In this document: positions 1 to 64,000 of the stretch, piece after piece | Layout of the letters: each line of letters opens with the position of its first letter | How positions within the stretch are numbered: the stretch's first letter is position 1 | Origin: Gloeothece verrucosa PCC 7822 | GTDB lineage: Bacteria; Cyanobacteriota; Cyanobacteriia; Cyanobacteriales; Microcystaceae | Direction of reading: 5' to 3' | Length of the DNA: 64,000 bases | Assembly (NCBI RefSeq): GCF_000147335.1 | Contig: NC_014501.1 | Coordinates: 1,689,501 to 1,753,500, forward strand | Program-made: the position numbers and the translations under genes | The notes under the pieces: model-generated | The model's database searches: none | What the model was told of the DNA's origin: nothing | The model's input: the letters and a program-made list of their open reading frames with translations, nothing else

Positions 1-2
1 AT

Positions 3-284
3 ATTTTATCATCAATTTATGGCATCGATTCACCACTTATTGGTAACCTTAATGCCTCTAGTGGTAATTTGCTTGTGTCTAACTCTCCACAGTCCGGACC
101 CCAATCGATTAACTCAGAAGACTTATCCCTTTCTCAAAGCTCTGTGAACAGTGGTCCGATTGTATTAAATCTTGATGAAACAGGAAAACTCAGTGTTGTA
201 TCTTCTCAACCCCTTGAGCAATCAGCCAGCGAAATCAATTCTAGCACTTTTGAATTACCTGTTTTGGAATTAACTGCCGCTTAA
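3..284 (+). CDS. C-terminal end of an unidentified protein (5' truncated by window edge)
   Basis: The reading frame is open from the first full codon at base 3 to the TAA at 282-284, so the start lies upstream of the window. The visible 93 residues are rich in Ser, Asn, Leu and Gln, low in charge, with no cysteines, membrane segment or recognisable catalytic motif. The tail ends in an ELPVLELTAA-like hydrophobic/acidic stretch. Such low-complexity Ser/Asn-rich tails are common at the ends of large cyanobacterial surface or repeat proteins, but I do not recognise the family and assign no function. Confidence 0.55.
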   Translation: MLSSIYGIDSPLIGNLNASSGNLLVSNSPQSGPQSINSEDLSLSQSSVNSGPIVLNLDETGKLSVVSSQPLEQSASEINSSTFELPVLELTAA

Positions 285-650
285 TTGTGTTTTAATCTTT
301 AGTTGCTCCCTGGCCAGTGACGGGAGTAGCTCATTCTAGTCTGTACTCCAGTTTTCATCAGTTGAGGCTTTAGCTCAACTTTATAAAGTCTTTAAATTGC
401 ACTAAAGTCTCATCAGTGCAGAATTTAACTCTTTAATTATTAAGTAGCGCCAAAAATTTTTCGTTGGATCTTTACAAAATCTTTGCATAATTTGCTATGC
501 TAATAATTAATTCGGGTTCAGTGAGCCGCTGCAACTCGAATCCGTCTCCAGATTTGTTGCTCGCCCCTTGAGGGGGCGATAATTTTTTGATTATAGTAGA
601 TCGCAGGTGGCCAAGACCATCGTGATTATACCGGAAACCATAACAAAACA
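285..650. other. Intergenic region with hairpins
   Basis: No gene seen. It holds a short stem-loop with CTCCC at 306-310 paired to GGGAG at 322-326, a 7-bp stem-loop (AGTTGAG/CTCAACT) at 360-380, and the stronger hairpin at 561-579 listed separately. An antisense open frame at 472-798 mostly overlaps the start of folK and is judged a shadow. Confidence 0.5.
561..588 (+). terminator. Rho-independent terminator-like hairpin upstream of folK
   Basis: Perfect 7-bp GC-rich stem TCGCCCC (561-567) / GGGGCGA (573-579), loop TTGAG, followed by TAATTTTTT. The geometry is that of an intrinsic terminator on the + strand. It may end read-through from the gene before 284 or act as an attenuator in the folK leader; the sequence alone does not decide. 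Confidence 0.5.
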
Positions 651-1133
651 ATGACTCAAGCTGCGATCGCTCTGGGAAGTAATTTGGGTGAGTCCCTCTC
701 CATACTAGAAAACGCTCTCCTAAAACTGACACAAATTCCCAAAATTCAAATAGTATCTCGTTCAAGTTGGTATAAAACGGCTGCGGTAGGCCCTCCACAA
801 CCTGATTATTTAAACGGATGCGTCATTATTAATCTAGAATTGACTCCTGACGATTTAATCAATAGGCTTTTAGACATTGAACAACAGTTTGGTCGGGTGC
901 GTCGGGAAAAATGGGGGCCAAGAACTCTAGATTTAGATCTATTGTGGTATGACGATCTGATTATCAATACTCCGAGCTTACAAATCCCTCATCCCAGAAT
1001 GAAGGAAAGAGCCTTTGTTTTGATACCATTAGCAGAGATTGCTCCTGATTGGATCGATCCTCTAAGCGGTAAAGCAATCACAGATTTACTTGCCGCCGTC
1101 GATCGTTCAGGGATTGAACTGATTCATCATTAA
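651..1133 (+). CDS. folK: 2-amino-4-hydroxy-6-hydroxymethyldihydropteridine pyrophosphokinase (HPPK)
   Basis: Transfers pyrophosphate from ATP to 6-hydroxymethyl-7,8-dihydropterin in cytosolic folate synthesis. The 160-residue length is normal for a stand-alone HPPK. The N-terminal ALGSNLG element is at residues 7-13 and the family signature GPRTLDLDLL at 89-98, with the two Mg-binding aspartates D94 and D96 present. The ATG at 651 lies next to a GCGATCGC octamer. The NUDIX gene follows after 9 bp on the same strand, so the two are probably co-transcribed. Identification is firm. Confidence 0.95.
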   Translation: MTQAAIALGSNLGESLSILENALLKLTQIPKIQIVSRSSWYKTAAVGPPQPDYLNGCVIINLELTPDDLINRLLDIEQQFGRVRREKWGPRTLDLDLLWYDDLIINTPSLQIPHPRMKERAFVLIPLAEIAPDWIDPLSGKAITDLLAAVDRSGIELIHH

Positions 1134-1142
1134 TAAGTATTT

Positions 1143-1694
1143 ATGTCACTTGGACAAGAACCCCCAGAATTGATTGAAAATCGCCTTTTTTATCGTGGTC
1201 GCAAGTTTAATTTTGAAGTCAGTAAACTTCGCTTACCGATGGGCGTTGAAGGATATTGGGAAGTCATCCGTCACCCCGGTGGCGCATTAGCGGTTCCGAT
1301 CACTCCAGAAGGTAAATTAGTATTAGTGCGTCAGTATCGTTTTGCCCTCAAAGGAAGATTGTTAGAGTTTCCGGCTGGTACAATAGAACCAAACGAAGAC
1401 CCCGCCGAAACCATTAAACGAGAGTTGGAAGAAGAAACCGGATATCGCGCTAACAGGTGGCAAACTCTAGGCAAATTTCCTCTAGCACCGGGTTATTCTG
1501 ATGAGTTTATTTATGCTTTCTTGGCGCAAGATTTAGAAAAGTTAGAACAACCCCCCCAACAAGATGATGATGAAGATATTGAAGTAGTGTTAATGTCTTT
1601 TAAAGAGTTTGAGGCCGCCATCATGGCAGGAGAACCCATTGATGCGAAAACCATTACTAGCTTTTTTATGGCTCGTTTATTATTATCTGAATAA
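1143..1694 (+). CDS. NUDIX hydrolase, ADP-ribose pyrophosphatase-like
   Basis: A 183-residue protein with a complete Nudix box at residues 79-101 (G, five residues, E, seven residues, then RELEEETGY), the Mg-dependent pyrophosphohydrolase signature. The preceding beta-strand context (LVRQYRFA, LEFPAGTIE) is typical of the ADP-ribose/nucleoside-diphosphate-sugar branch of the family, so hydrolysis of ADP-ribose or a similar nucleoside diphosphate derivative is the best guess. It sits 9 bp after folK. The linkage could reflect a pterin triphosphate Nudix step, but nothing in the sequence proves that substrate. Confidence 0.85.
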   Translation: MSLGQEPPELIENRLFYRGRKFNFEVSKLRLPMGVEGYWEVIRHPGGALAVPITPEGKLVLVRQYRFALKGRLLEFPAGTIEPNEDPAETIKRELEEETGYRANRWQTLGKFPLAPGYSDEFIYAFLAQDLEKLEQPPQQDDDEDIEVVLMSFKEFEAAIMAGEPIDAKTITSFFMARLLLSE

Positions 1695-1714
1695 TTAAAT
1701 TATGACATTAACGT

Positions 1715-1951
1715 TTGTTGGTAGAGGTAGCTGATACAACCGTCAGAGTTGATCGCAAGAAAGCTTTAACCTATGCAGGGGCTAATATTCCTGAATATTG
1801 GATATTAGATATTAATCAGCAACAGGTTTATCAGTTCTGTCAACCTCAAGACAATAAATACCAACAAGAAAGGATTTTATCAGGAGATATTGTGGTTTCT
1901 CTTGTTAGTTTTCCTGAAATAGAAGTGCCAATATCTCGCTTATTTCCTTGA
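1715..1951 (+). pseudogene. N-terminally truncated Uma2-family (DUF820) endonuclease remnant
   Basis: Seventy-eight residues match only the C-terminal half of Uma2/DUF820 proteins: a LVEVADTT strand, a lysine helix (RVDRKKALTYAGANI), the EYWILD motif and the usual ILSGDIV...FPEIEVPI tail. Full proteins are about 190 residues. The proline-aspartate strand and the whole N-terminal half are missing. A TAA lies in frame immediately upstream (1709-1711), leaving only a TTG as possible start. I read it as a decayed fragment of a gene family that is highly multiplied in cyanobacteria; expression as a mini-protein is unlikely. Confidence 0.75.
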
Positions 1952-1983
1952 GGTATAATAGACTTAATTTAGTTGGTGATTAA

Positions 1984-3414
1984 ATGTCTGATTTAATTCT
2001 GTTTTGGCATCGTCGAGATTTACGCATTAGCGACAATATAGGACTGAGTGCGGCTCGACAAAAAAGTCCTAAAATAGTGGGAATTTTTTGCTTAGACCCG
2101 AATATTTTAAATAAAGATGATGTAGCACCAGCAAGAGTCACTTATTTAATCGGTTGCTTACAGGAATTACAGCAACAGTATCAACAAGCCGGCAGCCAGT
2201 TATTAATCCTCCGAGGTGAACCGAGTCAAGCTATTCCTCGATTAGCCGCAACCCTTAAAGCTAGTGCAGTTTTTTGGAATTTAGATGTAGAACCCTATGC
2301 AAAAAATAGAGATGAACAGGTTATTAATGTTTTACAAGAAAAGGGAATTGCTAGAGAAAACTTTTGGGATCAATTACTTCATGCTCCCGGACAACTTGTA
2401 ACTCAGTCGAAGGATTATTATAAAGTTTTTACGCCTTTTTGGAGAAACTGGAGTAAGCTAAAAAAACAATCTCCTTTGCAAAAGTTAGAAGGTCTTAAAG
2501 GGTTAACCGAAGAGGAACTAACCTTAACTATAAATGCAGGAGTTATTGATTTACCAACGGCAAAAAAACTCGGTTATGCCTGGGAAAATCCTCTATTATT
2601 AGACCCCGGTGAAACGGCAGCAAAAAAAAGATTAGAGGAATTTTGTTCGAGTGCGATTAATGAGTATCAAGAACAAAGAAATTTTCCGGCTGTAGATGGA
2701 ACATCTCGACTGAGTGCGGCTTTAAAATTTGGTGCGATCGGGATTCGTACTGTTTGGAAAGCTACTCTGGAAGTGTATGAAAATAGCCGAAGTGATGAAG
2801 CAAGAAAGAGTATTGAAACTTGGCAACAGGAATTAGCTTGGCGGGAATTTTATCAACATTGTATGTACTTTTTTCCTGAGTTAGCAGAGGGGTCTTATCG
2901 AAAAGATTTTCGCTCATTTCCTTGGCAAAATAATGAGGATTATTTTCAAGCTTGGTGTGAGGGAAAAACGGGTTATCCGATAGTAGATGCTGCTATGCGG
3001 CAATTAAATGAAACCGCTTGGATGCACAACCGTTGCCGCATGATTGTGGCGAGTTTTTTAACCAAGGATTTAATTATTAATTGGCAGTGGGGAGAAAAAT
3101 ATTTTATGCAAAAGTTATATGATGGGGACTTATCTGCTAATAATGGGGGTTGGCAATGGAGCGCTTCTAGTGGGATGGACCCTAAACCATTGCGAATTTT
3201 TAATCCTGCGAGTCAGGCGCAAAAGTTTGATCCAGAAGGAGAATATATTCGTCAGTGGTTGCCAGAATTGCGTTCGGTGGATACAGAGTTTTTAATAAGC
3301 GGTAAAATTCCCAGTTTGGAACGTTATCAATGTGGTTATCCTGAGCCTATTGTGGATCATAAAAAACGTCAGGCAGAGTTTAAATTGCTTTTTCAAGAGG
3401 TGAGGGGAAAATAG
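1984..3414 (+). CDS. phr: Deoxyribodipyrimidine photolyase (cryptochrome/photolyase family)
   Basis: Light-driven repair of cyclobutane pyrimidine dimers. The 476 residues contain the N-terminal alpha/beta antenna domain starting [15 protein letters not shown] and the C-terminal FAD-binding helical domain with [13 protein letters not shown], the MHNRCRM helix and the signature [19 protein letters not shown]. Overall layout is the class I CPD photolyase of cyanobacteria, in which the antenna is usually 8-HDF; the antenna type is inferred. The ATG is preceded by TTAGTTGGTGATTAA without a strong ribosome-binding site. The TAG stop (3412-3414) overlaps the first unit of an AGTTAAC heptamer array. 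Confidence 0.93.
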
Positions 3415-3433
3415 TTAACAGTTAACAGTTAAC
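3413..3433. repeat. Heptamer tandem repeat, three units of AGTTAAC
   Basis: Three perfect AGTTAAC units begin inside the photolyase stop codon (TAG at 3412-3414) and run into AATTATT. This is the short tandemly repeated (STRR) style seen elsewhere in the window near 9339, 9521, 48362 and 56700. Confidence 0.8.
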
Positions 3434-3510
3434 AATTATTTTACAATCGTGCTATAGCCAAAATTATTTTGAAACTAGGCAAGGTAAGCAATTTTTGCCC
3501 TACAAATTAA

Positions 3511-5478
3511 TTAGCGGTTACGCCATTTCCAATAAGCTTGTAAGGGACTTATCGAATTAGCTTGATTGTAATTATGCCCCTTATGTACTTCTAGATGAGT
3601 ATGGGGGTACATCCAATAGCCTTGGTAAGAAGCTCCATCAAAAACTGTACCAATTATGCTTCCAGCTTCAACACGCTTACCAACTATTCCGTTAGTATAA
3701 TTTTTCAGATGACCATAAATCCAAAGATTACCATCATCACCTTTAATACCTATGAAGTAGTTGCCAGAAATATTTTGAATTAGAGTAGCTGTACCACCAA
3801 TTACAGTTTTTACCGTATTACCGGCCGTTGAACCCATATCAATACCATAGTGGATACCATCGTAATTAGTGGTATCCTTGTATCCAGCAGTCATAACTTT
3901 ATAAGAGCCAAAAATACCATTCGAGAGATCAGAGTAAATCTGCTTTACGGATGCAAGACTTTCACCATTTTGAAGATTGCCATCAAAGAATAAATTATCA
4001 CGACTTTGATAATTCCAATCATTATCGGTTAATGATGAAAGTTCACGATAGTAACCCGATTCTCCTACAACACTCCAGCTATTATCGGCAAAACCAATCC
4101 GGTGAGGTGAGGTAGCTTTTCCTTGCGAGTTGAGCAACCAACCATCAATATTTCCATCAGGAGCACGTAATACTAAATCGTCACGTCCGTCACCATTAAG
4201 ATCACCAATGCCCACAACACTCCAGCTATTATCGGCAAAACCAATCCGGTGAGGTGAGGTAGCTTTTCCTTGCGAGTTGAGCAACCAACCATCAATATTT
4301 CCATCAGGAGCACGTAATACTAAATCGTCACGTCCGTCACCATTAAGATCACCAATGCCCACAACACTCCAGCTATTATCGGCAAAACCAATCCGGTGAG
4401 GTGAGGTAGCTTTTCCTTGTGAGTTGAGCAACCAACCATCAATATTTCCATCAGGAGCACGTAATACTAAATCGTCACGTCCGTCACCATTAAGATCACC
4501 AATGCCCACAACACTCCAGCTATTATCGGCAAAACCAATCCGGTGAGGTGAGGTAGCTTTTCCTTGTGAGTTGAGCAACCAACCATCAATATTTCCATCA
4601 GGAGCACGTAATACTAAATCGTCACGTCCGTCACCATTAAGATCACCAATGCCCACAACACTCCAGCTATTATCGGCAAAACCAATCCGGTGAGGTGAGG
4701 TAGCTTTTCCTTGTGAATTGAGCAACCAACCATCAATATTTCCATCAGGAGCACGTAATACTAAATCGTCACGTCTATCTCCGTTTAAATCAGAACTTTG
4801 AGATTTTTCTATTAAAATATTTTGCCCACCTACTGTAATAACTCCCGAATCATCCTCAAGCTTTAATAAAGCTAACTTCTCATCAGGTAAAAGCTTCCCT
4901 TGTACTAAATGAGAGAATATATCCCCCTCATCACCTGCCGCATCAAAACGATTAATTTGTGAATCTATATAATGTCCAATTTCTTCTGTTAATACCCCGG
5001 CTATTTCCTCAATATTGTGAGTCTTAACAAACTGATCCGATAAGAAAATCGTTTGAACTGAATTAGCATAAGCTCCATTAGCATTGCCTAAAATATCAGA
5101 ACTGATAATTTCCACTTTAGGTAATTGACTAAAATCTCCTTGGGCTAGACTTTGGCGAATTGACTCAGCAATTTCTTGATTGTAATTTTCCCCAAAAGCT
5201 AAACCAAATTGATCATAAAACTCAGGCTGTGTGGCGAATCTTGTCAGTTGATCTTCGACTAAACAACCAGCTTCTTCTACTGGGTAAATAAGACTAATGT
5301 CTGTTAGTGAATTAATATTTAAATCACTAAAATTATCAACTAAGCCTAAAGCAGGAGTTTTTGAATTACCCAAAAAAGGATTTAAAGATGTTAAAGAAGG
5401 GTGTACAGGCTCATTCGTGTTGAGACCCGAAATAGAATCTATGGAATCAGCTTGCAAATCTGCGAGAACCTCAAACAT
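3511..5478 (-). CDS. Multidomain surface/secreted protein: EEIGH domain, FG-GAP/VCBS-like repeats, M23 metallopeptidase
   Basis: A 655-residue protein. Residues about 60-200 form a domain with an EEIGH motif (165-169) that recurs in large cyanobacterial exoproteins and resembles a zincin helix with one altered His. Residues about 230-476 are five copies of a 49-residue FG-GAP/VCBS-like unit with the Ca-binding-type DLNGDGRDDLV loop. The C-terminal domain is a LytM/M23 endopeptidase with all expected residues: HYGID (H543, D547), YGH (H590) and HTH (H626, H628). Likely role: peptidoglycan or protein cleavage outside the cytoplasm. No classical signal peptide is visible, so export may use a type I route. 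Start ATG follows AAGGAGG. Confidence 0.8.
   Translation of the reverse strand: MFEVLADLQADSIDSISGLNTNEPVHPSLTSLNPFLGNSKTPALGLVDNFSDLNINSLTDISLIYPVEEAGCLVEDQLTRFATQPEFYDQFGLAFGENYNQEIAESIRQSLAQGDFSQLPKVEIISSDILGNANGAYANSVQTIFLSDQFVKTHNIEEIAGVLTEEIGHYIDSQINRFDAAGDEGDIFSHLVQGKLLPDEKLALLKLEDDSGVITVGGQNILIEKSQSSDLNGDRRDDLVLRAPDGNIDGWLLNSQGKATSPHRIGFADNSWSVVGIGDLNGDGRDDLVLRAPDGNIDGWLLNSQGKATSPHRIGFADNSWSVVGIGDLNGDGRDDLVLRAPDGNIDGWLLNSQGKATSPHRIGFADNSWSVVGIGDLNGDGRDDLVLRAPDGNIDGWLLNSQGKATSPHRIGFADNSWSVVGIGDLNGDGRDDLVLRAPDGNIDGWLLNSQGKATSPHRIGFADNSWSVVGESGYYRELSSLTDNDWNYQSRDNLFFDGNLQNGESLASVKQIYSDLSNGIFGSYKVMTAGYKDTTNYDGIHYGIDMGSTAGNTVKTVIGGTATLIQNISGNYFIGIKGDDGNLWIYGHLKNYTNGIVGKRVEAGSIIGTVFDGASYQGYWMYPHTHLEVHKGHNYNQANSISPLQAYWKWRNR
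4068..4780. repeat. Five direct 147-bp repeats inside the M23 protein gene
   Basis: The marker ATTATCGGCA recurs at 4081, 4228, 4375, 4522 and 4669, exactly 147 bp (49 codons) apart. Units are almost identical at nucleotide level. A visible difference is the TGCGAG / TGTGAG / TGTGAA position, which is silent or nearly so. Such identity indicates recent amplification or gene conversion, and copy number may vary between strains. Confidence 0.95.
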
Positions 5479-5812
5479 TCAACCTCCTTAATTTATTTAA
5501 TTAAACTTAAAATTTAGTAATAAAAATATAGACTAATACTTATCTAGTGTATGTGATATTAATCACTATAAAAGAGTGAGATTTATCACCTAATTTTTAG
5601 TAAAAAATTAATTTTATGTGTAAGTAATTTTGCTGAATTTTTCATCAATTCTTTGTAAAAAAAATAGTTTTTCACTTACCGACTGAGGACAGACATCCCC
5701 TAGCCTCATAATCATGGCTTCCTTACATTTTTCTGGTGCATAGTGGCCATATTCGGTTAAGGTATAAACAATCAAAGTTAATAAATCTTAACAATCTACC
5801 TTAACACTCCCT
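5479..5812. other. Divergent promoter region between M23 protein gene and glgB
   Basis: About 330 bp of AT-rich DNA with no gene seen. It must hold the promoters of two divergent genes. TTAATAAATCTTAACAAT precedes glgB at 5779-5796. No operator or riboswitch was recognised. Confidence 0.45.
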
Positions 5813-7774
5813 ATGCAACAAACCAATCTTGTCCAAAACAGCTTACTCAGTGATATTGACTTTCACCTGTTTGGAGAAGGAAAACATTATCAGATTTATG
5901 AAAAACTCGGAGCGCATCTCGTTGAATTTGACGGGGTAACAGGGGTTTACTTTGCCGTGTGGTCGCCTAATGCTCAATCCGTTTCGGTGGTGGGTGATTT
6001 TAATGCTTGGAATGCTGACCAACATCCGATGGAACGTAACCCGATGGGTATTTGGGAGCTATTTATTCCTTCGCTGGAGGTGGGAGAAAAATACAAGTTC
6101 GTTATTAAAAATAACCAGCAAAAGACGACCTTTAAAACTGACCCCTATGGTTATCAACAAGAACTCCGCCCGGCTACGGCATCCATTGTGACGGATTTAT
6201 CCTATACTTGGCATGACCAAGATTGGTTGACGCGGCGTTCTCAAAGTAATCCCCATACTCAAGCGGTTTCGGTATATGAGGTGCATCTAGGGTCTTGGTT
6301 GCATACGGGTTGGGATACGCAGATTGAAAATGGGGTTCCTGTGGCGGTTCCGAATAAACCGGGGGCACGGTTTTTAACCTATCGAGAACTAGCCGATAAG
6401 CTTATTCCTTATGTTAAAGAAATGGGTTATACCCATATTGAATTGTTACCGATAACTGAACATCCTTTTGATGGGTCTTGGGGATATCAAGTGGTTGGGT
6501 ATTTTGCCCCAACTTCTCGTTATGGGACTCCTCAAGATTTTATGTATTTTGTGGATGAATGTCATAAAAATAATATTGGTGTTATTTTAGATTGGGTTCC
6601 GGGGCATTTTCCCAAGGATGAACATGGATTAGCCTTTTTTGATGGAACTCCTCTCTATGAATATGCTGACCCTCGACAAGGAGAACATAAAGAGTGGGGG
6701 ACTTTAGTCTTTAATTATGCACGCAATGAAGTCCGCAATTTTTTAATTTCTAATGCCCTTTTTTGGTTTGATAAGTATCATATTGACGGAATTCGAGTAG
6801 ATGCGGTTGCCTCGATGCTTTATTGGGACTATGCCCGGGAACCCGGTCAATGGCTTCCTAATCAATATGGCGGACGGGAAAATTTAGAAGCGGCTGAGTT
6901 TTTGCGGCAGTTGAATAATACGATATTTGAATATTATCCGGGTGTTCTGTCTATTGCTGAAGAGTCTACCACTTGGCCAAAAGTATCGCACCCGACTAAT
7001 GAAGGCGGATTAGGGTTTAATTTTAAGTGGAATATGGGATGGATGAATGATACCTTGCGCTTTTTCCACACCCAACCTTCAGATCGCTCTAATGTTCACA
7101 ATACCATTACCTTTAGTATTTGGTATGCCTTTACTGAGAAGTTTATGCTGGCACTTTCTCATGATGAGGTGGTGCATGGGAAGGGGCATTTATTCCAAAA
7201 AATCCCTGGAGATGACCGGCAAAAGTTAGCCAATTTGCGGCTACTGTTTGCCTATATGTTTACTCATCCCGGTAAGAAAACGCTGTTTATGGGGATGGAG
7301 TTTGGTCAGACCCGTGAGTGGAATGTTAATGCTGATTTAGATTGGTGGCTGTTAGAAAAGGATTCTCATCAGCAGCTTAAACAGTTGGTGCAGTATTTGA
7401 ATTATTTGTATCAAAATGAGCCAGCACTTTATAGTGATGATTTTACAAATGACGGGTTTGAATGGATTGACTGTAATGATGTGGCACGCGGCTTAATTTC
7501 TTATATCCGTAAAGATAAGTATTCCGGTGAAATGATGGTGACAATTTGCAATTTTAAGCCGAATGCTTACCAAAATTATTGGTTAGGGGTACGGGAATCA
7601 GGAACTTATGTTCAATTGCTGAATACGGATTCACAAATGTATGGCGGTAATGGGTTAGAAAATTCTTTGAAGCTTCCAACCCATCAATGGAATTCTCAAC
7701 CTTGGCCTTATGCGCTTGAGGTGAATGTTCCTCCGATGGCGGCTTTAATTTTTAAAAAGAGTGAAGAGTTATAA
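5813..7774 (+). CDS. glgB: 1,4-alpha-glucan branching enzyme (GH13), short form
   Basis: Makes alpha-1,6 branches in glycogen. The 653 residues comprise a CBM48 module (FAVWSPNAQSVSVVGDFNAW), the GH13 barrel and an all-beta C-terminal domain. Catalytic residues are present: nucleophile D330 in DGIRVDA, acid/base E383 in AEEST and D451 in LSHDEVVHG. Many bacterial GlgB proteins are about 730-770 residues because of an extra N-terminal N1 domain; this one starts almost directly at CBM48 and so lacks it. Cyanobacteria of this group often carry several branching-enzyme paralogues. An ordinary single gene with its own upstream spacer. Confidence 0.93.
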   Translation: MQQTNLVQNSLLSDIDFHLFGEGKHYQIYEKLGAHLVEFDGVTGVYFAVWSPNAQSVSVVGDFNAWNADQHPMERNPMGIWELFIPSLEVGEKYKFVIKNNQQKTTFKTDPYGYQQELRPATASIVTDLSYTWHDQDWLTRRSQSNPHTQAVSVYEVHLGSWLHTGWDTQIENGVPVAVPNKPGARFLTYRELADKLIPYVKEMGYTHIELLPITEHPFDGSWGYQVVGYFAPTSRYGTPQDFMYFVDECHKNNIGVILDWVPGHFPKDEHGLAFFDGTPLYEYADPRQGEHKEWGTLVFNYARNEVRNFLISNALFWFDKYHIDGIRVDAVASMLYWDYAREPGQWLPNQYGGRENLEAAEFLRQLNNTIFEYYPGVLSIAEESTTWPKVSHPTNEGGLGFNFKWNMGWMNDTLRFFHTQPSDRSNVHNTITFSIWYAFTEKFMLALSHDEVVHGKGHLFQKIPGDDRQKLANLRLLFAYMFTHPGKKTLFMGMEFGQTREWNVNADLDWWLLEKDSHQQLKQLVQYLNYLYQNEPALYSDDFTNDGFEWIDCNDVARGLISYIRKDKYSGEMMVTICNFKPNAYQNYWLGVRESGTYVQLLNTDSQMYGGNGLENSLKLPTHQWNSQPWPYALEVNVPPMAALIFKKSEEL

Positions 7775-7790
7775 ACCAATAAACTGACAC

Positions 7791-7999
7791 GGACCCCCCT
7801 GAATAAGGGCCCAGGGCTATTTCATTCTCTCAAATTCCCTAACCCTGAAGGGTTGGGCTATACGAACGAAGCCTGCCAAAGCAGGCTAAAAGGCTCATAA
7901 TTCGTCGCAGGCGGGCTTGGTTCGTGAGCTAGTGGCTTCAGCCTGAGAGCATTTCAAAAGAACGAAACAGCCCTGGGGGCCCTGAATAAGGGGGGAGTA
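7791..7999. mobile_element. Candidate MITE-like element with about 38-bp terminal inverted repeats
   Basis: The left end (7793-7830) and right end (7957-7998) are imperfect inverted copies sharing the blocks AGGGC...CAGGGCT and TTTC.TTCT. Each end also carries a small palindrome CCCTGAATAAGGG. Inside is a perfect hairpin GCCTGC/GCAGGC at 7871-7886 and no coding frame. About 210 bp, lying between glgB and the end of ispG. Size, inverted ends and lack of genes suggest a non-autonomous element or a large bidirectional terminator; copy number was not checked. Confidence 0.55.
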
Positions 8000-8060
8000 A
8001 AACAGCTAATTTATTCACCCTTTTTTTGTCGCGAACGAGATTAGGGGGTTAGGTCTTTTT

Positions 8061-9281
8061 TTATGGATCGACCCAGCGCCCATCAGCTTTAATTAAATTA
8101 ATCAACTCTTCAACGCCTTTATCTTCCGGTACCTTTTTAATTTCCTCTCTTCCTCGATACAGAGAAATATAACCCGCTTGCTTACCTACATAACCGTAGT
8201 CAGCATCGGCCATTTCACCCGGACCATTAACAATACATCCCATCACAGCAATATCCAAGCCGGTTAAATGCTTAGTGGCTTTCCGAACTCGATCAAGGAC
8301 TTCTTCTAAATTAAACAAGGTACGACCGCAAGAAGGACAAGCAACATACTCTACCATCGTCTTGCGTAGTCCCAAAGCTTGAAGAATACTATAGCAGACC
8401 GGAATTTCCTTTTCTGGCGCTTCAGTTAAAGATACCCGTATAGTATCCCCTATTCCCTCAGCTAAAAGCGTACCGATCCCCGCAGTGGATTTAATCCGTC
8501 CATATTCCCCATCTCCGGCTTCTGTAACGCCTAAATGTAGCGGATAATCCATGCCTAACTCATCCATGCGCTTAACCATTAGACGATAAGCCGCTAACAT
8601 CACCGGCACTCTAGACGCTTTCAGGGAGATAACAATGTTATAAAACTCCAGAGATTCACAAATCCGGATAAATTCTAGAGCCGATTCTACCATCCCTTCT
8701 GGGGTATCCCCATAAGTAAATAACATTCTTTCTGCTAAAGAACCATGATTGACCCCGATCCGCATGGCTTTATCCTGTTCTTTCAGGGTGAGAACTAGGG
8801 GTTTTAAAGTTTCGCGGATTTTTTCCCCAATCTCATTAAATTCGGCTTGAGTATATTCACTGCGATCGTCCTTTGGTTTTTCAAACACGTATAACCCCGG
8901 ATTAATGCGGACTTTATCCACGTGTTTAGCGACTTCTAAGGCGATTTTCATGCCATTGTGATGAACATCGGCCACCAAAGGAACAGGTTTATAAGTTTTG
9001 GCTAGTTGTTCTTTGATTTTGGCTAAGGCGACTGCATGGGCCATACTAGGAACGGTTACCCGCACAATCTCACAGCCAATTTCATGTAAGCGCCGAATAG
9101 CCGCCACAGAACCTTCTATATCTAAAGTATCTTCATTAATCATTGACTGTACTACCACCGGATAACCGCCGCCGATGGTGACATCTCCCACTTTTACCGG
9201 ACGAGTTTTTCGTCTGTGGATGGTGGTATCAAAATCCGATGCGCTTGAAGTTGGTGTTTTCGGAGTGTCCAGAGTTTGCAT
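8061..9281 (-). CDS. ispG: 4-hydroxy-3-methylbut-2-enyl diphosphate synthase
   Basis: Reduces methylerythritol cyclodiphosphate to HMBPP in the MEP isoprenoid pathway, which feeds carotenoid and chlorophyll-phytol synthesis. 406 residues, the compact bacterial type without the plant insertion. The 4Fe-4S ligands are visible: C315 and C318 in CPSCG, C349 in [10 protein letters not shown], plus E356. The TIM-barrel start [16 protein letters not shown] is conserved. In cyanobacteria the electron donor is ferredoxin (known of the family). Single leftward gene; its upstream spacer carries heptamer repeats. Confidence 0.96.
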
Positions 9282-9338
9282 AAGCTTTTATTTAAGGTTC
9301 GGTAGCGAATTTATCCAAATTCCATTTTTTATCTTACC

Positions 9339-9388
9339 GTCATTAGTCATTAGTTATTAGTCATGAGTCATGAGTCATGAGTTATTAG
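9339..9388. repeat. Heptamer array (GTCATTA/GTCATGA/GTTATTA), left arm
   Basis: Seven consecutive 7-bp units of the type GTCATNA or GTTATTA. Together with 9521-9567, which carries the complementary units, it forms an inverted pair about 130 bp apart that could fold as a long imperfect hairpin between ispG and the CPBP gene. Confidence 0.8.
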
Positions 9389-9520
9389 TGGGACATGGGA
9401 GAATAAAGTGCCGCTAAAAGGCTGGGGGAGAATGCGAGTTCCGCACTGAGAACTTTACTCGACAAGTAAGTACCCCAAAGAGGGTAAAATGCTTTCACAT
9501 CTGGCTAAAAATTAAAGACC

Positions 9521-9567
9521 GATGACTAATGACTTATGACCCATGACTAATGACTCATGACTAATAA
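9521..9567. repeat. Heptamer array (AATGACT/CATGACT), right arm, overlapping the CPBP gene end
   Basis: Units GATGACT, AATGACT, TATGACC, CATGACT, AATGACT, CATGACT. The array overlaps the last codons and TAG stop of the CPBP-protease gene (9547-9549), so the repeat supplies that protein's C-terminal Ser-His. Confidence 0.8.
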
Positions 9568-10398
9568 AATTATCCCTGTGATTACCATACAGAGAATTCC
9601 GGCTAGTCCGGCCAGAGGTTGTCCTCCTAAACCCGTTAACCAAGGTGAACCCTTGCCGCTATAAGATATTAATCCGGCTGTATCTAAAGAGGCCATTGCC
9701 CACACCCAACCGGTATGAAGTCCCCATGCTAACCCTAAATTCCCTCCCGCTACCCATCTCGCCGCTACTAATACTATCCCCATCAACCATAACCCCGGTA
9801 ACTGTGCTAAAGTGTTTTTCCGTTCCCAGACTAAATGTAACAGGGCAAATATAGCACTTGAAAGGATAGCGGCTATCTCCCTTGAGTAATCTTGTTCTAA
9901 TTTATTGAGAAATAAACCCCGAAACACCAATTCTTCTATTCCTCCCACTACAAGGGCCAATCCTAGCAAGGGAAAAATCACTGTGCCAAATTTGGGAAAC
10001 TTTTCACCATGCCAATTGATCCATCCTAATAATCCCTCAGCCCCAAAAATAAGCCCTAAAATTCCTATCCCCAAGCTTATTCCCGTTCCTAAATGCCAAA
10101 AAAGCGGCGGATTAAAAACCATCCCATAATCAGCCAAAGTTTCTCCTTCTAATTTGGCCATTTCCCAAACCCCTAAAGGAGCCAGTAAATATAAAGAAAT
10201 AATCAAGGGCAATTTTTGCTCTACGCTTAGGGTTAAATTTTTCAATGGATTCCATTTCAACCGCCAAGCTAAAGGAATAGCAATGGGAAACCAAATTATT
10301 ACCCAAGCGACTAAAAAAATTAAAATTTTTAGCCAAGAATTTTTACTGATTACTAAGTCCGACCAAAAATTTGACGGGGAAACAAAGCTGAACCACAT
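9547..10398 (-). CDS. CPBP-family intramembrane metalloprotease (Abi/Rce1-like)
   Basis: A 283-residue polytopic membrane protein. The CPBP/Rce1 motifs are present: EELVFRG (E155, E156, R160), FALLHLVW (H188) and GLHTGW (H228), which form the glutamate/histidine active centre. Such proteins cleave substrates within the membrane or mature bacteriocin-like peptides; the substrate here is unknown. I chose the ATG at 10398; an upstream TTG at 10431 would add 11 residues. The last residues (VMSH) are encoded by the heptamer array listed above. Confidence 0.85.
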   Translation of the reverse strand: MWFSFVSPSNFWSDLVISKNSWLKILIFLVAWVIIWFPIAIPLAWRLKWNPLKNLTLSVEQKLPLIISLYLLAPLGVWEMAKLEGETLADYGMVFNPPLFWHLGTGISLGIGILGLIFGAEGLLGWINWHGEKFPKFGTVIFPLLGLALVVGGIEELVFRGLFLNKLEQDYSREIAAILSSAIFALLHLVWERKNTLAQLPGLWLMGIVLVAARWVAGGNLGLAWGLHTGWVWAMASLDTAGLISYSGKGSPWLTGLGGQPLAGLAGILCMVITGIILLVMSH

Positions 10399-10614
10399 CT
10401 TGAGCCTGACAATTTTTAGCGGGTACAACAATACACAGTAATTAAGTCTATGGGCAAATTACTGTTTTTTTAATTAAAGATTTAGGGCAGGCCATCACGG
10501 GACAATCTACAGAGTCTAATCTCAATATCAGTTGTCCAATTCTCAACCTGTCCCCTTTTTTTTTACAGATATGGGAATTTTTTCAGCTTGGATTTAACAC
10601 ACCAAGCTTATGTA

Positions 10615-10653
10615 GTCGGTTATCTACGGAACATTTTTCAAGAAATAACCGAC
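10615..10653 (-). terminator. Stem-loop downstream of the cyAbrB gene
   Basis: Perfect 9-bp stem GTCGGTTAT (10615-10623) / ATAACCGAC (10645-10653) about 25 bp past the stop of the leftward regulator gene. A second 7-bp stem AGCTTGG/CCAAGCT lies at about 10585-10608. There is no clear T-run on the minus strand, so it may be a 3' stability hairpin rather than a strict intrinsic terminator. Confidence 0.45.
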
Positions 10654-10676
10654 TTATCTTGTCTCTTAAGGTTTAT

Positions 10677-11078
10677 CTAGGCCGACAGAGGTTGATCTTC
10701 GTCGACTCCTGAGCCTTCTCCTTCGAGTTGTTTCAAGTGAATATGTTTGTAGCCTAATTTAATTTCAAACTCATCACCTGGCTTTAATCCCATTTGCTCA
10801 GTGTAGGTTGAACCAATGACAATTTGGCCATTTTTGTGAACACTGACTCGAAAAGTCGGTTCGCGTCCACGACCATCTTTTACCCCTCCTGGATCAAGGG
10901 GAACGCCTTTAGCACCTAAGACGGCATCATAAAAGTCTGTTAAATTGACTCGTGTCTGACCGTCTTTGGTTTCTGTGTAATAGCCACACTGTTTCGCGGT
11001 TTCCCTACGAGGTAAGTGGGATAGCTCTTTCACTTTTTGAAGTAGTGCTTTTCCAGTTAAAGGATTAGGTTCTGGCAT
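10677..11078 (-). CDS. cyAbrB-family transcriptional regulator, probably cyAbrB2
   Basis: A 133-residue protein with the N-terminal LTGKALLQKVKEL...RRETAKQCGYYT region and the C-terminal SpoVT/AbrB-type DNA-binding strand set (RVSVHKNGQIVIGSTYTEQMGLKPGDEFEIKLG). cyAbrB proteins are cyanobacterium-specific, with AbrB at the C-terminal side. In Synechocystis the cyAbrB2 gene sll0822 adjoins sdhB (sll0823), from memory. Here an sdhB lies about 800 bp away and is divergent, which favours cyAbrB2. That paralogue affects carbon/nitrogen balance and fermentative and hydrogenase genes. Paralogue assignment is inference. Confidence 0.85.
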   Translation of the reverse strand: MPEPNPLTGKALLQKVKELSHLPRRETAKQCGYYTETKDGQTRVNLTDFYDAVLGAKGVPLDPGGVKDGRGREPTFRVSVHKNGQIVIGSTYTEQMGLKPGDEFEIKLGYKHIHLKQLEGEGSGVDEDQPLSA

Positions 11079-11893
11079 AAGACTAATTTCTTCCTTGATT
11101 TTCTACTAACTGTTATTTCACTTTTATCTTAACAATATATCTTATCAAAAAGACAACAAAAATTTCTAGAACTTGGACAAAAATTTTTTCTCTAATTAGG
11201 TGGGGGGCAATATAATGGTTAGGGAGGGCTTATAGCAATGAAGTTTCAAGGGCAAAAATTTTGACGGGGAAGTTTTTGAGGATCAACAAGCTGACCTCTA
11301 TCTGCTTAAACGACTACAAAACAAAAAAAATAAACTTTAAGCACTAACCCTTAAGATGCTTACCTCTTGGTTAAGTTGAGTAAATCTACTTGCATAAAAG
11401 GTAACAAATGTCTATTGAGGTAAAAAAGGCACTATAGACTTAAGTCAAAAGGCGAATCCGCATAATAGAGAATTAGTAGACTCATGGGGTTGCTCGTATT
11501 TTGAAACTCGAGTGATGAGTCGTGTTTTTGCTGTACCTGCTTAGGTGATCATCTACAGAAGAAAGTAAGTAGTCAAACATAATTAAAATTAACTCGGGTT
11601 AGCACCCTATAGAGAACAGGAATGAGAAGGTAAATTGTTAATTTTTCTTAACATCGCCGGGTTTATAGAGGTTCAAGTACGAAGTAAATCAGTAAATCTC
11701 TTATCATTGAGGATGGGGGTGTTTTTAGGGGGGACAGGCAAAAATCCATCATAGTGGCTAGATCAATTAAGCTGTAAAATCTCCTCACCTGTCATCCTCA
11801 AGTACCTAGTGCGGAACTCGTTCCGCACCCCAGTCGGGAACCCGTTCCCGACCCCAGCCCATTAGCTTTGAATTAGATGCAGCCGGTATCAAA
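11079..11893. other. Long divergent intergenic region between cyAbrB gene and sdhB
   Basis: 815 bp without a convincing reading frame. It is AT-rich and contains the double hairpin at 11809-11852 about 40 bp upstream of sdhB. Its length suggests complex regulation or a small RNA, but I found no recognisable RNA family in it. Confidence 0.45.
11809..11852. repeat. Twin perfect hairpins with related sequence
   Basis: Hairpin 1 (11809-11828) is GTGCGGAAC-TC-GTTCCGCAC and hairpin 2 (11833-11852) is GTCGGGAAC-CC-GTTCCCGAC. Both have 9-bp perfect stems with 2-nt tips and are separated by CCCA. They are variants of one another (G-CGGGAAC core) and stand just before sdhB. They resemble REP-type palindromic repeats; a degenerate copy lies inside a gene at 53295-53322. 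Confidence 0.75.
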
Positions 11894-12886
11894 ATGCAAG
11901 TTATTTTTAAAGTTCTTCGACAAAAACCCGACTCTACAGTCCGTGTTCAATCTTATACTCTAGATGTAGAACCCGGAAATACAATTTTAGACTGTCTTAA
12001 TCGGATTAAGTGGGAGCAAGACGGGACATTAGCGTTTCGCAAAAACTGTCGTAATACTATTTGCGGCAGTTGTGGGATGAGAATCAATGGACGTTCGGCC
12101 TTAGCTTGTAAACAAAACGTCGGCCAAGAATTAGAACTGTTTGCATCCACTACTAACGGGGGCATACCTGAGATTACTATTGCTCCTATGGGCAATATGC
12201 CAGTCATTAAAGATTTAATTGTGGATATGAATAGCTTTTGGAATAGTCTGGAAGCGGTCGATCCTTATGTAAGTACAAATGCCCGCTCAATTCCTGAACG
12301 AGAATTTTTACAAACGCCTGAAGAAAGAGAACGCTTAGATCAGATGGGCAATTGTATTCTATGCGGCGCTTGTTATTCGGAATGTAACGCCAGAGATGTT
12401 AATCCGGAATTTGTGGGTCCCCATGCTTTAGCTAAAGCTCATCGGATGGTGATCGACAACAGAGATAGCGAAACCGAAAGCCGCTTAGAAAAATACAATA
12501 CAGCTAAAGAAGGGGTTTGGGGATGTACTCGCTGTTATATGTGTAACACGGTTTGTCCGATGGAAGTGGCACCAATGGATCAAATCGGCAAAATTAAACA
12601 AGAAATTCTCAGACGACATGAAGCTAAAGATAGCCGCCCCATCCGTCACCGCAAAGTCTTAATTGATTTAGTAAAACAAGGGGGTTGGGTTGATGAGCGA
12701 AAATTTGCCTTATTGGTAGTAGGTAATTATTTTCGAGATTTAAGGGGAATGCTCAGTCTTGTTCCCGTAGGGTTACGGGTACTCGCTAGAAGAAAATTCC
12801 CCTTCACCTTTGAAGCTTCGCAAGGAACTCAAGAGGTGCGATCGCTGATTGAATCTGTCCAAAACAGCAAACAGTATAACGAATAA
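11894..12886 (+). CDS. sdhB: Succinate dehydrogenase / fumarate reductase iron-sulfur subunit
   Basis: Electron-transfer subunit of respiratory complex II on the thylakoid/cytoplasmic membrane. 330 residues. The 2Fe-2S ligands are C52, C57, C60 and C72; the C-terminal ferredoxin domain has CILCGACYSEC (C154, C157, C160, C164) and CTRCYMCNTVCP (C211, C214, C217, C221). It is longer than proteobacterial SdhB by an extended C-terminus, as in other cyanobacteria. No flavoprotein or anchor gene is adjacent, consistent with scattered sdh genes in this phylum. Confidence 0.93.
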   Translation: MQVIFKVLRQKPDSTVRVQSYTLDVEPGNTILDCLNRIKWEQDGTLAFRKNCRNTICGSCGMRINGRSALACKQNVGQELELFASTTNGGIPEITIAPMGNMPVIKDLIVDMNSFWNSLEAVDPYVSTNARSIPEREFLQTPEERERLDQMGNCILCGACYSECNARDVNPEFVGPHALAKAHRMVIDNRDSETESRLEKYNTAKEGVWGCTRCYMCNTVCPMEVAPMDQIGKIKQEILRRHEAKDSRPIRHRKVLIDLVKQGGWVDERKFALLVVGNYFRDLRGMLSLVPVGLRVLARRKFPFTFEASQGTQEVRSLIESVQNSKQYNE

Positions 12887-12891
12887 AATCG

Positions 12892-12933
12892 AGGAAAGGG
12901 TCAAGCTTAAAGAATTAGTCTTACCCTTTTCCG
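12892..12933 (+). terminator. Stem-loop after sdhB
   Basis: GGAAAGGGT paired imperfectly with ACCCTTTTCC directly after the sdhB stop; the stem has one bulged base. No long T-run follows. Probably the 3' end of the sdhB transcript. Confidence 0.45.
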
Positions 12934-12994
12934 GCTCATTTTTTCAGATTTGAGTTTTTAGGCTATATGCGGCTAGTTTATTGGCAACAACTCT

Positions 12995-13087
12995 TTATTT
13001 ACCGATACAAACGCGCCAGGCGATAAAACCCGCAAAAGCGATATAACCGAATACCGTCAACCATTCCAGCAAACCATCAGAAACCAT
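12995..13087 (-). CDS. Small 30-residue single-span membrane protein, unidentified
   Basis: ATG (13085-13087) to TAA (12995-12997) on the minus strand. The product is 30 residues with an acidic N-terminus (MVSDGLLEW), a hydrophobic helix of about 18 residues (LTVFGYIAFAGFIAW) and a basic end (RVCIGK). Size and shape resemble the tiny subunits of cyanobacterial thylakoid complexes (PetG, PetN, Psb30, NdhQ types), but it matches none that I can recall. It is convergent with sdhB and divergent from tlyA. No strong ribosome-binding site. Could be a chance frame. Confidence 0.45.
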   Translation of the reverse strand: MVSDGLLEWLTVFGYIAFAGFIAWRVCIGK

Positions 13088-13138
13088 CTTTGATACTTTT
13101 TTGTACAATCAAATATAGTTTATAATGCCTGCACTTCC

Positions 13139-13951
13139 TTGTCCAAACAAAGATTAGATAACCGATTAGTTGAGCTTAACCTCTGTGATTCTCGCCAACA
13201 AGCACAGAGATTGATCCGCGCAGGAGAAGTAAAAGTCAATCAACAGATTATCGATAAACCCGGTACAGAAGTTGATCCAAGCGCCGAAATTGTACTGCAA
13301 GCTAAACCGCCTTATGTGTCTCGAGGCGGTGAAAAGCTCAAAAAAGCCCTAGAAGTCTTCCAAATCCCTGTAGAGGGGCGTATATGCCTTGATGGTGGCA
13401 TTTCTACCGGGGGGTTCACCGATTGTTTATTACAAGCCGGAGCTAAGCGGGTTTATGGAGTAGATGTGGGTTATGGACAAGTGGCTTGGAGTTTACGCTC
13501 TGATGAAAGAGTTATTCTCAAAGAAAGAACCAATTTTCGTTATTTAACTTACTCAGATTTGTATCTTGACCAACCGCCGGCTGATTTGGGCGTGATGGAC
13601 CTCTCTTTTATTTCTTTAACTAAAGTGTTACAGCCGCTTTGGGAGCTATTAGTGCCGCCTCGGGAGGTAATTTTATTGGTTAAACCTCAATTTGAAGTAG
13701 GGCGTGAGCGCGTAGGCAAAAAAGGAGTTGTCCGTAATGCCCAAGATCAAGCCCAGGCAATTTTTGGCGTTTGGCAAGCGGCTCAAGGGTTAGGATGGAG
13801 TTATGGCGGAATAAGCTGGTCCCCAATTACTGGGCCAGCAGGTAATATAGAGTATCTTCTCTGGTTAAAGATGACGAGTGAGAAAAATTGTCTTAGCTTA
13901 GAAATGATACAAGAGTTAACAGAAAAAGCACTCCAAGTTTTTTCCGGTTAA
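13139..13951 (+). CDS. tlyA: TlyA-family rRNA (cytidine-2'-O)-methyltransferase / putative hemolysin
   Basis: 270 residues: an N-terminal S4 RNA-binding domain (RLDNRLVELNLCDSRQQAQR, about 4-65) and a Rossmann methyltransferase of FtsJ/RrmJ type with the SAM loop CLDGGISTGGFTD near residue 83 and the GVDVGYGQ strand. Known TlyA enzymes 2'-O-methylate 16S and/or 23S rRNA; the hemolysin label is historical. The only start fitting the S4 domain is a TTG at 13139; an ATG at 13125 is out of frame. Confidence 0.88.
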   Translation: MSKQRLDNRLVELNLCDSRQQAQRLIRAGEVKVNQQIIDKPGTEVDPSAEIVLQAKPPYVSRGGEKLKKALEVFQIPVEGRICLDGGISTGGFTDCLLQAGAKRVYGVDVGYGQVAWSLRSDERVILKERTNFRYLTYSDLYLDQPPADLGVMDLSFISLTKVLQPLWELLVPPREVILLVKPQFEVGRERVGKKGVVRNAQDQAQAIFGVWQAAQGLGWSYGGISWSPITGPAGNIEYLLWLKMTSEKNCLSLEMIQELTEKALQVFSG

Positions 13952-13964
13952 ATCTTCATCTCTG

Positions 13965-14144
13965 TCAAGGTTGATGATCATTCTTGTTATCCCCTGAAGA
14001 CTGATCGGGTTGCGTCCAGTAGGCAGGGTTTAAAAGAACTCTCTCAATATTGGCTGTAACTTCCGATAGCCTTTGTTTAATTTTCAGGCTGGCTTGTTCA
14101 GACCATAAGGTTAGAGGAAGATTTTTTTCTTGCCTGTGTTTCAT
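13965..14144 (-). CDS. Small 59-residue protein, unidentified
   Basis: ATG at 14142-14144 to TGA at 13965-13967, minus strand. Hydrophilic and rich in Gln, Asn and charged residues, with a helix-forming middle (EQASLKIKQRLSEVTANIERVL) and a disordered tail. Convergent with tlyA (13-bp gap) and upstream of the DUF2795 gene in reverse order. It fills an otherwise empty 310-bp spacer and has no frame competitors, which supports reality. No family recognised. Confidence 0.5.
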   Translation of the reverse strand: MKHRQEKNLPLTLWSEQASLKIKQRLSEVTANIERVLLNPAYWTQPDQSSGDNKNDHQP

Positions 14145-14264
14145 AAACTAACAACTTTAAGACAACTTATCTCCTTATTTACAATTGTTTAGGATAATGG
14201 AGGATTTAACGTCTCTCTTGTGGCTGAAACTACAAGGAAGAAAATCTAAAGAAAATGTAAAGAT

Positions 14265-14657
14265 TCAGTGTTCTTCAATAGCTTCAAGAATTTGAGCAGA
14301 TGTATCATAAACTCGAGGCGGCAACTCGATGAAAAGCTTTAAAATTTTTTCATCTACACCTTTGTTTTCAGCATAGAGAACTAATTTAGGTTTGGAAATA
14401 GGATAGACAACATCCTGTAAAATTTTCTCTACTTGCTCTCGATTAATTTTGATTCGTCTTTTTCTCTGTGAAGAAAAAATTGCGCTTAGAGCTTCATCAG
14501 AGGTTTGATAACGTTGGGAGGGTAACTGAGTAAATAAACGGAGGACTTTCTCATCAATACCTTTATCCTCTGCATATTTAATCAAGTCTCGTCTAGAAAT
14601 AGGATAGTCAACTTTAGACAAAGCCTTATTTAGCTGCACTAGGTTAATTTTAGACAT
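14265..14657 (-). CDS. DUF2795-like protein with two tandem repeats
   Basis: 130 residues made of two copies of one unit: residues about 4-60 and 72-128. Each reads VDYPISR.DLI.YAE.KG.DEKVL.LF..LP...Y.TS...L.AI or close variants. This is the DUF2795 pattern, a small helical module usually of about 60 residues. The exact biochemical role is unknown; similar proteins are abundant in stress-response loci. A basic linker (SSQRKRRIKINR) joins the units. The ATG follows AGGAGAACAATT, a good ribosome-binding site. Confidence 0.7.
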   Translation of the reverse strand: MSKINLVQLNKALSKVDYPISRRDLIKYAEDKGIDEKVLRLFTQLPSQRYQTSDEALSAIFSSQRKRRIKINREQVEKILQDVVYPISKPKLVLYAENKGVDEKILKLFIELPPRVYDTSAQILEAIEEH

Positions 14658-14968
14658 AATTGTTCTCCTGTCGACTAAGTTGTCAAATTCGCCAATTTAA
14701 TGAACAGCTAAAATTAGATGTTTAGCCTAAGAAGCCTCTATTTGCTATAAGCTAACTCGTCTAATGTTTTAATACATCTTTCTTATGGAACATTAAAAAA
14801 ATCTTTGGGCATAATTAAACGACGAGCTTGGCATTAAGTCCATGATTGTTTTAGTGAAAAAGTGCGACATAAATTCAATCTGCTCTGTAAAGACTTATAA
14901 AATACCTACAAGGCTTTTCTCTTGCTTATTGCCTGTCGCCTGACTAATCTTAATTTTGTCGCTGGTAC
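14658..14968. other. Intergenic spacer, no feature recognised
   Basis: About 310 bp between two leftward genes. AT-rich; no open frame, hairpin or known RNA seen. Confidence 0.4.
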
Positions 14969-15181
14969 TTACAAATTGACCTGATAAGTTTTGCCATCAA
15001 TAGTGACGCGATCACCACTCACCAGCTTACGTCCCCGCCGAGTTTCAAGAGTTCCATTCACTAAAACTTCTCCTCCTTGGATGCGTATTTTTGCTTCGCC
15101 TCCGGTTTGGACAAGTCCCTGCCATTTTAGAAACTGAGCCAGTTTAATGGTTACAGAAGATGCGGGTTCGTTTATTGTCAT
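14969..15181 (-). CDS. Small S4-domain RNA-binding protein (YbcJ-like)
   Basis: 70 residues forming a stand-alone S4 fold: IKLAQFLKWQGLVQTGGEAK, IRIQGGEVLVNGTLETRRGRKL, SGDRVTIDGKTYQV. The RRGRKL element is the basic RNA-facing patch. Family members (YbcJ/RlmK-type S4 minimal proteins) bind RNA or ribosome assembly intermediates; no enzymatic domain is present. It lies 8 bp downstream of the 76-residue membrane protein gene on the same strand, so the two are likely co-transcribed. Confidence 0.8.
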   Translation of the reverse strand: MTINEPASSVTIKLAQFLKWQGLVQTGGEAKIRIQGGEVLVNGTLETRRGRKLVSGDRVTIDGKTYQVNL

Positions 15182-15189
15182 AAAAACTG

Positions 15190-15420
15190 CTATAGAGCAA
15201 AAGTGAATAATTCTGTCAAAGCCGCTACCATTACCCCTATTAGAGTAATTTTGACTAACTTGTTAAACGAGCGAAGACCTAAAAAGTAACTCGCTTGTCC
15301 TCCAGTGCTAAATTGAGCATAAAGGGGCAAAGCTCCTATCATAAAGAAGAACAAAGCCATAAGGTTCATTTTTGGCTGTTTTCCGGTCAAGTAAACTGTT
15401 GGCTTTTGTTGCTTTTTCAT
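15190..15420 (-). CDS. Small membrane protein, unidentified
   Basis: 76 residues with a basic N-terminus (MKKQQKPTVYLTGKQPK) and two hydrophobic segments (about 19-37, LMALFFFMIGALPLYAQF, and 55-75, LVKITLIGVMVAALTELFTFAL). Probably two membrane spans with the N-terminus inside. First gene of a two-gene unit with the S4 protein. I do not recognise a named family; it looks like a conserved hypothetical. Confidence 0.6.
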   Translation of the reverse strand: MKKQQKPTVYLTGKQPKMNLMALFFFMIGALPLYAQFSTGGQASYFLGLRSFNKLVKITLIGVMVAALTELFTFAL

Positions 15421-15665
15421 CAGGATTACTCCAAAGGCATTTCGTTAAAGATCTTAACTGACATGAAGTATTATTGCCAACTATTGACAAATTATTGTTT
15501 GTATGTATGGATAAAGAACCTGAGAACTGATGCCTGAAAATTTGTTAAAAATAAGTATCTTCAGCAGAAAAGAGCAAGATAATAAAGTTAGGAAACCCTA
15601 AAACTTGTTTTTGGTAAGTAAGATTTCCTCATTTAGCTAGGTAAACTCTTGAAAAGGAGGTCTAT

Positions 15666-15911
15666 ATGACGACTTATGTTACTCAAGAAGGGTTTAAACT
15701 GACAACTAATAGCTCAGTTGAGTTAATCAAACAACTTCAAGAAATAATGCCGCGTCTCTCAAGTGCTGTTGAGGATAGGAGCAATGCTGAATTAGCATCT
15801 GTTGGCTTTTGTGAGAGTTCTATGACGCTCAATGCCGATGATCCTGAAAACTCAGTAGCCGAATTGATACAACAAGGTTATCTAAGAGTGATTGATGAGA
15901 TTGATGGCTAA
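15666..15911 (+). CDS. Small soluble protein, unidentified
   Basis: 81 residues, acidic and helical (SVELIKQLQEIMPRLSSAVEDRSNAELASV, then AELIQQGYLRVIDEIDG). The start is well supported by AAAAGGAGGTCTAT-ATG, the best ribosome-binding site nearby. A possible promoter (TTGACA at 15484) lies upstream. No motif recognised. Stand-alone gene bounded downstream by an inverted repeat. Confidence 0.65.
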   Translation: MTTYVTQEGFKLTTNSSVELIKQLQEIMPRLSSAVEDRSNAELASVGFCESSMTLNADDPENSVAELIQQGYLRVIDEIDG

Positions 15912-15925
15912 TAGAACAGTTCAAT

Positions 15926-15972
15926 CAGTAGACAGTAATGAGGGGAGTTAGTAGACTGATTACTGTTTACTG
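15926..15972. repeat. Inverted repeat between the 81-residue gene and lhgO
   Basis: CAGTAGACAGTAAT (15926-15939) and ATTACTGTTTACTG (15959-15972) pair over 14 bp with one mismatch and a 19-nt loop. It could be a terminator for the upstream gene, though no T-run follows. It also fits the ACTGTTNACTG heptamer style of nearby spacer repeats. Confidence 0.6.
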
Positions 15973-16013
15973 GTCAATATCGATCGATGCGGCATTAGTA
16001 ATAACTATTAATT

Positions 16014-17222
16014 ATGTCTTATTCTTGCGATTTTGTGATTATTGGAGCGGGGATTGTCGGTTTAGCTCTAGCTAGAGAACTTAAACACTGTTACCCTCAC
16101 AGTAAAATTATTGTTCTTGAAAAAGAATCAAGTTTAGGTCGTCATGCTAGTGGAAGAAATAGCGGAGTATTACATTCAGGAATTTATTATCCTGCAAATT
16201 CTATCAAAGCTAAAGTCTGTGCCCAAGGGGCTAAAGAAATGGCACAATACTGCCATCAACGACATTTACCCATAGCCCAAATAGGAAAAGTGATTTTACC
16301 CATTACACCAGCCGATGATTCCCAGTTAGACTTACTTTATGATCGCGCTCAAAGCAATGGAGTACGAGCAGAAATTATCGATCAACAACAGTTAAAAACG
16401 CTAGAACCTCTAGCATATACTATTACCGGTAGAGCCATCTATTGTCCGGATACATCAGTAATTGACCCCAAAGCTATTTTAAATGACTTAGCCGCTCAAT
16501 TAGAACAACAGGGAGTCAAAATTCTTTTCAATCAAAAATTTACTCAACTTGATCTCGAAGAGAAATGTCTAAAAACTCCCACAGAAACTCTTTATTTTGG
16601 GCATTTATTTAATAGTGCTGGACTTTATGCCGATCAGGTGGCTAGAGCTTGTAATATAGGCAAAAGATATACTATAATGCCCTTTAAGGGGTTATATTAC
16701 ACTTTAGCCGCTTCATCAGGATTAGAGATCAACAGAAATATTTATCCGGTTCCTAATTTACAAGTGCCCTTTTTAGGGATTCATTTTACTAAAAAATTGA
16801 ACGGTGAAATCTCCCTCGGGCCTACTGCTATTCCGGCTTTAGGAAGAGAAAATTATTCAGCTTGGGAAAAACTAAGCTTAACTGAGACTACTAAGATGAT
16901 CTGGCAAATTAGCCAACAGTATATCCATAATAAACAGGGATTTCGGCGCTTAATTCATCAAGAAACTCCACATCTATTGAAACCCTATTTTGCCAAAGCG
17001 GCTCAAAAATTAGTTCGCTCCCTAAAACCTGAACATTTACAGCCAAGTCATCACGTAGGAATTCGGGCACAATTATTTGATCAAAAAAAGCAAGAATTGG
17101 TAATGGATTTTATCATTGAACAGGGGAAAAACTCAACCCATATCCTCAATGCGGTTTCCCCGGCTTTTACCAGTGCTTTTAGTTTTGCTCGTTTAGTGCT
17201 GAATCAAAATGTCAATATTTAA
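16014..17222 (+). CDS. lhgO: L-2-hydroxyglutarate oxidase
   Basis: FAD-dependent oxidase/dehydrogenase converting L-2-hydroxyglutarate to 2-oxoglutarate. 402 residues in the DAO/GlpD fold: dinucleotide loop GAGIVG (11-16), LEKE strand, then the family-specific GRHASGRNSGVLHSGIYY segment that places it with LhgO (YgaF) rather than amino-acid oxidases. The C-terminal HVGIRAQLFD and VSPAFTSAFSFA elements also fit. Membrane association and quinone reduction are known for the E. coli enzyme. Monocistronic here. Confidence 0.88.
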   Translation: MSYSCDFVIIGAGIVGLALARELKHCYPHSKIIVLEKESSLGRHASGRNSGVLHSGIYYPANSIKAKVCAQGAKEMAQYCHQRHLPIAQIGKVILPITPADDSQLDLLYDRAQSNGVRAEIIDQQQLKTLEPLAYTITGRAIYCPDTSVIDPKAILNDLAAQLEQQGVKILFNQKFTQLDLEEKCLKTPTETLYFGHLFNSAGLYADQVARACNIGKRYTIMPFKGLYYTLAASSGLEINRNIYPVPNLQVPFLGIHFTKKLNGEISLGPTAIPALGRENYSAWEKLSLTETTKMIWQISQQYIHNKQGFRRLIHQETPHLLKPYFAKAAQKLVRSLKPEHLQPSHHVGIRAQLFDQKKQELVMDFIIEQGKNSTHILNAVSPAFTSAFSFARLVLNQNVNI

Positions 17223-17508
17223 CTTTATGGCTCAAAAATGAATCTTTCAGCATCTTGAGTCTTGAATAAGAATAATTCAAGAATTTAACGGTAAAAATAT
17301 CAGCTTTAACCAGTTTTTCAAGATTTTAAATGGGATGTGATCGAAAACACAGGTAGAGGTGAGGCCGATCATGCCTCATTCAACGGATAATAGTAGAAGA
17401 TCAAAATATATCTCATATCCAAAAACTTAACTCTCTCAAAAATTTAAGAATGTACAGTAAGCACAGTATTTTTTAGCAATTCTGATTCATAAAACCTGAA
17501 AATTATCC
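17223..17508. other. Spacer with a small hairpin
   Basis: No gene seen. A 6-bp stem TGAGGC (17360-17365) / GCCTCA (17373-17378) is the only structure noticed. Confidence 0.4.
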
Positions 17509-17928
17509 ATGACTACAATTATTTGCGTCTCTAACGTTGTTCAACAACTCGAGCATCTTTTTGAGTGCTGGCAGTTTGATGAAGATGAGCTTTTGATTAA
17601 AAACGGCTATCTGAAGCCAGAATACTCAAATCAAGATTTCTCGGTGCAAATTTGTATTAGTGCAGAATTTGTCGTTGAGTTAGAAAAAGTCATTTTTCCA
17701 GAAATTGAACTGACTATTAACCATTTGCACTGGATTGAAGACAATTATGACAATTTTTTGGCCGTTGATGTGTTAAGTGGTTGGTACCATTGGATGAGTG
17801 AAAAATTATACTACCCCCAAATAGTCGCTTTTGCCCTCAATTTGACCAATCAAATCAGATCGGCTTTGTCGATACCGCCATTGGTTCAATTGGTTGAGGA
17901 TGATTGTGCTTTTTTAAGTGACCTGTAA
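17509..17928 (+). CDS. Hypothetical protein
   Basis: 139 residues, acidic, with several aromatic clusters (WQFDEDELL, HWIEDNYDNF, GWYHWMSEKLYYP). No membrane segment, signal peptide or cofactor motif. The balanced composition and uninterrupted frame from an ATG suggest a real cytosolic protein. Nearest neighbours (lhgO upstream, tRNA-Asn downstream) give no functional clue. Confidence 0.55.
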   Translation: MTTIICVSNVVQQLEHLFECWQFDEDELLIKNGYLKPEYSNQDFSVQICISAEFVVELEKVIFPEIELTINHLHWIEDNYDNFLAVDVLSGWYHWMSEKLYYPQIVAFALNLTNQIRSALSIPPLVQLVEDDCAFLSDL

Positions 17929-18209
17929 ACCCATCTGAAGAATTCTTGCGGGATCACTGAAAAAGATGCCGCAAGAAGCAACTGTATCGTCACTTTGAGC
18001 AAATAAGTCAACAGTCGGCCATCCAATTGAATTCCCCCCGAGTCAAATAAGTACATAAATACTAAAAAGGGGGGAGCGGCTTTTGAGAGCCAACTCGTCA
18101 ACCTCAAATTAATCTGATTAAAGAGCGGCTTGATAATCGGCCATTATCTGAGAACAGATGCGGAATATTTGAGTCTGAGGTTGAAGATAAATACAGAACC
18201 ACGAAACCC

Positions 18210-18326
18210 ATGATTTTTATGACACAGACCAAGCTTGTAAAATGGACCATCAGCTATACAGTGCAAACTGCTATGACTTTAACCCTAGGCATTTTTCTGA
18301 TTAAACTGATCAGTCATTTACCATAG
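18210..18326 (+). CDS. Possible 38-residue single-span membrane protein
   Basis: ATG 18210 to TAG 18324-18326; an internal ATG at 18219 is an alternative start. The sequence MTQTKLVKWTISYTVQTAMT is followed by LTLGIFLIKLISHLP: a basic N-terminus and one hydrophobic helix. It occupies part of a 590-bp spacer that lacks other genes. Ribosome-binding site poor. Could be a chance frame; listed because tiny membrane proteins are often missed. Confidence 0.3.
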   Translation: MIFMTQTKLVKWTISYTVQTAMTLTLGIFLIKLISHLP

Positions 18327-18518
18327 TTAAGAATAAGATTGAGCAAAGGCTGTGTAAGTCTGCTTATATAGCGCTCCTAAACTTTCTCTAGAGTAACTCT
18401 GCCAATTCATTGGTATTTAGACAAGATTTGTACAATTAAGCAGAGGATAAGCTACCCATGTCATGCTTGATTTCTAACTTCAGTAAGCTAGAATAATTGA
18501 AAAACCTAGAATTTACAA

Positions 18519-18590
18519 CTCCCCAGGTAGGATTCGAACCTACGACCAATCGGTTAACAGCCGACCGCTCTACCACTGAGCTACTGAGGA
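18519..18590 (-). tRNA. tRNA-Asn (GTT)
   Basis: On the minus strand the sequence folds as a 72-nt cloverleaf: acceptor TCCTCAG/CTGGGGA (one G-T pair), D-arm GCTCAGTGGTAGAGC, anticodon loop CTGTTAA with anticodon GTT, T-arm with GGTTCGAATCC and discriminator G. CCA is not encoded. GTT reads asparagine codons AAC and AAU. Confidence 0.95.
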
Positions 18591-18699
18591 TCGTTAGCCA
18601 CAGTTATTTATTATAGTCATAAGACAAATAATTTGGCAAGCCTTTTTTGAAAATTTTTTTTGTCCTCTTCAAAGTTGAGCCAAAAGTGCTATCTGTAAA

Positions 18700-19284
18700 G
18701 TGATCAGCAAAAAAAGCCGCTATCCCTTAAAACTTAGAGAAGGTACATTGTGCTTGACACCATCTAAGGCTAGAGTAGAAATATCCCCACGCAAAAATTC
18801 CTCTATGTTAACCCATCATCGTCGCCCTGTAAATTTGTCTTTGATGTCTGTGGACCTGCCTATCCTTTCAAGTGTTGAAACAAGCGCCACCCTCTACCAA
18901 AAAGATTCTAACTGGTTTCATGTTCTGCTCAACGAGTCAGAAATTCCCCGCTCGATCGCTGAATTTGAACCATCTCCTATCCATCCCGGAGAAAATCAAT
19001 TATTGTGGTTAGAAATTTCTCCCTATCGGGTAATCATGACCATGCAGGGAAAAGGGAAATTTGCCTATCGTCATTACTGGGAACAGGGAATTTATGGGGT
19101 GAGTCGTTATTGGTTAAATGGAGATGACCCAAAAGAAACCGATAGCTTTCGTTTAAGAAATTTTACTCGCTCTCTTCAGTTAAAAGGCGGCTCTCTACCC
19201 GAATATTTACGAGTAGAGTATGAATTATGGTCTTATCAAGTTCGTCTAGGCCATTATGTTCTGCATCTAGAAATTTTTAACTAA
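18700..19284 (+). CDS. Hypothetical protein
   Basis: Up to 194 residues from a GTG at 18700. The first 35 residues look unlike a coding start, and ATG 18805 (MLTHHRRPVNLSL) or ATG 18844 (MSVDLP) may be the true start. The conserved-looking part is beta-rich (LLWLEISPYRVIMTMQGKGKFAYRHYWEQG, YGVSRYWLNGDDPKETDSFRLRNFTRSLQL). No catalytic motif. It converges with the next leftward gene, overlapping it by 8 bp. Looks like a cyanobacterial conserved hypothetical; function unknown. Confidence 0.6.
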   Translation: MISKKSRYPLKLREGTLCLTPSKARVEISPRKNSSMLTHHRRPVNLSLMSVDLPILSSVETSATLYQKDSNWFHVLLNESEIPRSIAEFEPSPIHPGENQLLWLEISPYRVIMTMQGKGKFAYRHYWEQGIYGVSRYWLNGDDPKETDSFRLRNFTRSLQLKGGSLPEYLRVEYELWSYQVRLGHYVLHLEIFN

Positions 19285-20338
19285 CTTGTTCGGGTATATT
19301 TTTCTGCCGTTGTAAAATCACCATTTCTTCCCCCACAACGGGACTCCGGGCAATGGTTATTCCTTGTTGATCAATCAGTTCTAACTTGCGAAAATCTAAG
19401 CCTCGACTGCGTTCAAAAATAGCATTGGCTAAACTATTTTGACGCGATGGACTCAGAGAATACCATTCATTGCCCATCGTCACAATTAATTGACTGCCCA
19501 GAAAATTCGCCTCGATGGTGGCAATTAATGCTTCAGGATATTGACGGGTTAGCTCGGTAACTTGTTCCTGTATAGAGGCAATTAAACTTTGCTCAGGCGT
19601 TAATTCCGGTTCCGGAGGCGGGGCAAATTCTACCGGTACAGGATTACCCGGTGCTTGTATTTCCGGTGGCGTTGAGATCACTTCTGGGGTTTCACTCGGT
19701 GAAGCAGTGACAATAGGTTCTGAAGTTTCACTCGGTGAAGAAGTCACGATCGGTGCCGGAGTCTTGGGTATTGGGGAAGTTTGAGCGATGTCTGAGGGGG
19801 TAGCTTTATTAACCAAAACCACAGAGACTAAGACGACTCCTACCACTACTATAGATAAAATTCCGGTGATAGCCCAATCCCCAAGCTGATTCCCTAAAGC
19901 GGCAGGTAATAAAGAGCGTATACTGTTGATGATGCCACCCCACCAACCTTTTGATTTTTTTGTCTTGGAACTTGTAATAGGTGGCTGGACTCTTACCGGT
20001 TCAGTGGGTTCGTCAACATCTATATCTATCTGTTGCCTATTAAACAAGATTTCTTGGGGAACCTCTTCAGGAGCAACAATACGAGTAACATTCACCCCTT
20101 GCGGTTGCGCCGATACAGTCGCGCTTGCGGGTGCGTTGAATAACTCCGCTAATACCTCAGTATTAGAAGTTAAGGTTTCTACCACCTCACGAGGAGGTAA
20201 ATTCTCGAGCGATTCTGTGCTAAGTTTATTGACGATGATCTCTAACTGCCCTATCGTCTTTTGCAGCAGTTGGGCCATTTCCCCTTGAGAAATCTGATTT
20301 GGATTAATTGATGACGGTTGTTTTGGTTCCTCTGGCAT
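19277..20338 (-). CDS. Hypothetical single-span membrane protein with Pro-rich linker
   Basis: About 353 residues from the ATG at 20338 (MPEEPKQPSS); an upstream start at 20359 is possible. N-terminal helical region (QGEMAQLLQKTIGQLEIIVNKLS), one strong membrane helix (WAITGILSIVVVGVVLVSVVLV), a Pro/Ser/Thr linker (SETSEPIVTASPSETPEVIS) and a C-terminal globular domain of about 100 residues (EQVTELTRQYPEALIATIEANFLGSQLIVTMG...). The plan suggests a cytosolic N-terminus, flexible spacer and periplasmic domain. Family not named by me; divergent from the lipoprotein gene beside it. Confidence 0.6.
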   Translation of the reverse strand: MPEEPKQPSSINPNQISQGEMAQLLQKTIGQLEIIVNKLSTESLENLPPREVVETLTSNTEVLAELFNAPASATVSAQPQGVNVTRIVAPEEVPQEILFNRQQIDIDVDEPTEPVRVQPPITSSKTKKSKGWWGGIINSIRSLLPAALGNQLGDWAITGILSIVVVGVVLVSVVLVNKATPSDIAQTSPIPKTPAPIVTSSPSETSEPIVTASPSETPEVISTPPEIQAPGNPVPVEFAPPPEPELTPEQSLIASIQEQVTELTRQYPEALIATIEANFLGSQLIVTMGNEWYSLSPSRQNSLANAIFERSRGLDFRKLELIDQQGITIARSPVVGEEMVILQRQKNIPEQVS

Positions 20339-20468
20339 TTCTACCCCTCTTGTGTCCAAACACTATCCCCATTGATCGATGTGCTTGTGTTTTGATTGGC
20401 TGACTATTCTCCTTTCACTTTATCAAACAAAAAACCCACTAATCACTCAAAAGGCAAAACGACAAAAT

Positions 20469-20918
20469 ATGATACCTGTCGGAGTTTTAGTAAGAAGATC
20501 TTTAAAAATATTGCTAGCGGCTGTCCTCATTTTAGTCTTAAATGCCTGTAGCAGCCCTACTCCTCCTACAGAATTTGCTCCTGAAGGAGAGATCATTCAA
20601 AAAGCTATCTTACTGCAACTCAATCAAGCAGAGCAACGTCTGAGTCAACAACTCAATGCCGCTCACCCGCAAATTGATATTAGTCAGATCAAAGTTAAAA
20701 CCCTCGAACCTATCTATGTGGCCGAGTTACCCGCCTATCATCTTCAAGGAACTTATAACCTGAAATTAACCCTTCCTCATCAACAAGTGACTCAAAAAAA
20801 TAACCGTTTTGAGATTTACCTGCAACGACAAGCAGAAGCAAAGACATGGCGTTTACTTAGACGAGATGTAACCCCCTCAGAAGAAGAACCTCAATGGTCT
20901 AGCTATTTAATTCGCTGA
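20469..20918 (+). CDS. Putative lipoprotein
   Basis: From ATG 20469 the 149-residue product has a clear lipoprotein signal: MIPVGVLVRRSLKILLAAVL followed by a LNAC lipobox with C27. The mature part is soluble and beta-rich (LPAYHLQGTYNLKLTLPHQQVTQ, FEIYLQRQAEAKTWRLLRRD). An in-frame ATG at 20379 would bury the signal and is unlikely. Predicted to be membrane-anchored on the periplasmic side; role unknown. It diverges from the single-span protein gene, so both may serve the envelope. Confidence 0.7.
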   Translation: MIPVGVLVRRSLKILLAAVLILVLNACSSPTPPTEFAPEGEIIQKAILLQLNQAEQRLSQQLNAAHPQIDISQIKVKTLEPIYVAELPAYHLQGTYNLKLTLPHQQVTQKNNRFEIYLQRQAEAKTWRLLRRDVTPSEEEPQWSSYLIR

Positions 20919-21184
20919 GTTGAGCGTATTTTTGCCACCTCCAATTTTAAGAGAGAGTTTGCAGGTAACGTCTCTACTTTTAACTCTTTATATTTTTATT
21001 TTAGAATTAACAAAAACATTAAAAAATACTTAAAATCGTCAGAAAACTATACCCTGTCAAAAAGAAAAGAAGGTATAGTTAGGGATGAATATAAATTTAA
21101 TTAAACTGGCTCTAAGTTAATCGTAATTATCCGCCGCATAGAATCTTGCAATCTTTAATACTAGACTTGACCTAGGTAACAAAT

Positions 21185-23782
21185 ATGACTTTTACTGCAC
21201 AAACCCAGATAGCAGAAGCTTTTCATCAACATCAAGAAACATTAGATCCCCTGAAAACAGCTACAGGGGTCTACGTAACCGTTCATGGACATTTTTATCA
21301 ACCCCCTCGGGAAAATCCCTATTTAGATACGATAGAAAGACAACCCAGTGCCCACCCCTTTCATGACTGGAATCAAAGAATTCATCATGAATGTTATCGT
21401 CCCAACGCTTATGCAAGGATAATGAATGACAAGGGCGAAGTGGTGGGGATCGTTAATAATTACGAATATCTCAGTTTCAATATCGGCCCTACCTTAATGT
21501 CTTGGTTGCAAAACTATGATAGTGACGTTTATCAACGCATCCTAGAAGCCGATCAAAAAAGTGCCCAACGTCTCAACGGTCATGGAAATGCTATCGCTCA
21601 AGTCTATAATCATATTATTTTACCCCTAGCCAACGAACGCGACAAATATACACAGATACGTTGGGGAAAATACGACTTTTATCACCGTTTTGGCAGATAT
21701 CCCGAAGGAATGTGGTTAGCCGAAACCGCAGTAGACTATCCCACCCTAGAAGCTTTAATTAATGAGGGGATCAAGTTCACCATTTTAGCCCCTTCCCAAG
21801 CAGAACGCTGTCGTCCTTTTGCCACTAAAAATGATCCCGAACCCGAATGGCACGAAGTTGGCGGCGGACAAATTGATCCCACTCGTCCCTATCGTTGCTT
21901 TATCGAAGATGGGCGCTACATTGATATCTTTTTCTATGACGGACCCATTTCTAGAGATATGGGGTTTAATGACCTTTTGGCCAGTTCAGACTTTTTTGTC
22001 GGACGCTTAGGACAGGCCGTAAAAGGCGATCACCGTCGTTCGCAGTTGATCAGCGTGGCCACCGATGGGGAAACCTTCGGACATCATAAAATGGGAACCG
22101 AAAAATGTATCGCCTACGCCTGTGCAGTCGCTTTTCCTCAACGAGGTTGGACGGTGACGAACTTTGCTCATTATCTCAGTATTTGCCCCCCCACTTGGGA
22201 AGTAGAACTCAAACCGGTTACCGCCTGGAGTTGTTTTCATGGGGTAGACAGATGGCAAGATGACTGTGGATGCGGTGGTGGCGGCGAATGGCATCAAAAA
22301 TGGCGCAGACCCCTACGTAGCACCCTAAACTGGTTACGGGATCACTTAGCCGCTATTTATGAAGAAACGGCCCGCAATTATTTTAATGATCCCTGGTTAG
22401 TCAGAGATGAATATATCCATGTCATTTTAGACCGTTCACCCGATAAAGTAACAGCCTTTCTAACTCGTCATCAATGCCGACAACTGTCAGAACTCGAACA
22501 AATAGACGCTTTACGTCTCCTAGAAATGCAGCGTCATAGCTTACTGATGTTTACCAGTTGCGGCTGGTTTTTTGAAGAAATTTCCCGCCCTGAAGGCACT
22601 CAAATACTCCGTTATGCGGCGCGGGCGATGGAATTAGCCGCCGAAGTCAGTGGCGTACAGTTAGAAAAAGAGTTTATCGAACGTCTGGTTTTAGCGCCGA
22701 GTAACATCTTACTCTATCGAGATGGGTCAGAAGTTTACCGTAAATTAGTTATACCCGCTCAGATTGCCTTTGAGCAAGTGGCGGCTCATTATGCCATCAG
22801 TTCCCTGTTTACCCCTTACCCTCAACAACACCGTATATACTGCTACGATACCCAACAATTAGACTATCAGAAACAACAATTAGGCGCGTTAACTCTCGCT
22901 GTCGGACAAGTGCATCTGTTTTCTCAAATTACCTGGGAAAGTCGTCATTTAACCTTTGCGGTACTGCATTTAGGGGGTTGGGACTTCCATTGCTGTATTC
23001 AAAACTTTGAAGGTCGCAGCGCCTATACTAAGCTGAAAGATACCCTATTTGAGACTCTCAATCAAGCCAGTGTGGTGCAAACAGTTTTAGAAATGAGCCG
23101 CCTGTTTGGTCATCAGTCCTTTAGTTTACAACATCTGTTTGCCGAAGAACGCCACCGTATTATGCAACAAGTCACTGCTCGCACTAAGGAACGCTTGGAT
23201 CAGTTATATACTCAGGTATATCGAGACAATTATGGCATCTTAGCCGCCTTTCATCGGGACGAGTTGCCGGTGCCTCAAGAGTTGCAAGTGGCGGCAGAAA
23301 TAGCCTTATCTGATCGCTGTGTCAAGCAAATAGCCAAGTTAGAGTCTTCTGGCCATGATCCGCAAGCAATGATCACTCATTTAATGGAATTAGAAGCGAT
23401 CACAACCGAAGCGCAGCCTCTACGCTGTAAGTTAACCCTTCCAGAAGGGAAAAAAACCTTAGAAAGGTTGGTTTTAGAGCGTCTCTGGCATTTATTAAAC
23501 AATGGCGATCCAGACAAGTTAGAAGAAGATATCCAATTGATCGTTAAGATTATTGAAGTGGGAGGACAGTTAGATCTAGGGTTATGTTTGGATAAGGCAC
23601 AGGAACTCTATTACAACTATTTGTATCAGCAAATTTTGCCCTATTGTATTGACTCTCAAAATGGAGTGAATGGAGGTGATCCTATCGGTTGTCGTTGGAC
23701 AGTTTCACAACTGTGTCCTCTTCTCAAATTAGGGGAAAAATTAGCCGTTGATGTGAGTCCTTGGTTAAATTATTTGGATTAA
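21185..23782 (+). CDS. Glycoside hydrolase family 57 protein with DUF3536
   Basis: 865 residues. The N-terminal half is a GH57-type barrel beginning VYVTVHGHFYQPPRENPYLD, with WLAETAVDYPTL, the ILAPSQAE region and DGETFGHHKMG. A Cys-rich DDCGCGGGGEWHQ turn precedes DUF3536 (about 400-700). GH57 enzymes act on alpha-glucans (amylase, branching or transferase activity), so a glycogen-related role is plausible. The exact activity of DUF3536 members is not known to me. Synechocystis has a similar long protein. Own promoter region; no operon. Confidence 0.82.
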   Translation: MTFTAQTQIAEAFHQHQETLDPLKTATGVYVTVHGHFYQPPRENPYLDTIERQPSAHPFHDWNQRIHHECYRPNAYARIMNDKGEVVGIVNNYEYLSFNIGPTLMSWLQNYDSDVYQRILEADQKSAQRLNGHGNAIAQVYNHIILPLANERDKYTQIRWGKYDFYHRFGRYPEGMWLAETAVDYPTLEALINEGIKFTILAPSQAERCRPFATKNDPEPEWHEVGGGQIDPTRPYRCFIEDGRYIDIFFYDGPISRDMGFNDLLASSDFFVGRLGQAVKGDHRRSQLISVATDGETFGHHKMGTEKCIAYACAVAFPQRGWTVTNFAHYLSICPPTWEVELKPVTAWSCFHGVDRWQDDCGCGGGGEWHQKWRRPLRSTLNWLRDHLAAIYEETARNYFNDPWLVRDEYIHVILDRSPDKVTAFLTRHQCRQLSELEQIDALRLLEMQRHSLLMFTSCGWFFEEISRPEGTQILRYAARAMELAAEVSGVQLEKEFIERLVLAPSNILLYRDGSEVYRKLVIPAQIAFEQVAAHYAISSLFTPYPQQHRIYCYDTQQLDYQKQQLGALTLAVGQVHLFSQITWESRHLTFAVLHLGGWDFHCCIQNFEGRSAYTKLKDTLFETLNQASVVQTVLEMSRLFGHQSFSLQHLFAEERHRIMQQVTARTKERLDQLYTQVYRDNYGILAAFHRDELPVPQELQVAAEIALSDRCVKQIAKLESSGHDPQAMITHLMELEAITTEAQPLRCKLTLPEGKKTLERLVLERLWHLLNNGDPDKLEEDIQLIVKIIEVGGQLDLGLCLDKAQELYYNYLYQQILPYCIDSQNGVNGGDPIGCRWTVSQLCPLLKLGEKLAVDVSPWLNYLD

Positions 23783-24060
23783 TATAAGGCTACGCGCAAG
23801 GCAAAACGCAAAACACAGATCTTGCACCAAGAAAGTAAATTATTTGTTCTGAACGAGGGGAAAGGAAAAAGGAAAGAGGATCAAAATTTTACTCTTACAG
23901 TATCTATATTGATTTCTTTCATTTCCGTGAGACAGTTTTTTTGTAGGGCTGTCAGATCTGAGCAAAAGGCACTCAGACAAGAAAATTGAGGAAAATTAAC
24001 TATCAAACTGTTCCCTATTTTTCCTTTCCCCCTTCCCCTACTTTTTATTGCCTATTGCGT
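23783..24060. other. Spacer downstream of the GH57 gene
   Basis: About 280 bp with purine-rich and pyrimidine-rich low-complexity tracts (GGGGAAAGGAAAAAGGAAAG at 23858; CCTTTCCCCCTTCCCC at 24022). No gene recognised. It leads into the MITE-like repeat. Confidence 0.4.
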
Positions 24061-24178
24061 AGTAAGTACCTGGACATAAATAAAGTTAACTGCGAGGTTA
24101 GGGTGTCGGGTGTCGGGTAATTGTAGCCATTTTACAATTGTTTATATAGAGTGCTTTATTTATGTCCGACTACTTAGT
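24061..24178. mobile_element. Candidate MITE (about 118 bp) with 25-bp terminal inverted repeats
   Basis: Left end 24061-24085 and right end 24154-24178 match as inverted repeats at 21 of 25 positions, with the shared core GGACATAAATAAAG. The interior has a TGTCGGG doublet and no coding capacity. The right end touches the TGA stop of the kinase gene (24178-24180). Structure fits a miniature inverted-repeat element; the parent transposase is not identified. Confidence 0.55.
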
Positions 24179-26970
24179 CAAACTCGCCATAAACGAACTA
24201 CCCCATCATTATCCGCAGAAGCAACAAAAGTCCCATCGCCGCTAAAAGCAACACTTTTCACATAATTGGTGTGACCGTACAACACTTGTATGAGTGACCC
24301 AGAAGCGGCATCCCATAAACGCACCGTCTGGTCATGACTGCCCGAAACAATTAACTTACCATCGGGACTAAAAGCGACACTGTTGACATAATGAGTATGG
24401 CCTTTTAACTTTTTCGTCCATTCACCCTTCATCACATCCCACAGTAGCAAAATCTGGTCTCGACCCCCAGACACCAAATATTGACCATCGGGACTAAAGG
24501 CCACACATAACACCGGACTAGAATGTCCTTCTAATTTTTGTACTTCTTGAGTAGAAGAGACTTCCCAAACTCGCACTGTTTGATCCCAACTTCCAGAGGC
24601 TACCAATGTACTATCGTGACTAAACGCAACACATTCGACTTCGCCGCTATGACCATAGAGAACCCGAACGCCTTTACTCGTTGTCAGAGGTAACCAAGGA
24701 GTAGACAGATCGCAAATTCTTACTGTTTTATCCCAACTTCCAGAAGCAATAAAGCGTTTATTGGAACTCACCGCCACACTTTTAATTAAATTTTGATGTC
24801 CTTGCCAAAAGCGCAAGGGTTTTCCCGTCACAACGTCCCACATTCGCACTGTTTGATCCCAACTGCCTGAAATTAAAAATTTGCCATCTGCACTAAAAGC
24901 AATACTAGAAACCGGATCAGTATGACCATTCAAACAGATTACTTCCCGGTTTTGAACACTATCCCAGACATGAATTAGATGATCACTTCCCCCACAAGCG
25001 ATCAGTCTTCCATCAGGACTACAAGCGACACAATAGACCCAATTGGTATGTTTTTTCAGTTGTTTAATTTCCCATCCCTCCCGGAGGTCCCAAACCCGTA
25101 GCGTATAATCATAACTACCTGAGATCAAATAGCGACTATCACTAGAAATAGCGATCGTATTGACAGTATTCCAATGTCCTTTTAATTCCCAAATATTTTT
25201 TTTAGAGGCCAGGTTCCAAACGCGAATCGTTTTATCTTCAATTCCCCCAGCACCAGCGAGAAATTGCCCATCTGGACTAAAGGTAATGGACGTGATCCAA
25301 TCTTGATGAGCTTCGAATTGAGCGACAATTTGCCTTGATTCTATTTCCCATAAACGGATTTTATGGTCTCGACTCCCCGCAGCAATCCACAAACTATCCA
25401 GGCTAAAAGCCACGCTTTCAACCCCTAAATTAGCCTCTTGTAATACGGTAAGTTCTTGGTATGAATAGGAGTCCCATACCCTAACACTTTCATCTCTACT
25501 TCCAGAGGCAATTAAACTCCCATCAGCACTAAAACTAACACAAATTACCGCTCCGCGATGACCATAGAGATGAGCGATAATTTTTCCAGAATTCACATCC
25601 CAAACGATCAAAGTTTCATCATTGCTCGCGGAAACTAATAACTGCCCATCAGCACTAAAAACTAGGTCATTGATCTCTTTCAAATGTCCTTTTAAACGTT
25701 GTACAACGGTGGCGGTTTCTAAATCCCAAATATAAATTTCCTGTTGAAAAACTAAAGCCAGCCGCGTCACGTCTGGACTGAGCGTTCCCTGAGCAGTCGG
25801 ACATTCTATTTCCCATAAAGTTGCCCCACTCTGTAAATCAAATAAGGCGGTGCTTCCGGCGGCAATAACTACCGCTAAATTATCTTTAATGGAGAAGACT
25901 TTTTTAATCACGCCGCGCCCAAATTGTCGTTGCATTCCCTGTTCCTTGAGAAGCGGCAAAACAAAATGTCCTCGTAAAGTCATCCCTACCGGCGTGCCGG
26001 GTTTTCTATTCAAATTCAGTGGAACCGGCACTTTGCCCACTTTATTTCTACTTTCCCACCATTGTTTAGCACTGCTAGGACGCTCCTCCCGTTTAAGCTG
26101 TAAAGCCGTATTAACTAAATTTTTCCAAGGTTCTTCTAAGCCCACAGGCATAAAGACGGTTCCCTCAAATAAGCGGCTTAAGGCCGGTGTGGGTAACTCG
26201 CCTGTTAACATTTCATACAGAAGCATTCCCAGTTCAAAAACATCACTTTCCCTACCGATTTTTCCCCCTATAATGACTTCTGGTGCGGCGTAAGATTCGG
26301 TAAAAAAGCGGGTACGATTAATACTTCCACTTCCCACTTGTTTAGCCGAACCAAAATCGACTAAAATTAATTCATTTTTTCGGGTAATTAAAATATTATC
26401 GGGTTTAATATCTAGATGATAAATGCCTGCTTCATGAATGGCGGTTATGGCAGATACCAATTGTTCCATTAAGATTTCGACGCGCTGAGGTAATAATTTC
26501 TTATCAGGTTGAGAATCTAACTCTAGTCCTAGGGTAGATCCCTCGATTAATTCCATGACAATATAAGCAGTATTATTTTCCTCAAATAAATCCAATATTT
26601 TGACCACATTGGGATGATGCAGTTTAACCAATATCTGCCCCTCTTTGAGAAAGCGTTTTAATCCTTTTTGAAAAGTTGCTTCTTGAGTGACGGGGATACT
26701 TAATTCACCATTATTGGTGTTACGAGTCGCATATTCCTGGGGAAAAAATTCTTTAATCGCGACAGTACAGTTCAAAATGTTATGATAGGCGCGGTAAGTA
26801 ATGCCAAAACTGCCTCGACCTAGAGCATATTCAATTTTATAGGTATTAGCCCTCAGTTGAGTTTCCCCAGGCAGAACTTCTCGTAGTAAGGAGGGTAAGT
26901 AAACGCCACAACTGGGACACAGTTCAGCCGCAGGGTTAATGGCTTCGTGATGGCAATGGAGACAACGCAT
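24178..26970 (-). CDS. Serine/threonine protein kinase with WD40 propellers
   Basis: 930 residues. An N-terminal zinc ribbon (C3, C6, C18, C21), then a Hanks-type kinase (about 44-310) with GRGSFGITY, K73 in AIKEFFP, HLDIKPDN (D187) and DFG (205-207). The usual HRD arginine is Leu, typical of this cyanobacterial group. Residues about 400-930 hold 12 clear WD40 repeats plus one or two degenerate ones, enough for two seven-bladed propellers. No membrane helix, so cytosolic. Substrate unknown; the propellers are protein-binding platforms. The gene ends against a MITE-like repeat. Confidence 0.92.
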   Translation of the reverse strand: MRCLHCHHEAINPAAELCPSCGVYLPSLLREVLPGETQLRANTYKIEYALGRGSFGITYRAYHNILNCTVAIKEFFPQEYATRNTNNGELSIPVTQEATFQKGLKRFLKEGQILVKLHHPNVVKILDLFEENNTAYIVMELIEGSTLGLELDSQPDKKLLPQRVEILMEQLVSAITAIHEAGIYHLDIKPDNILITRKNELILVDFGSAKQVGSGSINRTRFFTESYAAPEVIIGGKIGRESDVFELGMLLYEMLTGELPTPALSRLFEGTVFMPVGLEEPWKNLVNTALQLKREERPSSAKQWWESRNKVGKVPVPLNLNRKPGTPVGMTLRGHFVLPLLKEQGMQRQFGRGVIKKVFSIKDNLAVVIAAGSTALFDLQSGATLWEIECPTAQGTLSPDVTRLALVFQQEIYIWDLETATVVQRLKGHLKEINDLVFSADGQLLVSASNDETLIVWDVNSGKIIAHLYGHRGAVICVSFSADGSLIASGSRDESVRVWDSYSYQELTVLQEANLGVESVAFSLDSLWIAAGSRDHKIRLWEIESRQIVAQFEAHQDWITSITFSPDGQFLAGAGGIEDKTIRVWNLASKKNIWELKGHWNTVNTIAISSDSRYLISGSYDYTLRVWDLREGWEIKQLKKHTNWVYCVACSPDGRLIACGGSDHLIHVWDSVQNREVICLNGHTDPVSSIAFSADGKFLISGSWDQTVRMWDVVTGKPLRFWQGHQNLIKSVAVSSNKRFIASGSWDKTVRICDLSTPWLPLTTSKGVRVLYGHSGEVECVAFSHDSTLVASGSWDQTVRVWEVSSTQEVQKLEGHSSPVLCVAFSPDGQYLVSGGRDQILLLWDVMKGEWTKKLKGHTHYVNSVAFSPDGKLIVSGSHDQTVRLWDAASGSLIQVLYGHTNYVKSVAFSGDGTFVASADNDGVVRLWRV

Positions 26971-27170
26971 AGTTTATGAGTGGGATCTCCCAAAAAACAG
27001 GGCTAAAGGTTAGAGAAAAAAAGGTCCATCATCTCCATCGAAGCTAAAATTTATCACATCGTCAAGTCTAGGGCCCTGAATTGATCATATCCGATCACAA
27101 GTGCAGAAACCATTACCTTAAAATCAAAGACCAGTAAACTAACATTTATGGAAAAATTCTCATTAGCCAA

Positions 27171-28517
27171 ATGGGTAATATTTTTGTTTGGATTAATTAT
27201 TTAGATAACCTTAAAAACTTACAGCAGGGAAAAACTGCTGTTATAGAACAAATGATCCTATTGCGGAATCACTTAGTTTTTGAATTGCGGTCACAAGGAT
27301 GTAGAAGTTTTGTGGTTCCTGAAGACCTCAATTTATCCTGTGCAATTCAATGGATCAATGATCGTGCTGATAGCGGAGATATTGCTTTAGCTATCAGTGT
27401 GAATCATTCTAATAATTCTAGTCGTCGTGGCATTTATATTACTTATATTGCTAATAATTTAGAACGAAAAAAACACGCGGAAGTTCTCTTATTACTTTTA
27501 TTACATCGTCTTCCTCATTTGAGTAGTTTAGGAAGTCAACCGGATACGATGACCCTCATGGGACAATTGCCTTTTTGCCGCCAAGTGATTATCCCTTCAT
27601 TACAGATTACCCTTGGCTATTTGAGTAACCCTGACGATAAAAATATTATATTTAATGAGCATCCTAAACTGGTTCAAGGACTTGTAGATGGTTTAATGGC
27701 CTGGAGTCGTGAAGTAACTGGAATAGAACCGAATCAAGAAATTAAGCCGCTTAATTTGTCCCTGAATTATTCTAGTCTTGAAATTAGATTGAATAGTCGA
27801 ATTTACCCAGAAAGAGGAATTGTTGTCTATGGCAATCCTTGCATACCCATCGATTTAGTTGATCGTTTAGGATTAGATTTGACTGACTCATCAAATTTAA
27901 TTGAAGCTGGAGGGATAGTCTATCTTAAAGCCGTTGACCTCGAGGCGTTTAACATTAGTATTGAGTGGGAAAATTTGAGTCAAACTCTAATTTTACGCAC
28001 TATTTTACCTTTTGATAATCACCAAATAAAACAAATTATGGGTCAGGGAAGAACATCAGAGGTGCAAATGATGATGTTTTTAAAAGTCAATAATGAAAAG
28101 GCGTTAAAAGAATTTCCCCAGATCGCTAAATTTTACCGAGAAGAGGGAGCAATTGAAGGTGTTAACTCTGACATTGCTTTTTGTCAAATGTGTCTAGAAA
28201 CTGATTTTTTGCGTTTTGGACGAGAACAGGAAGCTAGAAACTACAATTTTGCTCACTTAGGCAGAGTAGAAAGCAAAGAAATTGCGGTTTTTAGCGATGT
28301 TCGTCTTGGGGTAAGATGCCACATACAACATCTAAAAGCCTATGCTAGTTTAGAACCCTTAGTTCAAGAAGTCGTCGATCCTCGTTTTTATCTGGTAGCG
28401 CGAGGAGTTGCCCCCTCTGTGTCTGAGTTATCAGGACGATGGTCAGCAGATTTATCCTATTCGAAAAAAATTCTTGCTATCTTAAAACGGTTGTATGAGT
28501 CTATAAATTTATTTTAA
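27171..28517 (+). CDS. Peptidoglycan hydrolase: degenerate amidase_3-like domain plus glucosaminidase
   Basis: 448 residues. The N-terminal part (about 1-190) follows the amidase_3 plan (WINDRADSGDIALAISVNHS, RGIYITYIANN, QVIIPSLQITLGYLSNPDD), yet the zinc/catalytic positions are changed. There is no GHGG at the start, the usual H of the HAN/HAD strand is N, and the catalytic E before GFL is T. A middle stalk-like domain (about 195-285) precedes a GH73-like glucosaminidase with CQMCLETDFLRFG (E343 retained) and GVRCHIQHLKAYAS. Likely cuts the glycan strand, with the amidase half as a binding or relic domain. Confidence 0.75.
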   Translation: MGNIFVWINYLDNLKNLQQGKTAVIEQMILLRNHLVFELRSQGCRSFVVPEDLNLSCAIQWINDRADSGDIALAISVNHSNNSSRRGIYITYIANNLERKKHAEVLLLLLLHRLPHLSSLGSQPDTMTLMGQLPFCRQVIIPSLQITLGYLSNPDDKNIIFNEHPKLVQGLVDGLMAWSREVTGIEPNQEIKPLNLSLNYSSLEIRLNSRIYPERGIVVYGNPCIPIDLVDRLGLDLTDSSNLIEAGGIVYLKAVDLEAFNISIEWENLSQTLILRTILPFDNHQIKQIMGQGRTSEVQMMMFLKVNNEKALKEFPQIAKFYREEGAIEGVNSDIAFCQMCLETDFLRFGREQEARNYNFAHLGRVESKEIAVFSDVRLGVRCHIQHLKAYASLEPLVQEVVDPRFYLVARGVAPSVSELSGRWSADLSYSKKILAILKRLYESINLF

Positions 28518-29070
28518 GAAGGTTGTAAACTGTTTATTTTTGAATTAAAATAGATAGGCTGGATAAGAACCAACCTACCTAATCAATCTAAAGACATTTA
28601 CTCAACGTAACAGGACTTTAACTCAAATGATCTTGCTAAAAAAGCTAAACTCTAAGTATTTTTAAAGATCTTTTCAAAAGAAAGATATTTTTGGGCAGAG
28701 CTATACTCCTGATAAAATTTTACTCTTTATAAACTATAGCTGCCAAAAAAATAGAGTATAGCTCGAATTTAGCCAGATATTTGAGTTATTTTCATTTTAA
28801 CAATAAAATATAAATTTTATATGAAGAGTTTATGAAGATAAGGATTTATACTATATATTCTTGCTCATGCGCTTAATCTTGGTTTTAAATGTATTGATTT
28901 CATGACTTATTAAGCCTGATTAAAACAATTGCTTTTTTAAAAAAACTTCACAAATAATTTTGAAGATTATATAAAGACGACAGAACTGAGAAACCTATAC
29001 AGTTAGTTACTCTGAGATAGGACGAATATGTTACGATGTGTAAAGTTGGCCTGATTCTGGAACACTCTTA
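28518..29070. other. Long AT-rich spacer with an 11-bp inverted repeat
   Basis: 553 bp with no gene seen. GAGCTATACTC (28698-28708) and GAGTATAGCTC (28754-28764) are perfect inverted copies 45 bp apart. The last 60 bp presumably hold the ABC-F promoter and leader. No RNA family recognised. Confidence 0.5.
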
Positions 29071-30768
29071 ATGCTGCGACTAGAACATATCAGTAAAATA
29101 TACCCCACAGGAGAAGTCCTTAAAGATATCAATTGGGAAGTCAAACCTGAAGAACGAGTAGGGTTAGTTGGGGTCAATGGTGCAGGAAAGTCCACCCAAC
29201 TCAAAATTATTATGGGTGAAGTAGAACCCACGTCAGGGGAAATCATTCGGCCAGCTAGTTTACGGATCGCTTATCTAACCCAAGAGTTTGATGTCGATCC
29301 CACCCGCACCGTTAGAGAAGAATTTTGGACAGTTTTTACAGAAGCGAATCAAGTTCAACATCATTTAGCACAGGTTCAGCAGGAAATGGAAGCGGCTGAT
29401 CCAGAAAAATTAGACCTCCTCATCAAAAAATTAGACCGACTGCAACGTCAATTTGAAGGGTTAGATGGTTATGCCTTAGAAGCGCAGATCGAGAAAATTC
29501 TCCCAGAAATGGGGTTTAGTTTAGAAGACGGCGATCGCAAGGTGAGTTCCTTTAGTGGCGGCTGGCAAATGCGGATGAGTTTGGGGAAAATTCTACTACA
29601 AGACCCTGACATTTTACTCCTTGACGAACCGACAAACCATTTAGACTTAGCCACCATTGAATGGTTAGAAAATTATCTCAAGGGGCTAAAAACTCCGATG
29701 GTGATCATTTCTCATGACCGAGAATTTCTCGACCGTCTGTGTACTAAAATTGTCGAAACAGAAAGAGGCGTTTCTACTACCTATTTAGGAAACTATTCAG
29801 CCTACCTTCAACAAAAAGAAGAAGCCAAAGTAGCACAATTAAGTGCTTATGAACATCAACAAAAAGAAATAGAAAAACAACAGGTATTTATAGAACGCTT
29901 CAGAGCCAGTGCCACCCGCAGCACCCAAGCGAAAAGCCGCGAAAAACAACTCGATAAAATTGAAAGAATAGAAGCTCCGATTTCCGACTTAAAAACCCTT
30001 CAGTTCCGCTTTCCCCCTGCCCCTCGTAGCGGTTTAGAAGTGGTAAAAATAGAAGATTTAGTCCATAGTTATAATGATAATATTCTCTTTTTAGGAGCCA
30101 ATTTAACCATAGAAAGAGGAGATCGCATTGCCTTTTTAGGCCCCAACGGTGCGGGGAAATCAACCCTGTTGCGGTTAATTATGGGGATGGAAAAAAACGA
30201 TGATGGAAACATTGCTCTAGGAAAACATAACGTTATACCCGGCTATTTTGAGCAAAATCAAGCCGAGGCTTTAGACCTAGAAAAAACCGTCATGGAGACA
30301 ATTCATGATGAAGTTCCCGATTGGAAAAATGAAGAAGTCCGCACCTTATTAGGGAGATTTTTATTTACTAAAGATACTGTTTTCAAAAAAGTGGCAGCTT
30401 TAAGCGGTGGAGAAAAAGCCCGTTTAGCTCTAGCCAAAATGCTGTTAAGACCGGCTAATTTATTAATATTAGATGAGCCGACTAATCATCTTGATATTCC
30501 AGCTAAAGAAATGTTAGAGGAAGCAATCCGTCATTATGATGGCACGGTCATTATTGTTTCCCACGACCGTTATTTTATCTCTCAAGTGGCTAATAAAATT
30601 GTAGAAATTCGAGAAGGAGAGTTAATTGCTTATCAAGGAGATTATCATTATTATCTCGATAAAATAGAAGAGGAAAAAGAAAAAGAACGTCAACGCATTG
30701 AAGCCGAGAAAAAAGCGGCTAAAAAAGCTGAACAAGCGGCTAAGAAAAAGAAGAAAAAAGCGGCTTAA
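29071..30768 (+). CDS. ABC-F family ATPase (ribosome-associated type)
   Basis: 565 residues with two ABC cassettes and no membrane segments. First: GVNGAGKST, SSFSGGWQMRMSLGK, LLLDEPTNHLD. Second: GPNGAGKST, ALSGGEKARLALAK, LILDEPTNHLD. Between them is the charged P-site linker helix pair. The C-terminus is a Lys/Ala/Glu-rich helix (EKERQRIEAEKKAAKKAEQA). ABC-F proteins act on the ribosome in translation rescue or fine-tuning, some giving antibiotic protection; the subclass (Uup/YfmR/EttA) is not settled here. Confidence 0.9.
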   Translation: MLRLEHISKIYPTGEVLKDINWEVKPEERVGLVGVNGAGKSTQLKIIMGEVEPTSGEIIRPASLRIAYLTQEFDVDPTRTVREEFWTVFTEANQVQHHLAQVQQEMEAADPEKLDLLIKKLDRLQRQFEGLDGYALEAQIEKILPEMGFSLEDGDRKVSSFSGGWQMRMSLGKILLQDPDILLLDEPTNHLDLATIEWLENYLKGLKTPMVIISHDREFLDRLCTKIVETERGVSTTYLGNYSAYLQQKEEAKVAQLSAYEHQQKEIEKQQVFIERFRASATRSTQAKSREKQLDKIERIEAPISDLKTLQFRFPPAPRSGLEVVKIEDLVHSYNDNILFLGANLTIERGDRIAFLGPNGAGKSTLLRLIMGMEKNDDGNIALGKHNVIPGYFEQNQAEALDLEKTVMETIHDEVPDWKNEEVRTLLGRFLFTKDTVFKKVAALSGGEKARLALAKMLLRPANLLILDEPTNHLDIPAKEMLEEAIRHYDGTVIIVSHDRYFISQVANKIVEIREGELIAYQGDYHYYLDKIEEEKEKERQRIEAEKKAAKKAEQAAKKKKKKAA

Positions 30769-30796
30769 TTTGACTGTTACTTTTTCCTACTATCAA

Positions 30797-30939
30797 TCAC
30801 TGGGGCTGATTTTCTATGAGAGTAATAGCCTCAGCCGGTGTCATACTGCTATAAATAACCTGCATGATACCAGAAAGATACTGATCCATCATTGCCACAT
30901 TAATATATACTACCCGCTTAATTAAAGCTAAATCCAGAT
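30797..30939 (-). pseudogene. C-terminal remnant of a gene truncated by an IS1-type element
   Basis: On the minus strand a frame is open from the left edge of the IS remnant (30939) to a TGA at 30797-30799. It encodes 46 residues including MMDQYLSGIMQVIYSSMTPA followed by EAITLIENQ. This helix-TPAEA-helix ending resembles the C-terminus of ABC-transporter solute-binding proteins (QYLS.VM.G.MTP.EAL type); that match is from memory. No continuation is visible beyond the IS right end at 31206, so the upstream part is gone. Confidence 0.5.
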
Positions 30940-31205
30940 GGTAGTGTCACAAAGGTGTTGATCAAGGAATTTGTCAACTTATGAACGTCATCTATTAAAA
31001 GACCAAAGGATAGTAAGTAAATATAAAATGCAGAAAATTGAAAGAAAACATTTGACATTGAGAACAAGAATCAAAAGATTACAAAGAAAAACGAATTGTT
31101 TTTCTAAGATATCCCCAATGCACGATTTGGTAATCGGATTGTATATTAATAAGTATGAATTTCAGCGAAAAATTTAACCTATTTCAACACCTTTGTGATA
31201 CTACC
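30940..31205 (+). mobile_element. Internally deleted IS1-family element
   Basis: Terminal inverted repeats GGTAGTGTCACAAAGGTGTTG (left, 30940-30960) and its complement at 31185-31205 differ at one position. Between them only the 3' end of a transposase frame survives (30971-31177). IERKHLTLRTRIKRLQRKT and MHDLVIGLYINKYEF are diagnostic of the IS1 InsB C-terminus. 266 bp against about 770-1,000 for a full IS1-type element. No target-site duplication is evident. Confidence 0.8.
30971..31177 (+). pseudogene. IS1-family transposase, C-terminal fragment
   Basis: The last 60 or so residues keep the HLTLRTRIKRL.RKT.CFSK..MHD.VIGL.IN.YEF pattern of IS1 transposases. The DDE catalytic residues lie upstream in the intact gene and are absent, so no transposase activity is expected. 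The nominal start at 30971 is only the first in-frame start-like codon after the deletion. Confidence 0.8.
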
Positions 31206-31233
31206 GCTTAAGCCGCTTGTACTCATCTTATTT

Positions 31234-31273
31234 TAAACTCTCCTTTAATAGGAGAAATTAGTTGAATGGAAAC
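31234..31273. repeat. CRISPR-repeat-like hairpin repeat, copy A
   Basis: A 40-nt unit with a TCTCCT-TTAAT-AGGAGA hairpin and a TTGAATGGAAAC end. It is identical to copy B (32446-32485) except for one base (G/A at the position before TTGAATGG). The internal palindrome and GGAAAC terminus are the hallmarks of cyanobacterial CRISPR repeats, but there is no array. The bases that follow (ATGGCGAGCGCATT) also resemble those after copy B. Confidence 0.65.
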
Positions 31274-31321
31274 ATGGCGAGCGCATTTTTGATTTAAGCA
31301 TTACAAGATAAGCGCATCGTA

Positions 31322-32215
31322 CTAACAACCTTGTTTAGAGGTTACATTACCAAGAAGTTTTGCACCACACAAATTAATCCCCTCTATCTTTTGTAACTGA
31401 TCAACTGTAATGCCTCTAACCCTTAGATCTGTGTTACTGAAGTTTGCTCCTTTCAGATCCGTCCCTAAGCTTGCATTACTTAGATCTGCACCATTGAAGT
31501 TAGCATTCTCCAAGTTGGCAGCTAAACTGGCACTTCTCGCATCAACTTTTTGTAAGTTAGCATTACTTAAATTTCCAGCATATAACGACGCTTCACGTAA
31601 ATCTGAACCACTCAAATTTGCATAAGCTAGATTAGCAGCGTGTAAATCAGCACCTCGTAAATTAGCATTGCTTAAGTCAGCATTAATCAATTCTGCCCCT
31701 CCTAGTCCTGCCTTTTCTAGATTAGCACCAGCCAATTTCGCATCTGCCAAACTAGCTTGATTCAATATAGCTTTGCTGAGATTAGCACCACTTAAATCAG
31801 CACCTTTCAAATCGGCTTTTTCTAAATTAACACCACTTAAATCACAACCTGAACATTGTTTAGTTGTCAGTAGTTTATCTTTAGTAGCCTCTTTATTTTG
31901 CTCCGTAGAATCAGTAGGTGAATTTGAAGGTGTTGGTGATGATGAAAATGGTGAATTCTCAACTTTTGGTGTGTTTGAAGGTACAGTTGGAGATTCAGAT
32001 GGAGAGACATTTTTATTTGGTGGATAGAGTATATTTTTTATGGCAATTGTTGTTGCTCCGCCAATAGTCACAGCACCAGCAAGAGCTACAATTCCTAAAG
32101 GAATAGATAACTTAAAACTCTTCTTGTGGTTGATATCTCTTCCCGCTTTGCCACCTTCCGTGTAGTCACCACCAACGTTAAAGTTATCTCTACTACCACG
32201 TCCCTGTTGACTCAT
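31322..32215 (-). CDS. Pentapeptide-repeat protein with N-terminal GGDYTEGGKAGRD motif and one membrane helix
   Basis: 297 residues. Residues 1-33 (NFNVGGDYTEGGKAGRDIN) resemble the short Gly-rich leader found before effector domains in some bacterial signalling proteins. One membrane helix follows (IPLGIVALAGAVTIGGATTIAI), then a Ser/Pro/Thr linker. About 24 pentapeptide units A(D/N)LXX start near residue 125 (CDLSGVNLEKADLKGADLSG), forming a right-handed quadrilateral beta helix. Function unknown. It lies between the two CRISPR-like repeats and next to IS debris, which suggests acquired cargo. Confidence 0.85.
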   Translation of the reverse strand: MSQQGRGSRDNFNVGGDYTEGGKAGRDINHKKSFKLSIPLGIVALAGAVTIGGATTIAIKNILYPPNKNVSPSESPTVPSNTPKVENSPFSSSPTPSNSPTDSTEQNKEATKDKLLTTKQCSGCDLSGVNLEKADLKGADLSGANLSKAILNQASLADAKLAGANLEKAGLGGAELINADLSNANLRGADLHAANLAYANLSGSDLREASLYAGNLSNANLQKVDARSASLAANLENANFNGADLSNASLGTDLKGANFSNTDLRVRGITVDQLQKIEGINLCGAKLLGNVTSKQGC

Positions 32216-32445
32216 AAGTTAAACTCCAAAAATTATTGAGCTTTTAGAGGGCATTATAGCATAAGGTTTTTCAGTTTGATTGATATTCTTTTAGTGCGAT
32301 CACTGATCTTGTAGTGGAAAGTATCCCTATTCTGTCACTCTCCAAGTTTTCCTATCAATCAAAGGTTTTAAAAAGCTTTCATCTCAATTGATTGAAGTAT
32401 TTGTAGTAAAATTTTTGTGATTTGATCATCTTTTTTTTACAATGG

Positions 32446-32485
32446 TAAACTCTCCTTTAATAGGAGAAATTAATTGAATGGAAAC
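32446..32485. repeat. CRISPR-repeat-like hairpin repeat, copy B
   Basis: Direct repeat of copy A, 39 of 40 identical, 1,212 bp away in the same orientation, so the pair brackets the pentapeptide-repeat gene. Followed by AATGGCTGTAGAGCGCATT, of which ATGGC and GAGCGCATT are also found after copy A. No further copies or spacers were found in the window. Confidence 0.65.
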
Positions 32486-32491
32486 TAAGAA

Positions 32492-32632
32492 ATGGCTGTA
32501 GAGCGCATTCCTTCGTATAGTGCCATTAGAAGAATATTACTGAGGGTGGATTATCTTGAGTACGCAGGAAGGTTAGCAGACTTTTTTGGGGTCAAGCCAA
32601 AAAGAAAAACTTCTTTCTTAAAAGCGAGATAA
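32492..32632 (+). pseudogene. Transposase-derived fragment (ISAs1-like), 46 residues
   Basis: ATG 32492 to TAA 32630-32632. The fragment MAVERIPSYSAIRRILLRVD with YLEYAGRLADFF resembles the (R)IPSYSTIRRVL..VD...L...F segment in the N-terminal part of ISAs1/H-repeat-type transposases (recalled, not searched). The rest of a roughly 370-residue transposase is missing. Copy A of the neighbouring repeat is followed by a shortened version of the same start with a frameshift. Confidence 0.45.
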
Positions 32633-32643
32633 TATTCTCCGTT

Positions 32644-33357
32644 TCACTCGTGATCTGGCTCGATTCCCATTGCCCGCAATTGTTGAGCTAATTTTGCCGC
32701 GCGTGTTTCTGCTTGTTGTGCGCGTGTTTCTGCTTGTTGTGCGCGTGCTTCGGCTTGTGTGGCGCGTGTTTCTGCTTGTTGTGCGCGTTGAGCAATTTCG
32801 CTATAGGTTAAAAACCGACTCCCATCAGGATAAAAAATTTGCAATTCGGGACTAACAAGGTTGAAGCGAATTTTTAATCGAGGACTGATCCACTGATCGA
32901 TCGGATCAATGACATCCAGAAAACCCTCAGTTCGCAACCAACCACTCAAATGATTTTCGTCAGGGTCATATAAATAGTATTCTTCCACGCCAAAACGGTC
33001 ATAAAACAGGAGTTTTCGGTTCATTTCTGCCCGCCGATTTCCGGGCGAGAGAATTTCAAAAACCACTTGTGGCGGTATATTCGCTTCTTCCCACTGCTTA
33101 TAAGAACCTCGATCGCCCTTGGGTCTTCCAACTACGACCATTGCGTCAGGTGCTTGACAAATCTTATTATTCCCTTCAACCGGATACCACAGCAAATCCC
33201 CGGCAACAAATACATTGGCATCATCAGCAAATAACCATTCTAAATTTTCCTTAATGGTCACAATCCAGCGAAACTGTTTCGTATTATCTGCCATCGGTTG
33301 ACCATCGCTGTCGGGGTAGATTACTTCTGACTGAGAAGATGACTGTATTTGAACCAT
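32644..33357 (-). CDS. Uma2-family (DUF820) endonuclease-like protein with coiled-coil tail
   Basis: 237 residues. The PD-(D/E)XK-type core is complete: PDAMVVVG (D71), VVFEILSPGN (E101) and RKLLFYDRFGVEEYYLYDP. The C-terminal 40 residues are heptad-like QAETRA/QAEARA repeats, a coiled coil for oligomerisation common in cyanobacterial Uma2 proteins. These families are numerous in cyanobacterial genomes and their biological targets are unknown. Compare the broken relative at 1715-1951. The 11-residue periodicity is reflected in repeated GCGCGTGTTTCTGCTTGTTG DNA at 32700-32790. Confidence 0.82.
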   Translation of the reverse strand: MVQIQSSSQSEVIYPDSDGQPMADNTKQFRWIVTIKENLEWLFADDANVFVAGDLLWYPVEGNNKICQAPDAMVVVGRPKGDRGSYKQWEEANIPPQVVFEILSPGNRRAEMNRKLLFYDRFGVEEYYLYDPDENHLSGWLRTEGFLDVIDPIDQWISPRLKIRFNLVSPELQIFYPDGSRFLTYSEIAQRAQQAETRATQAEARAQQAETRAQQAETRAAKLAQQLRAMGIEPDHE

Positions 33358-33486
33358 AGTCTTACTCTCTCCAAAAAGCTATTGCCTATCCCTATTTATA
33401 GCTGATTCTACCAAGAGGCAGAATGAATCAGGCTTAGTCTTGTGTATTATAAAAAAATGAAGCTAAGTAGGAGAAAATAAACGCTT

Positions 33487-33738
33487 ATGACCTCCCCAAC
33501 TCCGTTAAAGGGTAGTGAATTAATTGACTGTGCTAGAGCCAACGGAAACCAAGGGCTAGAAATAGCCGCCTCTCGCTCAGGTTATGGAGATGATCTTGCT
33601 GCTTTTGAAGAAGAACTCCGACAAGCTTGTCAAGCTATCGGCGTAGATATTAACGGTTTTGATGATTTAATTAATCATAAGCGAGATTCCGAGCGACCAG
33701 GAGTCATCATTGCTCCTGACACACCCAGCCAACTTTAA
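33487..33738 (+). CDS. Small conserved-looking hypothetical protein
   Basis: 83 residues, acidic. Contains LKGSELIDCARANGNQGLEI, AASRSGYGDDLAAFEEELRQ and a tail GVIIAPDTPSQL. Helical first half, no membrane segment. The ATG is 10 bp after GAGAAAATAAAC. The uninterrupted frame, normal composition and convergent arrangement with the TerC gene make a real gene likely. No family named. Confidence 0.6.
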   Translation: MTSPTPLKGSELIDCARANGNQGLEIAASRSGYGDDLAAFEEELRQACQAIGVDINGFDDLINHKRDSERPGVIIAPDTPSQL

Positions 33739-33760
33739 GCAACGGTTACAAGGCTTATTT

Positions 33761-34480
33761 TTAATTGCTCTGGCTTGTTTCGGGTTCAACTCGCTTAGAA
33801 AAGCCCCACATCAATAATAAACTCACAAAAGTTAAGACTATCCAGTCTGGCAAAGCATAAATGGGGAACAAAGCCTTAATCATTAATTTCAGCCCTATTC
33901 CCAAAATAATCATGTATGCCGCGTCTTGAAGATAAACATATTTGTCTAATAATTTGATAAACAAGCCGGCTGAAAATCTTAGGGTAATTACGCCGATAAT
34001 GCCGCCAAAAAGAATCAGCCAAGTTTCATTAGAAATAGCGATCGCGGTAGTCACACTATCTAAAGAAAAGGCTAAATCGGTCAGGGCAATAATGGGAATA
34101 ATTTGCCAAATTAAATTGGTATTAGATTGAGGATGAAACGGTTCTGATAAGGAATCTTCTTGATTTTCAGATAAACGTTCCCGGAAATATTTAGCCGTTA
34201 GCCAGATCAAATAAAGAGCGCCTAGAAATTCAAATTCCCAGAATTGAATGACCCAAGTAGCCAATAAAATCAATAAAATTCGCAAGCCAAAAGCCCCAAC
34301 TAACCCCCAATTTAAGGCACGGCGTTGATGTTCCGGTTCAGGAAGATGTTGAACTAAAGCCGCTAAAGCCACTGCATTATCAGCCGATAAAACTGTTTCC
34401 ATCGCCACTAGAGAGAATAAAATCCCCACAGTATTGAAAGATAATCCTTGTTCAATAAAATTCACTGACTGCTCTATCAT
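33761..34480 (-). CDS. TerC-family integral membrane protein
   Basis: About 239 residues from ATG 34480 (MIEQSVNFIEQG); a TTG at 34495 would add five. Seven to eight hydrophobic helices carry the two TerC signature repeats, METVLSADNAVALAA and DLAFSLDSVTTAI, each with the metal-site SxD core. TerC relatives export or handle Mn(II) and other cations at the membrane and were first linked to tellurite resistance. Last gene of a leftward run of membrane proteins, so a metal-homeostasis role is consistent. Confidence 0.85.
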   Translation of the reverse strand: MIEQSVNFIEQGLSFNTVGILFSLVAMETVLSADNAVALAALVQHLPEPEHQRRALNWGLVGAFGLRILLILLATWVIQFWEFEFLGALYLIWLTAKYFRERLSENQEDSLSEPFHPQSNTNLIWQIIPIIALTDLAFSLDSVTTAIAISNETWLILFGGIIGVITLRFSAGLFIKLLDKYVYLQDAAYMIILGIGLKLMIKALFPIYALPDWIVLTFVSLLLMWGFSKRVEPETSQSN

Positions 34481-34521
34481 ATTGAATTTACCCAATCAAA
34501 ATTAATATTTTTGAGAAAATT

Positions 34522-34977
34522 TTATTCAAAAACTACGCCACTTAAAGGATTTAAAGGGACAGTAAAGAAATAATAAATGACACCAGAGCCTAAAAGGATA
34601 ATGGCAAGACTAAAAATCAGTACCCATCGATCAGGGGGTTCATAAGTATCTTCGTCAATCTCATGGCGAACATTAAAATAATGTTTAGTGGTGAGAATAA
34701 CGGTACTTAATCCCAATAAAGCAAAGGTTAGCCCCAATTTCCAGCCATTCCCAGGAATGGGGTTCACAGGAATTTGAAAAACACGAAGACGAGCAATAAC
34801 TACGCCAAATCCCATCAAAGCAATAGCCGTTCGCATCCAAGCTAAATAAGTCCGTTCATTAGCTAAATGATCTCGAACTCGAGAAGGATTTCTTTTTTTA
34901 GGATGAATTGATACGAGGTTATCCGCCTCAGAGTTAGGGTTTGGCACGTTTTTTGGGGATTTGAAGAGGAATTGCAT
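34522..34977 (-). CDS. DUF202 / YidH-family membrane protein
   Basis: 151 residues from ATG 34977 (MQFLFKSPKN); a TTG at 34992 is an alternative. The DUF202 signature is plain: RDHLANERTYLAWMRTAIALMGFGVVIARL, followed by two more helices (GLTFALLGLSTVILTT, WVLIFSLAIILLGSGVIYYF). Three-span inner-membrane proteins of unknown function. The TerC gene follows 41 bp downstream on the same strand. Confidence 0.82.
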   Translation of the reverse strand: MQFLFKSPKNVPNPNSEADNLVSIHPKKRNPSRVRDHLANERTYLAWMRTAIALMGFGVVIARLRVFQIPVNPIPGNGWKLGLTFALLGLSTVILTTKHYFNVRHEIDEDTYEPPDRWVLIFSLAIILLGSGVIYYFFTVPLNPLSGVVFE

Positions 34978-35045
34978 TATAAAGATACCCAAAACTAACT
35001 AATCAAGTAACAAAAACAAATTTTTTATGATTTTAAAAGAAAGTC

Positions 35046-35067
35046 CTAGGCAGGACAGGGTTTTTTT
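35046..35067 (+). terminator. Short hairpin with T-run, orphan
   Basis: GTCCT-AGGC-AGGAC followed by AGGGTTTTTTT. It is shaped like a + strand intrinsic terminator, but both flanking genes run leftward. It may block antisense transcription or be fortuitous. Confidence 0.35.
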
Positions 35068-35096
35068 ATAAAACTTTGAACTTGAAGGCGGCAGAG

Positions 35097-35142
35097 GGGT
35101 GGGCACTGTGAGAGTTAACTCGCTCGAAGACAGCACCCACCC
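35097..35142 (-). terminator. Inverted repeat downstream of the secreted-protein gene
   Basis: GGGTGGGCACTGT (35097-35109) pairs with ACAGCACCCACCC (35130-35142) over 13 bp with two mismatches, just after the stop at 35160 on the minus strand. Probably ends the transcript of the CadD-secreted protein unit. Confidence 0.5.
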
Positions 35143-35159
35143 AAGAGCGTCAAGAAAGA

Positions 35160-35789
35160 CTAATCAGTAGGAGCGTCAGGAAATGTCGTTTCTAAATCAG
35201 CTTGAGTTAAATCAGGAATTTCCCAGTTCACTTCGTCGGCTAAATAAACTTGGGTTGGAGGTAAATTTAATTCTAATACCCCAGTTTCCGGATTGCTGCT
35301 AATCACCAACTGACTGCCATCAATAATTTTTATCGCCACAGCAGTCCCTTCTAACCCTACGTTAGCGACTTGAACATCTGTAGGAATATAAACCCCATCA
35401 CAATCGAAGTCTTCATCATCAGTGATTTCTCCATCTGGGAGAAGGTAGATGATCTCATCATAAGTTGATTCAGACTTCTTGGGCTTTTTCCCGTAAACGG
35501 CTAAAGTTTTTCCGCTCTGATTGTCACAGATTCCTACAGGTTCTTTGGCGGTTTCTAAAATGTATTTTTGATAGGTTAATTGCGTAATTTTTTGCTCAAC
35601 ATCTGCTTGTGTTAAACCTTCAGGATATTTGCCGGTATTAGTGGCTTCGGTGAGGTTTTCGAGAGATTGAGTCAACTCGATATAGTCAGCATTAGTGTCT
35701 AAAGGCGGCCGATCTGCCCAAGATGGTTGAGCAAAGAGCAAGTTAAAAAATAGCACTAAGGCAACTAAAAGAATTTGAAAGTAAGTCAT
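35160..35789 (-). CDS. Secreted or periplasmic hypothetical protein
   Basis: From ATG 35789, preceded by AAGGAGGGAAAATC, the product is 209 residues with a signal peptide MTYFQILLVALVLFFNLLFA and a cut near AQPSWA-DR. The mature part is acidic and rich in Asp/Glu/Thr with a DDEDFDCDGVYIPTD stretch and two Cys; the acidic patches could bind cations. An upstream start at 35828 is less likely. It follows the first CadD gene by 48 bp, probably as part of the same transcript. Confidence 0.65.
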   Translation of the reverse strand: MTYFQILLVALVLFFNLLFAQPSWADRPPLDTNADYIELTQSLENLTEATNTGKYPEGLTQADVEQKITQLTYQKYILETAKEPVGICDNQSGKTLAVYGKKPKKSESTYDEIIYLLPDGEITDDEDFDCDGVYIPTDVQVANVGLEGTAVAIKIIDGSQLVISSNPETGVLELNLPPTQVYLADEVNWEIPDLTQADLETTFPDAPTD

Positions 35790-35837
35790 GATTTTCCCTC
35801 CTTGATTGAGATAATCCATATAAAACAAAATTAAAAA

Positions 35838-36491
35838 TTATCTTGTGGTGTCGCTTTTAAACAGGGGTAATAGCTGATAACTATGACTATCAATGAGAAT
35901 AAAAATTCCTAAACCAATTAAAACAAACGGAACCAAACGCTTACCGAAACGAGTCAGGAATCGAGCGATTAATGGATAGCGAGTTAAGCGATAAGCCACC
36001 GCACACCAAACGCCAATCAAAATTATAAATACACTGACAATGACCATTAATTCAGGCAAGCTACTATTGGCGAATAGCGGCACATAAATTGCGATATTGT
36101 CTCCCCCGTTGGCGAAGGTGATAGCCGCTACACTGTAGGTTTGAGGGGCAAGTAAGCTAGACAGAGGCGATGGTTTGGTGGCTTCACTGGATACGGCTTG
36201 AGGGATTTCTTCAGAGTTATCTTGCTGGATTAACTGTCTAATTCCCAGAAAAATAGGCAGGAAACCTAATAAACCGATCCAAGTTTTCGCAATCACTAAA
36301 CCTCCAAAAAAGCCTACTAGACTTGCTATCAGTAAACCCGTAAACCCCAAGTATTGACCTAAGAGAATATGGCGGATACGAAAAGAAGCATTGAGTTGAG
36401 AGAAGAAGAAAATCAAGATCACAATGTCATCGATATTGGTGGCCGTAAAGGCTGAAACACCAGCGATAATAGCTTCTATAAACCAATTCAT
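35838..36491 (-). CDS. CadD-family cadmium resistance transporter, copy 1
   Basis: 217 residues with about six hydrophobic helices and the family's TNIDDIVILIFFFSQLNASF motif near the N-terminus and a second acidic site (ANGGDNIAIYVPLF). CadD proteins are LysE-superfamily exporters linked to Cd(II) resistance, though natural substrates may differ. Tandem with a paralogue 22 bp upstream; the two share the same plan (AFTATNIDD/AFCATNLDD, QYLGF, SPLSSLLAPQTY/SSILSPQTYG). A functional pair or heteromer is possible. Confidence 0.85.
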   Translation of the reverse strand: MNWFIEAIIAGVSAFTATNIDDIVILIFFFSQLNASFRIRHILLGQYLGFTGLLIASLVGFFGGLVIAKTWIGLLGFLPIFLGIRQLIQQDNSEEIPQAVSSEATKPSPLSSLLAPQTYSVAAITFANGGDNIAIYVPLFANSSLPELMVIVSVFIILIGVWCAVAYRLTRYPLIARFLTRFGKRLVPFVLIGLGIFILIDSHSYQLLPLFKSDTTR

Positions 36492-36513
36492 GACGTGATC
36501 TACACAACCTCTA

Positions 36514-37248
36514 TCAAGTTTGTTCCTCTTCTGCGGCTATCACTGGACAAGAATAAGACTCCGTTTTGCGGTTAAGGGTGATTAGACACCATCCACCAAT
36601 AATCAGGGCTAACACGGTTAAACCGCGATGTTCTAAAGTATGAGAGTCAATTAAAATTAGAATGCCCAAGCCAATCAGTACGAATGGGATCAGTATATTA
36701 CCATAGCGAGTTAGATTATCGGCAATCACCCTAAGACGGGTTAATTGATAGGCAATATAACACCATACCCCAACCAAAAGAAAGAACACGCCTAACATGA
36801 CTAGCAATCTTTCCCAAGAACTATTGGCAAATAAAGGAACATAAATTCCGATATTGTCCCCTCCATTAGCGATGGTAATAGCCGCTACTCCGTAAGTTTG
36901 GGGAGATAAAATACTGCTGAAAAATGAGTTTTCAAGCGATGGGGTTTCGCTTAAAGTTTCTTCAGAATCATCATCATCAGGGTTAAACCAACGACTTAAG
37001 CCGATAGCAATAGGAACAATTCCTAATAAACCGATCCAAGGCCTCGGCAAAAACATACTGCCAAAAAACCCAGGCAGACTGGCTAAAACTAAGGCACTAA
37101 AGCCCAGATATTGGCCGGCCACAATATGTCTACGCCGAAAGGCCCCATTGACTTGAGCAAAAAAGAGCAGCAAGACGAGAATGTCATCGAGGTTAGTGGC
37201 GCAGAAGGCTGTCATGCCTACAGGAATTGCCGTTAATGTTTCTGTCAT
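36514..37248 (-). CDS. CadD-family cadmium resistance transporter, copy 2
   Basis: 244 residues, paralogue of the next gene downstream. It carries CATNLDDILVLLLFFAQVNGAF and ANGGDNIGIYVPLFANS, with five to six membrane helices and a C-terminal extra helix (GLTVLALIIGGWCLI). A highly acidic loop (NPDDDDSEETLSETPS) sits between helices three and four, where copy 1 has a less acidic loop. Same strand as the APC permease 48 bp upstream, forming a leftward series. Confidence 0.85.
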   Translation of the reverse strand: MTETLTAIPVGMTAFCATNLDDILVLLLFFAQVNGAFRRRHIVAGQYLGFSALVLASLPGFFGSMFLPRPWIGLLGIVPIAIGLSRWFNPDDDDSEETLSETPSLENSFFSSILSPQTYGVAAITIANGGDNIGIYVPLFANSSWERLLVMLGVFFLLVGVWCYIAYQLTRLRVIADNLTRYGNILIPFVLIGLGILILIDSHTLEHRGLTVLALIIGGWCLITLNRKTESYSCPVIAAEEEQT

Positions 37249-37296
37249 CGTTGTTCGTTTTTTCTTTGACTAAATGATGATGGGTTTAATGCTGTT

Positions 37297-38805
37297 TTAT
37301 TTATAGCGGCTGGTTCTAGTGGGTGTTATAGGTTTAACAAAAGATGAAGGAACGATTTCCTCAGAAGATAAAAACCGATCATGTATCTCTTCTATTTGGT
37401 TCTCCATCGAGCGAACCATTTCCGGAAAACGAATTCGTTGAATGATAAACCACCCGCAAGTCAGCAGAATATAAATTAAAAACAGATAGGGAAAAAGATT
37501 ATAAGGAGCTTCTGGCACCGGAAACCAACGATTTCCAGGAATCCCTATACTCCCCAAGACGGGGATGCTCATAAACCCAATAGATAACACCGAGCATACG
37601 ATATCTCGCTGACGCAACTGCCCGATTTTGCGGAGATAAAGGGGAGCCGCTACTGCAACCAACACATAAACGGTCAGAAAACCGTAGCTTGCAATGGCTC
37701 CTAAATATCCCATACTTTGGTAGAGTTTAACATTGAAGAAAGCCAAGAGAGTAGGAATTAAGAAAGTCACCAAAGAGCAAAGGCTAACAGCGATGTGGGG
37801 GGTTCTGTGGGATGAATGAGCAGAACCGATAGAAGCGTGAAATAACCCATGACGCGCCATTGTAAAAAATATTCTGGCAGCCGGGTTAATACTCCCCAAT
37901 ACACAAGCAAAAAAGCTAAACAGAGCGCCAACAGCGATTAATTCACCAAGCCAACCCAGCCCTATTTGACGGGAGAGAAATCCGAGGGGTTCTTCTGCGG
38001 TGGTAATGGAAACTCCCGCCTCTCTAAAAGCCATCACCTCAATATAGGTAGTACAGAGAAAGAACAAACCGGCTAAAATCACACTTCCCATAACCGCCCT
38101 AGGAATAGTTTTTAGAGGACGTTTCGCTTCATCTCCTAAAGAAGTGGCACTTTCAAAGCCAGAAAAGCCAAACATCACTAATACAAGTCCTGTGGCGATA
38201 TTGCCGGGTGAAACCCCTTGTAAGGTCAGTTGCGGCATATCCCAAGCAAACCCCAAATGACTCCAAATCAGCAAAGCCAAAACCGCTATTAAAACCAGGG
38301 AGAGTCCTTCTAACCAAAGCATGGCCATGGCTGAAAGCTGGATATCTTTATAGGCGGCGTACCAGGAAATTCCTGCGCCGATAGCTAGTAGGGTAATGCT
38401 GGAAGGATGAATACCGATGTGGCCGATTAATGCGCCGCTAAAGTTCGCAAAACCGCACAGAACAGACATACCGGTAAATAAATAAGCTAGTACCAAACTC
38501 CAACCACAGATAACCCCGGCTGTGGGGCCTAATCCCTTGACGATATAGGAATATAAAGAGCCTGGAGAGGCAGAACGACTAGCAAATTGATTAATATTGA
38601 TACTCACCAAGGCTAATCCCACTAATCCGATTAGAAAACTTAGCCAAGTGCCATTTCCCGAGAGGGCGACAATTAAACCCAGATTTGAAGCGGGAATCGT
38701 AGTAGGGGCGATCACCGCGAAGGATTGAGCAAGAACTTCTCCAAAAGAAAGACAATCTGGCTTTAAACCATGAATACTCCGATGAGCGTTGGCTTTGCTG
38801 GTCAT
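37297..38805 (-). CDS. APC-superfamily amino acid/polyamine permease
   Basis: 502 residues with about 12 membrane helices. The start region LSFGEVLAQSFAVIAPTTIPASN and the SPGSLYSYIVKGLGPTAGVICGW motif are typical of the APC superfamily (amino acid, polyamine, organocation symporters). The GFSGFESATSLGDEAKRPLKTIPRA segment matches the conserved TM6-TM7 region. Substrate not predictable. The C-terminus is a 50-residue cytosolic tail. A LysR-type gene is divergent 249 bp away and may control it. Confidence 0.88.
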   Translation of the reverse strand: MTSKANAHRSIHGLKPDCLSFGEVLAQSFAVIAPTTIPASNLGLIVALSGNGTWLSFLIGLVGLALVSININQFASRSASPGSLYSYIVKGLGPTAGVICGWSLVLAYLFTGMSVLCGFANFSGALIGHIGIHPSSITLLAIGAGISWYAAYKDIQLSAMAMLWLEGLSLVLIAVLALLIWSHLGFAWDMPQLTLQGVSPGNIATGLVLVMFGFSGFESATSLGDEAKRPLKTIPRAVMGSVILAGLFFLCTTYIEVMAFREAGVSITTAEEPLGFLSRQIGLGWLGELIAVGALFSFFACVLGSINPAARIFFTMARHGLFHASIGSAHSSHRTPHIAVSLCSLVTFLIPTLLAFFNVKLYQSMGYLGAIASYGFLTVYVLVAVAAPLYLRKIGQLRQRDIVCSVLSIGFMSIPVLGSIGIPGNRWFPVPEAPYNLFPYLFLIYILLTCGWFIIQRIRFPEMVRSMENQIEEIHDRFLSSEEIVPSSFVKPITPTRTSRYK

Positions 38806-39054
38806 AGTTAGGATAAATTTCTAGGGTCTAGATTTTCAGGCAAAGATTATCTAGAGATAAATTTGATAGGGTTTGCTTATAGTTTTTTGTGGGCGTTAGT
38901 CTCTGATTTATCTATCTTTAGTGTATGCAATTGTCATCATAGAAGCAAATACTCTTAGTTGTTAAATTAATAAATAAAATTGATGAGTCGATTTTAATCT
39001 ACAGTTTTTGACTAGGATTTGGGATAATAGAATGTTTATATTTATTCAACGTCG

Positions 39055-39975
39055 ATGACCCTAGAGCAGTTAAAGATCTTTCTCGCTGTAGCTGAACATC
39101 TCCATTTCACCCGCGCGGCTGAAACACTCTATGTCACTCAACCGGCTGTCAGCGCTGCCATTCAGAGTCTCGAAAGCGAATTCGGTGTCAAATTGTTTCA
39201 TCGGATTGGCAGACGTATAGAAATAACTGATGCTGGCAAGCTACTTAAACAAGAAGCTCAAAAAATTATGGCTCAAGTAGCACAGACAGAACGTGAGTTG
39301 CGAGAGTTAAATAATTTACAACGTGGAGAATTAAGGATCGGTTCTAGTTTTACGGTTGGCAATTATTGGTTGCCGGATAAAATTAGTTTATTTCAGCGTC
39401 AATATCCTCACATTAAAATTAATTGTAGTTTAGCGAATGCTGATGAAATTTGTGCCGGTACCTCGATGGGATTATTTGATATTGGTATCGTTGCCGGTGA
39501 AGTTAAAGCCGCTTTAGAAAGTGCTTTATGTCAGGAGGTGGTAGGTAGCGATCGTTTACTGATTGTTGTTGGTCAATCTCACCCTTGGTTTCATGACAAT
39601 AAAATTCCTGTTGAGGATTTATTAAAAACACAATGGGTGATGAGAGAAGCGGGATCAGGAACACAACAAATGTTTGAACAAGCTCTACAACAATGGGGAA
39701 TTTCTCTTGCTCAGTTAAAAGTTCTTTTAGTGTTAAATAGTAGTGAAATGATTAAAGAAGTCATTGAAAGCGGCGAAGGAGCGGCGGCTGTTCCGGAATT
39801 AATGGTTAAAAAAGAGCTTCTATTGGAAACTCTACGAGTGATTGAAGTTTTTGAACCTGAAACTAATACCTGCTTAGATATTGTGCGTCCGGTTTATAAA
39901 CTCAAACATCCTCAACGTTTTCAAACTCGAGTTTTAGAAGCCTTTGAAGAGGTTTTAGAATTATTTCATGATTAA
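39055..39975 (+). CDS. LysR-family transcriptional regulator
   Basis: 306 residues. N-terminal winged helix MTLEQLKIFLAVAEHLHFTR followed by AAETLYVTQPAVSAAIQSLE, and a periplasmic-binding-protein-like effector domain with LRIGSSFTVGNYWLP and ALCQEVVGSDRLLIVVGQSHP. LTTRs usually control the divergent neighbour, here the APC permease gene; that target is inference. The start ATG fits the normal LTTR N-terminus exactly. Confidence 0.9.
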   Translation: MTLEQLKIFLAVAEHLHFTRAAETLYVTQPAVSAAIQSLESEFGVKLFHRIGRRIEITDAGKLLKQEAQKIMAQVAQTERELRELNNLQRGELRIGSSFTVGNYWLPDKISLFQRQYPHIKINCSLANADEICAGTSMGLFDIGIVAGEVKAALESALCQEVVGSDRLLIVVGQSHPWFHDNKIPVEDLLKTQWVMREAGSGTQQMFEQALQQWGISLAQLKVLLVLNSSEMIKEVIESGEGAAAVPELMVKKELLLETLRVIEVFEPETNTCLDIVRPVYKLKHPQRFQTRVLEAFEEVLELFHD

Positions 39976-39991
39976 CCGCTCACAAAGAAGA

Positions 39992-40840
39992 TTAAGGCAT
40001 CTTAGTAAATTGCTCTAAATTCAATAAATTCGCTCCTTTCTCAGTGATCACTAAAGGTAAATTTCCGTTCCATTTTTCTATAGCTTGTTTTTGCAGCAAT
40101 TCTACAGATAAAGTTTCCTTGAGTAATCGTTGTGCCTCGGCTTCACCTTTCGCTAAGTTAATTTTTGCTTGTGCTTCTTGGGCGGCTTTTTGAGCTAAAA
40201 AACCGGCTTTTTTGGCTTCCTGTTCGGCAATTTGTTTGGCTTCTACTGCTGCTTGAAAATTGGTAGAAAAATAAAAATTCGTTAAGGAAATTTCATCAAT
40301 ATGCAAGTCATAATTATTTAATCTAGTGATTAATAAATCAGTAATTTCTTTTTTTAAGTCTTCGCGTCTTGTAATAATTTCTTGTACAGTATATTTTGCC
40401 ATAATGCCTTTAATAATTTCTTCTGCGGCTGGCTCAATAATCCGCTCTATTACCTGATCAAGATTGCCAATTCGTTGATAAATAATATTAGCTCGTTCAG
40501 GGACAATGTGCCAATTTAAAGAAATATCACTTAAAAGTTGTTGTAAATCTTTAGAGGCAATTTCTGTATAAATATCATGTTTTTGAATCCTTATACTCAG
40601 TCTTTCTACTGTATTAATAATCGGAATTATTAAATGAATTCCTTCTCCTAAAATTTTATTTTGAACTTTGCCGAACCGCATTAATACCCCTCTTTCACCA
40701 GCGTTAATAACGACAAAAAAACTCGCCACTAAAGCTAAAATGACAAACAAAAGCATCAGGCGGCTGGCTAAGGAAATATCTTTAGGGGTTTTTCTTGTAT
40801 TTTTATGCTCAATGGGTTTAACAATTACATCTGTTTTCAT
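39992..40840 (-). CDS. SPFH/prohibitin-family membrane protein
   Basis: 282 residues: a short basic cytosolic N-terminus, one membrane helix (LMLLFVILALVASFFVVI), the band-7/SPFH domain (about 48-220: NAGERGVLMRFGKVQNKILG, LSDISLNWHIVPERANIIYQ) and a coiled coil rich in AEQEAKKAGFLAQKAAQEAQAKI. This is the prohibitin plan, so it probably forms large ring oligomers that organise membrane or protease complexes. Convergent with the LysR gene (16-bp gap). Single gene. Confidence 0.87.
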   Translation of the reverse strand: MKTDVIVKPIEHKNTRKTPKDISLASRLMLLFVILALVASFFVVINAGERGVLMRFGKVQNKILGEGIHLIIPIINTVERLSIRIQKHDIYTEIASKDLQQLLSDISLNWHIVPERANIIYQRIGNLDQVIERIIEPAAEEIIKGIMAKYTVQEIITRREDLKKEITDLLITRLNNYDLHIDEISLTNFYFSTNFQAAVEAKQIAEQEAKKAGFLAQKAAQEAQAKINLAKGEAEAQRLLKETLSVELLQKQAIEKWNGNLPLVITEKGANLLNLEQFTKMP

Positions 40841-40913
40841 GTTATTATCATGATAATTTAGCTTATTTTTTATTATAATATTCTTGAAAAAAAATAATTT
40901 AAAAATAATAATT

Positions 40914-40958
40914 AATCATCGATCCTTAGACAGATAAGTCAAACAAGCCTCGATGATT
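40914..40958. repeat. 9-bp perfect inverted repeat
   Basis: AATCATCGA (40914-40922) and TCGATGATT (40950-40958) flank 27 bp in the spacer between cysA and the prohibitin gene. It could be the cysA terminator or an operator; no T-run was seen. Confidence 0.45.
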
Positions 40959-41033
40959 TATGAAAAATTAGCCCTCGCCTACAGAGGTGGCCCGCCAAGC
41001 GGCTACGGCTATTGTATACTGAGTGTAAACAGG

Positions 41034-42035
41034 TTAATCAGTAAACACTTTAGCATTTTTCAGTTGAACAAATACCTGTTGACCAGAATTTAAATTAAGT
41101 TGCTCAAACTGAGAACGACTCAGATTGACAGAAAAAGGTAACCCCTCTGAAGTGATTAACTCAGCTTGAATATCTTTTCCTAAATGAATAATTTTCTCGA
41201 TGTTCGCCTGGATGGCTTTTTCCGTTGGGTTAGTCAACAATTCAATATCATAAGGGCGCACAAAAATCTTTTGAGAACTATGTAAATTCTCATCAGTTAA
41301 GAAATTAGCATGACCTGGAAAAATATTCACTTGTCCGATAAAACTCATCACAAAAGCACTCGCAGGATTATCATAAATTTCGGCAGGTTTGCCGATTTGT
41401 TCCACCCGACCATGATTCATCACCACAATTTCATCAGCTACATCCATCGCTTCTTCTTGGTCATGGGTAACAAACACGGTAGTAATTTTGACCTCGTCAT
41501 GTAAATTCCGTAACCAGATGCGAAGTTCTTTACGAATTTTGGCATCTAACGCCCCAAAAGGTTCATCTAACAGCAATACTTCAGGATGAACAGCTAAAGC
41601 CCTAGCTAAAGCCACCCTCTGTTTTTGACCTCCGGATAACTGAGAAGGATAGCGCTCACCTAACCCCTGCAACTGAATTAAATCTAGTAATTCATCCACC
41701 CGTTGCTGAATTTGTGCTTGGGTATACTTCCGAATTTTTAGCCCAAAGCCAATATTTTCCCGGATGGTCATTTCTTTAAACAGGGCATAATGTTGAAAAC
41801 AAAAGCCGATATGGCGTTTTCTCACATCTAAATAGGTGGTATCCTGCCCATTAATAATAATTTGTCCACTATCGGGTGTTTCTAAACCAGCAATGGCCCG
41901 GAGTAAGGTAGATTTTCCTGAACCCGAAGGGCCCAGCAAGGCGACTAAACCTCCGGGTTTTACTTCTAAACTGACCTGACTTAATGCTTGGAAATTCCCA
42001 AAGTTTTTAGAAACTTCTTTAATAATAATACTCAT
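41034..42035 (-). CDS. cysA: Sulfate/thiosulfate ABC transporter ATP-binding protein
   Basis: 333 residues. ABC signatures: [40 protein letters not shown] and the H-loop [16 protein letters not shown]. The [27 protein letters not shown] start and a C-terminal TOBE-like domain match CysA subunits, which power periplasmic sulfate import. The permease genes cysT/cysW and the binding protein are not adjacent, so this is an orphan or secondary copy. Molybdate or other oxyanion specificity cannot be excluded. Its spacer carries a 14-bp palindrome. Confidence 0.82.
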
Positions 42036-42347
42036 GGCGCTGATTCCTAAATCTCATCAATAAACCAATTTCTTCCCCAATCGTCATTAATATGAAGATT
42101 TCTGGTCAATTGCATATTTCTTAAAAACGATAGGGATATCGTACTCTATTAGATTGAGTAATCTGTAATCTTTTTTACAAAAACTTAAGTTTTGTGTAAC
42201 TTATATTAACACATCATTCCTCATCCTTTAGATAGAGGTTAGAAATTAGAGGAAGGGTAAAAAACCCTAAAATTTAGATTTAGCTGCCCAAAAAGTTCTT
42301 ATAAAACCCCAAATATCCTCATCTGTGTTTATCTGGGGACAATTCCC
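42036..42347. other. Spacer between cysA and the aminotransferase gene, with a 14-bp palindrome
   Basis: Perfect palindrome AAAACTTAAGTTTT at 42180-42193 about 145 bp upstream of the cysA start. It could be an operator. Otherwise no feature seen. Confidence 0.4.
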
Positions 42348-43526
42348 TCAACTTGCCCTAAGTAACTTCAGTAAACGCTCACCCGCTTGAGCCAAAGTTT
42401 CTGGCTTTTTACTAAAACAGAAACGAATAAACTTATGTCCCCTTTCTGAAAGGGCAAAAAAACTTGATCCAGGGACAACCGCTACCCCGATGTCTTGAAT
42501 GAGATATTCGCTAAAGGCTATATCACTGGGATAGCCAAAATCCGAGATATCCGCAAAAATGTAGTAAGCTCCTTTGGGAACAAAATAAGAAATCCCCACT
42601 TGATCCAACAGGCTGAGTAAATTATCGCGTTTTTGTTGATACAGTTGAGCCAGTTCAGCGTAATAACTAGGAGGAAACTGCATAGCCGCGACACCGGCTC
42701 TTTGTAAAGGAGCAGGAGCGCCTACCGTGAGAAAATCATGGACTTTTCGAATGGCTCGTGTCAATTGAGCATCGGCTAAAACATAACCCACTCGCCACCC
42801 CGTCACACTATAAGTTTTAGACAAACCATTAATGGTTACAGTTCTCTGTTTCATGCCGGGTAAAGTGGCCATCGCCACGTGCTTAGTACCGTCATAGAGA
42901 ATATGCTCATAAATCTCATCGGTAAAGGCCAATACATCCCACTTCTGACACAGTTCAGCAATTAAAGTGAGTTCTTGCTCACTAAAAACTTTGCCTGTGG
43001 GATTATGGGGAGTATTAATGATAATGGCTTTGGTACGGTCATTAAACGCCTGTCGCAGTTCAGCTTCATCAAAGGTCCAATTAGGAGGATGAAGAGAAAC
43101 ATAACGAGGCGTGGCATTAGCCAGAATAGCATCAGGGCCATAGTTTTCGTAGTATGGCTCAAAAACAATCACTTCTTCCCCAGGATCAACAGTGGCTAAC
43201 AGGGTGGCGATCATCGCTTCGGTGGAGCCGCAGGTTACCGTAATTTCTTGCTCTGGATCAATCTCTAAGCCTAAATACCATAAGACTTTTTCGGCGATGG
43301 CATGACGCAAAAGACGATCGCCCCAAGTAATCGCATACTGATTCACATCGTTTAATATCGCCTCACTAGCGGCTTGTTTTAACTCAGACGGACAAGGAAA
43401 GTCAGGAAACCCTTGAGCGAGGTTAATCGCGCCATATTTGAGCGCAAGCCGAGTCATTTCTCGAATAACCGACTCGCTAAACTGGTTTGCCTTTGATGAA
43501 ATTTTTCCTCGGCTGACCTGAGTCAC
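42348..43526 (-). CDS. Class I pyridoxal-phosphate aminotransferase
   Basis: 392 residues, fold-type I. The PLP lysine is in GLSKTYSVTGWRVGY, with the NTPHNPTGK loop and the C-terminal SSFFALSERGHKFIRFCFS arginine region. Closest in style to kynurenine-/methionine-aminotransferase-like enzymes (DapL/YbdL-type), which act on methionine, aromatic or kynurenine donors. GTG start at 43526 follows AAGGAGGCTTAACA. It lies between cysA and an Rrf2-like gene, hinting at sulfur amino acids, but substrate is not provable here. Confidence 0.85.
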   Translation of the reverse strand: MTQVSRGKISSKANQFSESVIREMTRLALKYGAINLAQGFPDFPCPSELKQAASEAILNDVNQYAITWGDRLLRHAIAEKVLWYLGLEIDPEQEITVTCGSTEAMIATLLATVDPGEEVIVFEPYYENYGPDAILANATPRYVSLHPPNWTFDEAELRQAFNDRTKAIIINTPHNPTGKVFSEQELTLIAELCQKWDVLAFTDEIYEHILYDGTKHVAMATLPGMKQRTVTINGLSKTYSVTGWRVGYVLADAQLTRAIRKVHDFLTVGAPAPLQRAGVAAMQFPPSYYAELAQLYQQKRDNLLSLLDQVGISYFVPKGAYYIFADISDFGYPSDIAFSEYLIQDIGVAVVPGSSFFALSERGHKFIRFCFSKKPETLAQAGERLLKLLRAS

Positions 43527-43691
43527 TGTTAAGCCTCCTTGTTTAAGGTTTGAGTAGCTTTTGTTATTATTCTATTATAATTATTTTTGAAATGTATTTC
43601 ATTTATATTAGAATGCAATTACGATTTCACTCAAACTCAGAATTAACCCTTCTGATGATCACAAGCTAATCATTAAAACCTGTACTCAGAT

Positions 43692-44132
43692 ATGCAAAGC
43701 CAAATTTCCGCTCAAAAACCCTTATTTTCTCTAGATCTCCCCCTTAACGTTAAATATGCCCTGTTGGTGTTACTCGAGTTAGTCACTCACCCATCGGCAT
43801 CAATTGACGAAATGGCAACTAAATACTTGATTTCCAAACCTTATCTAGAATGGATTTGCGCCAATTTACAACGGGGAGGCTTGATAGATAAGCCTAAAGA
43901 AGCTGAGGAAATTTATGCTTTAAACTTCCAGCCAAAGCAGATCACATTACTCGATGTTGTTAGAGCCATAGAAACTCAGGCTAATCCAGTCATGGGTTTT
44001 GAAACTTATAGCCCAGATAGAAGACTGATTCATCAAATTTGGCACGAAGTGAGGACAGCCGCTCAAAATACGCTACAGCAATACACACTGGAAGATTTAT
44101 GCCAAAAACCCAATGCCTATGATTGGCATTAA
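43692..44132 (+). CDS. Rrf2-family transcriptional regulator, divergent copy
   Basis: 146 residues with the Rrf2 winged-helix core LPLNVKYALLVLLELVTHP and KYLISKPYLEWICANLQRGGL, then the helix QITLLDVVRAIE. The glycine-rich wing (GSKGGY) of typical members is replaced by AEEIYAL, and no Cys triad of Fe-S Rrf2 proteins exists. It may sense a small molecule or protein, as CymR does with cysteine synthase. Similar in layout to the better conserved copy at 46385. Divergent from the aminotransferase gene. Confidence 0.75.
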   Translation: MQSQISAQKPLFSLDLPLNVKYALLVLLELVTHPSASIDEMATKYLISKPYLEWICANLQRGGLIDKPKEAEEIYALNFQPKQITLLDVVRAIETQANPVMGFETYSPDRRLIHQIWHEVRTAAQNTLQQYTLEDLCQKPNAYDWH

Positions 44133-44299
44133 CCATAAAACATCAGTCATGTTCATTAGATGTGCCCCAAAAGTCAAATCCCAGCCAACTCTTGCCACTT
44201 AACCTTTTGCCTTTTTAGTAACCGAAACTACATTAATTATTTTCTTTCCTAAATTACACTTATCTGATATAATTTTAGTAAATTAGTCCAGCAAAGATC

Positions 44300-44626
44300 A
44301 TGTTTATTTCTAAACTTCTCCAAATCCAAAAGAATCGTCATCAAAATCGTACTAGCCCAGTCAAGAGTCAAATAACAGTTAAACCTTTTATTGATCTATT
44401 TTTAGATACAGCAGGGTGGTATACTCTCGGACATTGTGATCGCAGAGAGTTTTTAGCGGCTGTTATCAAAAAAGAAAAATATCCCTATTCTAATTTTCGT
44501 CTTAAGGACGTTCAATTGGCTTGGGCAAAAGTAGATGCTAATAACTTTGAATTAGTGGATAAAGTCACTGACGACGCTCTACCGATTACTTTAGTTGAAG
44601 ACATAGGACAATTAGGAGAATATTAA
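44300..44626 (+). CDS. Hypothetical protein
   Basis: 108 residues with a basic N-terminus (MFISKLLQIQKNRHQNR) and a compact domain (FIDLFLDTAGWYTLGHCDRR, FRLKDVQLAWAKVDANNFEL). No signal peptide or known motif. It sits 168 bp after the Rrf2-like gene. Reading frame and composition look genuine. Function unknown. Confidence 0.55.
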   Translation: MFISKLLQIQKNRHQNRTSPVKSQITVKPFIDLFLDTAGWYTLGHCDRREFLAAVIKKEKYPYSNFRLKDVQLAWAKVDANNFELVDKVTDDALPITLVEDIGQLGEY

Positions 44627-44798
44627 TCAAACAAGTTACAATTTTGGCTCAAATATTCATTAAAAAAAGCAAAACAACTCCTAAACCAACAGAGTTTTTA
44701 TATCAATTTTCTCTAAGATTGCATCTAGTCGAAACTGCCTACCCCCCCTCTTGGGGGGACGTTTCATATTTATCAGTCAATTCCTTTGCTAAATGACC

Positions 44799-45392
44799 CT
44801 AGATTTCATAATGCCAAACCTCTTCTTCACGTAGAACAATTCTGTGTAAAGGATAACGCTCGATTACTCCTTGTTGCTCCAATTGATTAATAGCTCGTGT
44901 AATAGTAACACGAGTTGAGCCTAATATTTCAGAAAGTTCCTGATGAGTTAAACGTAAATCAATTAATTGCCCTGTGGCGGCTACTCGACCAAACTTTTGA
45001 GCAAGCCAAGTTAATAAACTCATGAGCATAGGCTCAATTCTTTTATGACTACGGATAAATGCTAATTCTTCTAACTGCTGAATGTGAGATAAGAACATTT
45101 CAGTAAATTGATAACTGTCAGTGGTGGGAACCGAAATAGCTTTAACAGATGTTAAACACTCCATTTGATAAGGTTGAACTCGGGTTAAAGCTTGTCCGAC
45201 AATATCCCCCGGCCCCCATAATCCTAAAATCACGAGATTACCGTCTTCATGCCATGAAGAAGTCCGCACCACTCCACTCTCTATTTTCCAAAGAACATCG
45301 GGTTTAAGAGGGATAAAAGAACGCCGCTTAAAAGACCAATTGTTTTTAGATTTGAATTGAGGTGTTACCGATAAAGAAGCAGAAAGAGTCAT
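44799..45392 (-). CDS. Crp/Fnr-family transcriptional regulator
   Basis: 197 residues: a shortened cyclic-nucleotide-like sensor domain (LWKIESGVVRTSSWHEDGNLVILGLWGPGDIVGQ) and a C-terminal winged helix (LRLTHQELSEILGSTRVTITRAINQLEQQGVIERY). The ligand-binding loop of cAMP receptors is absent. A Crp-type regulator, CysR, controls sulfate uptake in Synechococcus; its location 19 bp after cysE makes a sulfur role attractive, but this is inference. Confidence 0.85.
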   Translation of the reverse strand: MTLSASLSVTPQFKSKNNWSFKRRSFIPLKPDVLWKIESGVVRTSSWHEDGNLVILGLWGPGDIVGQALTRVQPYQMECLTSVKAISVPTTDSYQFTEMFLSHIQQLEELAFIRSHKRIEPMLMSLLTWLAQKFGRVAATGQLIDLRLTHQELSEILGSTRVTITRAINQLEQQGVIERYPLHRIVLREEEVWHYEI

Positions 45393-45411
45393 AATTTATC
45401 CCAAATAAAAA

Positions 45412-46137
45412 TTAAATTCCAGAGCCATCGAGAAATTCTTCAATAACCTTATTATTCTGTGCCTTAGCTTGATGAGTTAATAGAAAGTAATGATCAGGTA
45501 AATTAGTCTCAAGCTGTAAGTGTTCAACTTGTTCCTCTAAAGCTTTAACCCGTTCAAATAAAGTTTTAATCACTTCTGCCGGTAAATCCCGATGATAATC
45601 CGAGGCTAAATTTTCTTCTGACAAATCCTTTCTTTCAATCACACGCCCAGGTATGCCGATGACGGTACTATTACTCGGTACATCTTGTAAAACCACAGCA
45701 CCGGCACCAACACAGACATGATCTCCGATGTGGATATTACCCAAAATCTTAGCTCCTGCTTCCACAGTCACATACTCTCCTAAAGTAGGATGACGTTTTC
45801 CAGTGGTAGAAGATGTCCCTCCTAAAGTGACTCCTTCTCGAATCACGGTATAGTCTCCTACACAAGCCGTTTCTCCAATCACAATGCCCATCCCATGAGC
45901 AATAAACACTCCTTGACCAATTTTTGCGCCTGGATGAATTTCAATCCCTGTCAAAAAACGATTCAGTTGAGAAATCAAACGAGGAATTACAGGCAAACCC
46001 TTTTTATAAAGTTGATGACTAATTCGATGCAGCAGTATAGCTTGGAATCCAGGATCACAAAAGACTAGATTGAGCCAATGGTCAATTGCCGGATTATTTG
46101 GCTTTTCCCTGTAAGTTTTGCAGTCCGTTGACAACAT
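45412..46137 (-). CDS. cysE: Serine O-acetyltransferase
   Basis: Acetylates L-serine with acetyl-CoA, the first step of cysteine synthesis. From ATG 46137 (AAGGAG nearby) it has 241 residues; a GTG at 46149 is possible. The left-handed beta-helix is visible as hexapeptide repeats (IHPGAKIGQGVFIAHGMGIV, GETACVGDYTVIREGVTLGG, VEAGAKILGNIHIGDHVCVG). The usual N-terminal helical domain is short, as in cyanobacterial and Bacillus CysE. Followed by the Crp-type gene in one likely operon, with an Rrf2 gene divergent upstream. Confidence 0.92.
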   Translation of the reverse strand: MLSTDCKTYREKPNNPAIDHWLNLVFCDPGFQAILLHRISHQLYKKGLPVIPRLISQLNRFLTGIEIHPGAKIGQGVFIAHGMGIVIGETACVGDYTVIREGVTLGGTSSTTGKRHPTLGEYVTVEAGAKILGNIHIGDHVCVGAGAVVLQDVPSNSTVIGIPGRVIERKDLSEENLASDYHRDLPAEVIKTLFERVKALEEQVEHLQLETNLPDHYFLLTHQAKAQNNKVIEEFLDGSGI

Positions 46138-46384
46138 AGTTAGTCTCACTCCTTATAGTGAGGCAAGGTTTAGGGATAGTTCCCCCTGCCTGTGCCAATC
46201 GATTTTCTCTGAGTAGAGTATTTTTTCAATTTCAGGGGCTGATTGGAGAACAACTCTCTGCTTTTAATATACATTAAGTTGATAAAAATAGTGTAATTTA
46301 GAAATAAGTTTTTGACATAAAGGCTCAAGTCGTCGTAAAACAAAGTAAGTTGCTCTAGAAATTGTTGTATTTTTAGATACAAAG

Positions 46385-46840
46385 TTGGATAGTCAAAATT
46401 ACATTCTCTTGAGTTTGCCGTCAAAAGTTGAATATGCCTTACTAGCGTTGTTAGAAATGGCTTCTCAACCGGATCTCAAAAAACCTCTGACGGTCAATGA
46501 AATTACCGCCAAGCAACCCATTCCTGAACGCTACCTAGAACAAATTTTTGCTTCTTTAAGGCGTGGCGGGTTGCTTAAAAGCCAACGTGGTTCTAAAGGC
46601 GGCTATGTCTTAGCTCGTGAGCCACAGGATATTACTTTGTTAGAAATTGTCTCAATTATCGAAGGTAATCGACAAATTAAAGAAAATATGGATGTATCAA
46701 CTGTAGAGATGAAACTGATTCAAGAAAGTTGGCAACAAGCTAACCAAGCCGCTCAATCAATCTTGGGGCAATATACCCTCTTAGATTTATGCAAGCAGCG
46801 CGAATCTTACATTCAACAGAGTTTGATGTATTACATTTAG
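46385..46840 (+). CDS. Rrf2-family transcriptional regulator
   Basis: 151 residues from a TTG at 46385. The core is canonical: LPSKVEYALLALLEMASQ, QPIPERYLEQIFASLRRGGL, LLKSQRGSKGGYVLAREPQD, ITLLEIVSIIEG. The Cys triad of IscR is absent, placing it with CymR-like members. CymR controls cysteine genes in Firmicutes. Divergent from cysE (about 250 bp), which makes cysE the natural target; inferred. Start codon uncertain because no ATG precedes the core. Confidence 0.83.
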   Translation: MDSQNYILLSLPSKVEYALLALLEMASQPDLKKPLTVNEITAKQPIPERYLEQIFASLRRGGLLKSQRGSKGGYVLAREPQDITLLEIVSIIEGNRQIKENMDVSTVEMKLIQESWQQANQAAQSILGQYTLLDLCKQRESYIQQSLMYYI

Positions 46841-47014
46841 TCAATGGTCAAGAGTCATTAGTCATTAGGCAACAGGGAGTGAGGAAGGGAATTGGGGTGG
46901 AAGCGAAGCACTCACAAGCGTCGCTATCCTTTGCCGCAAAAAAAAGGGAAAATTACGAGTGGCTAATGGCCGCAAGCAAGAACTACCTAGTAACCCATGA
47001 CTAATGACGATTAA

Positions 47015-48361
47015 CTATTGACAAACCTGTTGAAGTGTGCTAAAGAATTCTGGATAGGAAATCGAAGCGGCTTGAGCGCGGTGAATGGTTGTGGAATAAC
47101 TAGCATTGAGGGCAGCAATGGCTAAACTCATGGCAATACGATGATCGGTATAACTATCGACTTGTGCCCCAACTAAAGAGCCACCGCCAGTGATTTCTAA
47201 ACCGTCCGGTAATTCAGTAATCTTAGCCCCCATACGGTTCAATTCAGAAGCCATAACCGCAAGGCGATCGCTTTCTTTGACCCGTAATTCTTGGGCATCG
47301 CGGATAACCGTCGTGCCTTGGGCGAATACCGCAGCCACAGCCAGGATGGGAATTTCATCAATTAAACGCGGAATTAAATCGCCGCTAATGGTACAAGCTT
47401 GTAACTGGCTGTATTGAACCTGAATATCGGCCACCGGTTCGCCAGTGACTTCTCGCTGGTTTAAAAGAGTCAAATCTGCCCCCATCATCTCTAAAACGTC
47501 TAAAATTCCGGTACGAGTAGGATTAATCCCCACATTTTCAATAATTAACTCAGAACCCGGCACAATAGACCCCGCTACTAACCAGAAAGCCGCAGAACTA
47601 ATATCGCCAGGCACAATAACCGTTTGTCCGCTTAAGCGAGTCGGACCAATCACACTAACACTATGGGTTTGAGGGTCGATTTCTAGATCAGCCCCAAACG
47701 CTTTTAACATCCTTTCGCTGTGGTCCCTTGATAAAGCCGGTTCAGTCACCGTTGTTTTACCGTCGATACTTAAACCAGCCAACAAAATACAGGATTTAAC
47801 CTGAGCAGAAGCAATCGGAGAATGATAATGAATTGGCTTGAGTTGTTGTCCAGACACCGCTAAGGGAGCCAGAGAATTATTCTTTCTGCCCCAAATTTGT
47901 GCCCCCATTTCTTGTAAAGGTTTAACCACACGAGACATAGGGCGTGAGCGTAAAGAACTATCTCCAGTTACCGTAAAAAAGCGCCCAGGATGAGACGCTA
48001 ATAGCCCTAACATCAATCTTAAAGTGGTGCCGGAGTTGCCCGCATCCAAAACATCAGCCGGTTCAGTTAGATTGCCTAATCCTATCCCAGAGACGACAAT
48101 TTTTTCAGTATTTAGCTCGGAAATTTCTGCCCCCAAGGCGCGAAAGCAACTGGCGGTACTGCGGGGGTCTTCTCCTAACAAGAGTCCCTTGATGACGGTT
48201 TCTCCTGCGGCTAATGCGCCCAACATTAAGGCACGATGGGAGATAGATTTATCTCCGGGAACGGTTATTTTGCCCTTTAAGGATAAACCTGAACTCGGAG
48301 GAGTAATGATTAACTCTTGCTGTTGTTCGACGGATTTTAAGCTAACGATGGAGGATGACAT
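47015..48361 (-). CDS. aroA: 3-phosphoshikimate 1-carboxyvinyltransferase (EPSP synthase)
   Basis: Transfers enolpyruvyl from PEP to shikimate-3-phosphate in aromatic amino acid synthesis. 448 residues with [35 protein letters not shown] and [20 protein letters not shown], the expected substrate-binding motifs. The Gly and Ala/Pro positions around the PEP site look like a class II-type (glyphosate-tolerant-like) sequence; that is a family impression, not tested. Standard length. Heptamer-rich spacers flank both ends. Confidence 0.94.
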
Positions 48362-48623
48362 AGTTTTTAAGTTAACAATTAACAGTTAACAGTGAACAGT
48401 TTTCAGTCATTAGTTAGATAATTGCTGATTCCTGTTTACTGCTTACTGATTACTGTTCCCTGAGCAGTGGTCAATTGTCAATTGTCTATTTTGCGTCTTC
48501 ACTGAACACCGAGTAGGAGAAAGCCGCAAAGGGCAAAGGGCAAAGGGGAAGGGGCAAAGGGGAAAGGGCAAAGGGCAAAGACAACTATTGACTACTGACT
48601 ACTGACTATTGACTAATAACTCA
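48362..48623. repeat. Dense cluster of heptamer-type tandem repeats
   Basis: Three families lie side by side: TTAACAGT-like units (48365-48410), GGGCAAA/GGGGAAA-type units at 48527-48580, and GACTACT/GACTATT units at 48587-48615. There is no gene in the 262 bp between aroA and the DUF1517 gene. Typical of cyanobacterial STRR intergenic repeats. Confidence 0.8.
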
Positions 48624-49631
48624 TTAAACTAATTGCATCATATCTGTATAGTGGCTGATAAACTCCTCATAGGTGAGGCTATCAGATTCCTCTTGAGGAC
48701 TCCAGATTAACTCCAACTTCATCAAATAGTCAGGGGGGACATTAGCCAATCTTTCGAGCGCTTGTTTTAACTCCTCTATGGAATGAATCTGCTTAAATAG
48801 AGGGCGAGTATCGGCTGTTCCTAACAAAAGAGTAACGATAATATAAGCCGCACTTTCATCAGCCGCAAGCTTAATGTCTTGATGTTCGATTTTGCCATTA
48901 ATATTAGTCAGCGTCTCCGCACACAGTTTACTGCGTTCCTTTAAAGATAACTGGTTAAAATCTGCTTCAGCTTGATCAATTTTCATCGACTTCGAAGTAG
49001 CTAAACCATGACTCCAGTCTTCGGAATGCCTTAAAAGCACCAGCACCGACTCTTGTAAAAGTTCCCATAAACCCTGCTTACTATTGGGATCTACTCTAAC
49101 AATTAATTCAGATAACTCTGATTGAACGCCTGTGGCTTTCGCTAATAAAGCTACCTGTAATTTAGTAAGAGTGACAATCTGATTATCCGCTTTGCGTGTG
49201 CCTTTTGGAGTAGCCGCTAAACTCTTGAAAATACTATAAATCACCGCAAAAAGAATTAGAGCCATCAAGCTCAATAAAATAATATTCACAAACAGCATTG
49301 CTCCAGCATTATTGCTAGTGCCGGCGGGGGCATAATGATCATCATCACCCATTTCAATCTCAATTTCAGTGTGAGAACCATGAGTTCGACGAGAATGATC
49401 ATGAGATGTCGAGCCGCTACTTGAAGAAGAACTTGAAGAACTACTATGGCTAGAACTCCTAGAAAATGAGCCGCCACTACTGCGTCCCCCACTACGGCGG
49501 GCTTCAACTTGTGAACCAATATTAACCCAAGAGGTTTGTGAAGTGGTTCTTGATAAGGGAATATCTAGCTTAATAAGACTTAAGGTTAAAGTTGTGACGA
49601 GAAGAAGTTTAAGATTAATATTTTTGAACAT
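48624..49631 (-). CDS. DUF1517-family membrane protein
   Basis: 335 residues from ATG 49631; a TTG further upstream is unlikely. Signal/anchor start MFKNINLKLLLVTTLTLSLI, then a Ser/Arg/Gly-rich low-complexity region with a long serine run and HDHSRRTHGSHTEIEIEMGD, a membrane helix (LFVNIILLSLMALILFAVIYSIF) and the DUF1517 domain (QIVTLTKLQVALLAKATGVQ...SKLCAETLTNINGK). Such proteins are conserved in cyanobacteria and plastids; their role is unclear. Confidence 0.82.
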   Translation of the reverse strand: MFKNINLKLLLVTTLTLSLIKLDIPLSRTTSQTSWVNIGSQVEARRSGGRSSGGSFSRSSSHSSSSSSSSSSGSTSHDHSRRTHGSHTEIEIEMGDDDHYAPAGTSNNAGAMLFVNIILLSLMALILFAVIYSIFKSLAATPKGTRKADNQIVTLTKLQVALLAKATGVQSELSELIVRVDPNSKQGLWELLQESVLVLLRHSEDWSHGLATSKSMKIDQAEADFNQLSLKERSKLCAETLTNINGKIEHQDIKLAADESAAYIIVTLLLGTADTRPLFKQIHSIEELKQALERLANVPPDYLMKLELIWSPQEESDSLTYEEFISHYTDMMQLV

Positions 49632-49873
49632 AATCGAAGTACGAAAAACTCTAGTTATAGAGTTCCCCAAATTTAAACTAAATACGTCACAAAAATAAAA
49701 GATAAAGTCTCGTCCCTGGCTCTAAGTGCTATTTTAATGTCTCAACGCCCTAATCCGCACATAGCCTATGTAGGTGTGCCTTCGCTGTTGGTCAGTCCCT
49801 CGCGGTGCGAAATATCAGGCTTAGTTCGTATAGCTAGAGGCTTAGGCCTGTGGGAATTTAAAGCAGGATTATT

Positions 49874-50686
49874 TTACAGTTTAAAGACCTTTTTTAAAGT
49901 AGGAATTTTCGCTTTTCCAATGCCGCAGTTTAAGCTAGTAATTGGGTTTAAGCTTTTCCATTTACTTTTAGATTCTGTAAAAATAATATCGGCTATTTTG
50001 TCGGCATTAATCTTTTCAAATCCATCGATTTTATAAGTCGATAAATAGTTCAGCCGCTCAAATATTTCCTCTCTAGAGGCGCGTTTAATACTAATGATTT
50101 CTGGTGGGTGAGGTGGGGGAATTTCTGGCTCACTAGGAACGGGTTCGAGAAAAAATACTTGTTTGAGACTGTCTAATTTTTTGCCTTGAGTAATGCCACA
50201 TTTTAATTTAGGAATTTCATTAAAGGTTTTCCACTTAGCCCGAGTAGGACTACTGGCTATTTTTTCACTGGCTATGAGGATTTTTAAGGCTTTTAGTTCA
50301 CTATTTGGTTGTTCTTGTAAATATTTTAAAGCGGCCTGAATAGTTTCTCCAGAAGCAGTATTTAAGTTAACTTTGGGCGGCATTTCGCCATTGAGGATTT
50401 TGACTTGTTCGATGCTCTCTTGTTTCGCTTCTATTACAATACACCATACTCTCTCTAATACGAGTTTTTTAGCCACTACATAAATCAGAGGGTTACTCAC
50501 TACTTGATATTGATACTCGGCTATTTCTTTGACAATTAAAGGTAGCCAGTTTCTTCCCTCTTCTTTTAATACGGCTTCTACGGCTCCCTGAATGATAAAT
50601 TCTGAAGCATAACATTCATCATTTGCGGGTTCGATATCTTCTACAGGAAGATACATTAATTTACCGATATTATCAAAGTCACTCAT
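49874..50686 (-). CDS. ParB-like protein with two helix-hairpin-helix-like modules
   Basis: 270 residues. N-terminal 95 residues follow the ParB/Srx-type plan (YLPVEDIEPANDECYASEFI, NWLPLIVKEIAEYQYQVVSN, KKLVLERVWCIVIE). Two tandem units then appear: VNLNTASGETIQAALKYLQE...KLKCGITQGKKLDSLKQVF (about 105-178) and IKRASREEIFERLNYLSTYK...LNCGIGKAKIPTLKKVF (about 200-270). Both recall ComEA/T2SK-like HhH DNA-binding motifs. A Pro-rich linker (EPEIPPPHPP) separates them. The ATG overlaps the stop of the upstream ParA gene by 8 bp, implying coupled translation. Confidence 0.7.
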   Translation of the reverse strand: MSDFDNIGKLMYLPVEDIEPANDECYASEFIIQGAVEAVLKEEGRNWLPLIVKEIAEYQYQVVSNPLIYVVAKKLVLERVWCIVIEAKQESIEQVKILNGEMPPKVNLNTASGETIQAALKYLQEQPNSELKALKILIASEKIASSPTRAKWKTFNEIPKLKCGITQGKKLDSLKQVFFLEPVPSEPEIPPPHPPEIISIKRASREEIFERLNYLSTYKIDGFEKINADKIADIIFTESKSKWKSLNPITSLNCGIGKAKIPTLKKVFKL

Positions 50687-52100
50687 TGATAAAATACTCC
50701 TTGGCTAAAGCTAAATAATATTGATAAGCCGTTTGATGACTAAGCGCGGCTGGACGACGGGAAAACGCAGCACTCGCTACAATGGCATATTGAGGAATAT
50801 TAAAAACTGATTGATCAGCTAAACCATTAATAGATTTAGGATAAAATAAAGAAAATAATTCCTCATCTCTCAGCGAACCTCTAGGAGTTTCTATAGTTAG
50901 CAATTTTTTGATTTCTTCATGAGTTGTTTTCATTTGAGCTTCGGTAGAACTGTGCTGGTTAAAAAAGATAGGTAAAGCTATAGGGATTCCATATTCATGA
51001 TTTTTTCGTCTTTCATCTTGAATTTCTGGGAGATATTGTTTAATCACTTTTTTAGCATTTTTCAAAGAAGCAAAATTATTAGAATTAGTAGGAATTAACA
51101 CTACATCTGAAGCATAGACACAACTTTTACTCAAAAATGACCAGTTAGTCGGACTATCAAAAATAATATAATCATAACAATTTAACAAGGGATGAATCAG
51201 CCTTCTTAGCCGAGTATTTCCGCCTTGTATTTGAGCCATTTTTATTTCATTTGTCATGATTTCTTCTAATTTATCATCAGGACAAATCAAATCAAAAACA
51301 TGAACTTGTTTCTGTTTTAGTTGAATAAAAAAAGGTTGAATAACATCATCAATATTGATTTTTGTATTCATTAACGCATCAGAAAATTTAACGCTTGCCT
51401 CTCCTTTTCCTAAAGAAGCGGTTAAATCTCCTTGTTGTGGATCAAAATCAATGACCAAAACCTTCTTATTGAGAATTCCTAAAACCGAGGCTAAATTAGC
51501 CACTGTTGTGCTTTTACCCACTCCTCCCTTGTCATTATATACACAGATAGACAAGGCTCTCGGAGTTTGATTAATAAAACGTTTTATTTGAGTAATAATT
51601 TGCTCTATATTATCTTTCTTGATTAGATAGTTTTCTGTAGCTGGAAAGACAACTTTTCCGTGTCGGCGAAACAGTTGGATATGTTCAGAATTAGTAATAA
51701 TTCCCCATTGGGCAGTTTTACAGTTAGGTGAGAGTAAATAATCTTTGATTTGTATTTGAGCATCTTTGTATTGGGGTGTACCTGTGGCTAAATTAATCTT
51801 TGCGCCGCCATTGGTTTGTCTGCCTTTAGCTTCGATGAGAAGATAGGGATTAGTTTTAGCTTTGATAAAAATTGCCTTATGGTTATTTTTCCTAGCCGCA
51901 TAATCTACTTTACAAGAACCCTTACCTGTAGAAAATTCTGGAAACCACTCTTGTTGACTAAACCCGAGTTCTGCTAAAAGAGGCTCTACGAAAAGCTTAC
52001 AGACAAGGGGTTCATTAGCATTATATGGAATAGACTCTAAAATTTCTTGCCAATTGAGCCTAATTTCGTTGTCATCGAAGGATATAGGTTGAGCAACCAT
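50679..52100 (-). CDS. ParA/MinD-type ATPase fused to an N-terminal HsdR_N-like nuclease domain
   Basis: 473 residues. Residues 1-165 resemble the N-terminal domain of type I restriction HsdR proteins, with a PD-(D/E)XK-type D66 (KVDYA) and E90-A-K92 (LLIEAKG), then a TNSEHIQLFRRHG strand. Residues about 183-470 are a ParA ATPase: deviant Walker A KGGVGKST (191-198), DFDPQQGD near 218 and DYIIFDSPT. ParA proteins load plasmids, chromosomes or other cargo on DNA. The combination with a nuclease-like sensor is uncommon and could be partition, defence or DNA repair. Domain reading from motifs, no search. Confidence 0.8.
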   Translation of the reverse strand: MVAQPISFDDNEIRLNWQEILESIPYNANEPLVCKLFVEPLLAELGFSQQEWFPEFSTGKGSCKVDYAARKNNHKAIFIKAKTNPYLLIEAKGRQTNGGAKINLATGTPQYKDAQIQIKDYLLSPNCKTAQWGIITNSEHIQLFRRHGKVVFPATENYLIKKDNIEQIITQIKRFINQTPRALSICVYNDKGGVGKSTTVANLASVLGILNKKVLVIDFDPQQGDLTASLGKGEASVKFSDALMNTKINIDDVIQPFFIQLKQKQVHVFDLICPDDKLEEIMTNEIKMAQIQGGNTRLRRLIHPLLNCYDYIIFDSPTNWSFLSKSCVYASDVVLIPTNSNNFASLKNAKKVIKQYLPEIQDERRKNHEYGIPIALPIFFNQHSSTEAQMKTTHEEIKKLLTIETPRGSLRDEELFSLFYPKSINGLADQSVFNIPQYAIVASAAFSRRPAALSHQTAYQYYLALAKEYFINE

Positions 52101-52436
52101 AATACTCTCTATAAAAGGTTACAGTTTTAAAGTACCCAGAAGCTCAAGCAAAAATAACACAAGCAGCCATTATTAGCCCTAAATTTCTGGCTCTAAACGC
52201 CCATAAGCTCAAAAACCGCTTTTTTGGCTCTCTTCAGTCTTGATGAAGGTTCTTAATAATTAATCGAAAAAAGATTTGTACAGAATAAAACAGCCGCCGA
52301 ATTGGCAAGGGGTTTGCAGGATCTCTCTGAGTAGCGAACATTTAAGAAAATGATATAATTGCTATAATCCCAATAAAAATTATCAACAATTAAGTCTTAA
52401 AAGTCTTAACAAAACTCTCTACAGGAGAAATAGATT
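52101..52436. other. Divergent promoter spacer
   Basis: 336 bp between the ParA fusion gene and the 151-residue gene. No frame, hairpin or known RNA recognised. AAAATGATATAATTGC (52348-52363) contains a TATAAT-like -10. Confidence 0.4.
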
Positions 52437-52892
52437 ATGTATCCTTGGTTATGGTGGTGGTCCCCTTCTTTTAATTTTCCTTTCAGTGGTGCTGTCAATC
52501 AAGATATTGAGACAGATTGGTTTAGTGATGAAATTACTCCTGAATCTGGAGATGCTACCATTGAAAGAAAAGTATTCCGTGATGTCGCTTCCTATGGAAC
52601 CCAACTTGGACTTCTTAATGAGGCAGTCTTAGCTCTAGCTCAAGAATTGGACTCCGATACTCTTGAAAATAACAAGGCTTTAAGACGATTAAAAACCCTG
52701 CAAGAGCAAGTCCAGCAAGTTAAAAACCAAACCCAAGCTCAGGCGCGAACGAGAGCTAAAAAAATCTTAGATCAATTGGTAGAAGAAGACCCAGATTATC
52801 TGGCTAGTTTACTGGAAAGTTATGCAACAAAAATTCGCGCCGCTTCCCATGCAACAAATAACGGTGATAATCAAGTTTCAGAAGTTTCTTAA
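52437..52892 (+). CDS. Hypothetical coiled-coil protein
   Basis: 151 residues. An aromatic N-terminus (MYPWLWWWSPSFNFPFSG) and a long helical stretch (LALAQELDSDTLENNKALRR, LKTLQEQVQQVKNQTQAQAR) ending EEDPDYLASLLESYATKI. ATG follows CAGGAGAAATAGATT, a good ribosome-binding site. No membrane span predicted. Family unknown to me. Confidence 0.6.
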   Translation: MYPWLWWWSPSFNFPFSGAVNQDIETDWFSDEITPESGDATIERKVFRDVASYGTQLGLLNEAVLALAQELDSDTLENNKALRRLKTLQEQVQQVKNQTQAQARTRAKKILDQLVEEDPDYLASLLESYATKIRAASHATNNGDNQVSEVS

Positions 52893-53049
52893 AACTTAAG
52901 CATTACCAAAGTATCAAGCGACTCTTCGGTGATCAAGCTGCCTAAAAGAGAAAATTAATCTAAGATTTTTTAGGCAATTTTGGGCAGGAGTTATAAACTA
53001 TAAATTAACCCACCAATACTGACGTGCTAATCCTTCCTTATTAGCAAAG

Positions 53050-53745
53050 ATGTTGGTAAAAGATCACCACTCACAGACGAACATGAGACATCATCACATC
53101 ACCACAGCACTACTCATCAGCTACCTATTAACCACTGGTTCGGCCCAAGCTTTACCCGTAAACAACGAGGTAAACTCAGTAGTAACCCATCTCGTGGGAA
53201 TTATGGATACCTCTGCTCAAGCGGCTGAAAATCCCAAAAAATCTAGTGTCCGTATGACCACTTGTCAAGTCACCTTTAGGGGAGCTAATGATTCAGTGCA
53301 GAACTCGTTCGGTTCCCCAGTCTATCTCTATCAAGAACAAGCACTAACCCAAGAATTAAATAAACCTTACCGTCAGCGCTTTCTTGAAATTCAACCCAGT
53401 GTCGGCCAAGAAACTGTCGAATCTAAATCCTATAAACCTGCACAACCAGAAACTTTAATCGGGTTATGTAACAAACCTGAATCTGAGAGAGTCTTACAAC
53501 AAAGTGACTTAGGAGAATTTGTTTGTAGAGTCTTTTTAAAACCTTCCCCTGATGGTTTTATTGGAGAAACCCCACCCGAAGGATGTCCGGCTAACGTTAG
53601 AGGAGCCGTAAAAATTACCAATACAATTATCCTTCATTCTCGAGGAATGGATACCTGGGATAAAGGTTATGATGCACAAGGTCATCAAGTTTGGGGAGCG
53701 AGAGAAGATGCTTACCAATATCGATGGGTTAACCAGCAAAGATAA
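53050..53745 (+). CDS. Secreted hypothetical protein
   Basis: 231 residues with a probable signal peptide after a short N-tail (MRHHHITTALLISYLLTTGS with cut near AQA-LP); ATG 53083 is an alternative start. The mature part is polar with several Cys (TTCQVTF, GLCNKP, EFVCRVF, EGCPANVRG) that may form disulfides. The segment encoded by 53295-53322 resembles the hairpin repeat at 11808. Unknown function. Confidence 0.65.
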   Translation: MLVKDHHSQTNMRHHHITTALLISYLLTTGSAQALPVNNEVNSVVTHLVGIMDTSAQAAENPKKSSVRMTTCQVTFRGANDSVQNSFGSPVYLYQEQALTQELNKPYRQRFLEIQPSVGQETVESKSYKPAQPETLIGLCNKPESERVLQQSDLGEFVCRVFLKPSPDGFIGETPPEGCPANVRGAVKITNTIILHSRGMDTWDKGYDAQGHQVWGAREDAYQYRWVNQQR

Positions 53746-53842
53746 AAAGACCTGTTGATTTTTAGGTAAATAATTTTTTTTTATGGCTAATTACGCAGCC
53801 AAACAGTCATAATAGTTATGGATGGCCTAAAAGGAGAACCAC

Positions 53843-54403
53843 ATGGCAATTTTACGTTTAGAAGATGGAACAACCTACACAGATTTAGAAAAAATTGCAT
53901 CGGAATTAGCCGCCCTAAACATTCAATTAAACTATTGGAGCGTAGGCGATGCTACCAATACCCAACACTTACTCGAATTAGCCGCCTTATCAGAAGAAGA
54001 AAAAGAGCAAGTTTTACAAGCATTAGACCACTACTTTGAGCAACTTCAACAAAGTTATGGTTATCAATCTCGGGACTTAATCGTGCTTCATCCTAATATT
54101 CCCAACTTAGATGTTTTAATGAGCAAATTTGAACGCTGTCACACTCATGCCGATGATGAAGTCCGTTATATTATTGACGGTGAAGGAGTATTTGGATTTG
54201 TACGTCCTGATGGCTCTCAAGTTGAATTAACCGTTGAACCCGAAGAATATGTCAATGTTCCTGCGGGGACAGAACACTGGTTTCATTTAACAGAGAAAAA
54301 ACGCATTAAAGCAGTACGTTATTTTATTACTACCGAAGGATGGGTTCCTGAATATACCGAGACAGAAATTCGCTTTCCGTCATTAGCTATAGCGGCTAAC
54401 TAA
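53843..54403 (+). CDS. mtnD: Acireductone dioxygenase
   Basis: Methionine-salvage enzyme that oxidises acireductone to 2-keto-4-methylthiobutyrate and formate (Fe form). 186 residues in a cupin fold. Metal ligands H100, H102, E106 (HTHADDE) and H145 (TEHWFHL) are all present. ATG follows AAAAGGAGAACCAC. Followed by a strong terminator at 54405-54451. No other mtn genes are next to it. Confidence 0.93.
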   Translation: MAILRLEDGTTYTDLEKIASELAALNIQLNYWSVGDATNTQHLLELAALSEEEKEQVLQALDHYFEQLQQSYGYQSRDLIVLHPNIPNLDVLMSKFERCHTHADDEVRYIIDGEGVFGFVRPDGSQVELTVEPEEYVNVPAGTEHWFHLTEKKRIKAVRYFITTEGWVPEYTETEIRFPSLAIAAN

Positions 54404-54404
54404 A

Positions 54405-54451
54405 AAAGTGCTGGAGGATTTCTGGAATTGAAATCTGGCCAGCACTTTTGC
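54405..54451 (+). terminator. Rho-independent terminator of mtnD
   Basis: 10-bp perfect stem AAAGTGCTGG (54405-54414) / CCAGCACTTT (54439-54448) with a 24-nt loop, followed by TTG. It begins directly after the stop codon. Confidence 0.75.
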
Positions 54452-54509
54452 TCGGTTGATCTGTATTTTCAAGATAAAAGACTCAGCTATTTATCAGACA
54501 ACGAGGATT

Positions 54510-54632
54510 TTAAGGATTGAGAAATTTGAAATACATAGCTGCAACTAGAAAGTTAATCGATAAGAAAATACCCAGTCCCCACAAAACATCAGTGAGACGT
54601 GCGGCTCTTGGAGATCTAACGTTTTCATTCAT
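54510..54632 (-). CDS. psaX: Photosystem I subunit PsaX
   Basis: 40-residue product, minus strand, ATG 54630-54632 to TAA 54510-54512, with AAGGAG 11 nt upstream. The core sequence FLSINFLVAAMYFKFLNP closely matches the known PsaX core INFLVAAYYFGILK of Thermosynechococcus, which has one membrane helix in the PSI complex and binds a chlorophyll. N-terminus MNENVRSPRAARLTD is soluble. Not all cyanobacteria have PsaX. Easily missed because of its size. Confidence 0.82.
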   Translation of the reverse strand: MNENVRSPRAARLTDVLWGLGIFLSINFLVAAMYFKFLNP

Positions 54633-54811
54633 CAGTAAATTTAGCTCCTTTTTAAATTAGTATGGTTAATCTATAGTTAAGTATTGGAGATAAACTACTG
54701 CCAGCGCATCAAACTAAAGGATTATTTTGATTAATCCTAAATTTTACTAAAATACTTAGCGTCCGTCGTCAAACAGATTTTTGGGACTTTTTTGAAATCG
54801 CAAAGCCGTGA

Positions 54812-55495
54812 TCAACGGACTAAATCCGGACGCATCTGCTGAACATCAACTGGATCAACAAAAGGCAATTGATTGCCCGCATTTCTCAGGCGCTGAGTAG
54901 GCACAGGTAAAGGATTTCTCTGTCTTTCTTGGGGAGGATCTTCATCGATTGGGATTTGCTGAGGTTCAGGAGTTTGTGAAGAGGGGTTATTAGCGGCGGC
55001 GGGAGGTTGTCCTGCTTGAGGAGTTTGTGAAGCCGGATTTTGGTCATTTTGAGGGGGTTGAACAGCCGCATTAGGCTGTGCGGGTGAGACTCCAGGCTGA
55101 TCAAAACCGAGCAATAATCTGCTATCTGTGAAATAAGTCGCCCAAGGTTCTACAGATGGTGAGTTGATCCAAGCTTGGCGGCTAACCTTAACCACCAATA
55201 CCGGGGCGATGGCACCGGCATTTTCTCCTACGATCACCACTTTAATTTCATCTAAAGAGGGATCTTGTTTAAAGCGGCTATTGATAGTGCTGTAGGCTAA
55301 ATTTTTAGACCGTTGCATAAACTGATTGTAAGATTCTTGGGGTTGGCGATAAATAGGCAAATTAAATTCTATGGGTTTAGCCAATGTTATTGATGGATAG
55401 ATCCCTATAGTCGCTATCCAGGTGATAGCTGTACAACTTAATAGCGTCGTTAAACTGATGGGAATAAACTGTTGTTGGATGTTGAGTTTTAACAT
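54812..55495 (-). CDS. Secreted Pro/Gln-rich hypothetical protein
   Basis: 227 residues with a signal peptide (IPISLTTLLSCTAITWIATI, cut near TLA-KP). Residues 40-125 form a soluble domain (YNQFMQRSKNLAYSTINSRFKQ, VLVVKVSRQAWINSPSVEPW). The rest is Pro/Gln/Asn rich and disordered (QPNAAVQPPQNDQNPASQTP). Likely periplasmic or cell-surface. Adjacent psaX is on the same strand, 180 bp further on. Function unknown. Confidence 0.65.
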   Translation of the reverse strand: MLKLNIQQQFIPISLTTLLSCTAITWIATIGIYPSITLAKPIEFNLPIYRQPQESYNQFMQRSKNLAYSTINSRFKQDPSLDEIKVVIVGENAGAIAPVLVVKVSRQAWINSPSVEPWATYFTDSRLLLGFDQPGVSPAQPNAAVQPPQNDQNPASQTPQAGQPPAAANNPSSQTPEPQQIPIDEDPPQERQRNPLPVPTQRLRNAGNQLPFVDPVDVQQMRPDLVR

Positions 55496-55657
55496 AGATT
55501 TTTAGTTAAATTAGGTAACTTGCTTTACATATTCTTTCTTACCAGCTATCGATCACATGAATGAGTGATGTAAATCACTAACTAACAGATATGAAGATCA
55601 CTTTCCCAGATTATGGTTCAATTACAATAAAAACAAGCAAAAAAAACACTTGGAACA

Positions 55658-55837
55658 ATGGCTAAGTATTCTGATCCCAATTTACAACCAAATCCCTTTG
55701 TTACTTATCGAGACCCTCAAACAGGCTTATGGGTGGTCGTTCAAAATGCCACAGTGGCTCACAATGCAAATCTTACTGCTCAGGAGCCTCAACCCATACA
55801 ATCTAATGAAAAAAAAAGATCTAACCATGTTTTCTAA
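55658..55837 (+). CDS. Small 59-residue hypothetical protein
   Basis: ATG 55658 to TAA 55835-55837. Begins MAKYSDPNLQPNPFVTYRDP then QTGLWVVVQNATVAHNANLT, a compact beta-like domain, and ends basic (KKRSNHVF). A frame shifted by one base (55650-55850) is only a shadow. Fills the spacer before the HAD gene. I do not recognise the family. Confidence 0.55.
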   Translation: MAKYSDPNLQPNPFVTYRDPQTGLWVVVQNATVAHNANLTAQEPQPIQSNEKKRSNHVF

Positions 55838-55903
55838 AAAACTTATATAACAGGGTATAATCTCTTGTAACTTGATTATATAGTTTGAGCGTTCTGCCCT
55901 GCT

Positions 55904-56680
55904 ATGGCTTTATTACCGATTTCTGAGGCAGTTGTCAAAGATGACTTTACAACAGTTGCCCTCCTAGCCAGTGATTTTGATGGTACCCTCACACACCAGG
56001 GAAAATTAACAGCTACTGTCATAAAAAAATTATCCGCTTTAGCAGCAGCCGAAATACCTGTTTTAATTATAACTGGACGCTCTGCCGGCTGGGTGGAAGC
56101 AATTAATAGCTATTTACCAGTTACCGGAGCCATCGCCGAAAATGGCGGGTTGTATTATTCTCAAAAACGAGAGACTCCCGAAATTTTAACCCCTATTGTT
56201 GATTTCATAGAACATCGTAATTCCCTCAAACGAACTTTTGAAATTTTCAAGACACATTTTCCTAATCTGCAAGAATCAGCTGATAATCGTTTTAGAATAA
56301 CTGACTGGACTTTTGATGTAACTGGGCTAACTTTATCAGACCTTCAAAAACTGATCAAGTTATCTCATCAATGCGGCTGGGATTTTACTTATAGCACTGT
56401 TCAGTGTCATATTAAACCTTTACAGCAAAATAAAGCCGATAGTCTGCTGCAAGTGATACAGAAATATTTTCCTCAGTTGAAAAGTGAGCAAGTTTTGACC
56501 ATCGGGGATAGTCCCAATGATGAATCTTTATTTAACCCCCAAATTTTCCCGCTTTCTGTGGGAGTGAACAATGTTTTACATTACAAAGATAAGTTAAATT
56601 ATTATCCAAAATTTGTCACAAATAAGAGCGAAAGTGAAGGTTTTTGTGAATTAGTAGATTTACTATTTAAAAACCAATAA
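55904..56680 (+). CDS. HAD-superfamily (class IIB) phosphatase
   Basis: 258 residues with the HAD motifs: DFDGTLT (D24, D26), ITGRSAGW (motif II) and GDSPNDES (motif IV), plus a Cof-type cap region in the middle. Class IIB members hydrolyse sugar phosphates (sucrose-phosphate, trehalose-phosphate, mannosylglycerate-phosphate) or other small phosphates. The substrate cannot be read from the sequence. Monocistronic; its downstream end meets a heptamer array. Confidence 0.82.
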   Translation: MALLPISEAVVKDDFTTVALLASDFDGTLTHQGKLTATVIKKLSALAAAEIPVLIITGRSAGWVEAINSYLPVTGAIAENGGLYYSQKRETPEILTPIVDFIEHRNSLKRTFEIFKTHFPNLQESADNRFRITDWTFDVTGLTLSDLQKLIKLSHQCGWDFTYSTVQCHIKPLQQNKADSLLQVIQKYFPQLKSEQVLTIGDSPNDESLFNPQIFPLSVGVNNVLHYKDKLNYYPKFVTNKSESEGFCELVDLLFKNQ

Positions 56681-56699
56681 ATATCAATATAACTAATAA

Positions 56700-56748
56700 C
56701 TAATGACTAATGACTAATGACTAATGACTAATGACTAATGACTAATGA
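56700..56748. repeat. Heptamer array, seven perfect CTAATGA units
   Basis: Seven identical 7-bp units in a row, preceded by a degenerate unit (CTAATAA). It overlaps the stop codon of the DUF2470 gene (CTA at 56742-56744, TAG on the minus strand), so its last residues Ser-His derive from repeat-like sequence. Confidence 0.9.
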
Positions 56749-57026
56749 CTCAAAGTTCTTGCCTGTTTTACCATATCAATTAAAGTATGATGAGCATCTT
56801 CTGAATCTTTTAATTCATGAGCAAATTCAATGCGAACAGGAACGGTTTCCTCCTCAATTTGCACTGATAAATTCATCCCTTGCGGATCAATCGATAACAT
56901 TTGAGCCGCTTGAGCATTAGGAATATTCCCAAAAGCTTTAGCATAGAGAACTATTGCATCTCCATGATCCTCATTCATGTGTTTACAAATGCGATCGCTA
57001 ATAGTAGAAGTAATGGGATCTGCCAT
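56742..57026 (-). CDS. DUF2470 domain protein
   Basis: 94 residues from ATG 57026 (MADPITSTISDRICKHMNED). The NEDHGDAIVLYAKAFG motif is the DUF2470 signature; relatives are heme-binding domains, including Synechocystis Ssr1698, linked to iron and redox balance. AAGGAA lies upstream. The gene begins 1 bp after the stop of cobK on the same strand, so both are probably one transcript. Confidence 0.85.
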   Translation of the reverse strand: MADPITSTISDRICKHMNEDHGDAIVLYAKAFGNIPNAQAAQMLSIDPQGMNLSVQIEEETVPVRIEFAHELKDSEDAHHTLIDMVKQARTLSH

Positions 57027-57027
57027 G

Positions 57028-57804
57028 TTAATTTCCTTGCAAGAGTTGACGACAAAAAGTAATAACTTCAGATAAATCGCTAGTAAGCTTAGGATAAACA
57101 AGCTGTGGCCTTGTAATCACAATTAAAGGGATATTTAATTGGGCAGCCACTAATCGCTTAATATCTTCTCCTCCTGCCTTTCCTGATGCTTTAGTAACCA
57201 CCAGAGTAATGCCCCAATGTCGCCAAAGTGCCGCTTCTAATTCAGCCTGGATAGGAGGACGCAAAGCGATTAAGCGATCACTTGTAAATCCGGCAGCAAT
57301 AGCCGCTTCTATTGAGTTTACAACAGGAAGAATCCGAGCAAACAGAGTTGAGCGAGTTTGCCAAAATTTAAACAGAGGTAAAACCTTATATCCAACTGTT
57401 AACAATACCCGTTGTTTTAAAAGATATTCCCCCGACAAAAGACGGTCAAAACTCTCCAACTCTAGAACTTTTCCCTCAAAAAGCGAAGAAATTAAGGCAG
57501 GACGTTCATAGCGTAGATAGGGGATATTTCTGTCGGTAGCTGTAGCGATGGCCATTTGAGATACCTGTACTGCATAGGGATGAGAGGCATCTACAATAGC
57601 CATGATTTTTTCTTGACTTAAAAAATTACTCAAATTTTCTGGAGTCAATTGACCAATATAGACCTTCAAGCCGGAAATTTGAGGATAAAGATTGACGGCG
57701 GTAGCAGTAGTCACCGTTACCGTACAGGGTAACTTGGAGTAAGCCAGTGCTGATGCAATTTGCCTACTCTCTTGTGTACCCCCAATTAACCAGATCCGGC
57801 CCAT
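57028..57804 (-). CDS. cobK: Precorrin-6A reductase
   Basis: NADPH-dependent reduction in cobalamin synthesis. 258 residues starting MGRIWLIGGTQESRQIASAL, a Rossmann-like nucleotide loop, with DASHPYAVQVSQMA and the KASGKAGG segment of the CobK/CbiJ family. Size is standard. Co-transcribed with the DUF2470 gene. Other cobalamin genes are not adjacent. No cobalamin riboswitch was seen upstream. Confidence 0.87.
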   Translation of the reverse strand: MGRIWLIGGTQESRQIASALAYSKLPCTVTVTTATAVNLYPQISGLKVYIGQLTPENLSNFLSQEKIMAIVDASHPYAVQVSQMAIATATDRNIPYLRYERPALISSLFEGKVLELESFDRLLSGEYLLKQRVLLTVGYKVLPLFKFWQTRSTLFARILPVVNSIEAAIAAGFTSDRLIALRPPIQAELEAALWRHWGITLVVTKASGKAGGEDIKRLVAAQLNIPLIVITRPQLVYPKLTSDLSEVITFCRQLLQGN

Positions 57805-57867
57805 TTAGAGATGCGAAATCAGTGGACTAATAACTGATAACTGTACACTATTAACTGTTTTGAGCAT

Positions 57868-58065
57868 TTAATCTCTCCCTTTAAGAGCTTTAGTAAAGTT
57901 TTGTCGAAAGGCCGGATTCATCACTAATAAAACAGGCCACAGGAGGGATAACATTAATCGAGTTGGTAAGCTACGGTTAAAGTTGGTGTTGCTATACCCC
58001 TTTGAAAATTTCCAGATACCCCCAAGATAAACTACTAGAACAAGGATACCAATGAGTTTGACCAT
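57868..58065 (-). CDS. Small membrane protein, conserved-looking
   Basis: 65 residues from ATG 58065, which follows GGGGAGATACTT (ribosome-binding site). One or two membrane helices (LIGILVLVVYLGGIW and LMLSLLWPVLLVM) then a basic tail (RQNFTKALKGRD). A longer start at 58143 lacks a ribosome-binding site. No family named. Confidence 0.6.
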   Translation of the reverse strand: MVKLIGILVLVVYLGGIWKFSKGYSNTNFNRSLPTRLMLSLLWPVLLVMNPAFRQNFTKALKGRD

Positions 58066-58234
58066 AAGTATCTCCCCAAATAAACCTACTGTCTTTATTT
58101 TAGCTATCGCCGCTCTTATACCCCAGGCCGATTTTTTTCTCAATTAACAAATAACCTAAAAGCCCTGCTGTGGAGAGTTTAGGTAACAGAGGGAGCCAAG
58201 TTATGTTTAGCTTTTTGTAAAGCTCTGTAAACTC

Positions 58235-58300
58235 TTATAAATATTTCTCTAATGCTTGAGCTTCTAAAGCATCGGCTGTAAAGTTACCGTAATAGAACAT
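58235..58300 (-). other. Short open frame or gene remnant
   Basis: ATG 58298 to TAA 58235: 21 residues, MFYYGNFTADALEAQALEKY, biased and protein-like, open upstream to about 58338. It could be the tail of a lost gene. Too short to assign. Confidence 0.25.
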
Positions 58301-58493
58301 ACGATCAGCTTTCCTCAATCTGCTGTAATATCAACTCAGGTACTTAAAAAGCCTTGTGTTGAACTGATCACAGACCGACTAAAAAACGATAGGTTTGATC
58401 TCACAATCAAAAGCGTAATGCTGAGGTCAAGCAAAAATCCTTTGATTGAATGACTCTGTTGGGACAAAGCTAAGATATAGCGAAGGAGGACTT

Positions 58494-61019
58494 ATGCGTG
58501 CAGTGCTGATGGCCGGGGGTTCGGGGACACGGTTACGCCCGTTAACCTGCGATCTACCTAAACCGATGGTACCCATCTTAAACCGACCCATAGCCGAACA
58601 TATCATTAATTTACTCAAGCGGCATCACATTACCGAAGTGATCGCCACCCTTCACTATCTGCCTGATGTGATGCGAGACTACTTTCAAGATGGAGATGAC
58701 TTTGGAGTAGAAATCACTTATTCGGTAGAAGAAGATCAGCCGCTCGGAACTGCCGGCTGTGTGAAAAATATTGCTGAGTTACTTGATGATACCTTTATCG
58801 TTATAAGCGGCGATAGTATAACAGATTTTGATTTACAAGCGGCGATCACCTTTCATAAACAAAAACGGTCTAAAGCCACTTTAATTTTAACCCGAGTGCC
58901 CAATCCGGTCGAATTTGGCGTAGTGATTACTGACAAAGATTACCGCATTAATCGATTTTTAGAAAAACCCTCTAGTGGCGAAATTTTTTCGGATACCGTT
59001 AACACAGGTACTTATATTCTAGAACCCGAGGTTTTAGACTATCTTCCCGATAACGAAGAATGCGATTTTTCTAAAGATTTATTTCCTCTGTTGCTGGAAA
59101 AAGAGGAACCGATGTATGGATATGTCGCTGAGGGATACTGGTGTGATGTAGGTCATCTAGAGGCTTACCGAGAAGCCCAATATGATTCCCTATACCGCAA
59201 AGTTAAATTAGATTTTGATTATCAGGAAAAATCGCCGGGGGTATGGGTAGGAAGCAATACTTATATTGACCCCTCGGCCAAAATAGAAACACCTGTTATT
59301 ATTGGCAACAATTGCCGCATCGGTCCCGGAGCCATTATAGAAGGAGGAACCGTTATTGGTGATAATGTCACCATCGGAGCCGGAGCAGACTTAAAACGCC
59401 CTATTATTTGGAATGGGGCAATGATCGGCGATGAAGCCTATTTGGCGGCTTGTGTCATTGCTCGCGGAACGCGCATTGATCGCCGGGCACAAATTTTAGA
59501 AGGAGCGGTGGTGGGGCCTTTATCTACAGTAGGAGAAGAAGCCCAAATCAATACAGGAGTAAGAGTTTGGCCCAGTAAACGCATTGAATCCGGAGCCGTG
59601 TTGAATATTAATCTAATCTGGGGCAGTACAGCCCACCGAAATCTGTTTGGTCAGCGCGGCGTGTCAGGATTAGCTAATATTGATATTACCCCTGAATTTG
59701 CCGTTAAACTCGGGGCAGCTTATGGCTCTACCGTCAAACAAGGCGCTAGAGTGATTGTCTCTCGAGATCAGCGTAGTGTTTCCCGCATGGTTAGCCGCTC
59801 AATTATTGGGGGGTTAATGTCGGTTGGGGTTCATGTTCAAAACTTACAGTCTACCGCCATTCCCATTTCTCGCACCATGGCCCCTAAATTAGGAGTAGCA
59901 GGGGGTATTCATGTTAGAGTGCATCCGGACCGCCCTGATAGTATTCTGATCGAATTTTTTGACGAACAGGGGATCAATATCTCTAAAGCCAAAGAAAAGA
60001 AAATCGAAGGAGCTTATTTTAAAGAAGACTTACGAAGAGTTGGAATCCAGGAAATCGGCAATTTAGCCTATCCAGCAGGGGTAATTGACAGTTATCGACA
60101 AACCTTTGAAACCCAATTGAATGTAGAAGCTATCCGCAATAGTAGCTCAAAAATCATCATTGACTATGTTTATGGGGTATCTGGGGCTATATTACCGGAA
60201 CTGTTAACTAAGTTTGGTTGTGATGCAGTAGTTCTCAATGCCAGTTTACGGCAAACGGCTGTTTCTAACCCAGAACGAGAGACTCTCTTACATCAACTCG
60301 GACAAGTGGTAGAGGTTCTTCAAGCAAGTTTGGGGGTTCAAGTATCGGCCAATGGAGAACAGTTGATTCTCGTGGATGAAGGGGGTTTAACTATTCGGGG
60401 AGAACAACTGACCGCTTTAATGGTAAATACCATTTTTGTTTCCTATCCGAGAAGTACGGTAGTAGTACCGGTTAATGCTTCTAGCGCTGTAGAACAAATT
60501 GCCCGTCGTCATGATGGTAAAGTCATTCGCACAAAAGCTAATCCCACTGCTTTAATGGAAGCCTCTCAAAAAAATCCTAATGTGGCTTTAGGGGGAAGTG
60601 GCGAAACCGGTTTTATTTTCCCTCAACTTCATCCTGGGTTTGATGGTATGTTTAGTGTGGCTAAATTGTTAGAAATGATAACCATTCAAGAGCGCTCTCT
60701 GGCCCAAATTCGTGCCGAGTTACCTCGAGTTTATCATAAGTCTTATACCTTACGCTGCCCTTGGAAGGTTAAAGGGGCTTTGATGCGTCATCTGGTCGAA
60801 ATTCATCCGACAGAGCATTTAGAGTTGATTGATGGCGTGAAAATTATTAACCCTCATAATGATAATTGGGTGTTGATTTTGCCCGATGCCGGAGAACCTT
60901 TAGTCCACATTTACGCCAATAGCGATGATCGAGACTGGGTTGAACAAGCTCTTAAAGATTATCGCCATCAAGTTCAAGATTTTATTGAGCAAGAACAAGG
61001 CGAACTAGCCAATGTTTAG
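58494..61019 (+). CDS. Nucleotidyltransferase (mannose-1-phosphate guanylyltransferase type) fused to degenerate phosphomannomutase
   Basis: 841 residues from ATG 58494, which follows AAGGAGGACTT. Residues 1-240: sugar nucleotidyltransferase ([27 protein letters not shown] metal region). About 255-370: left-handed beta helix ([20 protein letters not shown]). About 390-841: phosphohexomutase fold, but the phosphoserine loop (normally TASHNP) reads VRVHPDRP (474-481), the metal loop DGDGDR reads SANGEQ (618-623) and GGEESGH reads GGSGETG. The mutase half is thus probably inactive and structural or regulatory. GDP-mannose or similar sugar-nucleotide synthesis is inferred. Confidence 0.85.
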
Positions 61020-61097
61020 AGATTAGTCCTCTTGCAGAAGGAAGATCCTAATTTTTAATCGGGGAACAGGTTAAAGGAGGAACAGAAAAAACCTGTA

Positions 61098-61118
61098 GGG
61101 GCGCTGTTGCTTGCGCCC
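61098..61118. repeat. Small hairpin GGGCGC/GCGCCC
   Basis: GGGCGC (61098-61103) and GCGCCC (61113-61118) with a 9-nt loop in the spacer after the fusion gene. Resembles a common cyanobacterial intergenic palindrome; no T-run. Confidence 0.4.
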
Positions 61119-61275
61119 TTTGTTCCGTAAGCCAATACAAGCAATAAAGTTATTTTTCCTGGTGAGAAATTTAGCATAGGTTAGCTAGACTCATTTTCGA
61201 GGCTAAAATCGAAAGTTGTACAAATGTTCTATGATAGAGAGTAGGTTAAATAAAGCATTAGGAGTAATTAATTAA

Positions 61276-61932
61276 ATGAACAGTTGTGTATTAATGGCTA
61301 AAATCATTAGTAATCCCCAGTTGAGATATACTCAAGACGGACAAAAACCTTTTACAGAAATGTTAGTGGAGTTTGCCGCCTTGCGCCCTGAAGAACCCCC
61401 AGCAACATTAAAAGTAGTAGGTTGGGGAAATTTAGCGACAGAAATGGTCGAAAATTATATAGAGGGAAATTGGGTAATTATAGAAGGTCGTATTTCTATA
61501 AACCGGTTTGAGCGGCGGGAAGGATTTAAAGAAACCAAGGCAGAATTCATTGTATCTCATATTTATCGAGTAGAAGGTCAAGTGATTCCTAGTGCATCTG
61601 TAACTTCATCTGGGGCAGCAAGTTCATCAACAGCGACAGCCGCTTCTCGTCGAGATAATGTTGTCCCGATGAATTCTTTTAAATCCAAACAGCCGGAAGT
61701 AGAAATGGCTGACGAGGATTTTGAACCCGTCTCTCCTCCCCCTCAAAAAGAACAACCTTCAAGACAACCCGTTACTTCTGCCGCTTCATCTTCCGATGAT
61801 CAAGATTTAGATGATATTCCTTTTGTGCGACCTGTTAGTTTAAGAACCTGTGACCACCTCCAAGACTCTTGGGAATTGCTGGCTAACCGGCCTGGGAATT
61901 GGCTACATGGGGTCAGCGACTTATGGCGATAA
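61276..61932 (+). CDS. ssb: Single-stranded DNA-binding protein with atypical C-terminal extension
   Basis: 218 residues. OB-fold about 1-110 (MNSCVLMAKIISNPQLRYTQ, LKVVGWGNLATEMVENYIEG). A flexible Ser/Ala/Pro linker with acidic patches follows. The consensus interaction tip DDQDLDDIPF (174-183) is present but internal: 35 more residues (VRPVSLRTCDHLQDSWELLA...SDLWR) follow before the stop. The extension is Trp-rich. In ordinary SSBs the tip must be the very C-terminus to bind RecQ, PriA, ExoI and others. Either a real extension or a read-through/frame change. Confidence 0.8.
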   Translation: MNSCVLMAKIISNPQLRYTQDGQKPFTEMLVEFAALRPEEPPATLKVVGWGNLATEMVENYIEGNWVIIEGRISINRFERREGFKETKAEFIVSHIYRVEGQVIPSASVTSSGAASSSTATAASRRDNVVPMNSFKSKQPEVEMADEDFEPVSPPPQKEQPSRQPVTSAASSSDDQDLDDIPFVRPVSLRTCDHLQDSWELLANRPGNWLHGVSDLWR

Positions 61933-62447
61933 ACTTCTAAACGACAAGTCTTAGCTACCTCTGTTGGTTAGGGGCGATTGATTTTTGAAGCATTCCCCGT
62001 CTTGCATGGCGGGGATTTGAAAAATACCCCGATAATTTTCAGCTATGATTAGAAAAAGTTAGATTCTCACTCTGACCTAAAACCCAAAAATATTAAAAAA
62101 CTCTGTACAATCTCAAAACTGTAACCCAAGAAACAAAGCCCCCACAGACAAGCTTTAAGATAGGTATCTCTGTTCAATCATTGAGTTCGCTAAAATCAGT
62201 CTAAGTCTTAGCCAGCAAGGGTTATAAATCTATCAACCCCCACATAACTCAAAAGTAATAAGTGTTTTTAACTATGTCTTATAATAGAAGAGAGAAGAAA
62301 ACCTATCTAAATAGTTAAATTGACAAAACTTCAAGAAAGCAGTAATAGTTTTAACGGCAAAAATTGACCCGAATTAGCTCCCCATATTTTTTGTAACCTC
62401 ACTCAACAGTTCTCATCCTCAGTGATCAACGTTCTTAAACAACCCTT
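61933..62447. other. Spacer upstream of adhE, possible IS200/IS605-like end
   Basis: 515 bp. A hairpin CCCCG-TCTTGCATGG-CGGGG at about 61997-62016, followed by GATTTGAAAAA, looks like the terminal structures of IS200/IS605-type elements or a terminator; no transposase or TnpB frame is near. The rest is AT-rich with no gene. Confidence 0.35.
62320..62348 (+). promoter_or_regulatory. Weak putative promoter of adhE
   Basis: TTGACA (62320-62325), 17-bp spacer, TAATAG (62343-62348), about 100 bp before the adhE start. The -10 matches the consensus at only three positions, so it could be weak or activator-dependent. Confidence 0.3.
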
Positions 62448-64000
62448 ATGAAAGTAACAAACATCCCAGAACTCGAAGTATTGATCCAAAGAACAAAAGC
62501 CGCCCAGGAAATTTACGCCACCTATAGCCAAGAACAGGTAGACGAAATTTTCAAAAAAGCGGCACTAGCGGCTAATGCAGCCCGTATCCCCTTAGCTAAA
62601 ATGGCGGTAGCCGAAACTGGCATGGGTGTGATCGAAGATAAAGTGATTAAAAATCATTTTGCCTCAGAAATCATCTATAACAAATATAAACAGGATAAAA
62701 CCTGCGGCGTAATCGAAGAAGATAAATCCTTCGGCTTTCAAAAAATTGCCGAACCCGTAGGACTTGTAGCCGGCATCGTTCCCACCACTAACCCCACCTC
62801 CACAGCTATATTTAAAGCCCTCATCACCCTAAAAACCCGCAACGGCATTATCTTTTCCCCTCATCCCCGCGCCAAAAACTGCACCATCGAAGCCGCGAGA
62901 ATTATCCTTGAGGCAGCCGTAGAAGCAGGTGCCCCAGAAGGTTTGATCGGTTGGATAGATGAACCTTCGGTAGAACTCTCTCAGGCCTTAATGCAACATC
63001 CCCAAATTAGCCTCATTTTAGCCACAGGCGGCCCCGGCATGGTGAAAGCGGCTTATTCATCGGGTCGTCCCTCTTTAGGGGTAGGCGCAGGCAATACCCC
63101 GGCTTTAATTGATGATACCGCTCATATTAAAATGGCTGTTTCCTCGATTATCCTCAGTAAAACCTTTGATAATGGCATGATATGTGCATCGGAACAGTCG
63201 GTAGTGGTGGTAGATTCCATTTATGAACAGGTCAAACAAGAGTTTATTGAACGGGGTGCTTATTTCCTCAACCCCCAAGAAAAAGAGCAATTAGGAAAAG
63301 TTTTAATCGTTGATGGTCACCTTAATGCTAGTATAGTGGGCCAATCTGTGCAAAAATTAGCCGAATTAGCCGGTTTAAACATACCCGAAGAGAGTCGCGT
63401 TCTCATTGCCGAAATAGAAGAGATTGGTTATAGTGAACCCTTTGCTTATGAAAAATTATCTCCCGTTTTAGGGATGTATCGGGCCAGTGATTTTATCGAT
63501 GGAGTCAAGGTTGCCGAACAGTTAGTCGAATTTGCCGGTAAAGGCCATACCGCCGTTTTATATACTGCACCCTCCAATAAAGACCATATCCGACGTTTTG
63601 AAGAAAAAATTGAAACCGCCCGGGTTTTAATTAATACTCCCTCCTCACAAGGGGCCATCGGAGATATCTATAATTTCCGTTTAGATCCCTCTCTTACCCT
63701 CGGATGCGGAACTTGGGGCGGTAACTCCATTAGTGAAAATGTCGAACCCCGTCATTTACTGAATGTTAAAACCGTAGCCGAACGACGGGAAAATATGCTC
63801 TGGTTCCGAGTCCCTCCGAAGATTTATTTTAAATATGGGGCCTTACCGATTGCTATTCGAGAATTAGCCGGAAAACAACGGGCCTTTATTGTCACTGACA
63901 AACCGATTTATGATTTAGGCATGACCCGTTCCCTAGAAGAAGTCCTCGACGAAATCGGCTTAAGATACAATATTTTTTATGATGTGGAACCCGATCCCTC
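62448..64000 (+). CDS. adhE: Bifunctional acetaldehyde-CoA / alcohol dehydrogenase, 5' part
   Basis: ATG 62448; the frame stays open through the window end (517 codons visible, full AdhE about 870-890). The visible part is the acetaldehyde dehydrogenase domain with catalytic C246 (NGMICASEQS), the GAGNTPALI and GGPGMVKAAY nucleotide-binding segments and LGCGTWGGNSISENV, then the linker into the iron-dependent alcohol dehydrogenase (FIVTDKPIYDLG). AdhE makes ethanol from acetyl-CoA under dark anoxia and recycles NADH. The enzyme forms spirosome filaments in other bacteria. Confidence 0.93.
   Translation, partial: MKVTNIPELEVLIQRTKAAQEIYATYSQEQVDEIFKKAALAANAARIPLAKMAVAETGMGVIEDKVIKNHFASEIIYNKYKQDKTCGVIEEDKSFGFQKIAEPVGLVAGIVPTTNPTSTAIFKALITLKTRNGIIFSPHPRAKNCTIEAARIILEAAVEAGAPEGLIGWIDEPSVELSQALMQHPQISLILATGGPGMVKAAYSSGRPSLGVGAGNTPALIDDTAHIKMAVSSIILSKTFDNGMICASEQSVVVVDSIYEQVKQEFIERGAYFLNPQEKEQLGKVLIVDGHLNASIVGQSVQKLAELAGLNIPEESRVLIAEIEEIGYSEPFAYEKLSPVLGMYRASDFIDGVKVAEQLVEFAGKGHTAVLYTAPSNKDHIRRFEEKIETARVLINTPSSQGAIGDIYNFRLDPSLTLGCGTWGGNSISENVEPRHLLNVKTVAERRENMLWFRVPPKIYFKYGALPIAIRELAGKQRAFIVTDKPIYDLGMTRSLEEVLDEIGLRYNIFYDVEPDP

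Follow-up and report, generated by a model that had tools for sequence, protein, structure and literature searches.

The 64,000-nucleotide stretch of the Gloeothece verrucosa PCC 7822 genome analyzed here (hereafter, the window) contains two leftward open reading frames that overlap by 8 bp, exactly as an earlier sequence-only reading of this region had described them. Gene 1 (50679–52100, minus strand) encodes a protein of 473 aa, and gene 2 (49874–50686, minus strand), whose start overlaps the stop of gene 1, encodes a protein of 270 aa. The pair is present in a single copy in the genome (7.84 Mb, 7 contigs), on the 6.09-Mb contig. The residues that had been singled out in the first protein, namely D66, E90-A-K92 and the KGGVGKST motif with K191 and K196, are all found at these positions. 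Neither frame is there by chance, since homologues lie side by side across cyanobacteria and the named residues are virtually invariable. Elsewhere in the window, a 147-bp unit is repeated in 4.8 copies with 99% identity (4067–4775), and runs of heptanucleotide tandem repeats, a short-repeat kind common in cyanobacteria, occur at 48370–48615 and 56692–56750.

The larger part of the gene 1 protein (residues 183–473; 50682–51554, minus strand) is a ParA ATPase domain with a deviant Walker A motif. Pfam detects the ParA-type AAA_31 family at residues 185–351 (E 2e-29), PHROG 164, a ParA-like partition protein, matches residues 177–470 (E 6e-33), and this portion of the protein folds as Soj/ParA (Foldseek E 5e-17). 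K191, K196, D218, D220, Q223 and D315 are invariant in all 74 sequences of a homologue alignment, the signature lysine and the KGGxxK[ST] motif both being kept, so that the domain is indeed the full ParA that had been proposed, and one of partition type. Membership of the nitrogenase-type, MinD, McdA or ArsA groups was rejected, as the matches of gene 1 to these were weaker than those to ParA.

As for the N-terminal portion (residues 1–175; 51576–52100, minus strand), Pfam finds no significant match there in the gene 1 protein itself. Among 17 homologous N-domains, HSDR_N_2 matches 15 (best E 1.4e-7) and HSDR_N matches nine. In the 74-member alignment, no substitution occurs at E30, E90, K92 or Q117, and D66 is present in 73 sequences and Y121 in 67. 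The AlphaFold model of gene 1 (pLDDT 92.9, pTM 0.91) shows a helix at residues 30–44, strands at 52–57, 64–69 and 87–91, a second helix at 109–122 and a last strand at 132–136, that is, the α-β-β-β-α-β order of the PD-(D/E)XK core, with D66 in the second strand, E90 and K92 in the third, and Q117 and Y121 in the second helix. Judged from the sequence, the PD-(D/E)XK active site is represented by D66 and E90-x-K92, and the QxxxY motif known from HsdR and RecB nucleases (PMC4454674) by Q117-x3-Y121. A Foldseek search with the full fusion listed ParA-type folds alone, and no nuclease fold, among its top 50 matches, and the nuclease assignment therefore rests on the sequence profiles and the order of secondary structure elements. 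Residues 1–175 are thus predicted to be a restriction-type nuclease domain of the HsdR/RecB kind that looks catalytically intact. This agrees with the PD-(D/E)XK-like N terminus recognized earlier: profiles, conserved residues and predicted fold order are all nuclease-type in residues 1–165, where that reading had placed the domain.

By itself, the gene 2 protein scores poorly against Pfam; among its 76 homologues, ParB_N matches 75 (best E 1.5e-5), Rho_N 50 and SAP 38. Its structural model (pLDDT 91.7) resembles ParB/Noc/KorB (Foldseek E 4e-6) and, more weakly, sulfiredoxin, which bears out the suggestion of a ParB/Srx-like N terminus and assigns a ParB_N/Srx-fold domain to approximately residues 1–100 (50387–50686, minus strand). 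The CTP-binding GERRxRA motif is absent from this domain, and in the aligned and sampled partners, the corresponding stretch reads (S/G)Nx(F/L)(V/I)Y. No helix-turn-helix (HTH) family recurs among the 76 homologues in place of the ParB HTH, HTH_19 matching only two of them weakly; SAP/Rho_N domains or a duplicated module are found there instead. This middle module, VNLNTAS...LKCGITQGKKLDSLK, follows the ParB_N domain and, in the clade to which the window belongs, is a tandem duplicate, with copy 1 at residues ∼103–183 (50139–50380, minus strand) and copy 2, 31% identical to it, at residues ∼197–270 (49877–50098, minus strand). The sister clade has a SAP/Rho_N-type domain where copy 2 would stand. 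The gene 1 tree divides in keeping with these partner ends: the duplication occurs in all clade A partners (those missed by a regular expression being assigned to the duplicated class by eye from their sequences), and each of the 48 clade B partners is short and of SAP/Rho_N type. Two helix-hairpin-helix (HhH)-like modules had been claimed for this region; the tandem duplication holds, while the HhH identity is suggestive only, being visible by eye and receiving 25% probability (E 8e-4) in a single hhalign comparison of the module with ComEA-type HhH, so that copy 1 is possibly HhH-like. On the strength of profiles and models, gene 2 is predicted to encode a ParB-fold adaptor that is without the CTP-binding motif and ends in domains of DNA-binding type. 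The anatomy as a whole, a nuclease–ParA fusion plus a ParB-fold adaptor, is a prediction in which we have considerable confidence.

When 84,980 species genomes were scanned, 132 relatives of the N-domain emerged, and the best 80 were examined. All but one of these 80 lie in cyanobacterial records; the exception, a short “Tatlockia” MAG contig, falls within the cyanobacteria in the tree and is probably a contaminant. This restriction to cyanobacteria is defined by one pattern-based genome scan, tuned to the main subfamily, together with plasmid and phage searches. Within these best 80 of 132, the partner adjoins the fusion in 76 loci, three of the others ending near a contig edge and one lacking an intact frame. 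Where the junction was measured, the start of the partner overlaps the stop of the fusion by 4 bp in 49 of 72 loci and by 8 bp in 10. The correlation between the distance matrices for gene 1 and gene 2 has r 0.88, a value that shared ancestry alone would give likewise. Of 386 cyanobacterial genomes searched with a profile, 50 contain the N-domain (37 of 143 genera), and the open frame that encodes it almost always measures 440–505 aa, which means that it is fused to ParA. A second subfamily, mostly plasmid-borne and 24–25% identical, keeps E30, D66, E90 and K92 (Q117 is not kept) and the same pair layout, with a minimal partner of 178–180 aa, and further divergent versions of the fusion with partners occur in small-genome cyanobacteria. 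The two genes thus form a conserved two-gene unit that appears to evolve as one. The coupling of a ParA-nuclease to a ParB-like protein, put forward from the window alone, therefore recurs across genomes, and the homologues are fusions rather than standard parAB pairs.

Three fusions have no recognizable adjoining ParB-like partner (L182:6847–8301, L183:5376–6767 and L184:6390–7790), and the first two of these come from two related genomes and both adjoin the same rpsB/tsf-like genes. Some copies of the fusion are frameshifted or disrupted. At L193:6207–8838, the fused gene is split by a transposase-like open reading frame (6605–7777), an apparent insertion-sequence disruption.

Most copies of the unit are chromosomal and solitary, a few being on plasmids, and no gene besides the pair recurs generally among the neighbors. 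The unit lies beside an RNA 3′-phosphate cyclase gene in Nostocaceae and close kin and near a GHL10 gene among Microcoleaceae; since the same neighbors are found across species in these two families, it has been held for long at one site. For an empty-site comparison, no close relatives retain both flanking genes. An integrase-like gene is found near the unit at seven loci. The anti-phage setting that had been suggested for the pair found no support: PADLOC 2023 gave only weak Walker-region matches for gene 1 (PDC-M28B and mad8) and none for the partner, and a comparison of 140 near (<3 kb) with 140 far (>6 kb) neighbors showed no enrichment of defense genes, the near genes being ordinary, so that a defense-island location is not supported either. 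Phage records contain no match to the partner; the unit is present on one virus contig of 58 kb, where the fusion is the sole ParA gene.

The combination of nuclease–ParA with a ParB-like protein is absent from Pfam, NCBIfam, PADLOC and PHROGs, and a literature search of partial coverage, with most subscription journals outside its scope, returned no description of the fusion or of the pairing.

What might such a pair do? The reading that we tentatively favor, while putting it, mechanism and role taken jointly, somewhat short of an even chance, is that of a self-contained two-protein module, an ATP-controlled DNA nuclease guided by a ParB-like protein. In its ATP-bound state, the ParA half would behave like other ParAs, dimerizing and spreading on DNA, and would thereby bring two nuclease domains together as a pair. 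The adaptor would bind particular DNA, recognized by site, structure or topology, recruit the ParA-nuclease and stimulate ATP hydrolysis, and ATP turnover would thereby gate cutting or nicking. With low certainty, the most likely role would be action on foreign or aberrant DNA, such as incoming plasmids or damaged or unresolved DNA, partition-like behavior being the chief alternative. The conserved active site, the HSDR_N_2 and HSDR_N matches, the confidently modeled PD-(D/E)XK order, the adjacent and overlapping partner with its ParB fold and the sporadic spread (50 of 386 genomes) count for a nuclease module. Against a defense-like role for it counts the occupation of the same chromosomal site across species of Nostocaceae and Microcoleaceae, unlike fast-turnover defense genes; the absence of defense-island enrichment, the plasmids on which the fusion is the only ParA and the three loci without a recognizable adjoining partner likewise count against the module. 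A more specific version, in which the pair is a cyanobacterial immunity or genome-surveillance machine whose ParB-like-steered ParA cycle positions and licenses the fused nuclease on foreign or aberrant DNA, is possible and yet more tentative.

The plasmids bear most directly on the chief alternative, a partition system in which ParA would position DNA marked by the ParB-like protein and the nuclease-fold domain would either replace the type Ia HTH for DNA binding or nick or resolve DNA during segregation. The complete ParA with its signature lysine, the PHROG partition match at the C terminus of gene 1 and the parAB-like placing of the ParB-fold gene downstream of ParA all suit this explanation. 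So do two plasmids on which the fusion is the only ParA gene, ABRG53g (12.6 kb) and pLBA (77.8 kb, also encoding a terminase), the first of which carries, downstream of the partner gene, iterated eight-base TGTAACAG repeats (L146:411–713) that could be a centromere or replication origin. However, canonical ParAB coexists with the unit on four of seven records (these four being plasmids, two of which also encode ParM), and the unit is therefore unneeded for partition on these four. Moreover, the unit is mostly chromosomal and single copy, the partner lacks the CTP motif of ParB, no repeat is common to different cassettes (and no array comparable to that of ABRG53g flanks the window pair), and mere positioning needs no invariant catalytic residues. 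Partition is thus doubtful but still in play, owing to the two plasmids with the fusion as their only ParA and to the lack of a defense-island location; we rank it a little below action on foreign or aberrant DNA, since partition alone would hardly account for the conserved active site and for the presence of ordinary par systems alongside the unit. Two plasmid settings deserve description in their own right. Leptolyngbya boryana pLBA (NZ_AP014639.1; L147 and L148) resembles a phage-plasmid, with its terminase, a Rad52-family protein and methyltransferases. Nostoc sp. UHCC 0870 harbors three cassettes of two subfamilies on the plasmids NZ_CP091922.1, NZ_CP091917.1 and NZ_CP091923.1, each with its own par systems.

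It is unlikely that the unit is a chromosomal DNA-maintenance factor acting in repair, replication or recombination, with a ParA-type switch controlling a RecB-like nuclease. Long retention at one site among housekeeping genes in Nostocaceae and Microcoleaceae, the RecB/HsdR-type QxxxY motif of gene 1 and the HhH and SAP modules, which repair proteins commonly carry, would fit, but most genomes are without the unit, which is also plasmid-borne, and the frameshifted or disrupted copies make it dispensable. It is very improbable that the N-terminal domain is catalytically inactive and serves solely to bind DNA or protein: many PD-(D/E)XK folds have been recruited without catalysis, but here it is exactly the catalytic residues that are invariant (74 sequences), and they are kept in the distant subfamily too.

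ParA ATPases are known as motors that position DNA, carboxysomes or other cargo, to which partner proteins connect them. A conserved ParA with an intact-looking, built-in nuclease would tie the ParA ATPase cycle to DNA cleavage, and if the immunity or surveillance reading is true, a ParA motor would deliver a cut rather than move cargo. About one-eighth of the cyanobacterial genomes sampled contain the unit, among them those of filamentous Nostoc and of Microcystis, which forms blooms. The unit may therefore have consequences for the genetic engineering of cyanobacteria, for their sensitivity to phages or for plasmid uptake. Cassettes in cultured strains, such as that on L. boryana pLBA, are open to direct testing.

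Each half of the predicted module has counterparts among known systems. McdAB, which positions carboxysomes, resembles the pair in being a chromosomal system of cyanobacteria made up of a ParA-family ATPase and its partner; the pair differs in possessing the signature lysine and a nuclease domain, and carboxysome genes are not recurrent beside it. With PadC and the sulfiredoxin/free serine kinase superfamily, which are noncanonical ParB folds, gene 2 shares its predicted fold; in contrast to these, its nucleotide-binding motif is replaced by the conserved (S/G)Nx(F/L)(V/I)Y stretch, and it has DNA-binding-type C-terminal modules and is paired with a ParA-nuclease. HsdR of type I restriction systems (EcoR124I type) likewise has an N-terminal PD-(D/E)XK nuclease with QxxxY before an ATPase, although the Q is not retained in the plasmid subfamily here, the ATPase is a ParA instead of an SF2 translocase, and no HsdM or HsdS recurs nearby. 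Further parallels are with ParABS (type Ia P1 ParA/SopA; Soj/ParA), which shares the complete deviant Walker ParA with its signature lysine, the gene order from ParA to a ParB-fold protein and, in type Ia, the presence of one domain before ParA. This preceding domain is an HTH in type Ia and a predicted restriction-type nuclease here, no centromere repeats shared between cassettes were found, and SAP/Rho_N or the duplicated module takes the place of the ParB HTH. The pair is hence best filed not as a member of ParABS, its partner being without two defining features of ParB (GERRxRA and the HTH), but as a variant of the ParA/ParB-type kind.
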